The position numbers were made by a program, and so were the translations under genes. Under the pieces are notes generated by a model. That model searched no databases. It was not told the DNA's origin and worked only from the letters and a program-made list of their open reading frames with translations. Positions 1-64,000 of a stretch of DNA of 64,000 nt are shown piece after piece. Within the stretch, counting starts at the first letter, position 1, and every line of letters begins with the position of its first letter. The DNA is from Fistulifera solaris (taxonomy: Eukaryota; Bacillariophyta; Bacillariophyceae; Naviculales; Stauroneidaceae). The stretch is from NCBI GenBank assembly GCA_030295235.1, contig AP026164.1, positions 310,001 to 374,000 on the forward strand, read 5' to 3'.

Positions 1-3000
1 TTACCGCTCTTACAAAGACTCGCAGTCACGGAAATACTCGTTTCGAGCAACCATTCAAGCTGTTACGCCCATCTTTACTCTGGACCCTTCCGATCCTTTT
101 TGTTTGCTTCCAAGTCGAAGATGAGGGATACAAATCGGTATTAGTGTTTCAAAGAGAAGCTCTGGCGTGCAGTACATTGTTGATTCCGGGTGAAACCTGC
201 TTCTTTCACGACGTCACTCGAATCGCATGGAAAGTTCCCGACGAACTGAATCAAAGGCGCTTTGCCCATTTTAAAGCAAATGTCCCAACGCATGTCTTTG
301 TTGTTCACGGCAAACACCAAGTTGATATATTGGATTGTCTGAATGGGTGCGAAGTATCTCAATCGCTGATTGGTTGCATCACCCGTGTTCACACCGTGCA
401 TTCACAGAATTCATTTCCTGGCAGCCTTCTGATTCAATACATCGACTTGATTACCGGAGACGAGACCGACTGCAGGCTTTATCTCGAATACTTTCCCATG
501 TCTTCAACCTTGCAGCTAAGCTTGCGAAGTGGAACTACTATCATGGCCACCAAAATACACAATCTAGGTCAAGGGCATTTTGCTGCATGCTCGCGATCTA
601 GCATTCATGTTCACAGCATGCGACCTGACCCACCTATTTCGAACACACCTGAAGTCGCGGTCGATAGCTTTACTCCTTTTGCTCACACACGAATACGGAA
701 ATCGTGCTTTGAAACAGCTTTGTCCACTCTGATCTCTGACTTTATCGAAGGGTTCAATCGTATCGACGCGCCCAGTTTCCGGCATTGGACGCGTAGTTGG
801 CTACGGCACAATGGAGCTGTCAGCAGTAGTGCCATCTCATCTCCTCGACGAAATGTGTATGCAGAATTCTTTGATCATCAGGATGAAGCGGGGGATGTAG
901 AAGGCGACGTTGCCGAACGATCAGGATGCCATTTGAGCCGGGACCTGCAAAGGACACCCAAGATACCTTTTTTGTTACAACTGAACGATATTCAGAACGA
1001 AGCGATTCGTGTCCTTCAAATCAGGTTAGATCGTTACATTGCAAATAATCGTGTTCGGATGGGATGGACTGCTTCTTTCACGTTGGTCGCCGAGGATCTC
1101 AACGTCAACCTGAATCCGAGAAAGTGCTTGGATGCAGCTTTGTATTCGGGTGGTGCTGTCGTGTCTGCCTCAGGTCCTATGCAAGTAGATGAAGCAACCA
1201 TGTTGTTACTAAGTATCAGCAATGGGCACACCGTTCTACCCGTTGCTGTAGAGAGCAATGCTGATGTATTGCCCCAAACACATGCACTCTTCGGTTTGGA
1301 GAGTATCACTACTTCCGTTCTCTGCCTGGGTACGAGTCCTAGAGGAGATAACGACGTACGGAAACACGGAGGAGCAGATGTCTGTATTCTTCCTGTATTT
1401 GGTGGAGATAGTCGTTTTCATGGACCGTGCGTTATGATGCGAGTGACAAATCAGAATTGGATTTTTATTGTCAGTTTCCATTTACATGCAAATACTCTAA
1501 TCCAACTTTCTACTGACGAATCGTCAATCGAAACGGAAGCTCCCGAGACTCGACCGTGTCGCGAACCGGTACATTTGGGCGATGTAGCGTTACCAACTTT
1601 CGATGCGTCTCCCAATGCAAGTGACCGGATGTGTGTCAGCTTGCTTGCGAGGAAACAGTTTGCTTTCATGCGATTGAAGAAGGGGAGCTACGGAGGCATC
1701 ACACTTACTCTTGCGCATATGCCCTCAACAAAAACCGAGGGCGAAAAGAAGAATTTATCAGATCCAGGCGCTGCGTCTTTACAATCAATTGACTGTAGGC
1801 CACTCATTTTATTGGCCGAAGTTGCCACAAGGCAAATGGAAGCTTTCTTTCATGCTCCTCCATCGGAGCAACTGGATTGCTGAGTGAGCAAATAGCCACA
1901 GCTCTTGCTTTCTGGAAAATGGCAAGCTCTGAAACACAATGCTGTCTGTTACGTGGTGGTTTTGACGAAATGCTGTCCGGTGCAAGTACATATTGCCACA
2001 GTCGGAAAATCGCTGTTCTTGTGCCGCTGAACAACTTTCAAAGAGATCCGAAACGAGGATATCTACGGATACGTTCCACTTTCGACGATATGGTCGCGTT
2101 TCCCGTGTATTCCGCGAAAAAAGTGGTAAGGAGTGTCGACGAAGATGGTTTGTTTGATTATATTGGCGGCGAAAAGATGATTGCTGGTATGTTGGGACGA
2201 CACCGTAATCGGAAACAGTACGGAGATATAGCGATTGGTGAGCTCACTTCCACGATATGGACTCAAAGATACGACGGTGTTCCTACTTGCTCCATTGGGG
2301 AAATGTTCCGAAGCCTTTGTCTCGACTTACAAAGCGGGACATGTACTCACATAGCGCCATCTTTGACACGTAGAGTGGTCGGTGGCACTTTCTTGGGGGT
2401 TTCCTTCTGTCGGGCGATTACTGAGTGTTCCGAATGCTTTTCCCAGTTAGTAAAGAGCAACCATAAAGGCAAAAAAACAGGGGCGACCAGGAAGAATGTA
2501 CGCTCAAGCACGGAGCTCAGTTTTTGGAACCGTGCACGCCCTCCGACTACCGGTTCTAACGGCTCGGCCAAGAGCGAGACACCAAGCACCGACACGATTA
2601 GTACGAGTAACAACGTTGGGCGATCTGAGACACCTGATAAGTCCGACGATTTCAAGAGTTTGATGGTTTGCCCTAAACGTTGTGGTGGTCAAACAGCGAT
2701 TAAATGGGAGTGCAGCGGAACCTTGGATGATTCAACGGGCCAGGCGAAGTTGTATGCAGAGCGGGACGCTGCTCTGTTACTACTAGGACTGACCAAGCAG
2801 TTCGTATGCATGATAGAAGAAGGTGCATGGATGGAACCAAATGGTATAGTCTTCTCCAAAGCAATGGCACCGAATCCGTCGATCACGCATGCTATTTCCC
2901 GCGCCAAGTATCGCGCAAAAGAGTTGCGTCGGGGCTGTAGAATCAGCGAAAGCGATGTCTTGCAGCATATGGAGCCGTTGGCTCGCGCCGATTATCTATT

Positions 3001-3223
3001 GCAGCGCCATTGCCGATTCTCACCGGAACCAAGTCGCGATTTGATTTATTATGTTCTGTGTAAACCCATGGGTGACACCAGTCTTCATCTCAAACACACG
3101 ACAATCGATCAAGTATCGGGTCAAACGGTTCCCACGTACACACTGCCACCTTTGAAACTCGTTCTCGTCGACTGTCAAGCGGTCTCGTCACGGGGTAGGC
3201 AATACGACAATGATGAACAATAA
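1..3223 (+). CDS. OB-fold telomere/ssDNA-binding protein, possibly CTC1-like (5' truncated)
   Basis: The reading frame is open from the left edge of the window, so the N-terminus lies upstream. It ends at a TAA at 3221-3223. Around 1830-1880 the frame shifts by one base; reading across it gives about 1070 residues. The C-terminal third has a zinc-ribbon-like CPKRC and then WECSGTLDDSTGQAKLYAE, the look of an OB-fold strand pair as in RPA- and CTC1-type single-stranded DNA-binding proteins, followed by a conserved-looking block YLLQRHCRFSPEPSRDLIYY. Size and OB-like C-terminus suggest the CST-complex subunit CTC1 (telomere replication), but I recognise this only weakly; another large OB-fold protein is possible. 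It is followed by a convergent HU gene only about 70 bases away. Confidence 0.5.
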
Positions 3224-3296
3224 AACTGTTTTACTAGAGCATATTATTAGGTCTCATCGTCTTTCACGTTGATTGCTTTAGTCGTTATGTTTGATA

Positions 3297-3839
3297 TTAA
3301 CGCGAAACTGTTTTCTTGAATGCATCAAAAGCACGAAACTTGACTTTGTCTTTGGCAGGAACATGAACCGGCTACGCAAGGTATTTCTTAGAAACCTGTA
3401 ATGTGATGACAATCGTTGAACGATAATGCCAAACTACTTACCTCCCCCGTCTTGGGGTTCCGAGCGGTGTATTCTTTCGAACGAGAAGGCACAAATGTTC
3501 CAAATTTACTAATCGAAACTTGCTTCTTTTCTGCGACAGCCTGTCACAAATTGAATGAGTTTGAATTCTGCAAAATACTTCACTCTAGACCGACGGTCTG
3601 TTTTCTAAACTTACATCAATAATAGCATCAAAAGTAGTTGTTAAAATTCGTCTTGTTTCCGCCAATGACAAGTGGTGTGCCTCCGCTACTAAATGAATAA
3701 TGTCGTCGGTAGAGACACGATCTTTCGATGCTTTGGTCGCTTGGGACGACCCGGACTCGGAACTGGAAAACGATACCTGTGTCGCAATAGATCCGCGGAT
3801 CTTGTGTGCGGAAATGAAACGACGCGTAACTCGAAGCAT
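3297..3839 (-). CDS. HU/IHF-family DNA-binding protein, organelle targeted
   Basis: Three exons, 3615-3839, 3442-3540 and 3297-3371, with GTAAGT donors and CAG/TAG acceptors, give a 132-residue protein. Residues about 42-75 match the HU helical dimerisation region (STDDIIHLVAEAHHLSLAE), exon 2 holds the beta-saddle with ISKFGTFVP and the arm tip ARNPKTGE, and exon 3 gives the closing strand and C-terminal helix VKFRAFDAFKKTV. HU proteins bend and compact bacterial-type DNA. The roughly 40-residue Arg/Ser-rich N-terminus (MLRVTRRFISA) resembles a mitochondrial presequence and lacks a signal peptide, so mitochondrial nucleoid packaging is more likely than plastid (inference). The frame is intact across both introns. 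Confidence 0.88.
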
Positions 3840-4196
3840 GTTGATTACTACTAGAGAGAATGCAGATGAAAATGGAAAAGGAAAGATCGTTCACAACAAA
3901 CAATGCAATGTGAAACAATGCGGCCGACGAGCCCGTTCAATCCGCCGTTTTAAATCCGAGCACGTAACCGCGATTCAAATAGTATATCTACATAGAGTTC
4001 AAAAGCAAATGTATGAAACAATCAGTAGTCTTGTCCGTTGATCAAAAGAGGACCCGGAAAACGAAAACTTATTCATTTTTCATTATTTTTGAAAACTGGT
4101 CTTGTCGTTTCTCACATCGAAAACAATCCCTTTTCAACAGCACGACTTGATCCATTACTCTTTTCCAGACTAATACAATCATAATTTCAAAATACG
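3840..4196. promoter_or_regulatory. Divergent intergenic region between HU and GEX1-like genes
   Basis: About 360 bases separate the start codons of two divergently transcribed genes, so this stretch should carry both promoters. I see no recognisable motif or RNA gene in it. Confidence 0.4.
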
Positions 4197-6003
4197 ATGT
4201 CGATGAAAGGCACTTTTGCGTTCCTGCTCGCACTTCCGGCAGCCACCACCACACTCTTGTCTCTCCCCGAACACGGTAGGAGCCTTCACTTGGGTCCTGT
4301 GGTTCATCCCACTCCCAAGTGCTGGAATACCGCCACACAACTATTCCCCGAACTATCACCATCAATCGATACCATCCAATTCTGTGCGTTACTGCCCGAA
4401 CAAGACCAAAAACGATTGGCTTTGGAAATTGCGCGTTGTCACATGCTGGATCTCGGCAAGCCGTTGGTGCACGGTCCCTGCCATCAACTCGAAGACTGCT
4501 TGCGGGATTTGACCAGCTAAGGCGCGAATGCGTACACGCATTACATAACGTACGTGCAGCAACTCTGCATTCGATTGACGCAAGAATTGCTGTTGCAACA
4601 ACAGCACCAAATCCAAGTCGATATTGGTGAACAATACAAGAGTGTGTCACAAGAAACACTGGCGCAGGTCCAGAATCTGCAACAGTCCATGGGACAGCAT
4701 GTTCATCATTTGAATGAATTAGCTGATCTTCCCCAACGATTACGCGAAAATCTTAGTCGGGAACTGGAAGAAAAATTGACGGAATCGTTGACGCTGTCAC
4801 TGGATCGAGAATTGAACAAGCATTTGGCGACGCAGTTGGAAACACAACTTGGATTACAACTCGGGCACTTGTTAGAACAACAGGCACTACATCAAGCCAA
4901 CTTTGTGGCTGGCATTTTGGATAATTTGACGGTCCGCGATCAAGAACTGCAAGAGCGTTTCAAATTATGGGAGCATTATCAAACTTCCTTGTGGAGCAAT
5001 CACGCCAAGGAAGTAGAGAAGCAGCGTCGACAAATTGAAGAGCAACGCAATCGGATGGATTATTTGAGCAGTACATTGAATCAAGCAACGCGTCTGTTGT
5101 GGCCGATTGAGGGGTTAAAAGCGGGTGTGCAATGGATCTTGCGTGGCTATGTTTGGTTCGAAACGGTTGTTACCGTTTTAGTCCACGCTGTGGTGACGGT
5201 GATAATCACACGTCCTCGTCATTGTCAATTATTTCGAATTCATTTATTCCAGCTGATATTCTTGGAAGCTGTAATAGAAGTGATGATCCTTTGGATGGTG
5301 CAGAATGGAGTCGCGGGTAGTGCAACGGTCAGTGCCGACATTATTGTCTGGTCTCTTCGCATGGGCTTTCGAGTTGCAATGATTTTTGGTCTATGTGATT
5401 GGAGTGATAGCCAGCTTTTTTCGTAAATCAAGCCACCAAGAAGTTTCGCAACGAACGTCCGACTTTGATTTGCATCCAGCGAATTGGGAGATGTCACGGA
5501 ACGATCCGGTTGCTTATTACTATTATCCGTCTCCTCCACCCATACCTCAACCTGTTCCTTTCACCGTTCGGGATCGCCATTTACCGAATAAGGTTCCTCA
5601 TCATTTGAGCGCACGTCTTGAAACAACGCATGTTCCCCGATCCGATGCTGCAACAAGTCGCTACCGAAATGTTGTTGTGTCTCCGTCGTATTTGTCTCCT
5701 ATGGCGCCAACAACAACCAAGACTATGTTCCGTGGACTTACTTCGGAGAAGAGAAATGACCGAGTTTCATCCGTCGCATGGCCCGAAGAGATTACTCCAC
5801 CGCCGGCGGTTCCTTTCTTCGATCCTACCACCAAAGAAGAAGAAGAAATGGAAGACGAGACCTTTTTTGACGCCCTCGATCCCGAATCTACCAGTGATCG
5901 AAAGCGTAAGCAAGAGTTATTGGCGAACGAAGGAGAAGGAGAAGAAGAAGAACAGGTAGAAGAAGAGGATTTGCACAAGTACAAAAAGAGCAAAACGGAA
6001 TGA
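4197..6003 (+). CDS. GEX1/Brambleberry/KAR5-family nuclear fusion protein, with in-frame stop and a frameshift
   Basis: The start MSMKGTFAFLLALPAA is a signal peptide. The cysteine-containing luminal domain follows (ALEIARCHMLDLG, CLRDLT, then YVQQLC), spaced as in GEX1/Brambleberry/KAR5 proteins, which fuse nuclear envelopes after gamete fusion. A long Gln/Leu-rich coiled coil (about residues 120-290), two or three membrane segments (about 310-405) and an acidic, Lys-rich cytoplasmic tail complete the family architecture, about 601 residues. Two breaks occur. A TAA at 4518-4520 sits in frame inside the conserved Cys domain, with matching sequence continuing on the other side without a gap. 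A one-base shift at the T5 run 5383-5387 lies in the last membrane segment; with four T the frame continues. The gene is therefore either broken or mis-sequenced. Confidence 0.8.
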
Positions 6004-6239
6004 ACGAATAAATAGTGCGACGAGCGACGACAACAAAACGGATAGCGCAAACGTGACTGGATTTGTGATCCGTGACCCTTTCCTAATACGGAGTAGTATA
6101 AAGAGATCACTATTAAACAAAGTGTACCGAATTTCCAGCTCATCATTTTCATGCGAAAATTGCGTTTCGTTTCTTTCCGTGACGAAAAAATACTCCGTAG
6201 TTCTCCTTGCCCGCCCGCCCGCCCACAAATACACAAAGT

Positions 6240-8748
6240 ATGATGAGAACGAATAATGCATTGAATTTCATGGCATCCTCATCAATAACCAAGCATCTTA
6301 TTGTGAGAATGCCATTAAGTTTAGGTCCTCGTCATCTTGCAGTAGCTTTTTGGTGTGCTTGTTCCGTGCAAAGTTTCTCATCCGTCTTGCCCTTGTACGT
6401 TTCCGCGGGTCGATCTTCTTCTTCTTCCTCTTCTTCGTCGTCGCTCTATTCTTCGACTTCTTTCACTACTACTACAACAACAACAACGGTTCCAACCTCC
6501 AACAAGATGACGCCTGCGGAAAAGCTTGCTGCCTTGCGCGAACACATGAAAGAAAAGAACTTGGATGTGTGGCTTGTTCCGACGGATGATCCGCATCTTT
6601 CCGGTGAGCATTCATTGGTGATTGTTTACTTGTCCTCTCCTGCTAACTCTCATCCTCCACGCACTCTTACTACAGAATACGTCCCGGAAGCGTACAAACG
6701 TCGGGAATTCCTCACAGGATTCAAAGGCAGCGCCGGCACGGCGGTCGTTACCGCGGATGAGGCGTTCTTGTGGACCGACAGTCGTTACTGGAATGAAGCT
6801 TCCTTGCAACTTGATGCGACTTGGTGGACTTTGAAAAAGGCCGGATTACCATCGACACCCACTATTCCTAAATGGATGGCCCAAGAATCGAAAAAGAAAA
6901 CACTTTTTAACATTGGGTTGGATCCGTTTGTGCATCCGGCGTCCTTTCCGAAAGAAATCAAGACGGCCTTGGAAGAAGAAGAAGGCGTGGAGGAACCCGA
7001 TCGGATACAAATCAAAACCATCACTACCAATCTCGTTGATCTAATTTGGAATCAACGACCGGCAGTTCCGACATCACCATGGCGCATTCATCCGTTGGAA
7101 TATGCGGGTATGACTTGGCAAAACAAAGTCACCAAAGTACGACTGGCCATGAAAGAAAAGAAAGCGACCATGGCGGTCTTTTCTACCCTAGATGATGTCG
7201 CGTATTTGTTCAATTTGCGTTGTCAAGGGGACATTGATACGTGTCCCGTAGGAATTGCGTATGCGACGGTGACCATGGATACCGTGACGTTGTATGTGCA
7301 CGAGGACAAGATGAAGGCGTCGCCGGCAGAAGTTCATCAACAGTTACAAGGTGTGGTCATGCAACCGTACGACAGTATTGTGGAAGCGGTCCAGCAACAT
7401 GTCGAAACTACCGAAAAAGCCAAAGTGTGGTTGGATGCCAGTCGCGCCAACTACGCTCTCACTTTGGTCATTCCGGAAAAATCCTTGTTGGATGCACAGA
7501 ATGCCATTACTCCCATGAAAGGAGTCAAAAACAGAGCCGAACTGGAAGGTATGCGAGAGGCACATATTGTTGATGGTGTCGCTATGGCAAAATTCATTGC
7601 CTGGTTACAAAAGACATTGAAGGAGCGTTCTGTTTCCGAAGTCGAAATTGATCAAGTATTGACGGGCTATCGAGCGGAACAGAAAGGATTCAATGAAGTG
7701 AGCTTTCCCACCATTGCGGGAGTGGGGTCCAATGCTGCGATCATTCACTACCGCGCCACTGAAGGATCGGACATTCTTAAATATCTCGATACCACGCAGC
7801 CCATTCTGATTGATTCGGGTGGACAGTATAGTTATGGAACGACGGATGTCACGCGAACTTGGCATTTTGGGACGCCTACGGCAGAGTTTGTCGATGCGTA
7901 CACTAGGGTACTCAAGGGAAACATTGGTTTGGATCAAATGGTACGTCAGTATGGCGACGTCGTTCCACTGGGGAAGAGTTGTTCGCAAGTCCTAACTAAT
8001 TAGTTCTTGCTGCTCAGATTTTCCCAGAGAACGTTCCTGGATTTGTGTTGGACGTTTATGCCCGTCAAGCTCTGTGGCAAGTAGGAAAGGATTATGGCCA
8101 CGGAACTGGGCACGGTGTTGGGGCCGGTAAGAAACGATGCTTGTTGACCGTCGTCGATTTACATAATTATTCGCTCACATTCGTGATAACTGGTTCTACA
8201 CAATAGCCTTGAACGTCCACGAGGGACCACACGTAAGTAACAATTGCATGCTCTCTGGCCGATTGATGATGTTCTGTACTTTTTCTCACATGTATTCTCG
8301 TTTTGGCTTTTGAATGCAGTCAATCAGTCCGCGATTCGCGAACAAAGAGGGACTGAAGAAGGGAATGATCGTTAGCAACGAGCCGGGATATTACGAAGAC
8401 GGCAACTTTGGCATTCGTATTGAAAATTTACTGGAGCTCCGTTACGTGAAACCTGAATTGAACGATGAATTTGAGAAGGAGCAGCTAAGGGAGCCTTCGT
8501 TAGACGATAAGAATCAAGACGACGCATCATCTGACGAAAAGAAATTTCTTCATTTTCAAAGTCTGACTATGATCCCGATTCAGAAGAACTTGATCGACGT
8601 TTCTTTAATGACGGAGTCTGAGCTCGATTGGCTGGATTCCTACCACGCTAAAGTATGGGAGAATGTTTCGCCGCGTTTAACCGAAGGTACACCCGAGTAC
8701 CAATGGTTAAAAACAAGCTGCGAAAAGATTGACCGCAATGTCCACTAA
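6240..8748 (+). CDS. Xaa-Pro aminopeptidase (peptidase M24B)
   Basis: Removes N-terminal residues next to proline using a two-metal M24 'pita-bread' site. Four introns (6604-6675, 7941-8017, 8127-8206, 8233-8319) give an intact 730-residue frame; the first has no stop and would be translated if retained, but removing it restores PHLSEYVPEAYKRREFLTG. The exon 8207-8232 is only 26 nt. Ligands are visible: Asp in LIDSGGQY and TTDVTRTWHF, His in GHGTGHGVG, Glu in SNEPGYY and IRIENL. The N-terminal ~95 residues are extra: a hydrophobic stretch with VQSFSSVLP, which could be a plastid bipartite signal, then a low-complexity Ser/Thr run. A cytosolic start further in cannot be excluded. Confidence 0.92.
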
Positions 8749-8827
8749 ATTTACTCCCGATTGAAATTATAGATAGCAATTTATAGGTATCGCTATAAAG
8801 TATCGATACTTGTTTCGCTGAGAGATT

Positions 8828-11518
8828 TCACAATGTTTCAGAGTATTCCATCCATACAATCGCACTACTTGCAATTCTTTGAATTTCGCGCTTTACAAAG
8901 TGATCCATCGCTCCGACAGTTGTATCTTCACTGTCATCAGGACCCGCAGTGCATCTTTGACAGCGATTGTGATCTTTGCCCAAACCCACAGATGCCCGAG
9001 ATTTCGCAGTGGACATGGCAAATGCCCCAGGCAGAACATTGATACGATATCCAAGGCCAATAAGCTGCGACAAGTGCAATCCATTGTAACAACTTGACCC
9101 TTCAAGGGCTTCGACATTCCGAGCAATGACACTAGTGCGAATGTTTGGATCCTTTGGTGAAAGATTATCTTTCAACAGAATAAAAGACTCATCTTGAAAG
9201 CGGAACACATCATTGAAGCTCTCTTGTGTAGCGTTTACCATGAAAGTAAGAAGAGATATCTCGACGACTCTAATTGCATCTTTTTCTTGCTGGTTGATGT
9301 TTATATCATGATCCTTTTCTTCCGCATTGGCTGTGGTAGACTCGGTATACTTCCACCAAACTTGATCTAAGGCATTGAATACTCGTTCTGTTGCAAACGC
9401 ACCATTCCTTTCGCACTGATTGAATTCATGAACAAAATGAACTTTGTTGGTCCGTCGCGATGCGATAAGCCGGTCAGTATCCGGCATGTGTTGACTGGCG
9501 TCTCCATCAATGTCAGACAATGCAAATTGCGGGAGGTAGAACACATTTCCGTGCTGACCTTTCCTTGAAGTAATAGCAGCCTGGGCGAGATAGGCAGCTT
9601 CGTTGGAGATGATCAGCCCGCTCTCAACTTCCAAACCACTTATAAACCATCGCGTTGGTGCCACGTCGGTGGCCATATTTTGCAACGCTTTGCGACTAGC
9701 GCTAGAAGATATTTCTTCGTCAAAGATAGCGGCGACAAAAGCATTTTTGTGGTGTTGCGTAAAGATAGATTCCGGTCCTAACTGTTCGTGAACATATCGC
9801 ATGGAATCTTTAGTTGCACCGGCCATAAAGATGATTGTTACACTGGGTTGGCCGAACCAGCGATCCACGTTATCAATCAAAGGATCCATGCATCCTTTGA
9901 GAGCAGTTTTGTCACTGCTTTGATCAGCACTTATTTGTAGTGTCAAGATGAGTGTCACATCACTTTCGACGTCAATGAAATTCCAGCCCTGAGCAGGAGC
10001 GAGAATGGTCGTGGCATTTTTGTTAGTCCATTCAATGAAAGTTCGACACGGTGATTTCGTCAGCTTGGTAGCAGATCCAACGATGCAGTATTGAGACAAG
10101 GGTAATTGCCTGCGGTCGAACTCCATAGAACTATCCCATTTTTGTGGAGCTAAGCCTAACGGAGACACAGAAGAGTCTCTCGAGCCTTTCAAAATCCGTT
10201 GAACTTTTGAATGCGGTAGCGGTATGGCACCGAACTGCGTAAATAAATAAGTCGAGATTGACGTTCCCGCATGACAAGAAGCAACTTCATTGTATCGATA
10301 ATGGCGCTTCCATTCCTGAAAGTGAAAGAAAGGCGCGGTATCGGCAAGGCCTTCGTCATGCAGCACAACTTTTTGTTTGTAGAGGGAACCATTGATCCAA
10401 TAGAGCGTCTCGTCCGAGGCTATCAGTGCAGACAAGCAAAGTTTAGCTTGATATTCCGACGGAACCCAGTACATACATTTGACATCATTATGCACGGCAT
10501 CCGCTATATCAATGGCTTCTAGGGATCCTAGCGATATGTCTCTCTGCGTGTAGGCTCCATTCTTATCCCAGTACGAAGGATCCAACCTTGCAACAAGACG
10601 CGCGTTCTCACCAGCGCTCTTGGCTCGATACAGCACTTGACGACTCTTTGATCGCGCTAAATAAACACCATGTGATGATAAAATATCACGAAACGTTCCT
10701 CCTGCTTCATCGTGCGTGTCTGTCCAAGCATGAGGGACGTACTTCACTCTCACATCGTTTCGATCCAGCACTGCTGCAGAATAACATCCCTCGGCCGATT
10801 CGACCCGAAAATGACCTTTGCTCTTCACTATACTATCAAAACGTTCATCCAAGTCACGTAGGTACCGACAATACCTCCAAATATTATTGACCTTATCGTT
10901 ATTCTTGTGAAATGTAAATTGCCCTCGCAAATACAAGCGACGCTGGTCCCCGTACGAATATGTAACAATATCATAATTGAGCAATTCGTCTTCTGTGATC
11001 CAATGAGAGAGATCGCCAAACACAATATCCAGATCGGTGTAACCCCAATGAGAATACCCCTCTAAGAGATCTTGAAAGATATATCCGAGGGCAGGTTTGA
11101 ACTCGACCAATGCATAAGGCCGTAGATCTAAAAGTGTCGTCATTAACTCTTCAAGCGAACTTCTTTCAATGACGGTTTCATTCTTGTGATCCAATACACG
11201 CAGCAATCGCTTTCCTAAATTCTGATTGGACTGTAAATTGATTAAAATGACATTGTCGGCGCACACCGCGTCCTCCAGAACACCATTGTGCAGAATGATG
11301 AAATCAGCAATCCCCGCAGCACCCACTGCTCCCCGACAAAATATTCCCCAATACGGTACATTGTATTTGGCCGCGAAGGGTATTAATAACGCCAAACGCA
11401 ATTGCGAGCTGCGGACGGATGAACGGCGATGGACGCGGAGTGTGAAGGTTGCCGTTATTATCAGTAGTATGGCTGCCGCAATGGCGAAAAGGCGTTGCGG
11501 TCGCAGCCGTCTTCTCAT
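8828..11518 (-). CDS. Type II membrane glycosyltransferase-like protein (DUF6625-like)
   Basis: A single intact 896-residue frame. Residues about 9-27 (LFAIAAAILLIITATFTL) form an N-terminal signal anchor after a basic stretch, typical of Golgi type II enzymes. The next ~230 residues look like a DUF6625-type glycosyltransferase domain, with IPFAAKYNVPYWG near the start and the nucleotide-sugar/metal DxD-like motif in HWGYTDLDIVFGDL. A second half of about 500 residues (from roughly 430) has no domain I recognise; it contains several regularly spaced Cys and WFISG/FGQP-type segments and may be luminal. Donor and acceptor are unknown. A role in glycoprotein or cell-wall polysaccharide synthesis is inference only. 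Confidence 0.72.
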   Translation of the reverse strand: MRRRLRPQRLFAIAAAILLIITATFTLRVHRRSSVRSSQLRLALLIPFAAKYNVPYWGIFCRGAVGAAGIADFIILHNGVLEDAVCADNVILINLQSNQNLGKRLLRVLDHKNETVIERSSLEELMTTLLDLRPYALVEFKPALGYIFQDLLEGYSHWGYTDLDIVFGDLSHWITEDELLNYDIVTYSYGDQRRLYLRGQFTFHKNNDKVNNIWRYCRYLRDLDERFDSIVKSKGHFRVESAEGCYSAAVLDRNDVRVKYVPHAWTDTHDEAGGTFRDILSSHGVYLARSKSRQVLYRAKSAGENARLVARLDPSYWDKNGAYTQRDISLGSLEAIDIADAVHNDVKCMYWVPSEYQAKLCLSALIASDETLYWINGSLYKQKVVLHDEGLADTAPFFHFQEWKRHYRYNEVASCHAGTSISTYLFTQFGAIPLPHSKVQRILKGSRDSSVSPLGLAPQKWDSSMEFDRRQLPLSQYCIVGSATKLTKSPCRTFIEWTNKNATTILAPAQGWNFIDVESDVTLILTLQISADQSSDKTALKGCMDPLIDNVDRWFGQPSVTIIFMAGATKDSMRYVHEQLGPESIFTQHHKNAFVAAIFDEEISSSASRKALQNMATDVAPTRWFISGLEVESGLIISNEAAYLAQAAITSRKGQHGNVFYLPQFALSDIDGDASQHMPDTDRLIASRRTNKVHFVHEFNQCERNGAFATERVFNALDQVWWKYTESTTANAEEKDHDININQQEKDAIRVVEISLLTFMVNATQESFNDVFRFQDESFILLKDNLSPKDPNIRTSVIARNVEALEGSSCYNGLHLSQLIGLGYRINVLPGAFAMSTAKSRASVGLGKDHNRCQRCTAGPDDSEDTTVGAMDHFVKREIQRIASSAIVWMEYSETL

Positions 11519-11944
11519 TGCTCGTAGTAATGATTGAAATTAGAATACTCCGGAGTATTCCGTTTACTCGTTCTTTCTTTCGACAGAGTGTTGTTGACTC
11601 TCACACAATAATGCTGTTGTAGCCTTATTACTCCGTATTACGTAGTACGAAGAATTTAAGCTCGAGGCAGAAACGAAATATTGTCGTACCAGGGGTACCA
11701 GGGTAGTGTTATAAAGTACAGAAATTCTAATGGAAATTATACCGGTACCCTACCGGTACAGGACGCACTTGTGGATGGAGAATGCGGACACGCGGACGAC
11801 GAGATGATGAGTTTAGTGTTTTGCGCGATGATTGAGCATTCACTGCAGTTGCCATCTTATCTTGCTTCAACAGTGCAATTTCTCCTCTCTAACTTGCAGC
11901 TGTCTCATATTTGGTTGCAACACAAGAAGGTTAATCAGTCGACC
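11519..11944. promoter_or_regulatory. Divergent intergenic region with CCGGTAC-type short repeats
   Basis: Lies between the divergent glycosyltransferase and NatD genes. It holds short repeated elements (GGGGTACCAGGG near 11690, two CCGGTACC/CCGGTAC copies near 11740-11760) and one CAGAAATTCT near 11720, the same core as the array 1.1 kb downstream. A frame open through 11803-11945 could extend NatD, but it looks non-coding. Confidence 0.35.
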
Positions 11945-12564
11945 ATGAAAGCTAAAGATTTGAAAGTTCTTCGCAAAAGTTCCTTCGGGTCGATCGCATT
12001 GGCAGTCCTCTCGACGACTCGATAGTAGCGGCTCAATTGAACGACATTCTCAGCGGCCCATGGAAACTCAAATACTTTGCGGGACCCTCGGCACCATCTG
12101 ATAGTTTGATCGATCTGTTTGAGCGTAATATGGGAGATTTTTATCGCAAGAGTTCCTGGGGACTCGATTTAGTACAGAAAGCGGAGGATCTAGCGCACCG
12201 AAGAGCACGGCATTTGGTTGTGTATGACGACAATGAGCACATGGCAGCCTATTGTCACTATCAATACGACTACGATGACGAGGAAAATCCTGAACGCGTG
12301 GTCTTTTACGTTTACGAGCTGCAAATTGAAGAAAAATATCAGCGCATGGGTCTGGGGACCAAACTCATGAAATGTATGGAGTATCTGGCTCAGTCAGCCG
12401 ATCTCGATTCGATCTTGCTGACTGTTTTCTTTGAAAATACGTCGGCCATGGCATTTTATCAGAATTTGGGCTACGAAGTTGACATTTCCAGTCCAAGCGT
12501 GTTCAATCAACGAAAGGATTATGAGATTTTGTTCAAAAGGTCGATGCCTTATGATTTTGGCTAG
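11945..12564 (+). CDS. NAA40: N-alpha-acetyltransferase 40 (NatD), histone H4/H2A specific
   Basis: A GNAT-fold acetyltransferase that transfers acetyl from acetyl-CoA to the N-terminal Ser of histones H4 and H2A. The family signature is clear: FERNMGDFYRKSSWG at the substrate side, acetyl-CoA loop EKYQRMGLGTKLM, then LTVFFENTSAMAFYQNLGY and the C-terminal DYEILFK. Length about 206 residues fits the family. A one-base shift occurs early, at the A4 run 11974-11977; five A would join MKAKDLKVLRK to FLRVDRIGSPLDD. The start at 11945 is the best ATG in frame. Human NAA40 has a longer basic N-terminus. Confidence 0.85.
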
Positions 12565-12844
12565 CTAATAAAAAAATGCAACGATGCTGTTTATCATGAC
12601 ATTGTGGAGCTCTTTCTGTTTGTATCTTGGGCAACTCGCTCCAGCGACGGTCATCCTCTTTCAGCAAGTGCTCTTGTTTCTTCCGCATAGTTCAAGCATG
12701 GAGTCATACTAAGCATCATGCGCAATGAATGGGTCGATTACTTGGATTACGGGGAATATGCTGTCAGTAATGCGGTTGCTTCAATGCGGCAGGACGCCAC
12801 CGCGACTTTATTTCCATCGGAGTAGGAGTGCAGGTTGGTACAAG

Positions 12845-13165
12845 GCAGAAATTCTGGAGAAGGTGTATTTCATCATACAAAAATTCTGTGCAAGTCCCAA
12901 AAAACTTTGGAGACCGTTTATTTCAACTTACAGAAATTCTGTGACCTTTCCAGAAATTCAGAACACAATGTATTTCATCTTACAGAAATTCTGAACTCAT
13001 AAGATTCGATCATACAGAAATTCTGTGTACTTTCAAGAATTCTGGACACGGGGTATTTCTTCTTACAGAAATTCTGTGAACATACCAGAAATTCAGGACA
13101 CGGTGTTTTTTATCATTCAGAAATTCTCTGTACCGTCCTTACTTTGTATTCCAAGAATTCTGCAG
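12845..13165. repeat. Degenerate array of the near-palindrome CAGAAATTCTG
   Basis: Eleven or so copies of CAGAAATTCTG or close variants (AAGAATTCTG, CAGAAATTCAG) recur every 20-35 bases, separated by GACACGGTGTATTTCATCTTA-like spacers that also repeat at about twice that period. Copies alternate between full dyad and half forms. It lies between NAA40 and the small acidic protein gene. The surrounding 12565-12844 and 13166-13403 show nothing else. Confidence 0.8.
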
Positions 13166-13403
13166 ACGGTGTGGCATTTCAGTCATGAATGAATGAATCA
13201 TCGTCTTTCCCGGATTTTTGGCGGTAAAGGGTTAGAGTTAAAGACAGATCCGCGTTGGGGCCGAAGAGATGCTGAAAGTCGCCGATGCGATGATGATCCA
13301 TTCATTCATTTGAAACTTTACAACCAGAAAAAAGAATCTACGTGTCTTTTCATCTTTTTGTCAAAGCAGCTCCGACTTGCTTTTTACAGAGAAGTGCAAA
13401 ATT

Positions 13404-13643
13404 ATGACGAAGTACGAAAACTACGATTGGAACGAGCTCCCTGGTGACGTGAAGAAAGCGGCTGAACAGCTTGGTTACGACAAACGAAAATGGGATAAGA
13501 GTATCAAAGTCCCGGCAGATGACAAAGATTGGAAGAATCTTACTGCAAACGAACAAGAGGCGGCATTGAAATTGGGCTATACACAGAAAACGTGGGACGA
13601 GGGTAGTGACGACGAAAGCGAGAGCGATAGTGAGAGCGAATGA
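13404..13643 (+). CDS. Small acidic protein with two W-L-AA-LGY-W motifs, paralogue 1
   Basis: Intact 79-residue frame starting MTKYENYDWNELP. It has two copies of a ~26-residue motif, W-x2-L-x5-A-A-x2-L-G-Y-x5-W-(D/N), at residues about 8-30 and 43-66, with linkers VPADDKDW and an acidic Asp/Ser/Glu tail. No signal peptide or membrane segment. The same architecture recurs in the next gene 450 bases downstream, so the two arose by tandem duplication. I do not know a biochemical function; similar motifs occur in unannotated algal proteins (recalled, not checked). Confidence 0.75.
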   Translation: MTKYENYDWNELPGDVKKAAEQLGYDKRKWDKSIKVPADDKDWKNLTANEQEAALKLGYTQKTWDEGSDDESESDSESE

Positions 13644-14094
13644 TCGTTAGGCTTGATTTCCACATTTCGAGTTCATGGGAAGTAGATGAAAGAAAGACTT
13701 TCGTAGACAGGATAGACTCATTTACTAATTAAGCAAATCCCCCACTAGAAATGGACAAAAATTTCGGCTTCAGCATACCTTCGGTACAAATCAGTTTATC
13801 ATCTCATTTCTGTTTGATGTTCCATCTCTTCAATGGGGCGCTTCTTGTTGTTGCAGCTAAGAAACCATTAAAGGCCAGCTGAAAGCCGAGGCATAGTTCC
13901 GACAAGATTGTTACTAATGCTTGATGTCGCGATTCAGCGTTTACTATAGGCATCAAGTGAAAGCGACCTTATTTCACGACTGCATTTCAGTCACGAGACA
14001 CAAAATTTTGCCAATAACGCAGGACGCATTGCGCAACGCGACTCCTTGTTCATTGAATTCACCTTGCGCAATAACAGCAGAAAGCATTTTTAAA
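13644..14094. other. Intergenic spacer between the tandem paralogues
   Basis: About 450 bases with no convincing frame or RNA gene. It should carry the promoter of the second paralogue. Confidence 0.35.
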
Positions 14095-14410
14095 ATGACA
14101 AAATACAACGATTGCACTTGGAAAGACCTCCCTGAAGACGCGAAGAAAGCGGCAAAGGTACTCGGCTACAAGAAGAAAACGTGGGACGAAGATTTGGAGG
14201 TGGCTGTCGACGATAAAGAATGGTAAGTTGTGAAAGTGGATCAAAGGGCGAAATACTTCCCAGTCTAAATATTCCACGATGAACAATTCATTGACTCGCA
14301 GGGATGAATTGACCGATGAGCAACAGGAGGCCGCAAAGGTCCTAGGATATACAGAGGAATCTTGGAATGCAGATGACTCGGACTCGGAGGGATGCTGTGG
14401 CTGCTTTTAA
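14095..14410 (+). CDS. Small protein with two W-L-AA-LGY-W motifs and Cys-rich tail, paralogue 2
   Basis: Two exons, 14095-14222 and 14302-14410, joined inside the Trp codon of DKEWDELTDEQQ. The product, about 78 residues, carries the same two motifs as its neighbour (WKDLPEDAKKAAKVLGYKK and DELTDEQQEAAKVLGYTEE). It ends SEGCCGCF, a cysteine cluster suited to palmitoylation or metal binding, where paralogue 1 has only acidic residues. The intron 14223-14301 is absent from paralogue 1, so an intron was gained or lost since duplication. Confidence 0.75.
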
Positions 14411-15114
14411 CCTCTTTATCGACAAAAATTCCATCCATCAGTCATATTGTAGATGACCAAGTCGAAATTGCCGCAAGTTAACTTACGAGCCGTTGTGCTA
14501 TCGCTCAGATAGGGAAGAAGACTGCCAGATATAGTTAATGATGTTTGACTCTAACCCAGTTGATTTCGCTGCTTTCTCTATTGAGAGTTGACGATAGGTA
14601 TTAACCATGTGGGTGCTTTGAATAGTCATGAATAGCTGATTGCGGCTTTGTTTCCAAATAGCAGCAATAATCGATTGTACCGACAGAAGCGGCATGGCTG
14701 ATGAATAGTGCAGTTGTATTATCTTGTATCTTTACATATTAGCCTATCGGTCAAAAGCCAGCAATATTTGTTGATCGTCCACCAGTTTTTTGTTTTTGCT
14801 TTCTTGGTCGTTTTCCCAAATCTAGAAGCTCCAAAACTATGGTGATAAGGTTTCCATAGGTTACGTAGTTTCATAATATTGCCAACGGCAATAACGCTTC
14901 TAACTATTTAGTACCAAAAAGTACAATCTAATTGATAGTAACGCGCGAAAATAACGGTCTAACACTTTTTGATTTTATTCTGCTTTTTGTTTTCCTCTTT
15001 GACAATTGCGATCAATAAGGCGACATATGGTGCTTGTATTGTAATTGCTCTTACTGTCAGATGCACCGCTAACTCGGGTATTACACATTCTTGATTGTTT
15101 AGCAAGCGTTCAGT
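14411..15114. other. AT-rich intergenic region
   Basis: About 700 bases with no frame of note, no RNA gene and no clear repeats. Upstream of the TPR gene. Confidence 0.35.
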
Positions 15115-16131
15115 ATGATATCCAGCAGCTGCCCATACACGCAGGACTTTTTCGCCGCCCGATGTACTTCGTCGGTCTCTGCAAAGACAGATGACCCAGC
15201 TAGAACGGCATTCGATGAATCGTTAGATGATACATATGCTTTTCCAAGGCCCTCTATCCCACATGCGACACAAAGAAAGCAACGGTCAGCACTCTCTGCT
15301 TCTCCTTTTCCTTTAAAAATTGGAGAGTTTCTCGATAAAACATTCGACGAATATGTTGCTCGTAATTTGCACAAGAATTCCGTTCATACACCAAGCACGG
15401 TGGAAGAAACAGTATCGTCTCATGTCTCTCTGTCTATTACCTCATTTCCCGAGTCAGACGAGCTTCTTTCACGAGATTTTCCATACTCCAGAGATGAATT
15501 TAGTGAGATTGGCAAATATGATGCGGTCGACCGTGCTCACCAATACAAAAAGGAGCTGCTGCAAAAGCCTTCATCGCCTTTGGTCTTAACAAATTTGGGA
15601 CTTGCGTTGATGAGGATTGGAGATTTTTCTTCTGCCGTGGGTGCATTGGCGGAGGCGGCACAGTTTTGGCGAAAGCGACGGAAACCTGTCGCACTCGCGC
15701 GCGTCCTAGATCGACAAGGTGCCTGTTTGACTGCTTTAACGATATTCGAGGTGGCGCTGGAATGCTTTAGCGAGGCGTTTTCACTTCGTTACAATCACCT
15801 GGGACCGTGGCACATAGATACGATTGACTCTCTCAAGTCGATGGGGAATGCGTACTTCGCGTTGGGATGCGCCTCCGAAGCGCGCAAATACCTATTGGAA
15901 GCATTCAAAATACAAAAAACAATCTTTCAAACTTATCATCTTTCTGTTGCGGTATCAGCCCATGATTTGGCAAATGTGATGACAGCGGCTGGGTTAATCG
16001 ATGAGGCGAAAAAGTTCTTTGGAATCGCCTGGAATGTTTATTCTCGCCTCAAAATCCCGCCCACAAATGCAGCCGTCGACCAACTTTTAAAAGATATTGA
16101 TCATCTCACGAGTCGTGTTCGAATGAAGTGA
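15115..16131 (+). CDS. TPR-repeat protein, kinesin-light-chain-like
   Basis: Intact 338-residue frame. From about residue 160 it is built of tetratricopeptide repeats: LGLALMRIGDFSSAVGALAEA, then pairs of ~42-residue helical hairpins (LTIFEVALECFSEAFSLRY, MGNAYFALGCASEARKYLLEA, DLANVMTAAGLIDEAKKFF), the long-period type found in kinesin light chains and NB-ARC-associated TPRs. The first 150 residues are Ser/Pro-rich and probably disordered. TPRs act as protein-binding scaffolds; no partner can be named. No signal peptide or membrane segment. Confidence 0.72.
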   Translation: MISSSCPYTQDFFAARCTSSVSAKTDDPARTAFDESLDDTYAFPRPSIPHATQRKQRSALSASPFPLKIGEFLDKTFDEYVARNLHKNSVHTPSTVEETVSSHVSLSITSFPESDELLSRDFPYSRDEFSEIGKYDAVDRAHQYKKELLQKPSSPLVLTNLGLALMRIGDFSSAVGALAEAAQFWRKRRKPVALARVLDRQGACLTALTIFEVALECFSEAFSLRYNHLGPWHIDTIDSLKSMGNAYFALGCASEARKYLLEAFKIQKTIFQTYHLSVAVSAHDLANVMTAAGLIDEAKKFFGIAWNVYSRLKIPPTNAAVDQLLKDIDHLTSRVRMK

Positions 16132-16958
16132 CCTCTATGCCCGGGTGCTTGCTAGGTAGGTCATACCATTTTCCGATTAAGATAATTGTGCCGTGCCTTT
16201 CGGTCTAGTCGTAATAGCACGGACGCACCTGTGTTGTGGTTCAGACTTAGCTATAGCTAAATTAAGGAACAAGACGACGTCTAAACTTCCCCTCCCGCTT
16301 CAAGACGGGGAATCATTCTTCACTGAGTTGCATCAATGCTCAATGCGGGCCTAGACGCGAGCATCCTTGCGTAGCTATTCCGTGGTGCGTGCGTGGCGAG
16401 GAGGTACAAAGCATGTACCGTTTGTTCTTATTGAAGCGAATACAAAAGAACAACTCGAAAAGCCAAGGAACAATCGATCCAGCTATACTTTTCATCAAGA
16501 AGAACCCAGCGGGTGCGGCGGAGTTCCTTCGGTACTAAAAACTGTATAGTAAACGGCGCAAATCGCAAGGTATTTTCTCCCCCTCTTGGTATCTCCGTGT
16601 ATGAGTAGCTTTCATCGACCCTTTCCTGCGAAACGAAGCGTAATGAAGCACAGCGAAGCATAAGGAAGCCTTTGAGAGCAATAAACAATCCAGCGAATCA
16701 TTGAATGGGGGCTGTGCATCTTATTTTCATAGGGAAATTGAGGCGGTGGCGATGTTTGCTGAAAACAGTGATCAGCGCGGTGCACGGTGTGGCAATCACG
16801 ATGGTTGGAGTTTTCGTACACTTTACGCTACTGTAGATCACGGAAGAATGGGGATTATCTGTTATCTTGTGAAAATAATCGAATCTTTTTTTGTCAGTTC
16901 GCATCACTCGTTCACAATCAGTCAGCCAATCTCTCATAAAACCCAAGCAAACAAACTT
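16132..16958. other. Intergenic region
   Basis: Roughly 830 bases. A short run of GAAGC/GAAGCATAA words near 16630-16670 is the only visible repetition. Nothing coding stands out. Confidence 0.3.
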
Positions 16959-17500
16959 ATGATCTCATACGGTCGACACGTTGCAAGTCGCGTAGCTAAT
17001 TCCTCATTGCTTTCTCAAACAAACACAACCTGGACCAGGTAAGTCTCACAGGTAGGGACTCGGAGCTCGCACCAGCTCGATGGTTGTCGTCGATAAGCGG
17101 AACATCTGTGGTTATTGATTCCTTGTCAACTTTCTAACTATTTGACATATGCACCAGAACCATGCATTCCATGACAGAAGGAGTCAACTTTGACACGATC
17201 GCTCGTGAATGGCGTTGCAAATGGAGCTCGGACAACGACAAAAAATCGCTCCAGGAAGCTCAAAAGACTTTGGAATCAGTTCTAGCCGATGTCAAGCAGA
17301 TCGATGGCGTCAAGGGAGTTCAGCGGATTGTCTGCGGAGGCTGCCTTGATTTCAAAGTGATCATTTCGCTTTCGGCGGACAAGTTTGAAGCCTGGCAGGG
17401 CGTCAACTACGCACCGGAAGAGACCTTCCTCGAGAAGCTCAAGGCGATTGATGGCATCAGTACGGTGGAAACACAAAACTATACCATCGCAACGTTGTAA
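16959..17500 (+). CDS. Small conserved-looking protein with probable mitochondrial presequence
   Basis: A 119-nt intron (17039-17157, GTAAGT to CACCAG) splits an Arg codon. Joining the exons puts an upstream ATG at 16959 in frame with the main frame, giving about 140 residues starting MISYGRHVASRVANSSLL, an Arg/Ser-rich amphipathic leader suggesting mitochondria (inference). Without that exon, translation could begin at 17162. The mature part (AREWRCKWS, then VKQIDGVKGVQRIVCGGCL, then a matching LKAIDGISTVETQNYT) looks like a ferredoxin-like alpha/beta fold with an internal repeat of V-x-G-V/I-x-x-V/Q. I do not recognise the family. Confidence 0.65.
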
Positions 17501-17661
17501 AAGTGGTATTTCAACGTTGAGTGGAGAAAAAGTAGGATGATTAGATTTGTATGCGCAATTAAACAGCGTACTAAAACTTCATTTGCAATAGTAGGAGGAT
17601 TCTTCATCTTTGGCAACGTGCGCTTCTTGAACCATTGTCTCGTGCAAGTAATTTGATTCAT

Positions 17662-18534
17662 TTACCACGAGAGCTTCCCACGAAGACTTACCACTGGCAG
17701 GTCGATGTTTGTAGACACTGTAGCAACAAAGGTCGAGGGACCATGAGCGTGCCATGGGTTCCCTGTCAGTTCCTCGTATAGATGAGTCACTGGTCCTCCA
17801 TGAGAGACCAACAGAATCGTTTTCCCCGGTTCCATCACTTCTTCTACTGCGTGCAACATTCGTTTCCGTTGATCTTCACTGGATTCCAAATTTCTCGGAA
17901 AGAATGTGTAAGGATTTCTTACGAACGTTTTGGATTCGTACACTTCATCAATATGCTCCACGAGCCTTGTATCTTCTTTGCTGATCAGATGTTTCCATTG
18001 GAGCAGCTCCTTCACGGGCACTTTTGCCGATGGGTGCAGTGTGTCGGGATGGATGACATGCGTGGCCCGAGTTACGCCATCAGGTCGATAGCCCCAGGTC
18101 CCATCGGACCCCGGTATCGCCCATGATAAGTACCATGATTCATTGAAACTTTCCGCCAAACCTGGTTCTACCTTTATTTTAATCTTCGGTTCACATCCTG
18201 CGGAGAACAACCCTTGGGACGCCGCCACTGCCGTTTGACGAGTGCGCAGAAACGGTGAGGCGTAAATTTCTGTCACCGGAGGTATTCCCAAACGTTTTGT
18301 TTCTATAGCCAGCTGGATGCCCAACTTGAATCCCTGTTGTTCCCCATGTGATGTTAACGGCGTGTCGAAGGGTCGTTCGGCCGTTTCCACCCAATTTCCT
18401 CCGTTGTCGCGCGTCACGTAATCTAACCTTTCGCCGTGGCGAGCGACAATGACAATAGATGATTCTGGACTTGCTTTTGCTGGACTGGAATTGGACATGG
18501 AGGAAGCTAATCTAGTAAGATACGTTCGTCTCAT
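17662..18534 (-). CDS. Histidine phosphatase superfamily protein (PGM/UBASH3-like)
   Basis: Intact 290-residue frame. The catalytic RHG motif is IVIVARHGERLDYV (residues about 27-40); the second Arg sits in YASPFLRTRQTA and the second catalytic His in ILLVSHGGPVTHLYEEL. This is branch 1 of the histidine phosphatase superfamily, which dephosphorylates small molecules or proteins through a phosphohistidine. The insert between (SWYLSWAIPGSDGTWG) and overall length resemble the UBASH3/ecdysteroid-phosphate phosphatase group more than glycolytic phosphoglycerate mutase. The N-terminus MRRTYLTRLASSM could be a weak mitochondrial leader. Substrate unknown. Confidence 0.82.
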   Translation of the reverse strand: MRRTYLTRLASSMSNSSPAKASPESSIVIVARHGERLDYVTRDNGGNWVETAERPFDTPLTSHGEQQGFKLGIQLAIETKRLGIPPVTEIYASPFLRTRQTAVAASQGLFSAGCEPKIKIKVEPGLAESFNESWYLSWAIPGSDGTWGYRPDGVTRATHVIHPDTLHPSAKVPVKELLQWKHLISKEDTRLVEHIDEVYESKTFVRNPYTFFPRNLESSEDQRKRMLHAVEEVMEPGKTILLVSHGGPVTHLYEELTGNPWHAHGPSTFVATVSTNIDLPVVSLRGKLSW

Positions 18535-18893
18535 AGTTCAGAGGGGAGATTGAATGAAGTAGACACACATGCTAAACATTCGAATTACAAGTACAAGTAG
18601 TAAAAGATGACATGCATCATATTATTGTAGTCGTCATCGGCAAGATAATGCATTTCGCGCAATAAGGTGCGCGATAAAAAAGTGCACACAAATAATAATG
18701 GAAACACACCCATCTTCGCGCAGAAGACGCGCGACAACGTGGTCTGTCTGTCTATACTGTTTTGTGGTTGCTATTGGTTGTTGGAGGAGGAGTTATTCCT
18801 TAGGCTCGCACTGACCAAGTTACCAGTAACAACTTGCTTGCTTGTTGAGTTTATGTGCTTGAAGATTGACTCGTTGGAAGCGACTCGGCGAAT
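18535..18893. promoter_or_regulatory. Divergent intergenic region, phosphatase/importin
   Basis: About 360 bases between divergent start codons; contains two GCGCGA(C/T)A words (near 18670 and 18730). No other feature seen. Confidence 0.3.
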
Positions 18894-21800
18894 ATGGACG
18901 TAGAGCAGCTACATATTGTGTTGCAGCAATCGTTTTCGGCCGACGCGGCGTTGCGAAAGCCAGCCGAAGAGACCATTCGGAACCTCAAGAATCTGCCTGC
19001 TGCGGTTCAACTACTATTGCAAGTGGCAGCGGAAAAACAAGTAAGTGAGAAGATGAAGCTGTTTCGAGATCTGAAAAGGAATTACTTTGCTGTTTTGTGG
19101 CGACATTCGCCCGTCACGCGGTCTTTCTCGCACGCACCTCTGTCGCTGGTAATCATTTTATTGACATGTGTCACACACTGACACTTTGTTTGCCCTTTAG
19201 GTACGCTTCGAGGTTCGACAAGCGGCCGCAATTCAACTCAAGAACATTTGTCGAGAGTGCTGGGCACAGCGTACACACTACGCTCCTTACGAGGATGTCC
19301 CGACGAAGCAAGCTATCCTATCGGATGCCGACAAGGAAGCCGCAAAAACCGGATTAATTAATGCCCTACTGGACGAGCCTGAGAAATCGGTTCGCGGACT
19401 CTTTGCCGAAACGCTTCATACTGCTGTGATTCATGAATTTCCCGACAACTGGCCTCAGTTAGTTCCGCAACTCCTTACGACTATTCAGACGGGTGTGGCA
19501 GACTTGGAAAAAATGGTCTTCGTGTTCACAATGCTTTGTTGGCTCTTCGAAAGGTTTGCAAACGTTATGAATTTAAGCCACGAGATCAACGTGGTCCTTT
19601 GAATCAAATAGTGTCGGCGTCATTTCCATTGCTACTCCCACTGGCTCAGCAGCTATCGAACGAAAATCAGCATTCGCTCGAGGCGGCTTTAATGCTCAAA
19701 CAAATACTCAAAATCTTCTGGTCTTCGACACAGTTCTTTCTACCAGGAACCAGCACAGAAACAAATAACGGTGTCATTATTACGTATGCTGTCAGCTTAG
19801 CGAATCCAGAGAATATTCAACCATGGTTTGATATACTGACAAAAGCCTTGAAAAAACCACTTCCCGAAGATAGTACTGGCCAAGAACCGAGAGGTCAACC
19901 TTTAGATATTGATGGTCGAAATGCATGGCCGTGGTGGAAAGTGAAGAAGTGGGCGGTCCAGATTATGAGTCGCTGGTTCAGTCGGTACGGTATTCCGGCT
20001 CATGCTCCCGATGATGAGCCAGAAGCACAACAATTCGCCGCTTATTTCAGCAATGATGTTGCTCCGCAGTTCATGGGGCCGGTGTTTGATACTCTGAATT
20101 TACGGCCAACTGGGCAGTTTTGTACAGATCGCGTGTTGCATCTCTGTCTGACCTTTGTGGATCTTGCTGTGGAGCTCGCCAGCACGTACAAACTTCTCAA
20201 ACCTCATCTGGATTTCCTCCTTTTTCAAGTCTGTTTTCCTACCATGTGTTTGAATCAAGACGATGTCGATTGTTTCGAGAATGACCCCGTCGAATTTGTC
20301 CACAAGCAGAATAGCCCTTTGGCTGACTTTTACGATCCAAGAATGTCAGCCATCACTCTGGTGACGGACCTTGTGCGGCATCGAGGACAGGATGTGACGC
20401 AAAATTTGTTAAGCAAGATGACGGAAATGCTACACCGTTACAGTGCGTCACCGCCAGAGCACCAGAATCATATCGAAAAAGATGGAGCCTTACTGACATT
20501 CGGATCGCTGGCGCGCTTGTTGATGGCAAAACCCAAGTATGCTTCAGAAATTGAAGGTCTCCTTGTGTCATCAGTCTTTCCTGACTTTAATTCCCCGGTT
20601 TCTTTTCTGCGGTTTCGTGCTTGTTGGATGATACAGCAATTTAATACGGTCAAGTTCACTGATGACGGAACCCATCTCCGTAAGCTAATTGAACTCGTGC
20701 TAAATCGTCTGAAAGATCCCGCCCTTCCTGTTCAGATAGAAGCGTCAAAAGCATTACGTTATCTGGTTGAGATGGATGGGGCTGAAAGTACGCTCCTTCC
20801 TGTGTTACCGCAGATTTTGACGGAGTATTTCCGTATCATGAACGAAATTGGAAACGACGAAGTCGTGTCAGCCTTACAAGTGCTTCTGGATCGATTTGGG
20901 GATCACATTGAACCACATGCGATCGCTCTAGTGACGCAGCTGACAAATACATTTCAACAGTACTGTACAGCTGGAGAAGACGAAGATGACGATGATGCAG
21001 CTTTGGCTGCTGCGCAATGTTTGGAATGTGTCGCGACCGTTCTGAAAGGTGTATGTTCAAACGAACATATTCTTAAATCTCTGGAGCCTGTCTTGCTACC
21101 TTTGGTTTTGAAAATACTTGGAAACGATGGAGATTTTTTAGAATATCTTGAGTGTGCATTTGATATATTGACATTTTTGACATTCTTTCAGGAAAATCTC
21201 TCCCCGGAGCTCTGGCAAGCATTTCCACTCGTGTACATCGCTTTTGATCAATGGGCTTACGACTATCTGAATATGATGGTCCCCTGTTTGTTGAGCTATA
21301 TACAAAAGGGGCCCGAAGTCTTTTAAGCGGCGGATTTCAGCTAGCTGAGGGACATGTATCGTACGTTGACATGGTCATTAGCATGGCGTCAAAGACGCTT
21401 GCCAATGATTCAGCCAATGAAAGCGAATGTAGATTTGCACTTAGCTTGCTTATGGGTGTGCTGAACAACTGCCACGGGCGAGTCGATCAGTATATTCCTT
21501 TTATCAACGAAGTCGTACTCGCAAAGTTGGGGCAACAAGTAAACGAAGAGAGTGTCTTGACACGGACGTCGATTTACCAAGTGATTGGCTCGGCCTTTTA
21601 TTATCAGCCCGCATTGGAGTTGATCGAGCTAGAAAAGCGTGGAGTGACGCAGCAAGTCCTTGCAAAATGGATTTCCGATATGGCGAAAATCGATAGAGAT
21701 CTACCGCGTAAATTGACTGTCTTAGGGTTCGCCTCTATTTTGACAATAAATGTTGCTACGCTACCCCAATCGGTGACGAGCTACTTGCCGCAGATAATTC

Positions 21801-22281
21801 ACGTTGCAACGACGACGGCACTGCAAATTAAGGAAGGTGGCGCCAAGGGGGAAAACCAGTCGAATGATGGGGTAGATGATTTGAAAGGGATAGACGATGA
21901 TGGTGACGACGATGATTTGGGCGATCTCGATCAAGGTTTTGATGAAAATGAGGATGTTACAAATGAGGTTGATGAGGCGTATCGCAAGGCACTCCACCGG
22001 GTTGATGATTGGAATGAAGACATGGCCAAATTTCTTCTTGGTGATTTCATGGACGACGATGGTGAAGATATCGACGAAGATTACTCATCTCCTCTCGACA
22101 AGGTGGAAGAGCTTCTTTTATAAATGATGCCTTAAAACTTGCTTTCCAACGTGAACCTGAAGCATATCAGCAGGTTCAAGCAGCTCTACCTCCCGAATCT
22201 GTTCAAGCATGCCAAAAGCTTTTCGAATACTCAGATCAGATGCGACTGCATGCACAGCATTCCTCTCAGCAGCAGTCGTGA
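18894..22281 (+). CDS. Importin-7/8-type nuclear import receptor
   Basis: A karyopherin-beta that binds RanGTP through its N-terminal repeats and carries cargo such as ribosomal proteins and histones into the nucleus. Exon 1 (18894-19040) encodes the importin-beta N-terminal domain; a 160-nt intron ends at 19200, then RQAAAIQLKN and HEFPDNWPQLVPQLL follow, classic for this family. HEAT repeats run to about residue 930, and an acidic stretch (DDDDLGDLDQGFDENED) sits near the C-terminus as in importins 7 and 8. Total about 1076 residues, the family length. Three one-base shifts break the frame, at A6 19508-19513, T4 21321-21324 and T4 22116-22119; each is repaired by one extra base of the same kind. 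Confidence 0.9.
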
Positions 22282-22603
22282 GCTAGTAGTCCATCTTGGT
22301 TAAAATATCCCTGGATTGGTTGATTGGACTTGACTAGTCTATGAAAGCTTTACAGAAGTAATAACTCCTCTTCTTCGTTTTGTGTTGTACCAGTAACAGT
22401 AGCTTTTTTGACGATTGATTTACCGACGACTCAACTACTTCAGTCCCGAACCATGATTGATGATTGCTTTACATTCGGAAAGGTCCATCGCTACAAATAC
22501 CATGGTATTCATCTTCGTATTCCGCGATTGTCTTTATTCCCGTGAACCCCATGAACATAGGCGATGTCTTGCTTGCTACCGCCCGCAAAAAATCTCAAGG
22601 CCA

Positions 22604-23040
22604 TTAACAGCCTAATCTCATTTGTGATGGCTCTTTTAGGTGTTGCACCTCTTTTCTGGGAGTGACGGGCTTAAGGAGAGGCTTTTTAATAAGGTTGAAC
22701 AAGGTGAGGAAGAACTCTTCGTGCATCCGATACATTTTTCGGAATTTACCTGGTAGTAGGCCCAAATTCAGCCAAGAATTCAACGTACGACTTGCGTCGC
22801 TTTTAGTTGTAGTGATCCCTAAACGCGAGCCGTTTTTGAGCTTGATACGGAGAAGCAATCTTTTGAAACTATAAACATGGAGAGCAAGGCAGTCAGGTTC
22901 ACAAGGTGCGCAGCCAGCCAGTGCGGTGATCTGAATGACATACAGATGATAGAACCTCTGCCAAGCGCGGCGACGGGCCTTTCTTGCCAAGGCAAAAGCT
23001 GGAATACCTGGTAAACATCAGAGGATCGTGATGATCCAGG
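22604..23040 (-). mobile_element. PIF/Harbinger-like transposase remnant (tentative)
   Basis: A short frame (22604-22990 on the minus strand) contains GLLPGKFRKMYRMHEEFFLTL, reminiscent of the N-terminal RMSxExF segment of Harbinger nucleases, preceded by a basic N-terminus. No catalytic DDE region is left. Its position next to a satellite and a dispersed repeat fits decayed transposon debris. Confidence is low because only one motif supports it. Confidence 0.35.
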
Positions 23041-23204
23041 CCTAAAACTATCATTCGGCAAACGTTTTGTTGAGTTTAAACAACTTAAAAACAATTGACG
23101 ACGATATTTTGGTTTGATGCTTGTTGCAAGGGTTTAATTGTTTGCGAGAAAACGCAAAAAAACGCGTAGAATTCTTGTCCAAAGAGAGAGATGAGACAAC
23201 AAGT

Positions 23205-23602
23205 TTCGTATCGCCCAGATTGTCTGGGAACGTGAACCCATCGCACCCCCCGATTTTCGGGGTACGTGAAAACATCAGCCGCCCAGATTTTTTGGGCACG
23301 TAAAAACATCGCACAACCAGAGTTTCTGGGAGTGCGAATCATCCCCCAGATTTTCTGGGAACGTGAACACATCGCACGCCCCGATTTTCGGGATACGTGA
23401 ACACATCACTCGCCCAGAGTTTCGGAGTACGTGAAAACATCGAACCCCCAGATTTTCTGGGAACGCGAATTCATCCACACCCAGATTTTCGGGGAATGTG
23501 AAAACATCAAACAGACCGATTTTCGGAATACGTGAAAACATTTTACCCGCCCAGATTTTTTTGGCAACGTGAAAACATTCCACGATACGTTTTCTGGGAT
23601 AG
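23205..23602. repeat. Tandem array of about 12 hairpin-forming units, ~34 bp period
   Basis: Twelve units of 33-35 bp (one of 28) each carry a small inverted repeat followed by ACGTGAAAACATC. The hairpin is CCCAGATTTTCTGGG in some units and CCCCGATTTTCGGGG in others, so paired stem positions change together. Hairpins start near 23214, 23248, 23282, 23317, 23344, 23379, 23413, 23446, 23480, 23515, 23550 and 23583. Read on the minus strand, part of it translates as repeats of FTFPENLG, but the 34-bp period and indels make continued coding unlikely. Confidence 0.9.
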
Positions 23603-23619
23603 TGGAAAAAAACGCACTA

Positions 23620-23705
23620 CCAGCAAGGTGCGGGAAAAAGTGTACACTCACGTAGGCCCCCGTAGAAAAAATGTACCAAGCAGAGATGCGTTCCCGTGTC
23701 TCCCA
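23620..23705 (+). repeat. Dispersed repeat, copy 1 (inverted partner at 36304-36398)
   Basis: About 80 bases from GCAAGGTGCGGGAAAAAGTG through GCGTTCCCGTGTCTCCC match, with a few substitutions, the reverse complement of 36304-36392. Copy 1 abuts the hairpin satellite. It is probably a transposon end or MITE fragment. Confidence 0.85.
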
Positions 23706-23823
23706 GATCTTTGCCCTTCTGACAGCATTGATCACCTCTCAAGACAGATCTAATTAAAGTGTGGAACGAGCACTTAGAACTACTTTTACAAGTCGTTTTC
23801 TACGACGTTATCCGAATATCGTC

Positions 23824-25126
23824 ATGGAGACGATCAATGAAAACTCGTGCCTTGTCGAGTTTCCATCGGTTGCTGCGCACAAGAGCGACGTGAAAGTTCA
23901 CGGAATTATTTTGAAGAGAACATTTCGTAGCAGCTATGCGTCTTTGCTCGTTGCTGTAGTAAATCGTTCAATTGACTATCATCCTCCAGATGAGGAGGAT
24001 GATCGATCGGTTCTGGTGAGATTACAATTTAAAAACGACAAAAGCGCTCTTCGTTCGCATTGCAAACGCTTTTGCAAAATGGGTGATCGTTTGCAAGTTC
24101 TGGAAGGAAATTGGCAAAAAGTTAGTGATACGCATCAAACTGATTGGGAGGATCAACGGCTTGTTGTAGACTTGGAGACGACGGAATATGCGATACGAGT
24201 GTTAAAGATTTTAGAAACGTTCTGTTGGACGATAAAACAATGCCAGGCTTGGCAACAATTGTCGGTGGTTCATTCAGAGGACGACGAGATCATTATTTCA
24301 CCATTCAAAGGTTTAAAGAAGCCCATTTCCTCGTCCTCGCTTGACAATAGTAACGAATCGACTGGACATGATACGATTGCTGGAAAGCATAAGCAAGTTA
24401 AATATTTGACAAACTTCTTGATCGGGATGATGATTTACAAGTTGAATGGCGAACAAGAAACAGCTTCTTCTGATGTTTGGTCGACGCAAGAATATTTACC
24501 CAGCGACCCGATGCATGTAAAGGCAATAACAGCTTTGAGCGAGAGACAGGGAGTGCTGGATGTTGCAGGTGGTATCGGGCATTTGTCCATGGCCTTGGGA
24601 ATGGCTGGAATTCGATCAACTGTTATTGATCCCCGTCCGAGTGTCGGTTTGCTGAACAGGAGGGATCGAAAAACGTTTCGAAAAGCACTCAGTGCGTCGA
24701 AAGGGCTGTCTATGTCAGGGGGAGTTCTGTCTTCCTGTTCAGGAATTTCAGATTTTTCGTGGCTGGTTCGGTCAACCTGCGTCAGGGGTCGACTTCAGTT
24801 TCCGTCATCCTGATGACAATCCAGACGACGTCCAAGCTCTTTTCTCCGACCACCAACTCTTAAAGGACTGCACAGCTATAGTGGCGCTGCATCCCGACGA
24901 AGCTACCGAGGCCATAGTCAATACAGCTATAGCAAACCGCATTCCGTTCTGCGTAGTGCCGTGCTGTGTTTTTTGTCGACTATACCCACACCGTCAACAC
25001 AATGGGAAACTGGTCAGCACTTATGATGATCTGCTAGATTATTTACAAGCTAAAGATCCATCTATCAAACGAAGCTCGCTGCCATTTCACGGCAAAAATC
25101 TTGTCTTGTGGTCGACATTCTCATGA
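23824..25126 (+). CDS. SAM-dependent methyltransferase of uncharacterised family
   Basis: About 433 residues starting at the first in-frame ATG (METINENSCLV); the frame is open back to 23761 only with a GTG start. The methyltransferase core is GVLDVAGGIGHLSMALGMAG (motif I) followed by STVIDPRPSVG (acidic residue at the end of beta 2). Downstream are ALHPDEATEAIVNTAIANR, VVPCCVF and DPSIKRSSLPFHGKNLVLW, a block shared by an unstudied eukaryotic family (recalled). A one-base shift occurs at the G5 run 24718-24722; four G would keep SGEFCLPVQEFQIFRGWFG in frame. The N-terminal ~220 residues are of unknown fold. Substrate cannot be named; the PCC segment might bind RNA or metal. Confidence 0.72.
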
Positions 25127-25171
25127 TGCATAAATGATTCTATCACGATAGTAATGCCGTATAGAGATACT

Positions 25172-28100
25172 TTATGACAGAGTTTGCGATAGCACGGGGA
25201 ATAACCGACTAAAAGAATGTTTCGTCATTTTTCGGCCAGATTCTTGCTTAGAGTGGCCGCTTTTTAAATCCAAACGATTGTATTGCTCGACAAGCTCGCG
25301 TAACTTGCTGAGTTCTAACTCCATAGCATTTGTATATGAATCCTTAGAAACGCGAGAATCTGTACAGTGGGCGTCCATCAATTCATCTAGCGCGGCAGCA
25401 GTTGATTCTAAACTGTCAACTCGGAGTGATGGCGCTTCGTCAGTCATGGACATTGTAAATGCACGAAGAGCTCTGGACGCAGCGTTAAGTGTACTGGTTG
25501 CTTTTCTCTGTGCGTCAATAGCTCTAGCCCGATCTTGAATGCAATCATGAATCGTTCTCACCATTTCATCGCACTTCAAGCGATCGCGAACCATTACCGA
25601 AAGAATGGTTATCAGATCCCTTGTGGTCGTTCTACGGAATCTATTGAAAGTCGAAGCCGTGAGTGAGACGCGAACCCGATCGCACAAGTCAAGCAGTAGG
25701 TCAGTTGATACTGGTTGAGAAGGCATGGATTTTTCTGGGTCATGATCCAACCCAAGAGCACCTGTTGAGACATCAACAGATTGTTCCGAAAAATTTTTCT
25801 GTCCTTGTAAGTCTTTCTCGATCACATCGCGTCGTAGTGAAGCTAGTGCTGTCAAAAGGCCACATAAATCAAGCTCTTCCTCTGTCATAGGCAACTTATC
25901 TTCAAGATATAACAATATTTGGACAACCCGATCCGTCATTTGCAGTGCTAGTTGCGTCGATACTAGTCCATTCAGCTATTATCGATGCAAGATAGTATTG
26001 AGTTCACAAGCCAGAGAATTTGCAATTCATAAGTTTCGAGCTTACCAGCTGTATTGTCTTGGAAACTGACAAAGACTCCATTGAATGGACTTCGAAAGAT
26101 GGCTTCACAGCTAGCCGCAGCCGTCGATGGGCGGTAGGTCTATCAGGGTCAACTTCACAAAAAGTTGCACCCAGTTGACCCAACGACCAAATCAGCTCCG
26201 ACAAATCATCAAGTTCCATGTCCAACCAGATGAAGCCAGACTCATCCGAAGGCATTTCATTAACAAATTGCAAAACCTTTCTCGCGAAATGACTGGTAAG
26301 CGTTCGAGCGGCCGGCACTTCCATGGACAAAGCCGCTGTCTCGGTTAAACGTACGAGATCAGGCAAGGGGCACTCATGTAACAAACGTCCATCGTGTGAT
26401 AAAAACAGACGAAGAAGGATACGCGTCAAAACGCCACTTTGAATGATTGTCTTATCGAACTGATGTGCAAGCTTACAGACCGCCGATGCCAGTTTACAGA
26501 GACTTAAAGGATCAACCGGTACGTGTCGTAACAAAGGCAGTCGATTTGATTGTTTAGCGAGCCCTGGAATGTCATTAGAATCATCAATTGCATGTTCGAG
26601 TCGTTGGTCAAAGAAACGCAAAGCGAATTTGGATGTTCGAAGAAACGCGGTGACCTTGGGCGATTCGGGGTGATCGTGCATTTCTGTGTTGTCAAAACTT
26701 GTTTCTCTCATGCTTTCCCAATCTAATAGACTCGTTTCTATCGTAGCGAGGAGTTTACCAAGAGCATCAGGTACCCCGGGCCAACCAAAGGATACACTAG
26801 TGTCTGTCAAACTCAGAAATGCCCATACTACCCTAGCCTAGTTGCTAGATTGTGAGTTACCGCTAATAGTAACACAAAGTCATTCGTCTCGTGTCTTACC
26901 ATATCTTCGCTTCGAAAAAGGGCCAGATGCGAACCAGTTACGAGCAAAGCGCGATAGATCAAAGAAACAATCGAAACCGACGTCCACCTTACTGTACCCT
27001 GATCCAAGAGAATCGTACTCAAAGACCAAACAAGACGGCCCAGTTCATGAGGACTGAACTGTAACAATAATGACGGCGAATCGTCTGAAAATTTGTCCCT
27101 ACTTGTAATTTCTACAGCGCGGTCGGCGACCCATTTAACAACAACGTTGGAGACATCCACTTGTATGGCGAAGTTACTTTTCGCTACAGCCCAACATAAA
27201 TTTGTCAGGTCAGACCCCGAAAGCCCTCTCATAGAACCGACACCTAAGAGATTGAGCATATGTGCTATGTCATGGACAACGGCTTCGCGGTGCGAGCCGT
27301 CTAGTTCTGTAACAGCCCACGCCAAGGAACACAAGTCCCTAGAAGAAAAGCAAGAAAAGGGGGAGATCGATGTCTGCGTCATCGGAAGTTTCAAGGAATA
27401 CCTGCTCTGATTCACCACCAACGCCTTCCAATCCACATTCGTCCGCCTGCCTCGCAATCACCGCGATCCCATCGTCCTCTAGGGGCTTTTCCGTGTTGAC
27501 CAAATCGATGGCGTCAGTTACAATAAGTGGGAAAATGTGGCGCTCGAGCAAGTCGTCCAGTACCTCTAAACTGTCAGCTTCAACCCCTTCATTCCGTATT
27601 TCTTCACCACCAAGGAGCTCGATTTCATCAGCCATATCACTGAAGTCTCCTGGGGCATCAGTCTCTGCCTTAATATCACACTCGCCATTTATATCCTGAT
27701 TCACTTTTCGCTTCGATGACTGTCTCGATCGGCTGGTCTCGGACCATTCTTCCACTCCAGTGTTGTCGTCAAGTACGGCGTGACCCAAAGAGTCTAAATC
27801 CCCTGATACTTTTACTTCCTGGTCTAGAATGCTGATATCGTCGTGAAAATAGTCCCTCGACACAGTTTCGTCAGTCTCGTAATGATGTTTTATTCGACGT
27901 AATTCAATTTGTAAAACGTCCGCCATTCTTTGAAGTGCCTTTTTACAGTACTCATCAGTTGCAGAAGATGTGTTGTCCAACTTTTCTCTAATTAACGCGA
28001 TCGCCCACAAAGAATCGATTAGTTCATGGGGAGAAAGCCAATCCAGTAAGCACATTTTCTTCCGTGCGGCAGAAGTCTCCAAAGTTTCAGCCACTGAAAT

Positions 28101-29063
28101 GGATGAATCTTTTGCTTCAATGAAGACGTGATCTGCGGATGGAATTTCAACATCGGAGCTCGTACTTTCTGTCTCCAACTCCGACTGGGCCAATCGCTCC
28201 ACCACATCGTTTGTACCTAATTCGATATTCGTATCCATTTCAACATCACTCAAACTCGCTTCTTGTGCAAGCTTCCGCGTCATAAAGGGATCTTGAATCA
28301 ATAGCAAAATACACAGATTAACCAGTGAGGATACATTTTGGCCGGTACAGGCCTCGACACAGGCAAAAGTCCAAAGAACAGAGACAGCATCTTCTGCGAG
28401 CTCTTCCGCAAATAGCTCGATACCCTTCTCAACGGTTTCAACCCCATCTTGAACCATATCTCCCCTTTTCAATAACTCCTGTCGATGTTCGAGCACATGA
28501 GCTACTCGTGCCGCGAGTGCTTCCAGCACTGACCCCGGCTTGTTGTCACTACTTTTCCGATGCGACGACAAAACAGCGATACCCCAGGCCGCGCGACAAG
28601 CATCCCGTATTGAAAGTCCCTCCGTGTACGTATCTTTGTGATCGACTCCACACATGACGCATTCGACGAGCTGCTCGAAACGACGATCCTTCAGAATATC
28701 GTCTGCGAACTCCTCTTGTAATTCGCAGATCCGCCCCAGGGTAGCAATGACGCACGCGGCTAAACCACAATCCATATCGGTCCGGGATGCTCTAATTTGA
28801 AGGGCGATATCCGGAGAATGTCGAATGGCGGGTATTTTTGGAGCCAGATAATGTAGCAACTTGATCGGGTTGTTGTTTGGGTGTGTAGTAATCATTTCAC
28901 GAAATTGTTGTGATTCAAGATCATTGTCTATACCCGATCGTGTAATGAGATCATGGATAATATCGGACGCTCGGCGTTGCTTGTCGAGAAAAGGTATTCG
29001 CCGCGCGGACACACTCACAATGCATACCAGTAGCCAAGTAAATGAGAGAATGAAACGGAGCAT
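25172..29063 (-). CDS. FASTK/heptatricopeptide-like helical-repeat protein with signal peptide
   Basis: About 1252 residues. Two introns, 26838-26899 and 25976-26045, join in frame (ARVVWAFLSL; NGLVSTQLAL). The defining feature is a repeated segment, S-x-x-(D/E)-L-x-x-L-x-W-(A/S)-(V/L), e.g. LSPHELIDSLWAIALI, SSRDLCSLAWAVTEL, SGSDLTNLCWAVAKS, SPHELGRLVWSLSTI, LDDLSELIWSLGQL. This is the helical-repeat pattern of FAST-kinase-like and related organellar RNA-binding proteins, which stabilise or process specific mitochondrial or plastid transcripts. The start at 29063 is chosen because it gives a clean signal peptide, FILSFTWLLVCIVSVSA, consistent with secretion or plastid entry, though no Phe follows the cleavage site. 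The middle is acidic. A frame change near the G5 run 27359-27363 (C5 on the coding strand) may be an indel. Confidence 0.7.
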
Positions 29064-29548
29064 GGTGTATGTACGGCAAATCGGAGAGAAGAGACAGCTC
29101 ACTTTTTACCCGTCATTTTCCTTCTTCTTTTACAAGAACGAAACGAAGTGCCTTTTGATGAAGCGTAACCGGTAAGATGAAAAGAGAAGCACTTTAGACC
29201 ATTAACAACCATTTGCAACGCATTGTCTGTTGCGCCATTTTTGTGTTTTGCAAACCACACAAAACCCACATTTCCGGGACTTGAATTTCAGTTTAGTCAC
29301 TATACACTCACCCGATTTCCGGGACTGGATTTCAGTTAAGCCGCTAAAAAGGTCGCCTACACTTTATAAGATAGTAAATAACCTCTTTGTCGTTATAATA
29401 CTCCCTATAGATACGCTGAGTCACAACGCGTCAGAACGCACAACAGCGCGTATTTTCTTTGACATGCTTCTCATTATTAGTACTATTACCTTGGGAGACC
29501 TGGCATTTTTTCACCAGCAGCAACAAGCATTATCAACAGAACCATACT
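29064..29548. promoter_or_regulatory. Divergent intergenic region with a short direct repeat
   Basis: Two copies of a ~30-base unit, ATTTCCGGGACTTGAATTTCA and its near match, lie at about 29270-29295 and 29316-29337, directly upstream of the pentapeptide gene. They could be promoter elements; nothing else is evident. Confidence 0.45.
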
Positions 29549-30160
29549 ATGAGAACCAGTTTACTCCATCTTATCGTATTTGCTGCACCAGCGGTTGCTT
29601 TTCAAATCCCCGCACCATGCGAACGATTCTTTTGCGCGGCAGCGGTCGTCGCAACGCTTGCTTGCAGTGATCCGAGCTGGGCTGACAGCGGCGAAATGAA
29701 GATCCAAAAGGGCGGTGCATCGACGTTACAGTCCGGACGCACCATTTCAATTACTCGCGGCGTCAATTTAGATGGATCCAACTTTGCTGGGCAGAATTTG
29801 AAAGGTGTAGCCTTTCAACAATCCATCGTGCGAGATGCCAATTTTAAGAAAAGTAATTTAGTGGGTGCTTCGTTCTTTGATGCGACACTGGACGGCTCCA
29901 ATTTTGATGATGCGGATATGACCATGGTCAATTTAGAACTGGCGCAGTTGAACCGAGCCTCTATGAGGAATGCTGTGGCTCGAGAAATGTATGTGTCAGG
30001 GTCGACCTTGTTTGAAGGTATCAAAGATATTGAGAACTCCGATTGGACGGACACATACTTGCGAGCCGATCAGCAAAAGTATCTGTGCAATCATCCAACG
30101 GCGAAAGGTACTAATCCAGTTACTGGTGTGGATACGCGTGAGAGTCTCATGTGTCCTTAG
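29549..30160 (+). CDS. Thylakoid lumen pentapeptide-repeat protein
   Basis: Intact 203-residue frame. The start at 29549 gives a signal peptide with APAVAF at the cleavage site, an ASAFAP-type plastid motif, then a second hydrophobic segment (FFCAAAVVATLACSDPSWA) ending in a thylakoid-processing-like site, so a lumenal location is inferred. The mature part has about eight pentapeptide repeats A(N/D)LXX: VNLDGSNFAGQNLKGVAF, DANFKKSNLVGASF, TLDGSNFDDADM. These form a right-handed beta-helix; lumenal pentapeptide proteins are known in plants and cyanobacteria but their function is largely unknown. The C-terminus carries two Cys (YLCNHP, SLMCP) that could form a disulphide. Confidence 0.85.
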   Translation: MRTSLLHLIVFAAPAVAFQIPAPCERFFCAAAVVATLACSDPSWADSGEMKIQKGGASTLQSGRTISITRGVNLDGSNFAGQNLKGVAFQQSIVRDANFKKSNLVGASFFDATLDGSNFDDADMTMVNLELAQLNRASMRNAVAREMYVSGSTLFEGIKDIENSDWTDTYLRADQQKYLCNHPTAKGTNPVTGVDTRESLMCP

Positions 30161-30401
30161 AATATAGGCACTGCAATTGCGCTTTATTAGCTATTCCAGA
30201 GCACAAAATGATGTATCGACCTTGTATGGCAAATGCACAATTTGGATCAAAATAGATTACGTAACCAAACAAACAAAGTACATTACAAACTAGTCCTTTC
30301 TTAAACAATCTTAGACCCGGTGGAAAAATCTGTTTCGACAAATCGTTTCTATTCACTATATAATTATTTAGCCTCGGCTTCCGATTGCAATATGGCGCCA
30401 C

Positions 30402-32656
30402 TTAATCTTTGTGAATAGGACACTTTACTCGGCTGTCCACGTTTCCATCTTGTGAGTCAAAAGGTCTTCCATTGGCGTTGAATCCACGTTTCAAGTGCTG
30501 CATCTCCCACCAGCTTGTCGTCTTCTCTACACTTGTGGAGCCTTCGCTTACGGACCGTGGTTTCATCTGCAATCCGTTCATCGTATGGATAGTAGCACCG
30601 GTTTTCATTCCCACATCTTCTGCTGGAATCGCAAGCTCAAAGTCCATTTTCTTCAGCAATACACTTAGCGTAACAGCTGCTTCCATCATTGCAAATTGGT
30701 CTCCCACGCATTTCCGAGCACCTCCCCCGAATGGTAAGAACGCAAAGTCAGCTGCTTGTTCGTTCGGATACAAGCCGGTTACTTTGTCCGGGTTGTAACC
30801 ATCCCAGCCCCGAACAGAAGGGTTCTGAAAGGGACGATCCCATCGCGTGGGATCGAAACGCTCGGGTTCATCCCAAAGATCAGGAGAACGATGTAAATTC
30901 CATGTACTGATGAACATATCCGTTCCACGAAGCACCTTAATACCTGAAGTGAGATCAGAGCCGCCCGATGGTAAATTATCTGCTTCGCGTGCTCGGCGAA
31001 TTAAAACCGGAGGCTCCGGATACAAGCGGAGCGATTCAATCAAACAAAAACGTAATTTTTTCATGGCCACAATGTCATCGTAATCCGGACGATCTTTGTC
31101 CTTGAGGACGGTCCGCACTTCTTTTGAATTTCCTCCAGCAGAGCAGGCGGTCCGCGGGCCAACTCAAACAAAGTCCACGTGAGCATTGCAGCAGTGGTTT
31201 CGTGACCGGCTTCACATGAAATGAGCCAAAGCAATTGTCAGTTTTGTCTGCTTCGCAACACGGAATCCCCTCAGGCATATTACTTACCAATCAACATAGT
31301 CATCAAATCATCGCGTAGCGCCTTGCTCGACAAGTCCTCCCCGCGCATATCAACTAAGAATCGTAATAGACTTGGGTCATCAGCGTTGTCTCGCTCTTCC
31401 AGTTCCTCTACGGTTGCCTCACTTCGCGTTTCCACAGCACGATTGATCAAATCTGCCAAAATATCGTCTAACATGGTCATGTCACGTCGAAATTCGACCT
31501 GTCCTCCCATCCATTGATCGGCATACGGTAAATTCCAGTAGGGAATAAAACTACTAGAGCGGTGTTCGGCCTCACGCAGCACACGGTAAACAGCTTTGAT
31601 TATGGGGCTTTCTTTTGTGACACTTCCGAAGTCGTAGTTGAAGACGGCCTTACCGATAATATCCAAAGTCACACTGCAAAAGCGCTCTTCCATGTCCACA
31701 ACTTTGCCTTCCTTTGCCTGCAAATCTTTCAAAAGAATATCTGCCCGATCACCAAACATTCCAATCATTCGATTCAGCCATTTCTTGTGAAAGCCAGGAA
31801 CAAGTGCACGACGTCGAACTTTCCATACTGCAGGGTTGGCAGGAATGAGACCTTGTCCCATGATAGGTTCAAGGATTTCGGCCAACATGCCTTTGCAATA
31901 TTGTGTGACAGGGACATCGCGCAAGACATGTCTCGCCATGACCGGATCACTCACGACAAGAAACGCCTTAGGACCAAACGCTAAAGTAAAGATGGGGCCA
32001 TACTCTTGATAGTATTTTGCCAGGAGAAGAAACAATGGGCCTCCAGCTAATGTTTGCAGATCACCACCGAGTACGCCTTTGATGAAGGATAGAAATGAAC
32101 CTTCGTATTTCTGAATGACAGCCGTCGGTACAGCCGCCATCCCTAGTGCCGGTCCTAATCCCACACTCGTTAACATCTGCACCGCAAACAATTTTGCCAC
32201 ATCCAATGCCCCGACAGGCCGTGGTCCTTCATTGGGTGATGGTCTTGATCTCGACACGAGAAAGTCAAACATACTCGGTTGTCTTACCCAACTGCCATCA
32301 TCACGCATGCGTAAACCAGCAAAATAACGACGGGCCTTTTCAATTTCCCAGTCAAAGCCAGATGCCGTCCGTTCGTCCCATTGTTGTAGAAGTTGAGCTT
32401 CGTACGTCGACGCGTCGAGCACTTCATTCTGACTGACCTCGCCCTTCAGACGCAATCGATTCGGAATTCGATCTTCAAATTCCCGCACATCATTCTCTTC
32501 AACTGTTAGTTTGCTCGTATCATTTTCTACGGAGGAACTAACAAAGCATTGCGTAGCAAACCGTGTCGTTGTCGTCGTTCTGCCGATGGTAAACGACTCG
32601 GAGGAGTAGCAGAGTAATGCCAACCAAAGGAGAGATTGTTGCCGTATTATCCTCAT
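30402..32656 (-). CDS. Plastid cytochrome P450, CYP97 clan (carotenoid hydroxylase-like)
   Basis: Exon 1 31288-32656, intron 31210-31287, exon 2 30402-31209, about 725 residues. The start at 32656 gives a signal peptide and then SSESFTIG, a plastid-import cleavage site with Phe at +1. P450 landmarks: oxygen-binding I-helix AGHETTAAMLTW (spanning the splice site), K-helix ESLRLYPEPP, haem loop FLPFGGGARKCVGDQFAMM. The sequence GGARKCVGDQFA and PVTQYCKGMLAEILEPIMG are typical of CYP97 enzymes, which hydroxylate carotenoid rings in lutein and zeaxanthin synthesis; in diatoms they feed xanthophyll-cycle and fucoxanthin pathways. One missing base near 31120-31126 (QK-EVRTVLKDKD) breaks the frame. 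Confidence 0.88.
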
Positions 32657-33212
32657 TTTCGCAACTAGTTGAATTCTCTTTTTTGTGCGACGATTTACGA
32701 TTGAAGATTGTCTTATGGAAGAATCTTTTTTATCGTTCAAGACATCGGCCACGGTTCGGTGTTCGGTTTTTCCCCTATTCTTCCGATGCAGTCTCGAAGA
32801 GGTTGGATGCTTGAACTTTCTAGCTGCATGACGCGTGTGCGGCGCTTGTGCGACGTGCGGGTTTTTTTTTTTTGATGGGGGGCGAGAGGCGAGAGAGAGA
32901 GTTGAATTATTTCAAAAGCCGTCGCGCATCAACGAGAAGAAGAAACCGTCACGCGAGACCATCATCGAGCCGCTGGGACGGGTACCGGTAGGTACTCTAA
33001 GCCTTAACCTTAGAACTTCAGATACAATCGGTACTGAAACTCTACTACTTAGACTTAGACTTTCGACTGTGCAGATCAATCGTCGTCACTTCAAAAATAA
33101 TCACGAACTGCTCGCACCGCTCCCTCAACTGTGTTCGACCACTGCGGCAATGAACGCACTCCTTTTTGTGCTTCTTTTCAAAAAGTGCAATAGTAAGAAC
33201 TCACAATAAACC
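32657..33212. promoter_or_regulatory. Divergent intergenic region with T11 run and GA-rich tract
   Basis: Between the divergent P450 and ubiquitin-like genes. Contains a T-run near 32861-32872 followed by GGGGGGCGAGAGGCGAGAGAGAG, and a stretch of CTTAG/CTTAAC words near 32998-33062. Possibly promoter; no gene seen. Confidence 0.35.
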
Positions 33213-35769
33213 ATGTCTACGATTGAACATTTAGAAGAAAAGAGTGTTTGGTCTATATCGGTCAAAACATTTGGACCCGAAGTGCAGGCGAGCGGCCAAA
33301 CAACCTCAAGGGAACGGGAGTTTGTTGTGGACGTGTCACCGAACGATGACTTGCGTTCTTTGTATCACAGAATTGAAAATGTTACGGGCCTCAAAGCCTC
33401 ACAGCAACGACTCATTTACCGCGGTAGATTAATTGAAGGAATAAATGAATCGCAACCGGAAGTGATTGTAGAATCGGAGGATGTGAAAGCGAAACTTGAT
33501 AAGGAACTTAAAATAAAAGACATTGTCGGTTTACAAGATGGGCATACCATTCATTTGGTACCGAAGCGCATCAACGGAGCGTCAGAAAACGCTAATTCTT
33601 CTGATAGATCAAGTGATGAAGGCGCTAGTAATGAAACGAATACGAGCTCTTCTTCTGCTTTTTTGACTTCACTTTTGAGAACGAGTTCGGGAACAGAAGA
33701 GCCAGGGACCTCCGACAGTGCAGCTCGACGTACGACTAGATCGACAAGGCTTGGATCTCGCCGACGAACTCACTATCGACTTTCCTCTGAGGACCTTGAA
33801 ATACCGGATGCGGGTTCAATGGAAGCCGTTCGACAGGGTATGCTCACCATGCACACGATTCTACCACCAGCACTTCGGAATTTCTCTGCCGAGCAACAAA
33901 CACCATCACCCATAGAAGTCAACAGACGCTGGTACATAGGCCAGTGGATCGATTGCCGGGATACTGTTAATCATTGGCTAGAAGCTACAATCTCGGATAT
34001 TGTTCTCCCTGATGAAATTCTTCCTCCACGCGAGCTGTCGTCTTCGCGTTTCAAGCGTGGGCGTGCAGCTTTGTTCAACCCGACAAATGACCCAGTTGTA
34101 ACCGGTACAGATTTTGAAGGGCGTCGTCGCTTGCTTCTCGAACCGTGCTTGGATGATGACAGTGATGACGAGGGCGGCGAGTTGGCAGGATTTCGTAGAC
34201 GGGACAACATTGATGTCCAATTACTGTTGGTACATTACAATGGCTGGCCTCATCGATGGGACGAATGGATTCGTAGCGATTCGGAGCGTATCCGTCCGTT
34301 TCGAGTTCGTACACGACACCCGGCTTCGTCTTCCACCGCTCTCCCTACTCCGCAATCGGCCTTTGCTGACTCCCCCAGATACATTTATTAGACATTCCGA
34401 TGAACAGCTTGATCGACGAGCATTGCTGCCCGAGCTTAGCCGCCTGATGGATACTATTAATACTCTACTTGCTTCTACTTCCCGTTCAGTTCATCAATTG
34501 CAGGAAGACGACGGTGGGCGTGAAAGTGGAGATCCGCGCTTACCGTGGTCGACTGCAGAGGATTGGAATAGGGCCGATGGAATTGCTGAAACTGGACAGC
34601 AAGCCACGCGTCGACAGCTTGAAGCTCTTTCACCTCTCATGGATCGTTTGGGGAGACTTTTAGTCGATGCGGCTCCTCATGTGGCGTCTCTTGCGGCGTC
34701 AATGGCGGTAGAGGAGTCAAATGTCGATGAGACCGCGTCGGCGTCGATCGGAGATAGGACCAGTACACTAGGAGGATTCTTTTCCCTTTTGAACCATGAC
34801 CATCGTCGCTCTGGTGCATCTAGCGAAGAAGCCACCGTGATGTCCGAAGAAGACAGCGGCAGATCAATGGCACTCGCTACCCGACGCCTTCCGTCTCCTT
34901 CTGATGCTGGGAGTCCCATGGCTTTGTCGACTACAGAAGAGAGAAATTCCGTTTCAAACATAGCTCCGGCAACGACAGCACCGGCACCATGCCCGTCAGT
35001 TCACATTGACCCAGATTTCACCGATTTTGCTACAGGTGTAGTAAATACAACTCGGGGTGAGGTCAGAAGTGGACCACGCAGCAGACGTGGTCAAGGCGAT
35101 GAATTTGCTGGTTTGCTAGGTGCCTATCTGGCAGCGGCTAGTTTGGCTGGTGCCATTGGAGAAGTAGACGTGGATGGAAATGACAATTTGACTGGACTGG
35201 CGCGTCTTTTGCGCGACAGAGGCACGGGAACTGGTGGTATAGACATTCACATACACGCAGTTGTCACAGGGCCCGGAGGAACAGGTGCCAATGGGGGTGT
35301 GAATGTGCTTGGACCTCTTGGTGGTATAACTATGACGGATGTCAACGAGAGGGCGCTTTCGGAACCGAATGACAATCCAGCAACAACTTTTGGGAATCTG
35401 TTTTCTTCCAGTCGCGAACGTCGCAACAATCAAAGTACAAATCAAGCGACTGTTCCTACATTGCAATATGATGAGGAAGATATGGGTATCTTCGAAGAGC
35501 TTTACTCTGAAACACCCGAACCGATTGATCCCAGTAGTTTGAATCCCCCGGAAGCGTCATCCGCAGGGGATTCTGGTATAAGCAGATGGGAAAGATCCGA
35601 CGTGAATAGTCGAGCGTCTACGGCTGTGCGGCAAAACCCGAATCAACATGCTTCACGTGCCCAGGGTGAACAGTCGGCGTCCGAATCCCAGTCGCACCAG
35701 AGCAGTGAGCAGCGACGTCGGCGCGGTTTGTTGAACCGATTATTTGCCCGTCGCAGCACAGGACGATGA
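33213..35769 (+). CDS. Ubiquitin-like domain protein with Tudor-knot-like module
   Basis: About 851 residues. Residues about 12-110 are a ubiquitin-like domain (LIYRGRLIEGI, then IKDIVGLQDGHTIHLVPKR), as in BAG6 and ubiquilin-type shuttle factors. Residues about 235-370 hold RRWYIGQWIDCRDTVNHWLEA and VQLLLVHYNGWPHRWDEWI, the pattern of a Tudor-knot/chromo-barrel or MBT-like module. The rest is Ser/Thr/acidic and disordered, with a Gly-rich stretch (GTGTGGIDIHIHAVVTGPGG) and a basic end. A one-base excess in the C5 run 34372-34376 breaks the frame; four C join SAFADSP to DTFIRHSDEQ. The mix suggests a chromatin- or ubiquitin-linked adaptor; the precise role is unknown. Confidence 0.65.
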
Positions 35770-36303
35770 GTCTACGAAACGAGATCGTACACCAGTCAAA
35801 TATTGCTTTTGGGGATTGGCTTGGAATGGCCGCGAGTTTCGATAAATTTCAATGGACTGCTTTATGGTGCTTCATGCGCTATTGCTAGCAGCGGCAACCC
35901 GCACTTTGTAACTCTGGTTACGCTAAAGCATAAATCTAATATAGAATGAATCATTTGTTGAGAGCTTTGTGCGTCGAGGAGGTTTGATTGAAATGCTAGG
36001 CTGACTGGACAAGCGATTTTTCCTAGTTCCTTTTGGCTCTACAGACTAGCTAAAGATGGAAGATCAACGCGTTATTTGTGTTGGCTCGTGTCTGTTACAT
36101 TATCTACAAAAACCTGATCTAATCGCACAGAGCTTTTTTTTTAACATGAAGTTTATACTATACTGATATTTAATCCTAATTCCTAATTTCCTCAAGTCAG
36201 AATGCAAATTTGACGTTCATTTGCATTTTTCTTCCGGTTCTCAGAAGCTCCGTTTCCTGAATCACTGTACCACAGTTAGTAGTAGAGTGACAAACCTGCA
36301 CCG
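35770..36303. other. Intergenic region
   Basis: About 530 bases downstream of the ubiquitin-like gene; no gene or repeat recognised. Confidence 0.3.
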
Positions 36304-36398
36304 GATTCCCAGGGAGACACGGGAACGCACCTCTGCTTGGAACATTTCTCTACGGGGGCCTACGTGAGTGTACACTTTTTCCCGCACCTTGCAGTGCG
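36304..36398 (-). repeat. Dispersed repeat, copy 2 (inverted partner at 23620-23705)
   Basis: The reverse complement reads GCAAGGTGCGGGAAAAAGTG ... GCGTTCCCGTGTCTCCC, near-identical to copy 1 over about 80 bases. It lies just before the minisatellite. Flanks of the two copies differ. Confidence 0.85.
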
Positions 36399-36452
36399 GT
36401 GGATTGCGCTGTTGCGCGCCATCTCTCGGAATTCGCAATAACATGCTTACCG

Positions 36453-37288
36453 TTATTTGTCTAATTATCGAAACGCTCTCATTTTGAAATGTGTTTTCTC
36501 CACACCAATTCGATTATATTATCATGTGATACATTTGCGATGCGCAATCAGATCGTTGGGCTATCATTTCCGCTGGATCGTTGGTCGTGGATCTTGACTA
36601 TACACCGAAAGTGTTACTCAAGATCAGTCCTGAGTATGAACTAATGGATCGCTAGTTTATTTGTCAAATTATCGAAACGCTCTCATTTTGAAATGTGTTT
36701 TCTCCACACTCCACACTCCACACCAATTTGATTATATTACCATGTGATACATTTGCGATGCGCAATTAGATCGTTGAGCTATCATTTCCGCTGGATCGTT
36801 GGTCGTGGATCTTAACTATACGCCGAAAGTGTTGGCGACTTTTCGACAAGTCTCAAGTTAGACTCAAGCACAGTCCTGAGTATGAACTAAGGGATCGCTA
36901 GTTTATTTGTCAAATTATCGAAACACTCTCATTTTGAAATGTGTTTTCTCCACACTCCACACTCCACACCAATTTGTTTATATTACCATGTGATATATTT
37001 GCGATGCGCAATTAGATCGTTGAGCTATCATTTCCGCTGGATCGTTGGTCGTGGATCTTGACTATACGCCGAAAGTGTTGGCGACTTTTCGACAAGACTC
37101 AAGTTAGACTCAAGCTCAGTCCTGAGTATGAACTAATGGATCGCTAGTTTATTTGTCAAATTATCGAAACGCTCTCATTTTGAAATGTGTTTTCTCCACA
37201 CTCCACACTCCACACCAATTTGATTATATTACCATGTGATACATTTGCGATGCGCAATTAGATCGTTGAGCTATCATTTCCGCTGGAT
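36453..37288. repeat. Minisatellite, four tandem units, 246-bp period
   Basis: Unit starts (TTATTTGTC) at 36453, 36657, 36903 and 37149. Units 2 and 3 are 246 bp each; unit 1 is 204 bp and lacks a ~40-base GCGACTTTTCGACAAG segment; unit 4 is truncated at 37288 after CATTTCCGCTGGAT. Within units there is a CACTCCACACTCCACACC subrepeat, present in units 2-4 and shortened in unit 1. Units 2-4 differ by only a few substitutions, so expansion is recent. It ends about 200 bases before the RBBP6 start codon. Confidence 0.92.
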
Positions 37289-37490
37289 TGTTTCGTTTCA
37301 CGCTTGACGTCCGCACCTCCGTCCGCCGTGTTTTTTTTTGCTGGCCCTGTTGCACTACCAGTACCAGGTATGGCATCCATTTGCATGATGCTTGATGATT
37401 GCATGAGATTGCACGTTTGAATAATAAAGACACAAACAAAGAACGATCTAACGTCGATATAAGTAACTTAGAAAGCAAACTAAAGTAACA

Positions 37491-39766
37491 ATGGCATCAG
37501 CAATCCTTTATAAATTTCGCTCCGGCACGACCTTTGAAGCGCTGCCTCTTCCTGGATCTGCTGCTCGTTTGTTTGACGTCAAAAGGCCATTGTTTTAGCG
37601 AAGAAGCTCGATCAAGGCAGTATGGAATTTGATTTATCTGTTCGAGATGCGACCACGAATGTGGAGTACACGGATGATACGATGTTGCTGCCTCGAGGGG
37701 CGCGACTTGTTGTGCAGCGTTTGCCTGTTGCAAGGTATGTTTTATTCTTATGAAGATCTCGATTTTTTTGTGTTTTACCTTTCTCACCTCTTTCCTATTT
37801 CATTTTGAATATATAGAGGACATGGAATCTTGGCGAAAATGGCTCGCAGTCAGCTAGGCGTGGGTCATACTGCTGCCGGGCCGTTAGGCGATGCTGCCCC
37901 TAGTAACTTCTACACGATCGACACTCGCGCCAACGACGATGAAGACGAATTTATTAGCACTAAGACAGCCGAAGAAAAAGAGCTCGAGGCTCTTCGTGCG
38001 GTGACGGACGCTTCACAACGTAATACGGCATCTACTAGCATTCGACCGGGTGTCGGATTTCGTCCGGGGGCCGCAGCAGCGTCTGCAGCAGGACCACCTC
38101 GTCACCAACGTCCGAATGCCGATCCAGAGCTACGCGAGTTACAGCAACGGGAGTCACAGCAACCGAAGAAACGGGCAACGGGTATTCCGCGAACTTTTTT
38201 GAGTTTATCGGCACCTGCTAAAACGACGGATGGCGAAGGAAACGAATCGAATGTACTCACGATACAGCCGAACACCGTTGGTTTTGAAGAACTCATTAAC
38301 CGTGGAGGCGGTCAATCTGAAAATGCGTCTGGTAGTAAGCGAGATTTAGATTATGCTCTGAAATTAACTGCTTCGACAATCCCTGAATATTTGCAGTGTT
38401 CTATTTGTGGAGGAATCGTTAAAGATGCTATGATTTTGCCGTGGGACGCCGAAGGTAGAACAACTTGTGAAATGTGTATTCGTGACGCCTTGACACAGAA
38501 TGGATTTCGCTGTCCATTGACAGGTCAGGAGGGTGTTAGTCCGGATGATCTGTTGCCGAATTTAGCTTTGCGCAAGGCAGCGGAGCAATTCGTAAAAAAA
38601 GATTATACAGCAGATGGAAGAAATTGAAAAGCAGCAAGTGGAAGAAGATAAAGCTTCCGAGTCTGCCGACGGAGGCGATGGAACGTCGAACTTGTTAGAA
38701 GGCGACGGAGCCGACAAAGGGGTCATCTTAACAAAACGTGCGACTGTTGCGGAGAGACGCAAGAAGCAAGAGGAGGAAGATCCTTTTGGAGGAAAGGATG
38801 ACTTCGGCGGCGACGTGTTTGCAGTTGCTGTTGGAAAAGAAGTCGAACAAGAAGAAAACAATGAAGGTGTCTCCGAACCGGACAAGCCGCCTGTGCAAAC
38901 ACCTCAAGTGAAGATGAAAGTTGACGATGTGGCAATATCGGAAAAGGACAATCTTAATAGTGCGCCATCGCCTGTGATCCCTTCAGCAGAGAGAAGTGAC
39001 AACCATAACGGAACTTCTCAAGCAGAGCACTTAATAGTGGAAACAACCGCCAGGCCCAAGTCCCCCACCTTAAATGAGCAAAGTCCACATGATCCATCAT
39101 CTGGCAATCGCCGCGATCGGCGTCGCGGGCCACCGGCTGGATACACGATGGGGCCTGCAGGGGGTGCAGCTGGAGGACCGCGCGAAACAACGCACGCACG
39201 TTCTTATAACGACAGTGATGGAGGCCGAGGACGCGGAAGCGGGAGCCGCTTTAGAGGAGGTAGAAATTGGAATGAAAGAGGCGGTGCCTGGAATGCAGAT
39301 GGTCCTGGTCGCAGAGATGATGTAAGTAAAAGTTGGATTCTCCGGCCGCTTGACTATAGTTTGGGAACAATAAATTTTAGTAGATCTAGCTGGCTTGCTT
39401 TATAGAAAAAGCGTGTGGTGGCAATGTTGAACGCACGTGATATTATGTTTGTGCTAACAATTGATTGTTTTGATCTTGCAGCAGAACTTCGGCAACGAGA
39501 GTGGCGCTCGTCCACCGAAGAGGCCCCGTGCCGATTCAACTGAAGGCGGACCAGACGAACATTCGTCCACGACCTCGTCACATTTTCACGACCGTCACGA
39601 TGACTATAGCGGAGGACGCAACTCTTATCGAGGCCGAGGACCACCGCGGGGAGGAGGCTATGGTGGACGCGGTCGTGGAGGACACGATGATTTTGGCGGA
39701 GGTCGCGGTGGAAACTTTCGAGGTAGAGGACGTGGCGGCTTTAGGGGAGGTAGGGGACGCTTCTAG
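37491..39766 (+). CDS. RBBP6/Mpe1-like E3 ligase and pre-mRNA 3'-processing factor
   Basis: About 677 residues. Residues 1-85 form the DWNN ubiquitin-like domain (ILYKFRSGTTFEALPL, VEYTDDTMLLPRGARLVV); residues ~245-305 a U-box/RING (CSICGGIVKDAMILPWD, TTCEMCIRDAL, FRCPLTGQEGVSPDDLLPN); then an acidic linker and a C-terminal RGG tail (GGRGRGGHDDFGGGRGG). This order defines RBBP6/Mpe1, part of the cleavage and polyadenylation factor. The usual CCHC zinc knuckle between DWNN and RING is not seen. Introns: 37735-37816 and 39322-39481. Frame breaks: A4 at 37581-37584 (five A restore VKKAIVLAKKLD) and A7 at 38594-38600 (six A restore FVKKIIQQMEEIEKQQ). Confidence 0.88.
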
Positions 39767-40141
39767 TGGGGTATCGGAAATGCCTCTAGCATTTCTAGCC
39801 ACCTTGCAAGCAAAACGTTTAATTAAGAACTAGTAGCAAATCGACCATACTGAAGCAGCATTACAACTCGCGTAAAAACAATTGAAATGTTCAGATCGTA
39901 ATATACTAGTATATCCGCACTCGTCACTGAATGCTCAAAACATAGTTACATCGTTTGCAAATAAGTGTCCATTGTGCTCGCCGCACAATCAAGGAGACCA
40001 CGATCTCGATTGTCCAAGTGCAATATCTATTGAATTGCAAAAGACTCTAGTTCGCCCCCTTGTGCAACTGTGATGAAGGAACCGCCAAAAGACCGTGGAA
40101 TACATCTTTCTCGGCAAACAGTGAATCTGGTCGGACGAATG
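39767..40141. other. Convergent intergenic region
   Basis: About 375 bases between the 3' ends of RBBP6 and NOC4. No gene seen; expected to hold 3' UTRs and polyadenylation signals. Confidence 0.3.
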
Positions 40142-41696
40142 TCAACGGCACTGTGCCTTTCCCTTTTGCTGCTTTCGCTTGTTTCGTTCTTGTTCGAAGA
40201 GAGACTGATACGTATGAGCGAGAAAATCGTCTAAATTGTAGAGCGGAGTAGAGAGCTCTTGCTCCCGGCCAACCGACTTTGCGAGGGTTGAAACTGCTGG
40301 ATAGTAATGGCGTTCTAACGCACAAATTTCCCATAAGCTCGATTGCAAAGCATTTGCCTCCTCTGGATCGTCGGTCTCCGCATCGAAGCCGTCCTTCCAC
40401 TCGTCATCGTTCCGGTGTACCAAACAGGCCATCTCAAGACGTTTACGGAGCAGATTGGAACATAAGGCCAAGACGAACAGCACGCTCGGTACTGGTGCAA
40501 CCAAGGTACACCGAAGTAATCGCTTCACGAAAGCAGCCACGACGTGAGTGGGTAGCATTTCATTTCGAGTGAGACATTTGTCCAACAGTCGGAAAAAGCG
40601 CGTCCTATACTTGACGTAAAGCAAGCTGGGTGTGATCAGTCGATAAAGCTGCTTGTAAAAATTCGGATACTCCAAGCCATGAGTTGTAATGAGGAGAAAT
40701 AAACCATCAAGCGCCAGGACTGAAACGACGCCACCGTGATTATACGCCTCCATAAAGAAGTCAGAGAATCTTAGCGGATGTGGAACAAGAGGTAAGACAT
40801 TACCAGGAAGAAATCGTAACGCTTTCTTCAGCGCTATGGGAGGAAGGTCAAGCTTCAGCATAGCTAACCAGGCTTTCGACCAAGCTAATCGATGGCAGCT
40901 GACTTTTTGGAAAGTAAACATGGGCTTGATCGCTTTCGCAGCAGAGATTTTGGCACGTTTTGCGGCTGGCTGTTCGTCTTCCGAGTCACTTTCGGAACTG
41001 TCTTCACTCGCATCATCAAACCCGATCGCTTCGGCATCATCATTACTATCATCCTTCGGAACGGCATCCTCCGGAGGACAGAACAATAATCCGCCTTGAC
41101 TATCAAGATCTTTTTTGCGACGTAGGCAGTTGCATCATTGTCAATATTTCGAGAATACGTTCGGCTCTTTCGGCTATATCTTTTCCTTCCATTTGCTTCC
41201 CGTAGAGCTCATGAGCACATCGCGCAATAGCAATCATAGTGTAATACTGTACGTCTCGATAGGGATTCAAAAATTCCGCCTGTAACATATTCCGGATCGT
41301 TTTATCTTCCATTACGTCTGGTACAAAGCTCATGGCACGGATCCAGTCCAACAATAGATCGGTAGAGACAATATTGTGATCGCCATTCGGAACCGGCGTT
41401 GTCGCCACTACACCCCAGATCGTTCGGATAGCAGTTCGCTTGCCTTGTGCAATGCGATCACACAACTGTTTGATAAACAATTTGTGTTTTTGTTGAAGGA
41501 ACTCTTTCCATTTCAGTTGAATCGTACTGTTACTACTAGTTGTAGCGTGCATGTCTTGCGTTCGCTGAGCAAACACTTTGCGCAATTCGTCTAAGCGAGC
41601 CGCATCGACGCGATCATCGGGCGATTCGATCAACAATTCTTTGATTTTCTTGGCTACTTCTGCCGTTTTGCTGTTGCTACCTTCTGCTGATACCAT
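40142..41696 (-). CDS. NOC4: Nucleolar complex protein 4 (NOC4)
   Basis: About 517 residues, starting MVSAEGSNSKTAEVAKK at 41696. The C-terminal half carries the CBF/Mak21 domain typical of NOC4: FFMEAYNHGGVVSVLALDGL, YPNFYKQLYRLITPSLLYVK, RTRFFRLLDKCL, AAFVKRLLRC. NOC4 pairs with NOP14 in 40S subunit assembly and export. An acidic linker (DDASEDSSESDSEDEQ) precedes it. A one-base excess at the six-T run 41111-41116 (A6 on the coding strand) breaks the frame; five restore TSQKDLDSQGGLL. The gene is about 300 bases from the divergent WDR74 gene, another ribosome biogenesis factor; a shared promoter is plausible. Confidence 0.88.
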
Positions 41697-42012
41697 GATC
41701 AACTGTAACTATGAAGCGAAAACACTCGAATGAACCAATATCTACAAGGAAATCAACGCATTAGGGCAAGAAATCGGTGGGCATAAAATGATTGAGGAAA
41801 AACATGGACGTACTGAGGCCAGACGATATAGTGCTCACTAAACGTAAAACGACATCATCACAATCCATAGTGTCGTTTCGAAACTCATTCCCTGGACTAC
41901 TAACAAGAACCAATCATTTGTTCTCCGCTCTTATTATTTTTCTTTCATTTGTGAGGAACAAACACCTCTTGGTGTACAAGTAAAGGATCAATTAATAAAA
42001 ATAAAACTTACC
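41697..42012. promoter_or_regulatory. Divergent promoter region of two ribosome-biogenesis genes
   Basis: About 315 bases between start codons of NOC4 and WDR74. No motif was recognised with confidence. Confidence 0.35.
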
Positions 42013-43469
42013 ATGAGAATAATTACGGGCGACGAATGCGGTCTTCTCAAGGAATGCCATCCTTTCTTGGCAAAGAAAAGTTCCACAAAGACGCTCGATG
42101 ATAGCAAAAGTCGAACATTATTGTCGATGAAGGCATTCGACGTATCAACAATGGAGAGCGATCATGTCGTCGAAGAGGAATAGTCGCCCTGAGTTGGACA
42201 ATTGCTGAAGAAGACCGTGAATTCGCATCTCTACATCTGGATGGGAGTGTAGAAGTATGGGAAAGAGGACATTACGATGAAGAATTTGGAAACTACCGCT
42301 TTTCTCGAAAGTTTAATAACATATTCGGCAATGTAATCGGAGATGGAGGCTTGGATCCTATGAAGAGACCTCTGGGATTTTCACAGTATTCTATAAAAGG
42401 AAAGAATATGATTTGTGCTGCCAATACGGAAGGCAAAGTCGTGCTTTTGGACCCGACAGTCGACGATAAGCAAACAGCAAATGCAGTTCGGTCCTCGTTT
42501 ACTGTCTTTCAAGGAAGCAACAATAAAAGTACAAAGCTGGGAGTAACCTACCCGCTGGCAAGCTCCATGTCCGTTGATGAGACGAATCATTATGTCGCCA
42601 TGGGAGGAAAGGAACGAGAAACCGTGCTCTGGGATCTCAACACGTCCCAACAGGTATGGAAGGCCAAAAATCTCCCCCCGGATGCACAAACGCTACTTCA
42701 ACCACAAGTTTGGCCAACTGCCATTTCCTTTTTAAAAGACAGTGTCTTTTCGAATGCGGACGGCAATATAATGGCCGTAGGAAGCGCGTATAATGAAGTT
42801 CGAATATATGACATTCGTATCAAAGACGCTCAAGCCATCCGTCGCCCATTTGCTGTCACACCCTTTGGGTTGATTGAACACCGTGTCACAGCGCTTTGTC
42901 AAACCAACGCGCACACTTTGGTGGTAGGAGATTCGGCTGGCCATCTCAACGCAGTCGATTTGCGTAAACTCGGAAAGAAGTCGCGCGTCAAAAAGTCCAT
43001 CACGACCACAGTTGGGTCACAGGGCCGATTTGTTGGTCCGGTAGGTTCCGTTCAGAGCGTTGTGAAACACTATGATAGTCCTGTGATAGCAGCGGTAGCT
43101 TTGGATCGGATGTTACGAGTGTATGACAGCGAGAACCGCAAAAAGCTAGCTTGTATGTACTTGAAACAGCGATTGAAGTGTGTTTTAGTGGGTCGAGAGC
43201 GCATGGTTCGCGGAGACGAAGATAGCATTTTGAGTGAAAATGAAGGGGGCATCGACCAAGAAGATGTTGTTGACGACTATGTGGACTCAGATTTGGAAAA
43301 TTCCGTGAACGAGAACAACCGCGATGACGACGATGACGAAGAGCACTCACAAAGCCAAGACAGCCAAGAGCCTTCCGATAGTGACAGCGAAGATGAGAGT
43401 GAAGAGGAATCGTCTGCCAGCGATGACGAATATGAGGCACCACCAACGGGTAAAAGAAGAAAGCAATAG
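42013..43469 (+). CDS. WDR74/NSA1-like 60S ribosome biogenesis WD40 protein
   Basis: About 485 residues. MRIITGDECGLLKE opens the first WD blade, as in NSA1 and WDR74 (TGDExGxxK). Further blades: IVALSWTIAEEDREFASLHLDGSVEVW, NMICAANTEGKVVLLD, VAMGGKERETVLWDLN, AVGSAYNEVRIYDIR, LVVGDSAGHLNAVDLRKLG, VAALDRMLRVYD. NSA1 acts on late nucleolar pre-60S particles with the AAA ATPase Rix7/NVL. The C-terminus is a long acidic tail followed by GKRRKQ, typical of nucleolar proteins. A missing base in the A4 run 42106-42109 puts a TAG in frame at about 42181; five A restore the frame. Confidence 0.85.
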
Positions 43470-46227
43470 CGAGCTCGTCTTGGTTTTTGTCTCTTTATTC
43501 GTAAATCTAGTTGTAAATCTAGATCTGACTCCTCCTAACCTCTAACATTTGCAAATGGCGGTTCCTTTGGTACAGTAACAGGTAACAGGGCATTCATCCT
43601 TGCGATTACTCGAAGAGGGACACCACAGATACCGCACGTCGTTCATCGTCATTCTCAAGTAATGGTGATCGCGTTGTCGTCACATCGTTCCCCTTCTGCA
43701 TTCAACAATAAAGAAGATTTGAATTATTCTATAGTCATTTTATTTTATTATCTCTCGTATCTTCAATTTTTTGAAACTTGATCTCCGACAATGGGCAGAC
43801 ACAGACACACCAACAAAATACACATCGAAGCTCTGCAATTGAAATAGCAAGACCGAATGAACGCAAAAAATCAATCGCTCATCAACACCATAATATCATC
43901 GTCGTCGCGAGGCAAACAAAGTGCCTGTAATGGACTTGACATCCATTCTTTCCCCCTTGTTCAACTTGTATTTCAAACGCGTATTTCGCTGGTGAGATAC
44001 GAGCAGGCCGGGCTCGCAGCTGCGTTCATCATTATTGAAAAATATCCAGAGGCGTATATCGCGACATTCATTCGTGGATCGTGGGATCCCAACCGATACA
44101 TGGAGAAAACCGTTGCTCGAGACAGAAATACTTAGATAGTTCCCTCTAAATGATTTTTAAATTGAGTTTGTGAACACAAACTGATTTTGATTTTACGATA
44201 GGAGAAGCGGAGAAGCATCGCCAAACATCTTTGTCTCTTTTTTCGCTGCGTTCTTCTTCTTCTCACATCTCCTCTCAAAGGCGACTGAGAGAGGTTTGAT
44301 GTCCTCCCCGTATTCAGTTGTTGCCAAAGCTGTGGCCTGCGATCATAGCTTGGGACCGTATGGTTGAATACATAGTGGGAGCGCATGAAGGGTTGTGGTG
44401 CGTATGTCCCGAGGAAGGAGGAGTCGTCTCGCGAAAGGGCAACCTCGTGTCGTCTCGACGATTCGCTTGCCTGCTTGCGAGGCTTCCTGCCTTACCGGAA
44501 AACACGCAGTTGGAGCATTGTGCTGGGAAAAGTTCTTCACCTGAGTTGTGGGATCCATGAGGCGTGCCGAAGAACTGCGTGCGCCGATGATTGGTGAAGC
44601 AATGGTAACGGTTGAGCGGGGTTTGGGGTTCACCCGCTGAGCAGCTTATGAAAGCCACATTCGCCTTTCCGCTCCCAACCGGATACATGGGCGTTTGTGA
44701 TCGCTTGTTGACATCTGCTTAACGTCTTCGGAGCTCTTGCGGTGCTTATGAGTTATCCTAGAAATAGGTTAGCGGTTACGGGCACTAGCAAGGGTCCCCC
44801 ATATGTCCCAGCACAATGAAAAATGTATACCACAACTCCTACATGCTAACACTTGTTCATTTCAACACTAAATAAAGTAAAATTAATAAACTAAGACAAC
44901 TGATGGATGAGCGAGGCGGGTAATGACGATGGGGAAACTCTTCCATGTGACACTCTCCGATTCCGTGCGCTCAAGCGGTTTCATGGTCGTTTTTTTATTT
45001 GCTCTAGTTTCTCCATCTTTTGTTGTGTTACGCTCTGTGCTATAATACTCACTCCAATTTCTTCCAAAAGAGCCTTCAGTTTCTTGCTCAAATTACGGAA
45101 CGCGCGAGAGGAGATCCTAATTACCCAACATGTTCCATCTCGGCCACACGTTCCACAATTAGTGACATCCGTAACATCAACATTCACAAGAGTCAAATCC
45201 CAATATTGGGACTAAAATCGATTTCCGCGTGTCTCCCGGTATGTTTTTACGGCCTTGAGGTCCCTTCGGATGTATCTTAACGATACGTATTGTTAGCACT
45301 GCGAATTGTAGATGCAGTGACAACGAAAGAGACAATAAGGAAAGGGCACTTTCGGAAAAGAAAAAACGACGCGGACTTTGAAATTCCTTGTTTTCGGGGT
45401 GCTTTTTTCGATGTCACGACAGGAAGCTTCGTCAATACATGTCTGTTTCTAACACATGAACCTGCATTGATTCTTCTTTTTTTCTGTTATTCCACAAGAT
45501 TGATGAGTGCTTGATGATGATGCTGTGATCGCAAGATCTTTTGTCACTATCACACCAGGGGCTTTGTCGGCTGACCCCTAATAATTAAGACCAGCACTAC
45601 GAATAAAACGCATTCGCCCAGCCTAGCAAGTCTAAGGTGCCAGCCTCCGTAGGTAAAACAAGCGCCCCTCCGCATTGCATGCAAGTCGTCCGAATTTAGA
45701 ACAGTGCCTCGAGCCAGAGCAAGTCGATTAGCATATATTTTGCCATGCTCTTCACAACCAAGCGACGCTGAAGCATTTAATGAAATATATCGAGGCCATG
45801 CTTTTTAAAATCTTGTCCTTATACAGCGCAAATGGCCTGGGAAAAGATAGAATGTAGCGATTCCTTCAAGCCGTCACTGAAGCATCTAACTGTGCAATAG
45901 TGGAAGGGGATGGCGATTGAAAATCGCTCCCTCAAACCGGTGAGATCTAACCCTATTTGTAGCAAACTAGCAATCGAATCGCCGTGCAAGTGTTCAACGT
46001 GTATCTTTTGAAGTGTTCACTAAAATTCACTTTGAGTGAGCGCCAAAGAAACGGTCTTCAAAGCCGCTCTCATCTGATTGTGAATAAACGCTGCACTCTC
46101 AAACCCAAATTGGTAACGGAGCAATTCAAGCACACGTCGAAGAACTTGGCCAAACTTTATCAGTTTTGGCAATCAAAGAAGCAATCCAAAAATCAATCTT
46201 TTTCAACTTGCGGAGCTCGCCATCACC
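43470..46227. other. Gene-poor stretch, 2.7 kb
   Basis: I find no convincing gene. The part 44290-44690 is visibly more GC-rich, with purine/GTC repeats such as GTCGTCTCG; a 124-residue frame on the minus strand (44314-44688) has no recognisable domain. The part 45515-45590 has TGATGATGATG followed by a GC-rich arm and GGCTGACCCC, faintly like a box C/D snoRNA, but this is weak. No tRNA or snRNA was recognised. Confidence 0.3.
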
Positions 46228-47410
46228 TCAATTGGAACCTTCTTCTGGAATCTCAAAGACATCTCCATTTGACATAAACATCGATGTGTTCATCTGATCT
46301 AACAGCACGTTTTCTTCTGGTGATGTATTTTTCGTTTGATTACTCATCATCGCAATGCGATCCAGCTCCTGAAGAACAATGTGAGATATTTCAGTCCTAC
46401 CGAGAATGTCGCCCTGGTCTGCAATAGGACGAAAAACACCCGAGACAATGACTTCTCTGGAACACACACGTATGAGATCGTCTGGGGCAAGTAAATACGA
46501 CCAATGCTCGTTCAAAATTTCCATTCTTTTCAAGATTGAGTTTTTCGTCACATCAAGGGGTCCAGCTTTCGAATCATAGGAAGAGATGGTATGAACAGTT
46601 GTTTTTGGCGACCTAGTGAGGAAGTAGCTAGCGAAAAACCAGCCGTTGCAGCCCCTACCATGCGATGAGCCACGATAGATTTGCTGCCAGTGATATTTTC
46701 ACGTGCTATGAAGAATCGGAAAATCACGTATTCCTTTTGGCGATTCGACTGCTATTTTCAAGACCTGCATTGCCGTCAACATCAACATGAGCCATACAAA
46801 CTTTCCGATTCCTTGTGAAGTTGCCGAGCCTCCTCCAAAGAATCGGCAACGGGTCTATCATCGTTGAATTTATCGTTCGTTAAATTAGAGAGCTTTTTCT
46901 AATCTAGCCGTCATGTCTAGTAAAGGAGTTGGATAGCGCGGATCCAAGAAAACGCTTCATCATTATAATCGACGCCCCGCTTCACATCCTTAAGAACAAT
47001 GCATTGCTTTTTCTCTCCTTCGATTGCCAGCATTTTCCTTGCATTTGGTGAAAGCTTTGAGGAGAGTATGCCAGCAATAGGGCTTTGTACGGCGGATACG
47101 CCCATCCAGCCCGGTGATGATTACGGATACACGGATCCATCATCCACAGCATTATTGGAATGCCACGGCTTGATTATAGATCATAGACATAGCCCGCTTG
47201 TCTTGTTGAGTACCTGGTACTGTAACAACAACAAGAACGGCACTTACAACTGTATGGAATGTCGAAAGTAGGAATCTCAGAAAACACGGATTGACCATGC
47301 TCATACATTTTGTTGAAGTTCCGTATTCCGTCTGAAGTCGAGGTTGAAGTCGGGTCCCCAACTCCGCCGCCGATGAGTACGTGTTTTTCGGTCCTCCGTT
47401 CGGCGCACAA
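46228..47410 (-). pseudogene. Decayed protein-coding gene of unknown family
   Basis: Several coding-looking segments follow in order on the minus strand in different frames: FNKMYEHGQSVFSEIPTFD (near 47300), WMGVSAVQSPIAGILSSKLS to WIRAIQLLY (47110-46917), VADSLEEARQLHKESESLYG and AHVDVDGNAGLENSSRIAK (about 46860-46740), SIVAHRMVGAATAGFSLATS (about 46680), then LKRMEILNEHWSYLLAPDD to the end at 46228. They are split by stops (for example TAA before SSPGWMG) and shifts. Some breaks could be unseen introns or sequencing errors, but the density is higher than in neighbours, so I call it a pseudogene. I do not recognise the family. Confidence 0.5.
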
Positions 47411-47491
47411 TGAAGTTTACATTTTGTTATTATTTGAGTCGCTGAAAGAGATCGCAATCAAGCATTGATATAATATACAGTTAAAACAGCC

Positions 47492-48750
47492 ATGCGCTTC
47501 ATTCTCCTTGCTTCCTTTTTGGTGACTGCCAGCAGTTTCACGGTTCCTTCTTGGACGCTAACGAGTCAACAAAAGACCGGTCTTTCGTTACTTCCCACAC
47601 AAGCCGAGCAGGCCTCATTTTATCCATTTGAGGACTCCAAGTCCGCTCTCCAACAAGCCAAAGGTTCCACAGAGAAGGATGGAAAAGTCCGTCAGCTTTT
47701 GGGACTTCGTGGTGCTTCGGAAGAGACTGATATCTGGAAGATTCGATTGCAGCTCACCAAACCGGTGACGTGGGTCCCTCTTGTTTGGGGTGTCATGTGC
47801 GGCGCAGCCGCCTCGGGAAAACTATCACTGGATGTGGAATCCGTTTGATCCGAACGATCGCGATATCGCTTTAGGCGCGGAAGATGCCCTGAAAGGCTTT
47901 GTTGCAATGATTCTAGCTGGACCGTTCTTGACTGGATACACTCAGACGATCAACGACTGGTATGATCGGGAGATTGATGCCATCAATGAACCGTATCGTC
48001 CTATTCCCTCTGGTGCTATTTCAGAAGGAGAAGTTATTTTTCAGATTTGGTTTCTTTTGCTCGGAGGCTTGGGTATTGCGTACGGATTGGATGTCTGGGC
48101 TGGTCATGATGTTCCGACCGTGCTGCTCCTCAGTATCTTTGGTTCCTTCATCTCCTACATTTATTCCGCGCCGCCTCTTAAATTGAAGCAAAATGGATGG
48201 GCTGGAAATTATGCGTTGGGTGCGTCGTACATTTCTTTGCCTTGGTGGTGTGGTCAGGCCGTTTTTGGCGAACTTGATCGTCCCGTTTACTTCATTCTGT
48301 GAGTAAATGTTCTGCATTCGTTGGTGATGCTTATCTAAAAAGAACTTGACAGCTCACTTTTATTTGCTTCAACTTGATAGCCCGATCCTTTACTCGATTG
48401 CCGGATTAGGTATCGCGATTGTAAATGATTTCAAGTCCATTGAAGGAGACCGTGCGTTGGGTTTGCAATCTCTTCCTGTTGCCTTTGGCGTAGATACGGC
48501 GAAGTGGATCTGCGCTTCTTCGGTCACTTTGACACAGCTCGGAGTAGCTGCTTACCTTTTCAGTTTGAACGAACCTCTGTATGCAGGAATCCTTTTGGCT
48601 TTGATTTTGCCGCAAATGTATTTCCAAGCGACTCTCTTGTTGCCGGATCCCATTCAAAACGATGTAAAATACCAAGCGTCCGCCCAACCTTTCCTTGTGT
48701 TCGGAATCCTTGCAACTGCTCTTTGTATCGGACATCACGATTTCGCATAA
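47492..48750 (+). CDS. chlG: Chlorophyll synthase
   Basis: About 391 residues. MRFILLASFLVTASSFTVPS is a signal peptide with ASSF cleavage site, a plastid bipartite signal. The enzyme prenylates chlorophyllide a with phytyl (or geranylgeranyl) diphosphate in the thylakoid membrane. UbiA-family motifs: NDWYDREIDAINEPYRPIPSG and NDFKSIEGDRALGLQSLPVA, the two Asp-rich prenyl-diphosphate sites; VTWVPLVWGVMCGAA is the family's first helix. Intron 48299-48380 joins YFIL to PILYSIAGLG. One excess A in the run 47818-47821 breaks the frame within ASGNYHWMWNPFDPN. It ends about 50 bases from the convergent ABCF gene. Confidence 0.95.
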
Positions 48751-48798
48751 AACTACGGCAAGAAGTGTAGAATCTAGAGATGATGAATAAAGCTTTAC

Positions 48799-50871
48799 CT
48801 ACGCAAAACTACGTAAATACTCATCAATGCCTCCCTCGACCCGTCGTAGCTTACCTTCGTCGCCAATCAATGCGTAGCATTTTGCTTTCACGGCACGGAT
48901 AAAGTTAGTATCGTGACTGACCATAATAACTGTGCCATTCCAATGATTCAGACCATGGCAGAGCGCTTCGACGCTTTCTACATCAAAGTTTGCGGTCGGC
49001 TCGTCCAGAAAGAGTAGCTGTGGCGATGCGAGAAACGCTCCAGAAAGAAACAGCCGACATCGTTCCCCACCACTCAGGTACTTTACATTTGTTGTGGCTT
49101 GCTGAGGACTCAATCCGAACGAGGTTAACGAGCCTCGAATGTCTTGCTCGTTGAGCTTTGGAAATCGCTTGGCGAGGAACGAAATGCAGTTCTGCTCTTC
49201 GCTGGTCAAGGTACTTATGATGGAGTCCACGTGTTCCTGATCTAAAAAAGCCACGTCCACATTAAGGGCGTGTTTGACTGATCCTTCCTTGGGCTTTTCT
49301 AATTTGGCAAGGAGACGGAGCAAAGTGGATTTCCCACTGCCTGATTCTCCCAAAATGCAATAGCGTTCCCCTTCTTCAGCACAAAAATCGACACAGTCGA
49401 ATATCATGCCGTCCCTTTTCGTCGCGATGATCGTATTAGTCGTTGGGTTGGTCTCGTCTCTTTTCGGCGGGACGATAGGCATCGAAGGATTTTCGTATGC
49501 ATGTCCTAAATCTGTCGCCACAATTAACGGTTCATTCCATCGACTCGTCACATGTTTGAAGATAAACTGCACCGCTTTGTCAGGAGGAGAAGCGATGGAC
49601 TTTTTCGCCATGTCCAAAAGCTGAGTCGTCGATAAAGCGCGACGAGTCGATGCGTCCAAGGCATTGATGGAACCTGTTTTAATACCCGATCCAACACTTT
49701 GGTTCGTTCTGTGATGGCCGTGTTCATCTTTCTCAATTCCAGCCTTTTCAATCTTCCGCCGAACCACTGCTACCTTATTGTTCTTGCTGCGTTTCGGTTT
49801 AGCTTGCTTCTTTACATTTTCTAGCGTTTTAAGCATATGATTTCTTTTCTTTTCGAGGGCGATTACTTGTCGAATGGCATGCAAATCGTTTTGTCGTCTG
49901 TATATTCGATAAGAGGAGTAGTTTCCCGGGTAGTACAACAAGTTTTTCTCGAAGAAATCCATAATATAGTCGGCAACATCGTCCATAAGATCGTGATCGT
50001 GCGATACCATTAGAACTGTAGTTTGGTTTCTGGTGCTGACGAGTTCAATGAGATCCCGAAGCATGAGTAGACCTTGAATATCCAGACCGTTGGTTGGTTC
50101 ATCTAGGAGCAACAGATTCGACCGGCATACAAGCGGAATTGCTAAAATTGCTCGTTTTCTCAAGCCCGGTGATAGTGTCGATAAAGAAAGTGCCCAAAGA
50201 GTAGCGTCATGCAAACCAACGAAAACGAGTGCTTCCTTCATATTCTTTTCAAACTCGACTTCCGCTTGTTTCATGTCATCTTCCAGACGGGCCATTTTAT
50301 CAGCGATTTCTTCCACAGCTGCTTGATCCTCTTCTGAACTCATGTCCAATTTTTCCATTTCAGCTTCGAGCAAAGTGATTTCTTTCTCAGTGGATGCAAT
50401 CGACCTCTGAGAATAATGTTTCAGTAGCTCGATAGTCGTTTTCTGTGCGGCGTCCTCGATTTCCAGCGATTGGATTTCTTGCGGCAGAAACAACGTCGAA
50501 ATATGCGGAGGAAAGCCCGGGATAAGACCCGCTTGAATTCGTTTGAGTAAAGTAGACTTGCCACTGGCATTTCGTCCAATTAACGCATACACTTGAGCCG
50601 CCAGCAGCTTGAGAACAGCATCCTCCAACAAGATACGACCCGATCCTTGATTCGAGTTGCTTAAATATTCGAGCCGCACACCATCTACCAGAATATCTTT
50701 GGGCTGAAACGTTCGACGAGAAATCCCTCGACCGCCCTGTCCTCTTCCGCCCCAACTAATTTTGCCGTCATGTAGGGCGCTTTTGCAAAGGGCTTGTTGC
50801 CATGCGGTGGCGAACGTATCGGTATCATTTAACGATTCGAGCTGCGATTGAAGAACGGAAGCTGTGGGCAT
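48799..50871 (-). CDS. ABC-F ATPase (GCN20/EF-3-like)
   Basis: Intact 690-residue frame with two ATP-binding domains and no membrane segments. Domain 1: Walker A GRNASGKSTLLKR, signature LSPGLRKRAILAI, Walker B LLLLDEPTNG. Domain 2: GESGSGKSTLLRLL, LSGGERCRLFLSG, LLFLDEPTANFD. An ABCF linker with coiled coil (EKEITLLEAEMEKLDMSS) inserts within domain 1 and a basic stretch (KPKRSKNNK) follows. ABC-F proteins act on the ribosome, for example in translation factor recycling and ribosome biogenesis. Subtype not resolved. The domain 1 signature is degenerate (LSPG rather than LSGG), as often in ABCF. No targeting peptide is seen. Confidence 0.88.
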   Translation of the reverse strand: MPTASVLQSQLESLNDTDTFATAWQQALCKSALHDGKISWGGRGQGGRGISRRTFQPKDILVDGVRLEYLSNSNQGSGRILLEDAVLKLLAAQVYALIGRNASGKSTLLKRIQAGLIPGFPPHISTLFLPQEIQSLEIEDAAQKTTIELLKHYSQRSIASTEKEITLLEAEMEKLDMSSEEDQAAVEEIADKMARLEDDMKQAEVEFEKNMKEALVFVGLHDATLWALSLSTLSPGLRKRAILAIPLVCRSNLLLLDEPTNGLDIQGLLMLRDLIELVSTRNQTTVLMVSHDHDLMDDVADYIMDFFEKNLLYYPGNYSSYRIYRRQNDLHAIRQVIALEKKRNHMLKTLENVKKQAKPKRSKNNKVAVVRRKIEKAGIEKDEHGHHRTNQSVGSGIKTGSINALDASTRRALSTTQLLDMAKKSIASPPDKAVQFIFKHVTSRWNEPLIVATDLGHAYENPSMPIVPPKRDETNPTTNTIIATKRDGMIFDCVDFCAEEGERYCILGESGSGKSTLLRLLAKLEKPKEGSVKHALNVDVAFLDQEHVDSIISTLTSEEQNCISFLAKRFPKLNEQDIRGSLTSFGLSPQQATTNVKYLSGGERCRLFLSGAFLASPQLLFLDEPTANFDVESVEALCHGLNHWNGTVIMVSHDTNFIRAVKAKCYALIGDEGKLRRVEGGIDEYLRSFA

Positions 50872-51228
50872 TTGGTCGAGCAGTATGTAAGCGATTCAGC
50901 TGCCGGGTGCTTGAATTACAGAGATGGTAGTAAATGGGATTGTTCTTGAGGGCGTCAATAAATAAGGTATTTCTTGTTAAGAATAAAACGCCATCATGTA
51001 CGATTGATTTTCAGTCATGAACCATGAAACAAGTTCTAATTATAGTTGACGATGTCAATAATTGCTAGCATCAACAACTTTATTTCTTTTCCAGTAAGCA
51101 GACTAATGGTTCAAAGCTGGGTCGATGTCTCTGCATCACAATTTACTTTGTATGGCCCGCTCGAAGTTAACAAAGTTTACTGTCAAAACATGATTCTAAC
51201 ATTTGCGTCTCTTTGTCGATCCATTCGA
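50872..51228. other. Intergenic region upstream of ABCF
   Basis: About 360 bases; promoter of the ABCF gene and 3' end of the S1 gene. Nothing else seen. Confidence 0.3.
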
Positions 51229-52280
51229 CTACGAAAGCTCTCTACGCGGACCGGGTAAATATGGGGGACGATTGGCTGTCACCTTGATGCGTCGTTGCTC
51301 AAAATCAAGATCGGATACCCAAATTCGCACGCGATCTCCAACCTTCATAAACTCAGTTGGATGCGATCCCTTCGACCAACCAAACGCAGGATGGTCCATG
51401 AAGTGCAAGAAAGCATCCACTTCTGCGCCTACCTCCACATAAGCTCCAAAGTCGGTGATACGTTTGAATTCGCCCCACAATTCGTCATCTACTTGCATAT
51501 CCACAAGAGCAATCCGATTCTTTGCAAAGTCATCACTGGTCTCTTCTCTCAAAATGTCTTCCGGCAACATTGATAAATGTAATTTTTTCTTTTCCGCATT
51601 TATAGAACGAACGCGGACCATCACTTCATCGCCCGGTGTCAAAATCTGTTTGGGGTGTTCCACAAAGACGTCTCTACTTATTTGAGAAACGTGCAAGAGA
51701 CCGTCACATTCGGTTCCAATGTCAATATAAGCGCCAAATTTTGTTAGAGAAATCACTATACCCGTCACTTCCATACCAGGAATCAGCGCTGTCAAGGGTG
51801 TTCGATCATCGAAAGGTAAAGGACGCTGTACTTTTGCAGCCCGCTTCTTTTCTCGCTGTTGCTCTTTGACGAACATCATCATCCCTGTGTGTAACAAAAT
51901 GAATTCGAAATGAGGCTATGTTGATGATCTGTACTCCGAGTACTTGCATCGAGTTTTGACTTACGTCGTTTTTTGGTTTGATCCGATTCTCGTTTCTTTT
52001 TGTTGACAATCGCACGTTCTTGTCCAGCTTTCACCAGACGCTCTTTTACTCTCGGATTGAGTGAATCCCAGCGCGAGCTTTTGATTTTCTCTTCAACTGG
52101 TTGCACTTGTGCCGGTTCATCTTCTTCGTCATCGTCGGTCCAAAGTACGCTGATATCAGCATCGGTCGCTTGTAATGTCCTCAGTGTGGATGGCGCCATT
52201 CGGTGTGTACAAAATGGAGTAAAGGCACGGACTTGTGCGTGCACCAGAAGCAGGCACACAATAAGAACGTTATTCATCAT
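51229..52280 (-). CDS. Plastid S1-domain RNA-binding protein
   Basis: Exons 51965-52280 and 51229-51884, intron 51885-51964, 323 residues. MMNNVLIVCLLLVHAQVRAFTPF is a signal peptide with VRAF cleavage site, pointing to the plastid. Two S1 domains: MEVTGIVISLTKFGAYIDIG with LLHVSQISRDV, and DELWGEFKRITDFGAYVEVG with FLHFMDHPAFG. Tandem S1 proteins with this layout include plastid ribosomal protein S1-like factors and elongation factor Ts-associated S1 domains. The N-terminal linker is acidic then basic (DDDEEDEP, KKKRESDQTKKRR). A role in plastid translation or mRNA binding is inferred. The frame is intact. Confidence 0.85.
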
Positions 52281-52781
52281 AGTCTTTACGATCGACCCGG
52301 ATGCGATTTGTTTTGATCAAGATTGTTATTTGATTGTATGAATACTTGTACCTGTCGATCGACTCAGCTGACTCGTTTTCATGTACGCCGATGGCGTTTT
52401 GTTCTGCGATGCGCTATGATGTGGACGAGTTGTTTGTTTATTTGAATTTGATGGGCGCCAGATGATATCCGTCTGTACTTTGTACGTTTGTCGACTATAC
52501 AGCAAAGCACGCGGACGATCCTGGGACTATCGTGAACAAACTTTTTTCGGTTGGTGCGTGACTCGACGACTCGTGAGCAAATTATGGTTGGTTTCCTTGT
52601 TAAGGTCGGCTACTAATTCGCATGTTAAGACCATTCACAAGCTTGCCATTGTCATCGATTATTTTATTTTAAAACTTCAAAGCGTCTATTCAGAAGCTTA
52701 ATTTACTAAACTTTAGTGCAAGACGTATAGTAACCACAAGGGTGGGTATTTCTGTTTTCTGACGTTTGCCTGATCTCGTTG
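52281..52781. other. Intergenic region
   Basis: About 500 bases between the S1 gene start and the end of the AlkB-SRA gene on the same strand. Nothing recognisable. Confidence 0.3.
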
Positions 52782-54374
52782 TCACTTGACAATTCTCTTT
52801 TGCTTGTGTTCTTTCGTATCCAAGCCATACAGTGGCAGCTTGCGCAAATTGTGTGCCTCAACCCGATTCTCGTCAAAACGTGTCCCTACCGGATTTCTTT
52901 TCAAAAGAAAGATACAGATTTTTCTCCGAAAAATCTTATGATACGGTAGACGCCGTCATAGCGATGCAACACTTTTGCACCACCTTTTGTTTTCGAAAAA
53001 CTCGAATCGGAATTTTTGCGGAAAATTCACTAGCATGGCCCGGGCGCCGGATTTCAAGTTGGCCGTATAGACAAGCGCGTCAAATGTATCATCGTCGCCC
53101 TTGTACTCTCCCGACAAACTAATGGCTTCGCATCCGCGCTTCCTAGATCCACTCACACCTTGTTGCGTCCTGAAGAGAGAGTTCGACAATGTGAGACCTG
53201 CATGTAACATTTCAGACGAGTATGGCGCGACCAAGAAGTGTACTTACAAATGGTATCCATGTTGTATCATTTCTGCTCGAGTGTAAAGCTTTCCTTCAAC
53301 CAAGCCTTCCACACAATTACCAAAGGGCTTCGCCTTTAACGGTGGAGGTGGACGTAGATCGTATATTGGCGTACCAGTATCTTCTTTTAGGGTTTTTTGC
53401 AAGCCATCGCGGAAAATGACGACGACCCGTGCCTCTCGTGGATCGCTGCATCCGTCCTCCAAATTCTTCTTGGGCAGTACAGCATGAATGTAATTTTGTT
53501 GCATCAACCCTGATTAGAAGATTGAGTTAAAACAAGACAGTATTTGCATTCACACGACGCATAAACAGAATTTACCATCCATAAGGTAAGCGTCACCAGA
53601 ACCAGGAAAAATCTTGTATTCAGAGTCACCGTCTTCAGGACCTTTTTCTTTCACTTTGATGGAAACACAACGACCGCTTCGTGACGCATTGACAACAACA
53701 GCAAAAATTACCGACTCCCCTTGATTATCGTCCGCGTGATAATGAATTCTGTCATTCGAACCTCGGTAGTAGATGACGTTTGCCCCAATCCGAAAATCAC
53801 CGACTTGGCAGATTTCTAAAGCCCGGTCCCACATTTGCTCGATACCTTTCACTCGTTTTAGAGGGAAAGCCTTCATTTTAGCAACACGATAGTCGTAGCC
53901 CGGGTTCGGAGCCTTAAAATCATCTTTGGCTTGCTTGTGCAAAAGAAATTGTGCTCGAGGCTGATTCGTACTTTGTGTTTGATATACACGGAACAAGTCG
54001 CACTTGTTGAGCTCCCGTACTATTCCTCTTCGCTCTCTTTCGTCATTCAGCCAGCCGGGGTACAAGGTCAGAGTGCCTCCGCGTTGCAAAGGGATAGTGA
54101 TGGTATCGTTTTGCCACGTCTCTGGCTCGAAACTGCGAAAGGGCGACCACTCTCCTTTCTTACCATCAAAATGTCGACGCTGTATAAGAGGGGGTTGTGA
54201 CACTTTGACGGACGGTGCTTTCTTTGCGACAATTCTCTTCTTCTTCTTTTTGAGCGATGGCTTTTGGCATGCGGGGGCCGAGGAAGTAGGTCGGATCTTC
54301 TTTGCTGGTTTTGTGCATGACAACACGGCCGACTTCGTCAGTTTCTTCTTGCTACTGGTGGTCGGCGCCTTCAT
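52782..54374 (-). CDS. AlkB-type 2OG-Fe(II) dioxygenase fused to an SRA/YDG methylcytosine-reader domain
   Basis: Three exons, 53576-54374, 53248-53509 and 52782-53170 (introns 53510-53575 and 53171-53247), about 483 residues. The first ~50 residues are Lys-rich, nuclear-localisation-like. Residues ~65-290 are an AlkB fold: GANVIYYRGSNDRIHYHADD (Fe ligands His and Asp, HxD), second Fe His in QQNYIHAVLP, and 2OG-binding Arg in ARVVVIFRDG. The SRA domain follows without a linker: PFGNCVEGLVEGKLYTRAEM, GVSGSRKRGCEAISLSGEY, DALVYTG, IPIRVFRKTKGG, YDGVYRIIRFFGEKSV. Reading through requires two one-base additions, at CC 53063-53064 (restores the YTG motif) and AAA 52908-52910. Predicted action: oxidation or repair of a modified or alkylated base at methylcytosine sites (inference). 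Confidence 0.85.
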
Positions 54375-54776
54375 GAGTTTTCCTAGACCAATCCCGCAAC
54401 GTTATTGGTCGATCCACGGGGCGCAACGGCGCAACGTGGTCATGAAGTTTGGATGATCGAGCATGGGTATTATGGTTTTTTCTTTTCTCCATTCGACAAA
54501 CACTTCACGAAAAATCTTTGACATGAATATAAGCCGTTTGTCAGAGTGCGCGCGCCGCGCGAATGAAAACATAGCTAGGGTTCTCCATAAACCGTAGCTA
54601 TACCAATAGCTATATTGTGCAGAATGCAACTTCATTGGCCGTATAACCTTTTTGTTGTTATACAATAATTACAAAATATTTATCGCTATCTTTTTTCAAA
54701 GACGGAGCGCAAATTCAAGAGATAGAATTGCACGTCACAGCTGGCTACAAATCTGACTTTCCTATCATCCATTCGC
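54375..54776. other. Intergenic region
   Basis: About 400 AT-rich bases between the AlkB-SRA start and the end of the ABC transporter gene, both on the minus strand. A TAGCTATACCAATAGCTATA dyad near 54595-54613 is the only visible feature. Confidence 0.35.
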
Positions 54777-56839
54777 TCACTGGGATGAGTGCATCGACTG
54801 CCGTTGGATCAATTCTTGATATTTCGTGCATCTCTGCAACAATTCATCATGTGTTCCAGAGTCGATGATCCGGTGGTCATCCACCACAACGATTTGCTTC
54901 GCTCGTTTAATCGTCGAGAGTCGATGCGCCACAATCACCACAGTTCGCCCAACTACCGCCTTATCAATAGCTTCCTGCACGAGATGTTCCGACTCCGCAT
55001 CGAGTGCCGACGTAGCTTCGTCGAGCAGTAAAATTCTGGGATTTACTAGTAAGGCTTTGCGTACCAGGTAGATGAATCAGAAAAGTGTAAGGAATCATGT
55101 TCTGTTCAAAACGAGCAAAACTAATATGAGATTGCGTACCTCGAGCGATAGCTATGCGCTGCTTTTGACCACCACTGAGTTTTACCCCACGCTCACCAAC
55201 CATAGTATCGTATTGTTGTGGCCATTCCACAATGAAATCATGAGCATTTGCCTTCCGACTCACTTCCTCGAGTTCTTCTAGGCTAACTTCACGATCAATT
55301 CCGTAGCAAATATTCTCGCGAACTGTGAGTCCGAAGAGTTGCGGCTCTTGTTGCACGAAGCCGATATTGGAACGAAGCCACGATAAATCGAGATCTCTCA
55401 AATCATGACCGTCGATGCAGATCGCGCCCGACGACACATCGTAAAAGCGCTGTAATAATGCCACCACAGTTGATTTACCGGCACCCGAGGCACCGACCAA
55501 GGCCGCAGTCGAGTTGGCTGGAATGGTCAATGAAAAGTTTACAAGAACCGCACTCTCTGGACGCGAAGGATAGAAGAAGTTGACATTCTCGAATCGTATG
55601 TTTCCTTCCATGGCATCTGGTCGTAGCAATGGAATCGTGGGAACATAGTGATTGACGGTGATTATTGCCGGGGTCTCTTCTTCATCTCTCCCTGACTGAG
55701 ACTTATCAAGTGATGCATTTTTCTGTTCAACCGGAATTGGAATTGCTGGAACACGATTCAGTAGATACATGATACGACCTGAAGCACCTTGTGCTTCCAA
55801 TAGCTTGGATACGAAAGAGCTTGTTTGTCCCAAACCAGCACCAATGTAAAAGACATACGACTGGAAAGCTGTCAATTCACCTAAAGTAATTTCACCGTCA
55901 TTGACCAGTTTGAATCCGTACCACAAGCTGACGTACAAACATCCAAATCCAACGCCGAAAATTAATGTAAAGAAACCAGCTGCAACAATGGCTTTAAAGA
56001 ATCCAACTCGATAGGTTGTTGTTTTGTCTTGATCTTTTTTGTGAGTAGCCCACCAGAGTGGAAACTGATCCGGATCCCCAACGACTTTTTTCATACCGAT
56101 GCGCTTCGCGTTTCTCGGCCGCAAAGGATTGCACGGTCCTCATGGCACCTAGCACCTCCGTCGCGTGTCCTTGCGCCGTGCCCAACACATTTTGGTATTC
56201 ACGGCTCAACTTTCCCAACCATGTTCCGATGGGAATGCTGATACAAAACAGCACAACAACACATCCCAAGACGACGATCGCCAGATAGGCTGATATCCAA
56301 AACATGAGTGCCATACAAACGACTAGCTTCACCATCCCCAATATGACTTCTGGCAAGGCTTGACTGGTGCCGATTTGTAAAACAGCTGTGTCACTCGTTA
56401 GACGCGAAATCAATTCTCCCGACTGGTGTTCGTCAAAGAACGACATTTCTTGCTTCATCAACGAAACAAATAACAGATTCCGTAAACGAGCAACGACGCG
56501 TTCTCCCGCTACGCTCATCAGTGCCTGTCGAATGAATCCCAAGAAGGAACCGACGGAATGCACCACAAGAACGGTAATCATCGTACGAGAAATATCTTGC
56601 ATGCGATCGACGGCTTCCGGATCTACCAATGTATCGTAGGCATCGGCCAGTAGTAACGGATTCAATAACGGTGCACTCTCCGCGACGATCATTAGGAAAC
56701 AGGCAATCGCTAAACCAGGCCATTCGGGCTTCGCTAATCGCAGTAAGTTGGCTAGAGAAGGCGTTTCGGACGGTACAGCTTTGGTTTGGTTGAAGGCATC
56801 CGGATGATTGGGAGCTGAAGAACTTGCCGCTTCGCTCAT
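54777..56839 (-). CDS. ABCB-type half-transporter (TAP/MDL-like)
   Basis: About 658 residues. An N-terminal membrane domain with six predicted helices ([36 protein letters not shown]-type segments, [19 protein letters not shown]) precedes one nucleotide-binding domain: Walker [16 protein letters not shown]-loop VQQEPQLF, signature [16 protein letters not shown], Walker [14 protein letters not shown]-loop IVAHRLST. This matches TAP/ABCB half-transporters that work as dimers exporting peptides or related substrates. Intron 55055-55139 interrupts the signature end. One excess base at the T6 run 56086-56091 breaks the frame ([16 protein letters not shown] restored with five). No clear mitochondrial leader is seen, so vacuolar, ER or mitochondrial placement is open. 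Confidence 0.88.
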
Positions 56840-57278
56840 CGTTTATTTATTCAATGTAACTCTCTATTATGTATTGTGCTAGCTTGAAAATATGTTCTTT
56901 TGTGCTCATTCGTGTCGAAGAATGATGCATTTTTCCTTATTCACATCCTTTTTTCTTTTCTCGTCCATTTACTAGGTAGTGCCGGGACCCCAGATGAGTT
57001 AAGTCGGAAAATCGTAACTCCTCTCCTTTTTACGCCATAATGAACGCTTCATACAAACAATGAAAATACAAATGGAGCCGTCATCCACCGCTCTTCACGG
57101 TACCGACGACAATAGCATCTTTACAATGAAAGTAATTTTGGTGATCTGGCTTTCATGGTCTCAAGCAAAGCTCAGCTCTCTATAGGACACGCTATTGCTT
57201 GAAACAGAATTTTTTTTAAATTCCGGGACTGAAAACAAGCTGAGTCATCAGTCGATCCTCTTAAGACTACTCTTTGCA
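56840..57278. promoter_or_regulatory. Divergent intergenic region
   Basis: About 440 bases between the divergent ABCB and beta-trefoil genes, including AAATTCCGGGACTGAAAAC near 57219, similar to the ATTTCCGGGACT repeats at 29.3 kb. Confidence 0.4.
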
Positions 57279-59127
57279 ATGATGCGGACCTTCTGTCCGT
57301 CGTTTCGATACGTTTTAATCCCCAGAGCGCACAGCCCGTCAGCAGCAGCGTCGTCGGCAGTTGGCGAAAATTATTACATTTCGCATTTCAAGGAAAACAT
57401 TAGCAACAGTAAGCATAGGCAAACGAAAGTATTATACTACGTACCTTTATTACTATTATACGCCATGAGAGCACGGAGCAGTTTCATCAACGTGCCTTGC
57501 ATCGAACCTTTGCATTGTCATCTAGTTTCGCGCTCGAAAAGTGGAGGCAGATTATCCGTTGACCATCAGAGCGTGGCGTCTTCGAGTGCATCGCGGAATG
57601 AATGGCAAATACTGAGAACGGCGAACTCGAGCTTTGTGTTTCAGGCTGTGGGGACAAATCACTTTCTTTGCTTGGAAGATGATGAAATTCTGGTCAAAAC
57701 GGTGCGTTCACTCGAAACACCGCAAGGGGAGAACAAGTTTCCGTCTTCCTTTTTGTGGAAGATACAGGCTCATTCCTCTATCGAAGGAGCTTTCTTCCTC
57801 GTTTCAGACGAAGGAAAGCCAGTCGCCTGTAATGCGAATGGAGTTCAAGTGTGGGAAAAGATTTCCGACTCTTCCAGTCTGGCGTGGTCGTTCGAATTCT
57901 TATCAGGAGAATTGGTTCATATCATTTGCCCCGTCTTTCAAAAAGCTGATCCAATGTCACGGAGTACTACCCGGTCCCCGGTTGAACACCAAATTTGGTG
58001 GATGGGAAACGTGGCGCTTGATTGAAGCAGGAAATAACACAGTCTATATTACTTCCTGGACACATGGACATGTCTTGGGTGCGAATGCTCAAGGAGATTT
58101 GGAATTGAGTAAACGATCGTCGCGCGACGAATGGGATCGATGGATCGTTATTCGAGGTACCAGTGGTGAAGGTGTCTACTTGCGTTCGATGAATGCCAAG
58201 CGCTATTTGGCCACTGATGGAACCATTTTGGATACCTGTCGCGAACGAGTTGCAATGCATTACACGACCATTTGGCACGTGGAGCCGCCAAATCGGAATG
58301 TCTATCATTTGCGTTCTCGAAGTCACGGGTATCTGAGCGTAAATTCAGAGGATCAGCTATGTATGAACAATGACGCCCATTCCAGGGGAGAGCATTTTCA
58401 GTTTGAGCGACGAGATGGCGGCAATGAAGGTGACTGTTTTGCGATCAAAAGTTTGGCCACTGGAAAATATATAGCACTCGACACCACAACAAAAGAGCTG
58501 TTTTGCAGTGAAATTAGTTACTGGTGGCATGTGGAAGAATATGACAGCCTCTCTCGAGGGCTAGTATTCATTACCAGCACAGATAGTACTCCACTTGTGA
58601 TAAACTGTGGTGAAGAAGGGAAGCTCGCTGTCTCGACGGACATTGCGTTTTGTGAGGAAAATGCTTGGCGCTTAGAACCACATCTTCCAGACTCTTTGAC
58701 GAAAGCACAATGCATCAGTGTGGGCGCAGTTATTACAGGAGGTGTCGCAGCAATGGTGGCTGCGCCGCTCGCCTTCACCGCAATGGTGGCGTCGATCGGC
58801 TTGGGATCACGAAGTGTGGCATCCAAGATGGACAACGCAATGATGGAAGAAGGCGCGCTAGCTGGCGGCTCGAACGAAGTTTTGCAAACGATCGGTGTAG
58901 CGCGATTGGGCTCTACGGGCAAGGGACGGTCATTGGTAAATAACGGCCCAGCTAGCGGATCCGGTGTATCAGGTACAACGGCTACTGCATTACTTCGTTC
59001 CGCAGAGAGTTCTTCTCAAAGTACGGACGACCACGGGGATTTTGCCGATGCGTCGCTGTTTGGATCGGCTGATCGACCCTTTTCGGATTGGAGGTATTGG
59101 GAAGATGTGGCTCGAGCCTCCCAGTGA
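57279..59127 (+). CDS. Fascin-like beta-trefoil protein with C-terminal ISG12/IFI27-like segment
   Basis: About 615 residues if started at ATG 57279; an inner ATG at 57465 is possible. Two or three beta-trefoil-type repeats are built of W/F-rich strands: TNHFLCLEDDEILVK, TKFGGWETWRLIEAG, YLRSMNAKRYLATDG, VYHLRSRSHGYLSVNS, ATGKYIALDTTTKELF, as in fascin/FRG1 actin-crosslinking folds. Then ISVGAVITGGVAAMVAAPL, ASIGLGSRSVASKMDNAM and GALAGGSNEVLQTIGVARLG match the ISG12/IFI6-16 family of small hydrophobic proteins. An acidic Ser-rich tail ends FSDWRYWEDVARAS. One excess base in the C4 run 57976-57979 breaks the frame; three C keep STTRSRLNTKFGG. Function unknown. Confidence 0.7.
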
Positions 59128-59653
59128 GAAAGTAAGGGGTGGTATCCTTCGACATGCAATGCTTGTTTTTCTCAAAAAAAGTTGAAGCAAGATGATTTTC
59201 GGGGGCGAGCGGCGAGCAAACGAGCATGAATACGGAAGAAACGTGAAAGCGCGTCTTGTCGCGCAGTTCTTCGCATTTTGGGCTGACGACACAGTAACAC
59301 GCAACAGAGTAAGAACATTAGCCCGTAATGGCGGATTGATTTTCGTACCGCTTGGGCATCCATTGCTGGAAACGATTTAGTAGTTGTTGCGAGTCAATGT
59401 CTACAACTGTGCGAAAACTTTTGAAATGTAAAATCAAATGAGTGACATTGCGAGCTTCTGTCGTGCCTCTTATCTTCTGCTATTAAGCATCTCTTTATTA
59501 TGTAGACCCTACTTATTGATGTATTATAGAGTTGTTCGATTGACAATTAGGTCTAGATGAAATTTTCAATTTATGTGATCTCGAGATTCTCTTCACAGCG
59601 TCTTCTTCTCGGTTCTTAAGCAAAATCATCTCCGCCCGTCTCAGCTAACTGAC
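59128..59653. other. Intergenic region
   Basis: About 530 bases between convergent genes; a short frame at 59192-59380 has no recognisable features. Confidence 0.3.
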
Positions 59654-61054
59654 CTAACTGAACAACTCCACATAATGTGTCAAGGTATTTGACAGCAGCA
59701 GTGCGGAGCGCTGAAAGTCTGTTGATGCTTGTTCGACCAAAGCTGTTGTTACTAGCGGTTTACGCTCTGGCTCCGATAGAGGCTTTACCACAAGATCCGA
59801 TGAGCCGCTGTAGAACTTGTTGAGGGAATAGAGCGTGTCGACGAGCAAGCCATCTGAAAACCATTACCACGGAAATCAGTCACTTCAACGTTCCTATGAT
59901 GCGAAAGAAAATCAACCAGATCGGAAAATTCAGAACCGAACGCTTCGTTATTCTCCACGTATACTCTGAGGCACCGAAAACCCTGGTGATGTTTTAAGCC
60001 GTTGAAAAGGGTTTTCAAGTAATCCTCACAATGATGCAAGACACCAGGCAAATCAAGAACTCTTAGGTTTTTGTTCGCAAGTGCTGCACGAATCATTTCG
60101 TGTATGACACATAATGGTAAACGAACGGGTTCACACTCAAACTTCAACTCCAAAAATGACCCAAGGAGGCTATTCGTCGCCAAAACAAAATGATAGTCTC
60201 ACTTGGAGCGGGCTCGTCGGAAAGCACTATCAGAGACAGGATACTTGCTATAATCTCGATACTTGTTCCGACTCAATCCAAAATTCATAGGAAAGGGAAT
60301 CTGCTTTAGCCAACACGAGCTCATTATCAAATAATAATGGTAACCCCAAATGTTCTATGGTTTCGACTTGTAATAAGCGTCGTAGATTGTCAACATTCAA
60401 CGGTAAATCATTGCTATACTGTTGCTCCAAAGTTAGCGAACCAAATGACGATTTACGGTCCTGAAGCGCATTAACGAATGCCGTTCCTCCATCTGCTAAA
60501 ACGCTGTCATTGTATTTGATCGTTACAGGACGCGGTCTTGTTGCTAAAGCAACAGATTGTGCAGCACTTAGAGCATTGTCCTGAAACTCCAAATACAATG
60601 ACGGGATTGCCTCGAAGATGTCCACGAAACATTGAGATTGAGCGGCACTCAAGTCAATCGGGGGGCCGCCTGTATTGTTCGCAATCAAAAGACGAGAAAA
60701 GTTCGACGTCGATCGTACCAGACTCAAAAAGAATGCAGCCGTCTGCGCCATGGCGTCGTGGGTACTACCAACGATGCACAAATGAACATCGCCTTCATCG
60801 AATCCACAATGCAAATGGTCAAAAACATCCCGCGGTCCATCATCAAAACCGCAGTTTACATACGTCAGCGTCTGATTATCCCGCCAAATAGCCAGTCTTT
60901 GCCCGAGTTTGCGAATCTCCTCCAAATTGCTGGGATCGCGCAGTAATACATACGTTTTCGACGCGCCTTTATAACTGCTTTACTCGGGCGAGCAACTGGA
61001 CTTCGGAATCTCCTCAAACACAGATTTGTCGAAAGATTGTTTGCAGTTTGACAT
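59654..61054 (-). pseudogene. Broken gene resembling diatom leucine-rich-repeat-type proteins
   Basis: Coding-looking blocks follow in order on the minus strand: MSNCKQSFDKSVFEEIPKSS, ASKTYVLLRDPSNLEEIRK, QTLTYVNCGFDDGP, then a leucine-rich segment (NKNLRVLDLPGVLHH, GFRCLRVYVENNEAFG, HRNVEVTDFRGNGF) and DGLLVDTLYSLNKFYSG. An in-frame TAA at 60980-60982 follows the first block, the frame shifts between 60250 and 60230, a TGA sits at 60199-60201, and another shift lies near the T4 at about 59850. With two nonsense codons and two shifts in 1.4 kb this is either a pseudogene or a badly called region. No specific family is assigned. Confidence 0.5.
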
Positions 61055-61420
61055 GGCAAATAGTTCAAGTGAAGGAGCAGAAGCAAAAAAGATTTATATT
61101 TATTTATTTGTTGCAGCACATTCGCTCGTTTTTGTAATTGATGTGTCTTGCAGTACCAGGTATAATACCGCGAGGCAATTTTTTCGTTGCGTTCCGCATC
61201 CGGGGCTGAACCTGTAGTGGAACCTACAAGTAGTGTCTACTGTGGAGAACCTCTCCGACAATGCTATCATTCCAGGTGGAAGTCGTCGACGATAACCGAT
61301 AACCATCGCGTCCTCCAAACAAGCGCAAATCGACAATAGACTATAGAATCATCGATTAAAGCACATAATTCCTTTATACGCTACTGCAATCCTTTATCCC
61401 TTACACAGAGAAACACTGCA
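61055..61420. promoter_or_regulatory. Divergent intergenic region upstream of derlin gene
   Basis: About 370 bases with nothing recognised; should include the derlin promoter. Confidence 0.3.
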
Positions 61421-62425
61421 ATGAGAAGTATGACCCGCACACTGCCCCGAACGCCGCTTCTAGTAGCATTAATCGTGCTTTCCGTGTCTTCCGTCTCTTC
61501 GACGACCTGGGGTCGAGTGAGTGTGCCGAGGTCGCCTCTGTCGTTTCAATTTGTTACACAAGAGGCTGTCAATCAACAAAGAACAAAAATTAGTAAATCA
61601 GCATTACTTAACAAGCTGAGAGGTGGGGCTTTAGATTTAAGCGACGATGAAGATGACGACGATGAAGACGAGGACGACGATCTCAACTTGGATTTGGACG
61701 ACTTTGAAGTAGCTGAAGCTGATTTTGCAGAAGCCAATACGCTCGATCGTGTTCTAGAAGCATGGAAAAGAACACCACCTCTGACAAAAGCTTATTTGAC
61801 TGCTTCCTTCGGAGCTACTATGTACGGCTATCTCTTCAACAAGAACGAATTTCCCCGCATTCTAACATTGGAATGGAAGCCAGTTCTGCAAAGACTGCAA
61901 ATATGGCGACCTTTCACGTCCTTTTTAAACTTTGGGCCGTTCGGCTTGGGATATATCCTGACAGCTCAATTCGTGTGGACGTACATGGCGACCTTGGAAC
62001 GGCTCAACCACAATCGTCCTTTTGACTTTTGGATATTGATGCTCTTTGGCCAGCTTTCCATGGTGATCGGTTACCCCCTGCTGAAATTGAGCCCTCGATT
62101 CCTCGGCCACAACTTGTCCACATATCTTGTTTATATCTGGAGCCGCTACCATGAAGGAGTCGAAGTCAATATGTTCGAGATGTTCAACACGAAAGCCGAG
62201 CTGTTGCCTTGGTTCTTTTTGGCTCAGACATTTCTTTTGGAAGGTGAACCTCCTGTCTTGGACTTTTTGGGGATTGTTTTTGGGCACATTTACCATCATT
62301 GCAAAACAGTGGGTATTCTTCGAGCACCAGACGCGCTCGTGGCGTGGTACCATGGAGATTCGGAAGTAGCCAAGAGGATACGAGAAGAATACAAAGTGAT
62401 TACGTCCGAGTTTGAGTTGGTATAA
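61421..62425 (+). CDS. Derlin (Der1-like), possibly the symbiont-type SELMA derlin
   Basis: Intact 334-residue frame. After a hydrophobic leader (LLVALIVLSVSSVSS) and an unusual acidic block (DDEDDDDEDEDDDLNLDLDD) comes the derlin core: TPPLTKAYLTASFGATMYG, LQIWRPFTSFLNFGPFGLG (the derlin WR motif region), WILMLFGQLSMVIGY, PVLDFLGIVFGHIYH. Derlins form retrotranslocation channels for ERAD; algae with red-derived plastids also have a symbiont-specific derlin in the second outermost plastid membrane (SELMA). The leader suggests the symbiont type, but SSTTW rather than an ASAF-type Phe leaves the ER form possible. The acidic insert after the leader is unlike ordinary ER derlins. Confidence 0.82.
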   Translation: MRSMTRTLPRTPLLVALIVLSVSSVSSTTWGRVSVPRSPLSFQFVTQEAVNQQRTKISKSALLNKLRGGALDLSDDEDDDDEDEDDDLNLDLDDFEVAEADFAEANTLDRVLEAWKRTPPLTKAYLTASFGATMYGYLFNKNEFPRILTLEWKPVLQRLQIWRPFTSFLNFGPFGLGYILTAQFVWTYMATLERLNHNRPFDFWILMLFGQLSMVIGYPLLKLSPRFLGHNLSTYLVYIWSRYHEGVEVNMFEMFNTKAELLPWFFLAQTFLLEGEPPVLDFLGIVFGHIYHHCKTVGILRAPDALVAWYHGDSEVAKRIREEYKVITSEFELV

Positions 62426-62567
62426 AAATGTGGCTATTGACAGTCGATAGTAATGCTAAAAGTAAATGCAAACGTATCAGAATTCATTCTCTTAGTCTCT
62501 CGTAGCTTTTTTTCAAGAATATTCTAGCAGGCATGCCCCGCAAAAGCAAGATCTACCGACTCGAGCC

Positions 62568-63232
62568 CTAAATGACTTCAAGTGCACTAGCAATTTGTTG
62601 AGAAGACGCTTGACTCAAATATTGATCTATCGCCTTTCCCAATTCGTTCAGGGGGGCGAATCAGCTGTTTTACATTAAATTCCGCAGGGTTCTGTTGCTG
62701 ATATATATACTCGGCCAAGAAATCGTTGTACGCGACCCAAGCGTCGTTTCGTGAACCATATTGGAGCGTTTGCTTGACGGGAAGATCACTTTCTATAGAC
62801 GGTCTACCAGGACCATCAAACCCTTTTGTGTAGTAGACAAGAAAAGCGTTCTGATCGACAAACTTTTGCTTGTACGAAAGAGGATCTGAGTACGCATCGA
62901 ACAGACTCTTGAACGACTTTTCGTCCGAGGGCAATGACTTCAATAGAATGTCGATGGTTGCGCTAGAGGGATTCTTTTCAAGAATATCGAGTATTTGTTG
63001 CGATGTGCGCTGCAATTGCAGAATGGGGATCAGAGTTTCTACAGTACCGGTAGCTGGCTTTCGATTCTTTGACGTATCAGCTGACGCTTGCGGAGGTAAA
63101 ATAATGAGAGCAGAATTGAGCGCGACCAGCGTCTTCAGAAAAAGCCCTACGTTCGAGACTAGCAATTGACCATCCTCTACAAATAATAGATACAAGCAGA
63201 ACATGAACGAAAAGCTGTAGGATCCGTCTCAT
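62568..63232 (-). CDS. Thylakoid lumen protein with Tat-type signal (PsbQ/Psb31-like candidate)
   Basis: About 220 residues after correcting two homopolymer excesses (A5 at 63139-63143 and G6 at 62651-62656 on the plus strand). The N-terminus has a signal peptide (LQLFVHVLLVSIICRGWS), then RRAFLKTLVALNSALII, a twin-arginine RRxFLK motif, then PPQASA as lumenal cleavage site: tripartite targeting through ER, plastid and the thylakoid Tat pathway. The mature part is helical with alternating Leu/Ile (LIPILQLQRTSQQILDILE, DILLKSLPSDEKSFKSLF) and ends in QASSQQIASALEVI. A helical bundle like PsbQ/Psb31 extrinsic photosystem II proteins is suggested but not proven. Confidence 0.7.
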
Positions 63233-63537
63233 TGCTGTCAACTTACACAAGTACTCCTATGAATTTGTGCGGTATAAATGTGCTGAATTCAAAAAAATGC
63301 AGATCGTGAGTCACGCACCCATCCCAGTCCCTTTTGTTATTGCACTATAGCGAATTCAGTGGACACCCCATTGAACGTTGAACAACACTCAATTTTGCGT
63401 GTTTCGCCAGTCCCGCAAGTGTTAGGGGTGCAACGCATTAAGGGATTTCTGATACACTTGCACGATGGAGCGAGTTCCCGAAAAATTTCACTAATTTTTG
63501 CACAAATTGCCTTTAATTGAAAGCACGTGCACGCAAC
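63233..63537. promoter_or_regulatory. Divergent intergenic region
   Basis: About 305 bases between start codons of the lumenal protein gene and the last gene. Nothing recognised. Confidence 0.3.
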
Positions 63538-64000
63538 ATGAAGTCGAACTGGAAAAGCAATCGTAAAAAACGCGGATTCTTTTGCTGGTGTTCGGCTAAA
63601 TCGCAACCGAAACTTCCTCCGTCCGAGTTCTTATTGCAAAAGACGCCAAAGTCTTATGCCTACGCCACCTCTCCGATCTCTACAACTCAAGACAGTGACG
63701 ACGACGATGAACGAGCGAGTCTTCTGGATCACTCGTATGATGATGTCCTACCGAATGGCAACAATAGCAAAACGAAGGAAACGAGCGATTCATCGGTTTC
63801 TCCAAAGACCCCACCTCGACTTTCATGGAAAGAAAAATTGGTTCAATCGATTGAACGTCGGAAAAAACTCGGTTGGAACACTCAGAGAGGCTACAGACAA
63901 GTAGATGATACGCTACCGGAAGATGTCCTACCCGATGCAATCAGCAAAGAAAAGGATGTTTCCCCGGATTTTCTACCGCACACCCAGCAAGATACCCGTT
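63538..64000 (+). CDS. Unknown protein, N-terminal part, runs off the window
   Basis: An open frame from ATG 63538 to the window end, 154 codons without a stop, so the 3' end lies outside. It starts MKSNWKSNRKKRGFFCWCS, a basic Cys/Trp cluster that could be lipidated or membrane-associated, followed by a disordered Ser/Asp/Lys region (STTQDSDDDDERASLLDHSY, SSVSPKTPPRLSWKEKL) and a repeated (E/Y)DDVLP-type motif (DDVLPNG, EDVLPDA). No signal peptide or known domain. Possibly the cytosolic tail of a trafficking or membrane protein. Confidence 0.6.
   Translation, partial: MKSNWKSNRKKRGFFCWCSAKSQPKLPPSEFLLQKTPKSYAYATSPISTTQDSDDDDERASLLDHSYDDVLPNGNNSKTKETSDSSVSPKTPPRLSWKEKLVQSIERRKKLGWNTQRGYRQVDDTLPEDVLPDAISKEKDVSPDFLPHTQQDTR

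Follow-up and report, generated by a model that had tools for sequence, protein, structure and literature searches.

A gene on the minus strand of a Fistulifera solaris contig is predicted to join an AlkB-type dioxygenase to an SRA domain, coupling a modified-base reader and an oxidative demethylase in one polypeptide. The fusion is confirmed by comparison with predicted and database proteins, and we tentatively propose that its product is an ALKBH2/3-type Fe(II)/2-oxoglutarate dioxygenase whose SRA domain would tether it to DNA that carries methylated or other modified bases, where it would repair N-methylated bases. The window examined in the present study, meaning the whole stretch of 64,000 nucleotides (G000:C4:310001-374000), belongs to a genome of 51.7 Mb in 61 contigs. 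PMC5935921 describes F. solaris as a pennate diatom of allopolyploid constitution, its chromosomes occurring in pairs. Several contigs of this genome pair by matching genes (C3/C4, C5/C6, C7/C8, C15/C16 and C17/C18), and a syntenic homeologue of the fusion gene is located on C3.

The fusion gene spans window positions 54374..52782, begins with an ATG at 54374 and has two introns. Its features and its neighbours are listed below in window coordinates, with P0001 to P0010 denoting the ten proteins returned by our widest protein search.

53576..54374, minus strand: exon 1, encoding a low-complexity, basic N-terminus and the larger part of the AlkB domain, including H213 and D215 (PF13532 on the open reading frame, 5.7e-11; identity to P0001)
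53510..53575, minus strand: intron 1, GT-AG, 66 nt (P0002, P0003, P0004 and P0006 diverge from P0001 at the same residue)
53248..53509, minus strand: exon 2, with the distal histidine H275, R294-x5-R300, a linker and the SRA start (FGNCVEGLVEGKLYTR) in one open frame (a like bridge is present in P0007 and P0009)
53170..53247, minus strand: intron 2, GT-AG, 78 nt (same place in C3; P0007 and P0009 apparently read into the intron at the same residue)
52782..53169, minus strand: exon 3, with the remaining SRA and a C-terminal tail, its frame broken three times (by comparison with P0001)
51229..51915, minus strand: neighbouring frame of an S1 RNA-binding protein (counterpart on C3)
54964..56842, minus strand: neighbouring ABC transporter frames, ABC_membrane and ABC_tran (also present on C3, the two copies differing by single bases)

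Residues 1-406 of the spliced window protein agree exactly with those of P0001 (483 residues), a gene prediction annotated 'hypothetical protein FisN_5Lh168 [Fistulifera solaris]'. This identity bears out the claim of an earlier note, made from the DNA letters of the window, that an AlkB active-site pattern is followed by SRA blocks in one gene with two introns. The first intron had been placed exactly (53510-53575) and the second one base off, at 53171 rather than 53170, while the block given there as 'YTG' in fact reads YTA. Both domains lie above their curated Pfam cut-offs in P0001, as the profile search suggested in the note required: PF13532 (2OG-FeII_Oxy_2) matches residues 102-300 (3.8e-15, 57.1 bits against 31.2) and PF02182 (SAD_SRA) residues 342-439 (1.4e-13, 51.2 bits against 30.7), both well outside chance expectation. 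These two are the only Pfam domains found in P0001 at E <= 0.1, which is not the architecture of a UHRF1 orthologue. A single open frame (53513-53244), corresponding to exon 2, holds the AlkB distal histidine, the Arg-x5-Arg pair and the SRA N-terminus together. Because this exon is open across both domains, the AlkB-SRA join is independent of splicing, and its continuity from the distal histidine to the SRA start counts against two separate genes.

The protein search (E <= 1, 6242 candidates scored) recovered both Pfam domains in one model for two of the ten proteins (P0001 and P0005), the AlkB domain alone in three (P0002-P0004), the SRA domain alone in three (P0007, P0008 and P0010) and neither by Pfam in two (P0006 and P0009). 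P0005 comes from a Bacillariaceae sp. MAG, comprises 803 aa and shares 37% identity with P0001 over 75% of its length, with Pfam scores close to those of P0001 (PF13532 57.7 bits against a cut-off of 31.2; PF02182 52.4 bits against 30.7). The other eight proteins are partial and look like reading frames truncated by introns, contig ends or an internal start: P0002, P0003, P0004 and P0006 diverge from P0001 where exon 1 ends and stop within ~30 residues, P0007 and P0009 extend from the last part of AlkB into the first part of the SRA, and P0004 and P0007 stem from the same source, on contigs of 3628 nt each. Together with P0005, these partial frames place the fusion in Fistulifera, in close relatives and in one Bacillariaceae bin, so that the earlier note's suggestion that other algae may have such fusions holds for diatoms (P0005, and P0004 with P0007). 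Absence elsewhere is weak evidence, since the search requires shared 5-residue words. A viral or bacterial origin was considered and set aside, the full protein having no relatives in viral contigs, bacterial and archaeal genomes or phage records; each contig scan was based on two short peptide patterns, by which distant relatives are missed. By the same kind of scan the SRA alone had three relatives in viral contigs, with 28-34% identity, and none in the genome-contig collection (two short peptide patterns).

The AlkB part of P0001 has the full catalytic set (H213, D215, H275, R294 and R300 in P0001 numbering), and the HxD motif, the distal histidine and R-x5-R are also complete in P0005. The HxD...H...R-x5-R pattern is shared with ALKBH2 and ALKBH3. 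A profile of four AlkB pieces matched ALKBH3 in all four of its PDB matches at E <= 10, a weak likeness (best E 0.0061), and the fusion differs in having an SRA domain C-terminal of AlkB, whereas ALKBH2 and ALKBH3 are not known to carry a reader domain. Six AlkB groups of the F. solaris genome were compared with the fusion by hhalign, using small profiles without a tree and with four of the six group names taken from motif reading. Two groups align, namely an AlkB fused to a THUMP/UPF0020 methyltransferase (E 3.8e-5) and a C6/C5 AlkB (E 7.2e-6), and four do not (E 0.0097-0.13); the two aligning groups are themselves nearest to ALKBH3 and ALKBH2 in the PDB. Like TET/JBP enzymes, the fusion would oxidise methyl groups on DNA bases with Fe(II) and 2-oxoglutarate, and some TETs also carry readers, of the CXXC type; the fusion, however, is of the AlkB family, and no Tet_JBP domain was found in P0001 by Pfam scan. 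On these comparisons the AlkB part groups with the ALKBH2/3 repair enzymes rather than with TET. In a clustering from 2012 (PMC3265494, section 16), ALKBH2, ALKBH3 and ALKBH11-16 form one group (group II), ALKBH12 being listed under diatoms and ALKBH13 under stramenopiles. Two AlkB arrangements of the genome were also observed. The ALKBH2/3-like AlkB fused to a THUMP/UPF0020 methyltransferase-like domain is located at L002 (G000:C7 ~1512k; Pfam on L002), with a like sequence on the paired contig at L003 (C8 ~1347k), and two separate AlkB Pfam matches (C1:2166205-2166765 and 2165496-2165744) occur close together at L009 (G000:C1:2164705-2168265), with a similar pair on C2, perhaps as one protein with tandem AlkB units.

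A profile of five SRA pieces identified TagI as the closest solved SRA (1.5e-14), followed by UHRF1 (best 2.1e-6), SUVH9 (3.8e-6) and SUVH5 (5.2e-6). The SRAs of TagI, UHRF1/2 and SUVH proteins read modified DNA. The G(V/I)xG, YT, P(I/V)RV and RYDGxY blocks of SAD_SRA are common to the fusion and to UHRF1, VIM and SUVH proteins, from which the fusion differs in having no RING, PHD, Tudor or SET domain, no finger segment and a variable pocket aspartate. In TagI (6ghs) the SRA is likewise paired with an enzyme, an HNH nuclease rather than a dioxygenase, and the loop after its pocket, from YT to P(I/V)RV, has 34 residues against 18 in P0001 and P0005 (16 fewer). The UHRF1 match of the SRA profile breaks at this same segment, which in UHRF1 holds the finger loop that senses hemimethylation. 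Being short where UHRF1 has its finger, the fusion SRA is unlikely to act as a sensor of hemimethylated CG.

Both domains are maintained. Comparison of the window copy with its C3 homeologue (Nei-Gojobori style; 463 codons used, leaving out gap-touched codons and a few beside the frame breaks) gave an overall dN/dS of 0.177, with a synonymous divergence of 0.32-0.41. Within the AlkB part of exon 1 the ratio was 0.123 (204 codons), while exon 2 gave 0.130 (86 codons) and the SRA in exon 3 gave 0.194 (82 codons). The ranges were 0.12-0.13 for AlkB and 0.15-0.19 for the SRA, and the C-terminal and N-terminal tails gave 0.204 (34 codons) and 0.417 (57 codons), respectively. The low ratios in AlkB and SRA indicate that both domains are kept by purifying selection.

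As for function, we tentatively suggest that the compact SRA would dock on a modified base in the CG-methylated repeats maintained by the diatom DNMT5, that docking would raise the local concentration of the dioxygenase, and that the dioxygenase may then oxidatively strip N-linked methyl groups, above all from 3-methylcytosine (3mC), a by-product of cytosine methyltransferases. We infer here the nuclear site, the binding of 5mC or another modified base, the substrate and the link to methyltransferase by-products. According to PMC8857917, citing Rosic 2018, DNMT1 and DNMT3 make 3mC, ALKBH2 removes it, and retention of DNA methylation is said to require retention of ALKBH2. If the fusion does repair 3mC, its architecture would be direct evidence for the proposed tie between methylation and alkylation repair. 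Other ALKBH2/3-like proteins of the genome could perform general repair, which counts against this proposal.

Methylation is represented in the genome by 11 matches to C5-methylase, most of them on paired contigs. On C16 a Tudor frame is followed by a C5-methylase match and then by SNF2 frames, the order typical of DNMT5, and a paired C5-methylase match with like frames is present on C15; the two constitute a predicted DNMT5-type gene pair. Four of six MBD matches were over the cut-off. The CpG observed/expected ratio of the window (1.14) was considered as a sign of methylation and discarded as uninformative, because diatom 5mC sits mostly in repeats; PMC9998398 describes CG-methylated transposon islands, DNMT5a-dependent in Phaeodactylum. 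UDG-family genes were observed a few kb from the DNMT5-type genes (G000:C16:538513-538989, UNG type, and C15:653945-654328), and a 622-aa frame at L035 (G000:C14:563562-564041) appears to hold an Fpg/Nei-type glycosylase (by motif reading) followed by a UNG-type UDG (by tool match).

A possible, if somewhat unlikely, alternative to tethered repair is that the SRA no longer reads 5mC and serves as a degenerate DNA-binding module or as a reader of another modified base, directing AlkB to chromatin or to damage. The shortened YT-P(I/V)RV segment is consistent with such degeneration, as is the pocket of P0005. Pocket positions were located by their distance from the YT pair (YA in P0005), and the residues that we take to form the pocket (Tyr/Asp/Tyr/Thr) are only partly conserved. 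P0001 and P0010 have all four, and P0005 is without one Tyr, the Asp and the Thr; the Asp, presumed equivalent of UHRF1 D469, is retained in P0001 and P0010 but is replaced by Asn in C3/P0008 and P0007 and by Gly in P0005. Since these pocket Asp, Tyr and Thr residues vary, 5mC reading may not be conserved in the family. P0005 also has two N-terminal repeats (residues ~21-155, 57% alike) of the form Cys-x4-Cys...Trp-Phe-Thr-Cys-x2-Cys, perhaps a zinc-binding module, which could provide a further means of association with chromatin; as CW domains these repeats gave no Pfam match at E <= 1, and a match to a ribosomal protein was weak (E 0.13). Against degeneration, both pocket tyrosines and the threonine are kept in all four Fistulifera-like sequences listed besides P0005, and the SRA is under purifying selection. 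Binding of 5mC or of another modified base is thus possible in the Fistulifera-like members.

An ALKBH2/3-type enzyme placed on methylated DNA has two plausible jobs, clean-up of by-products as proposed above or oxidation of 5mC itself. In the second, which we regard as unlikely, the SRA would flip or locate 5mC and AlkB would oxidise that or a neighbouring 5mC to 5hmC, 5fC and 5caC, leading to demethylation independently of TET. According to PMC11431407, which cites Bian 2019, m5C in both single- and double-stranded DNA can be a substrate of ABH2 and ABH3 in vitro. The genome contents are also in keeping with an unconventional eraser: six-frame searches found no candidates for Tet_JBP and no Perm-CXXC (DEMETER-type) match over the cut-off (two lay below), so that no dedicated 5mC eraser was seen. 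The searches took one exon at a time, by which split domains can be missed, and these genome-wide absences are therefore provisional. On the other side, the established substrates of AlkB-group enzymes are chiefly N-alkyl bases, and a 5mC flipped into the SRA pocket would be hidden from the AlkB site. A TDG-like partner glycosylase was sought among the four UDG-family places of the genome, and the two that were read are of the UNG type with GQDPYH, the other two lying on C13 and C15. The repair reading is favoured over 5mC oxidation because the known chemistry of the group suffices and no TDG-like partner was seen among the UDG-family places read. The earlier note had interpreted the protein as a methylcytosine reader-eraser; of this the complete catalytic residues and the SRA, by profile, hold, whereas the finger stretch is absent, the pocket aspartate varies and the dioxygenase is of the ALKBH2/3 rather than the TET type. 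Repair of N-alkylated bases in methylated DNA would fit at least as well as 5mC demethylation. That active demethylation evolved by a second route, through an AlkB-family, SRA-guided 5mC oxidase in a lineage with a DNMT5-type methyltransferase and no detected TET/JBP or DEMETER-type eraser, is a shade less probable again; were 5mC oxidation true, diatoms would possess an AlkB-based demethylase.

The fusion may instead be directed at RNA, for example as a demethylase of tRNA or mRNA with an SRA that is a general nucleic-acid-binding fold; we consider this improbable. ALKBH3, the sole PDB match of the AlkB profile, acts on both RNA and ssDNA according to PMC11431407. Opposing this, the solved SRA proteins matched by our profile (TagI, UHRF1/2 and SUVH) read modified DNA, and Pfam detected no RNA-binding domain in P0001 or P0005.

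The third exon of the window copy requires separate consideration, as single bases are missing from it, by comparison with P0001, at three places (near 53017-53013, 52985-52980 and 52906-52903). As it stands, the window reading frame stops after 424 residues, and the first frame piece of exon 3 alone scores 24.9 bits for SAD_SRA against a cut-off of 30.7. The SRA blocks IPIRVFRK and YDGVYRIIRFF named in the earlier note are present and lie in different frames of the window, the breaks having been overlooked. P0001 is continuous across all three places, with a full SRA and tail. The C3 homeologue is open at the first two and shares the third, across which P0008, matching the C3 reading, is continuous; a further one-base loss, close to the N-terminus, is found in the C3 copy and is not shared by P0002, which otherwise matches that copy at 100% over the compared part. 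Two one-base coding differences, one of them in an A run, likewise separate the copies of the adjoining ABC transporter. Because database proteins read through the breaks, the latter are likely to be assembly errors. The reading that two genes were run together, or that the SRA part has decayed in this copy, could draw on the three breaks and on the two losses in C3, yet it is already disfavoured and very improbable, given that P0001 (for C4) and P0002 and P0008 (for C3) cross every break place, that all breaks are one-base losses at short runs, that the SRA and the tail past the last break both have a low dN/dS, that exon 2 is one open frame spanning both domains, and that the same fusion recurs in P0005.

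Each of the two domains is known, and proteins that combine them bear no annotation beyond 'hypothetical protein' or 'YDG domain-containing protein'. The AlkB-SRA fusion was named in no title or abstract start found in the open-licence PMC literature, where a prior mention is possible. Many odd fusions are listed in the reviews that Iyer and Aravind have devoted to domains of DNA modification in eukaryotes.

In six-frame searches of the genome, which take one exon at a time, SAD_SRA exceeded the cut-off only on C3, in the homeologue of the fusion gene; the window copy with its frame breaks and one helicase-linked stretch fall below it. The latter was examined as a second genomic SRA (C28:121863-122111, 23.7 bits, below the cut-off) and rejected, its frame overlapping a DEAD/DEAH helicase frame and a profile comparison with the fusion SRA giving nothing. 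In the surrounding locus L028 (G000:C28:119000-125000, positions 2126-4144) an SRA-like stretch of 21-24 bits lies in a long frame over the helicase frame, possibly representing a helicase-SRA protein.

Several repeats were also observed. A tandem repeat with a 246 bp unit (2.8 copies, 96% alike) occupies window positions 36616-37292. Tandem arrays with palindromes resembling CCAGAATTTCTGG are located at window positions 12951-13133 and 23210-23578 and, with units of 207 bp beside the C3 copy of the fusion gene, at positions 2-1019 of L001, with five matches to the palindrome in the window (<=1 mismatch) against 0.13 expected.
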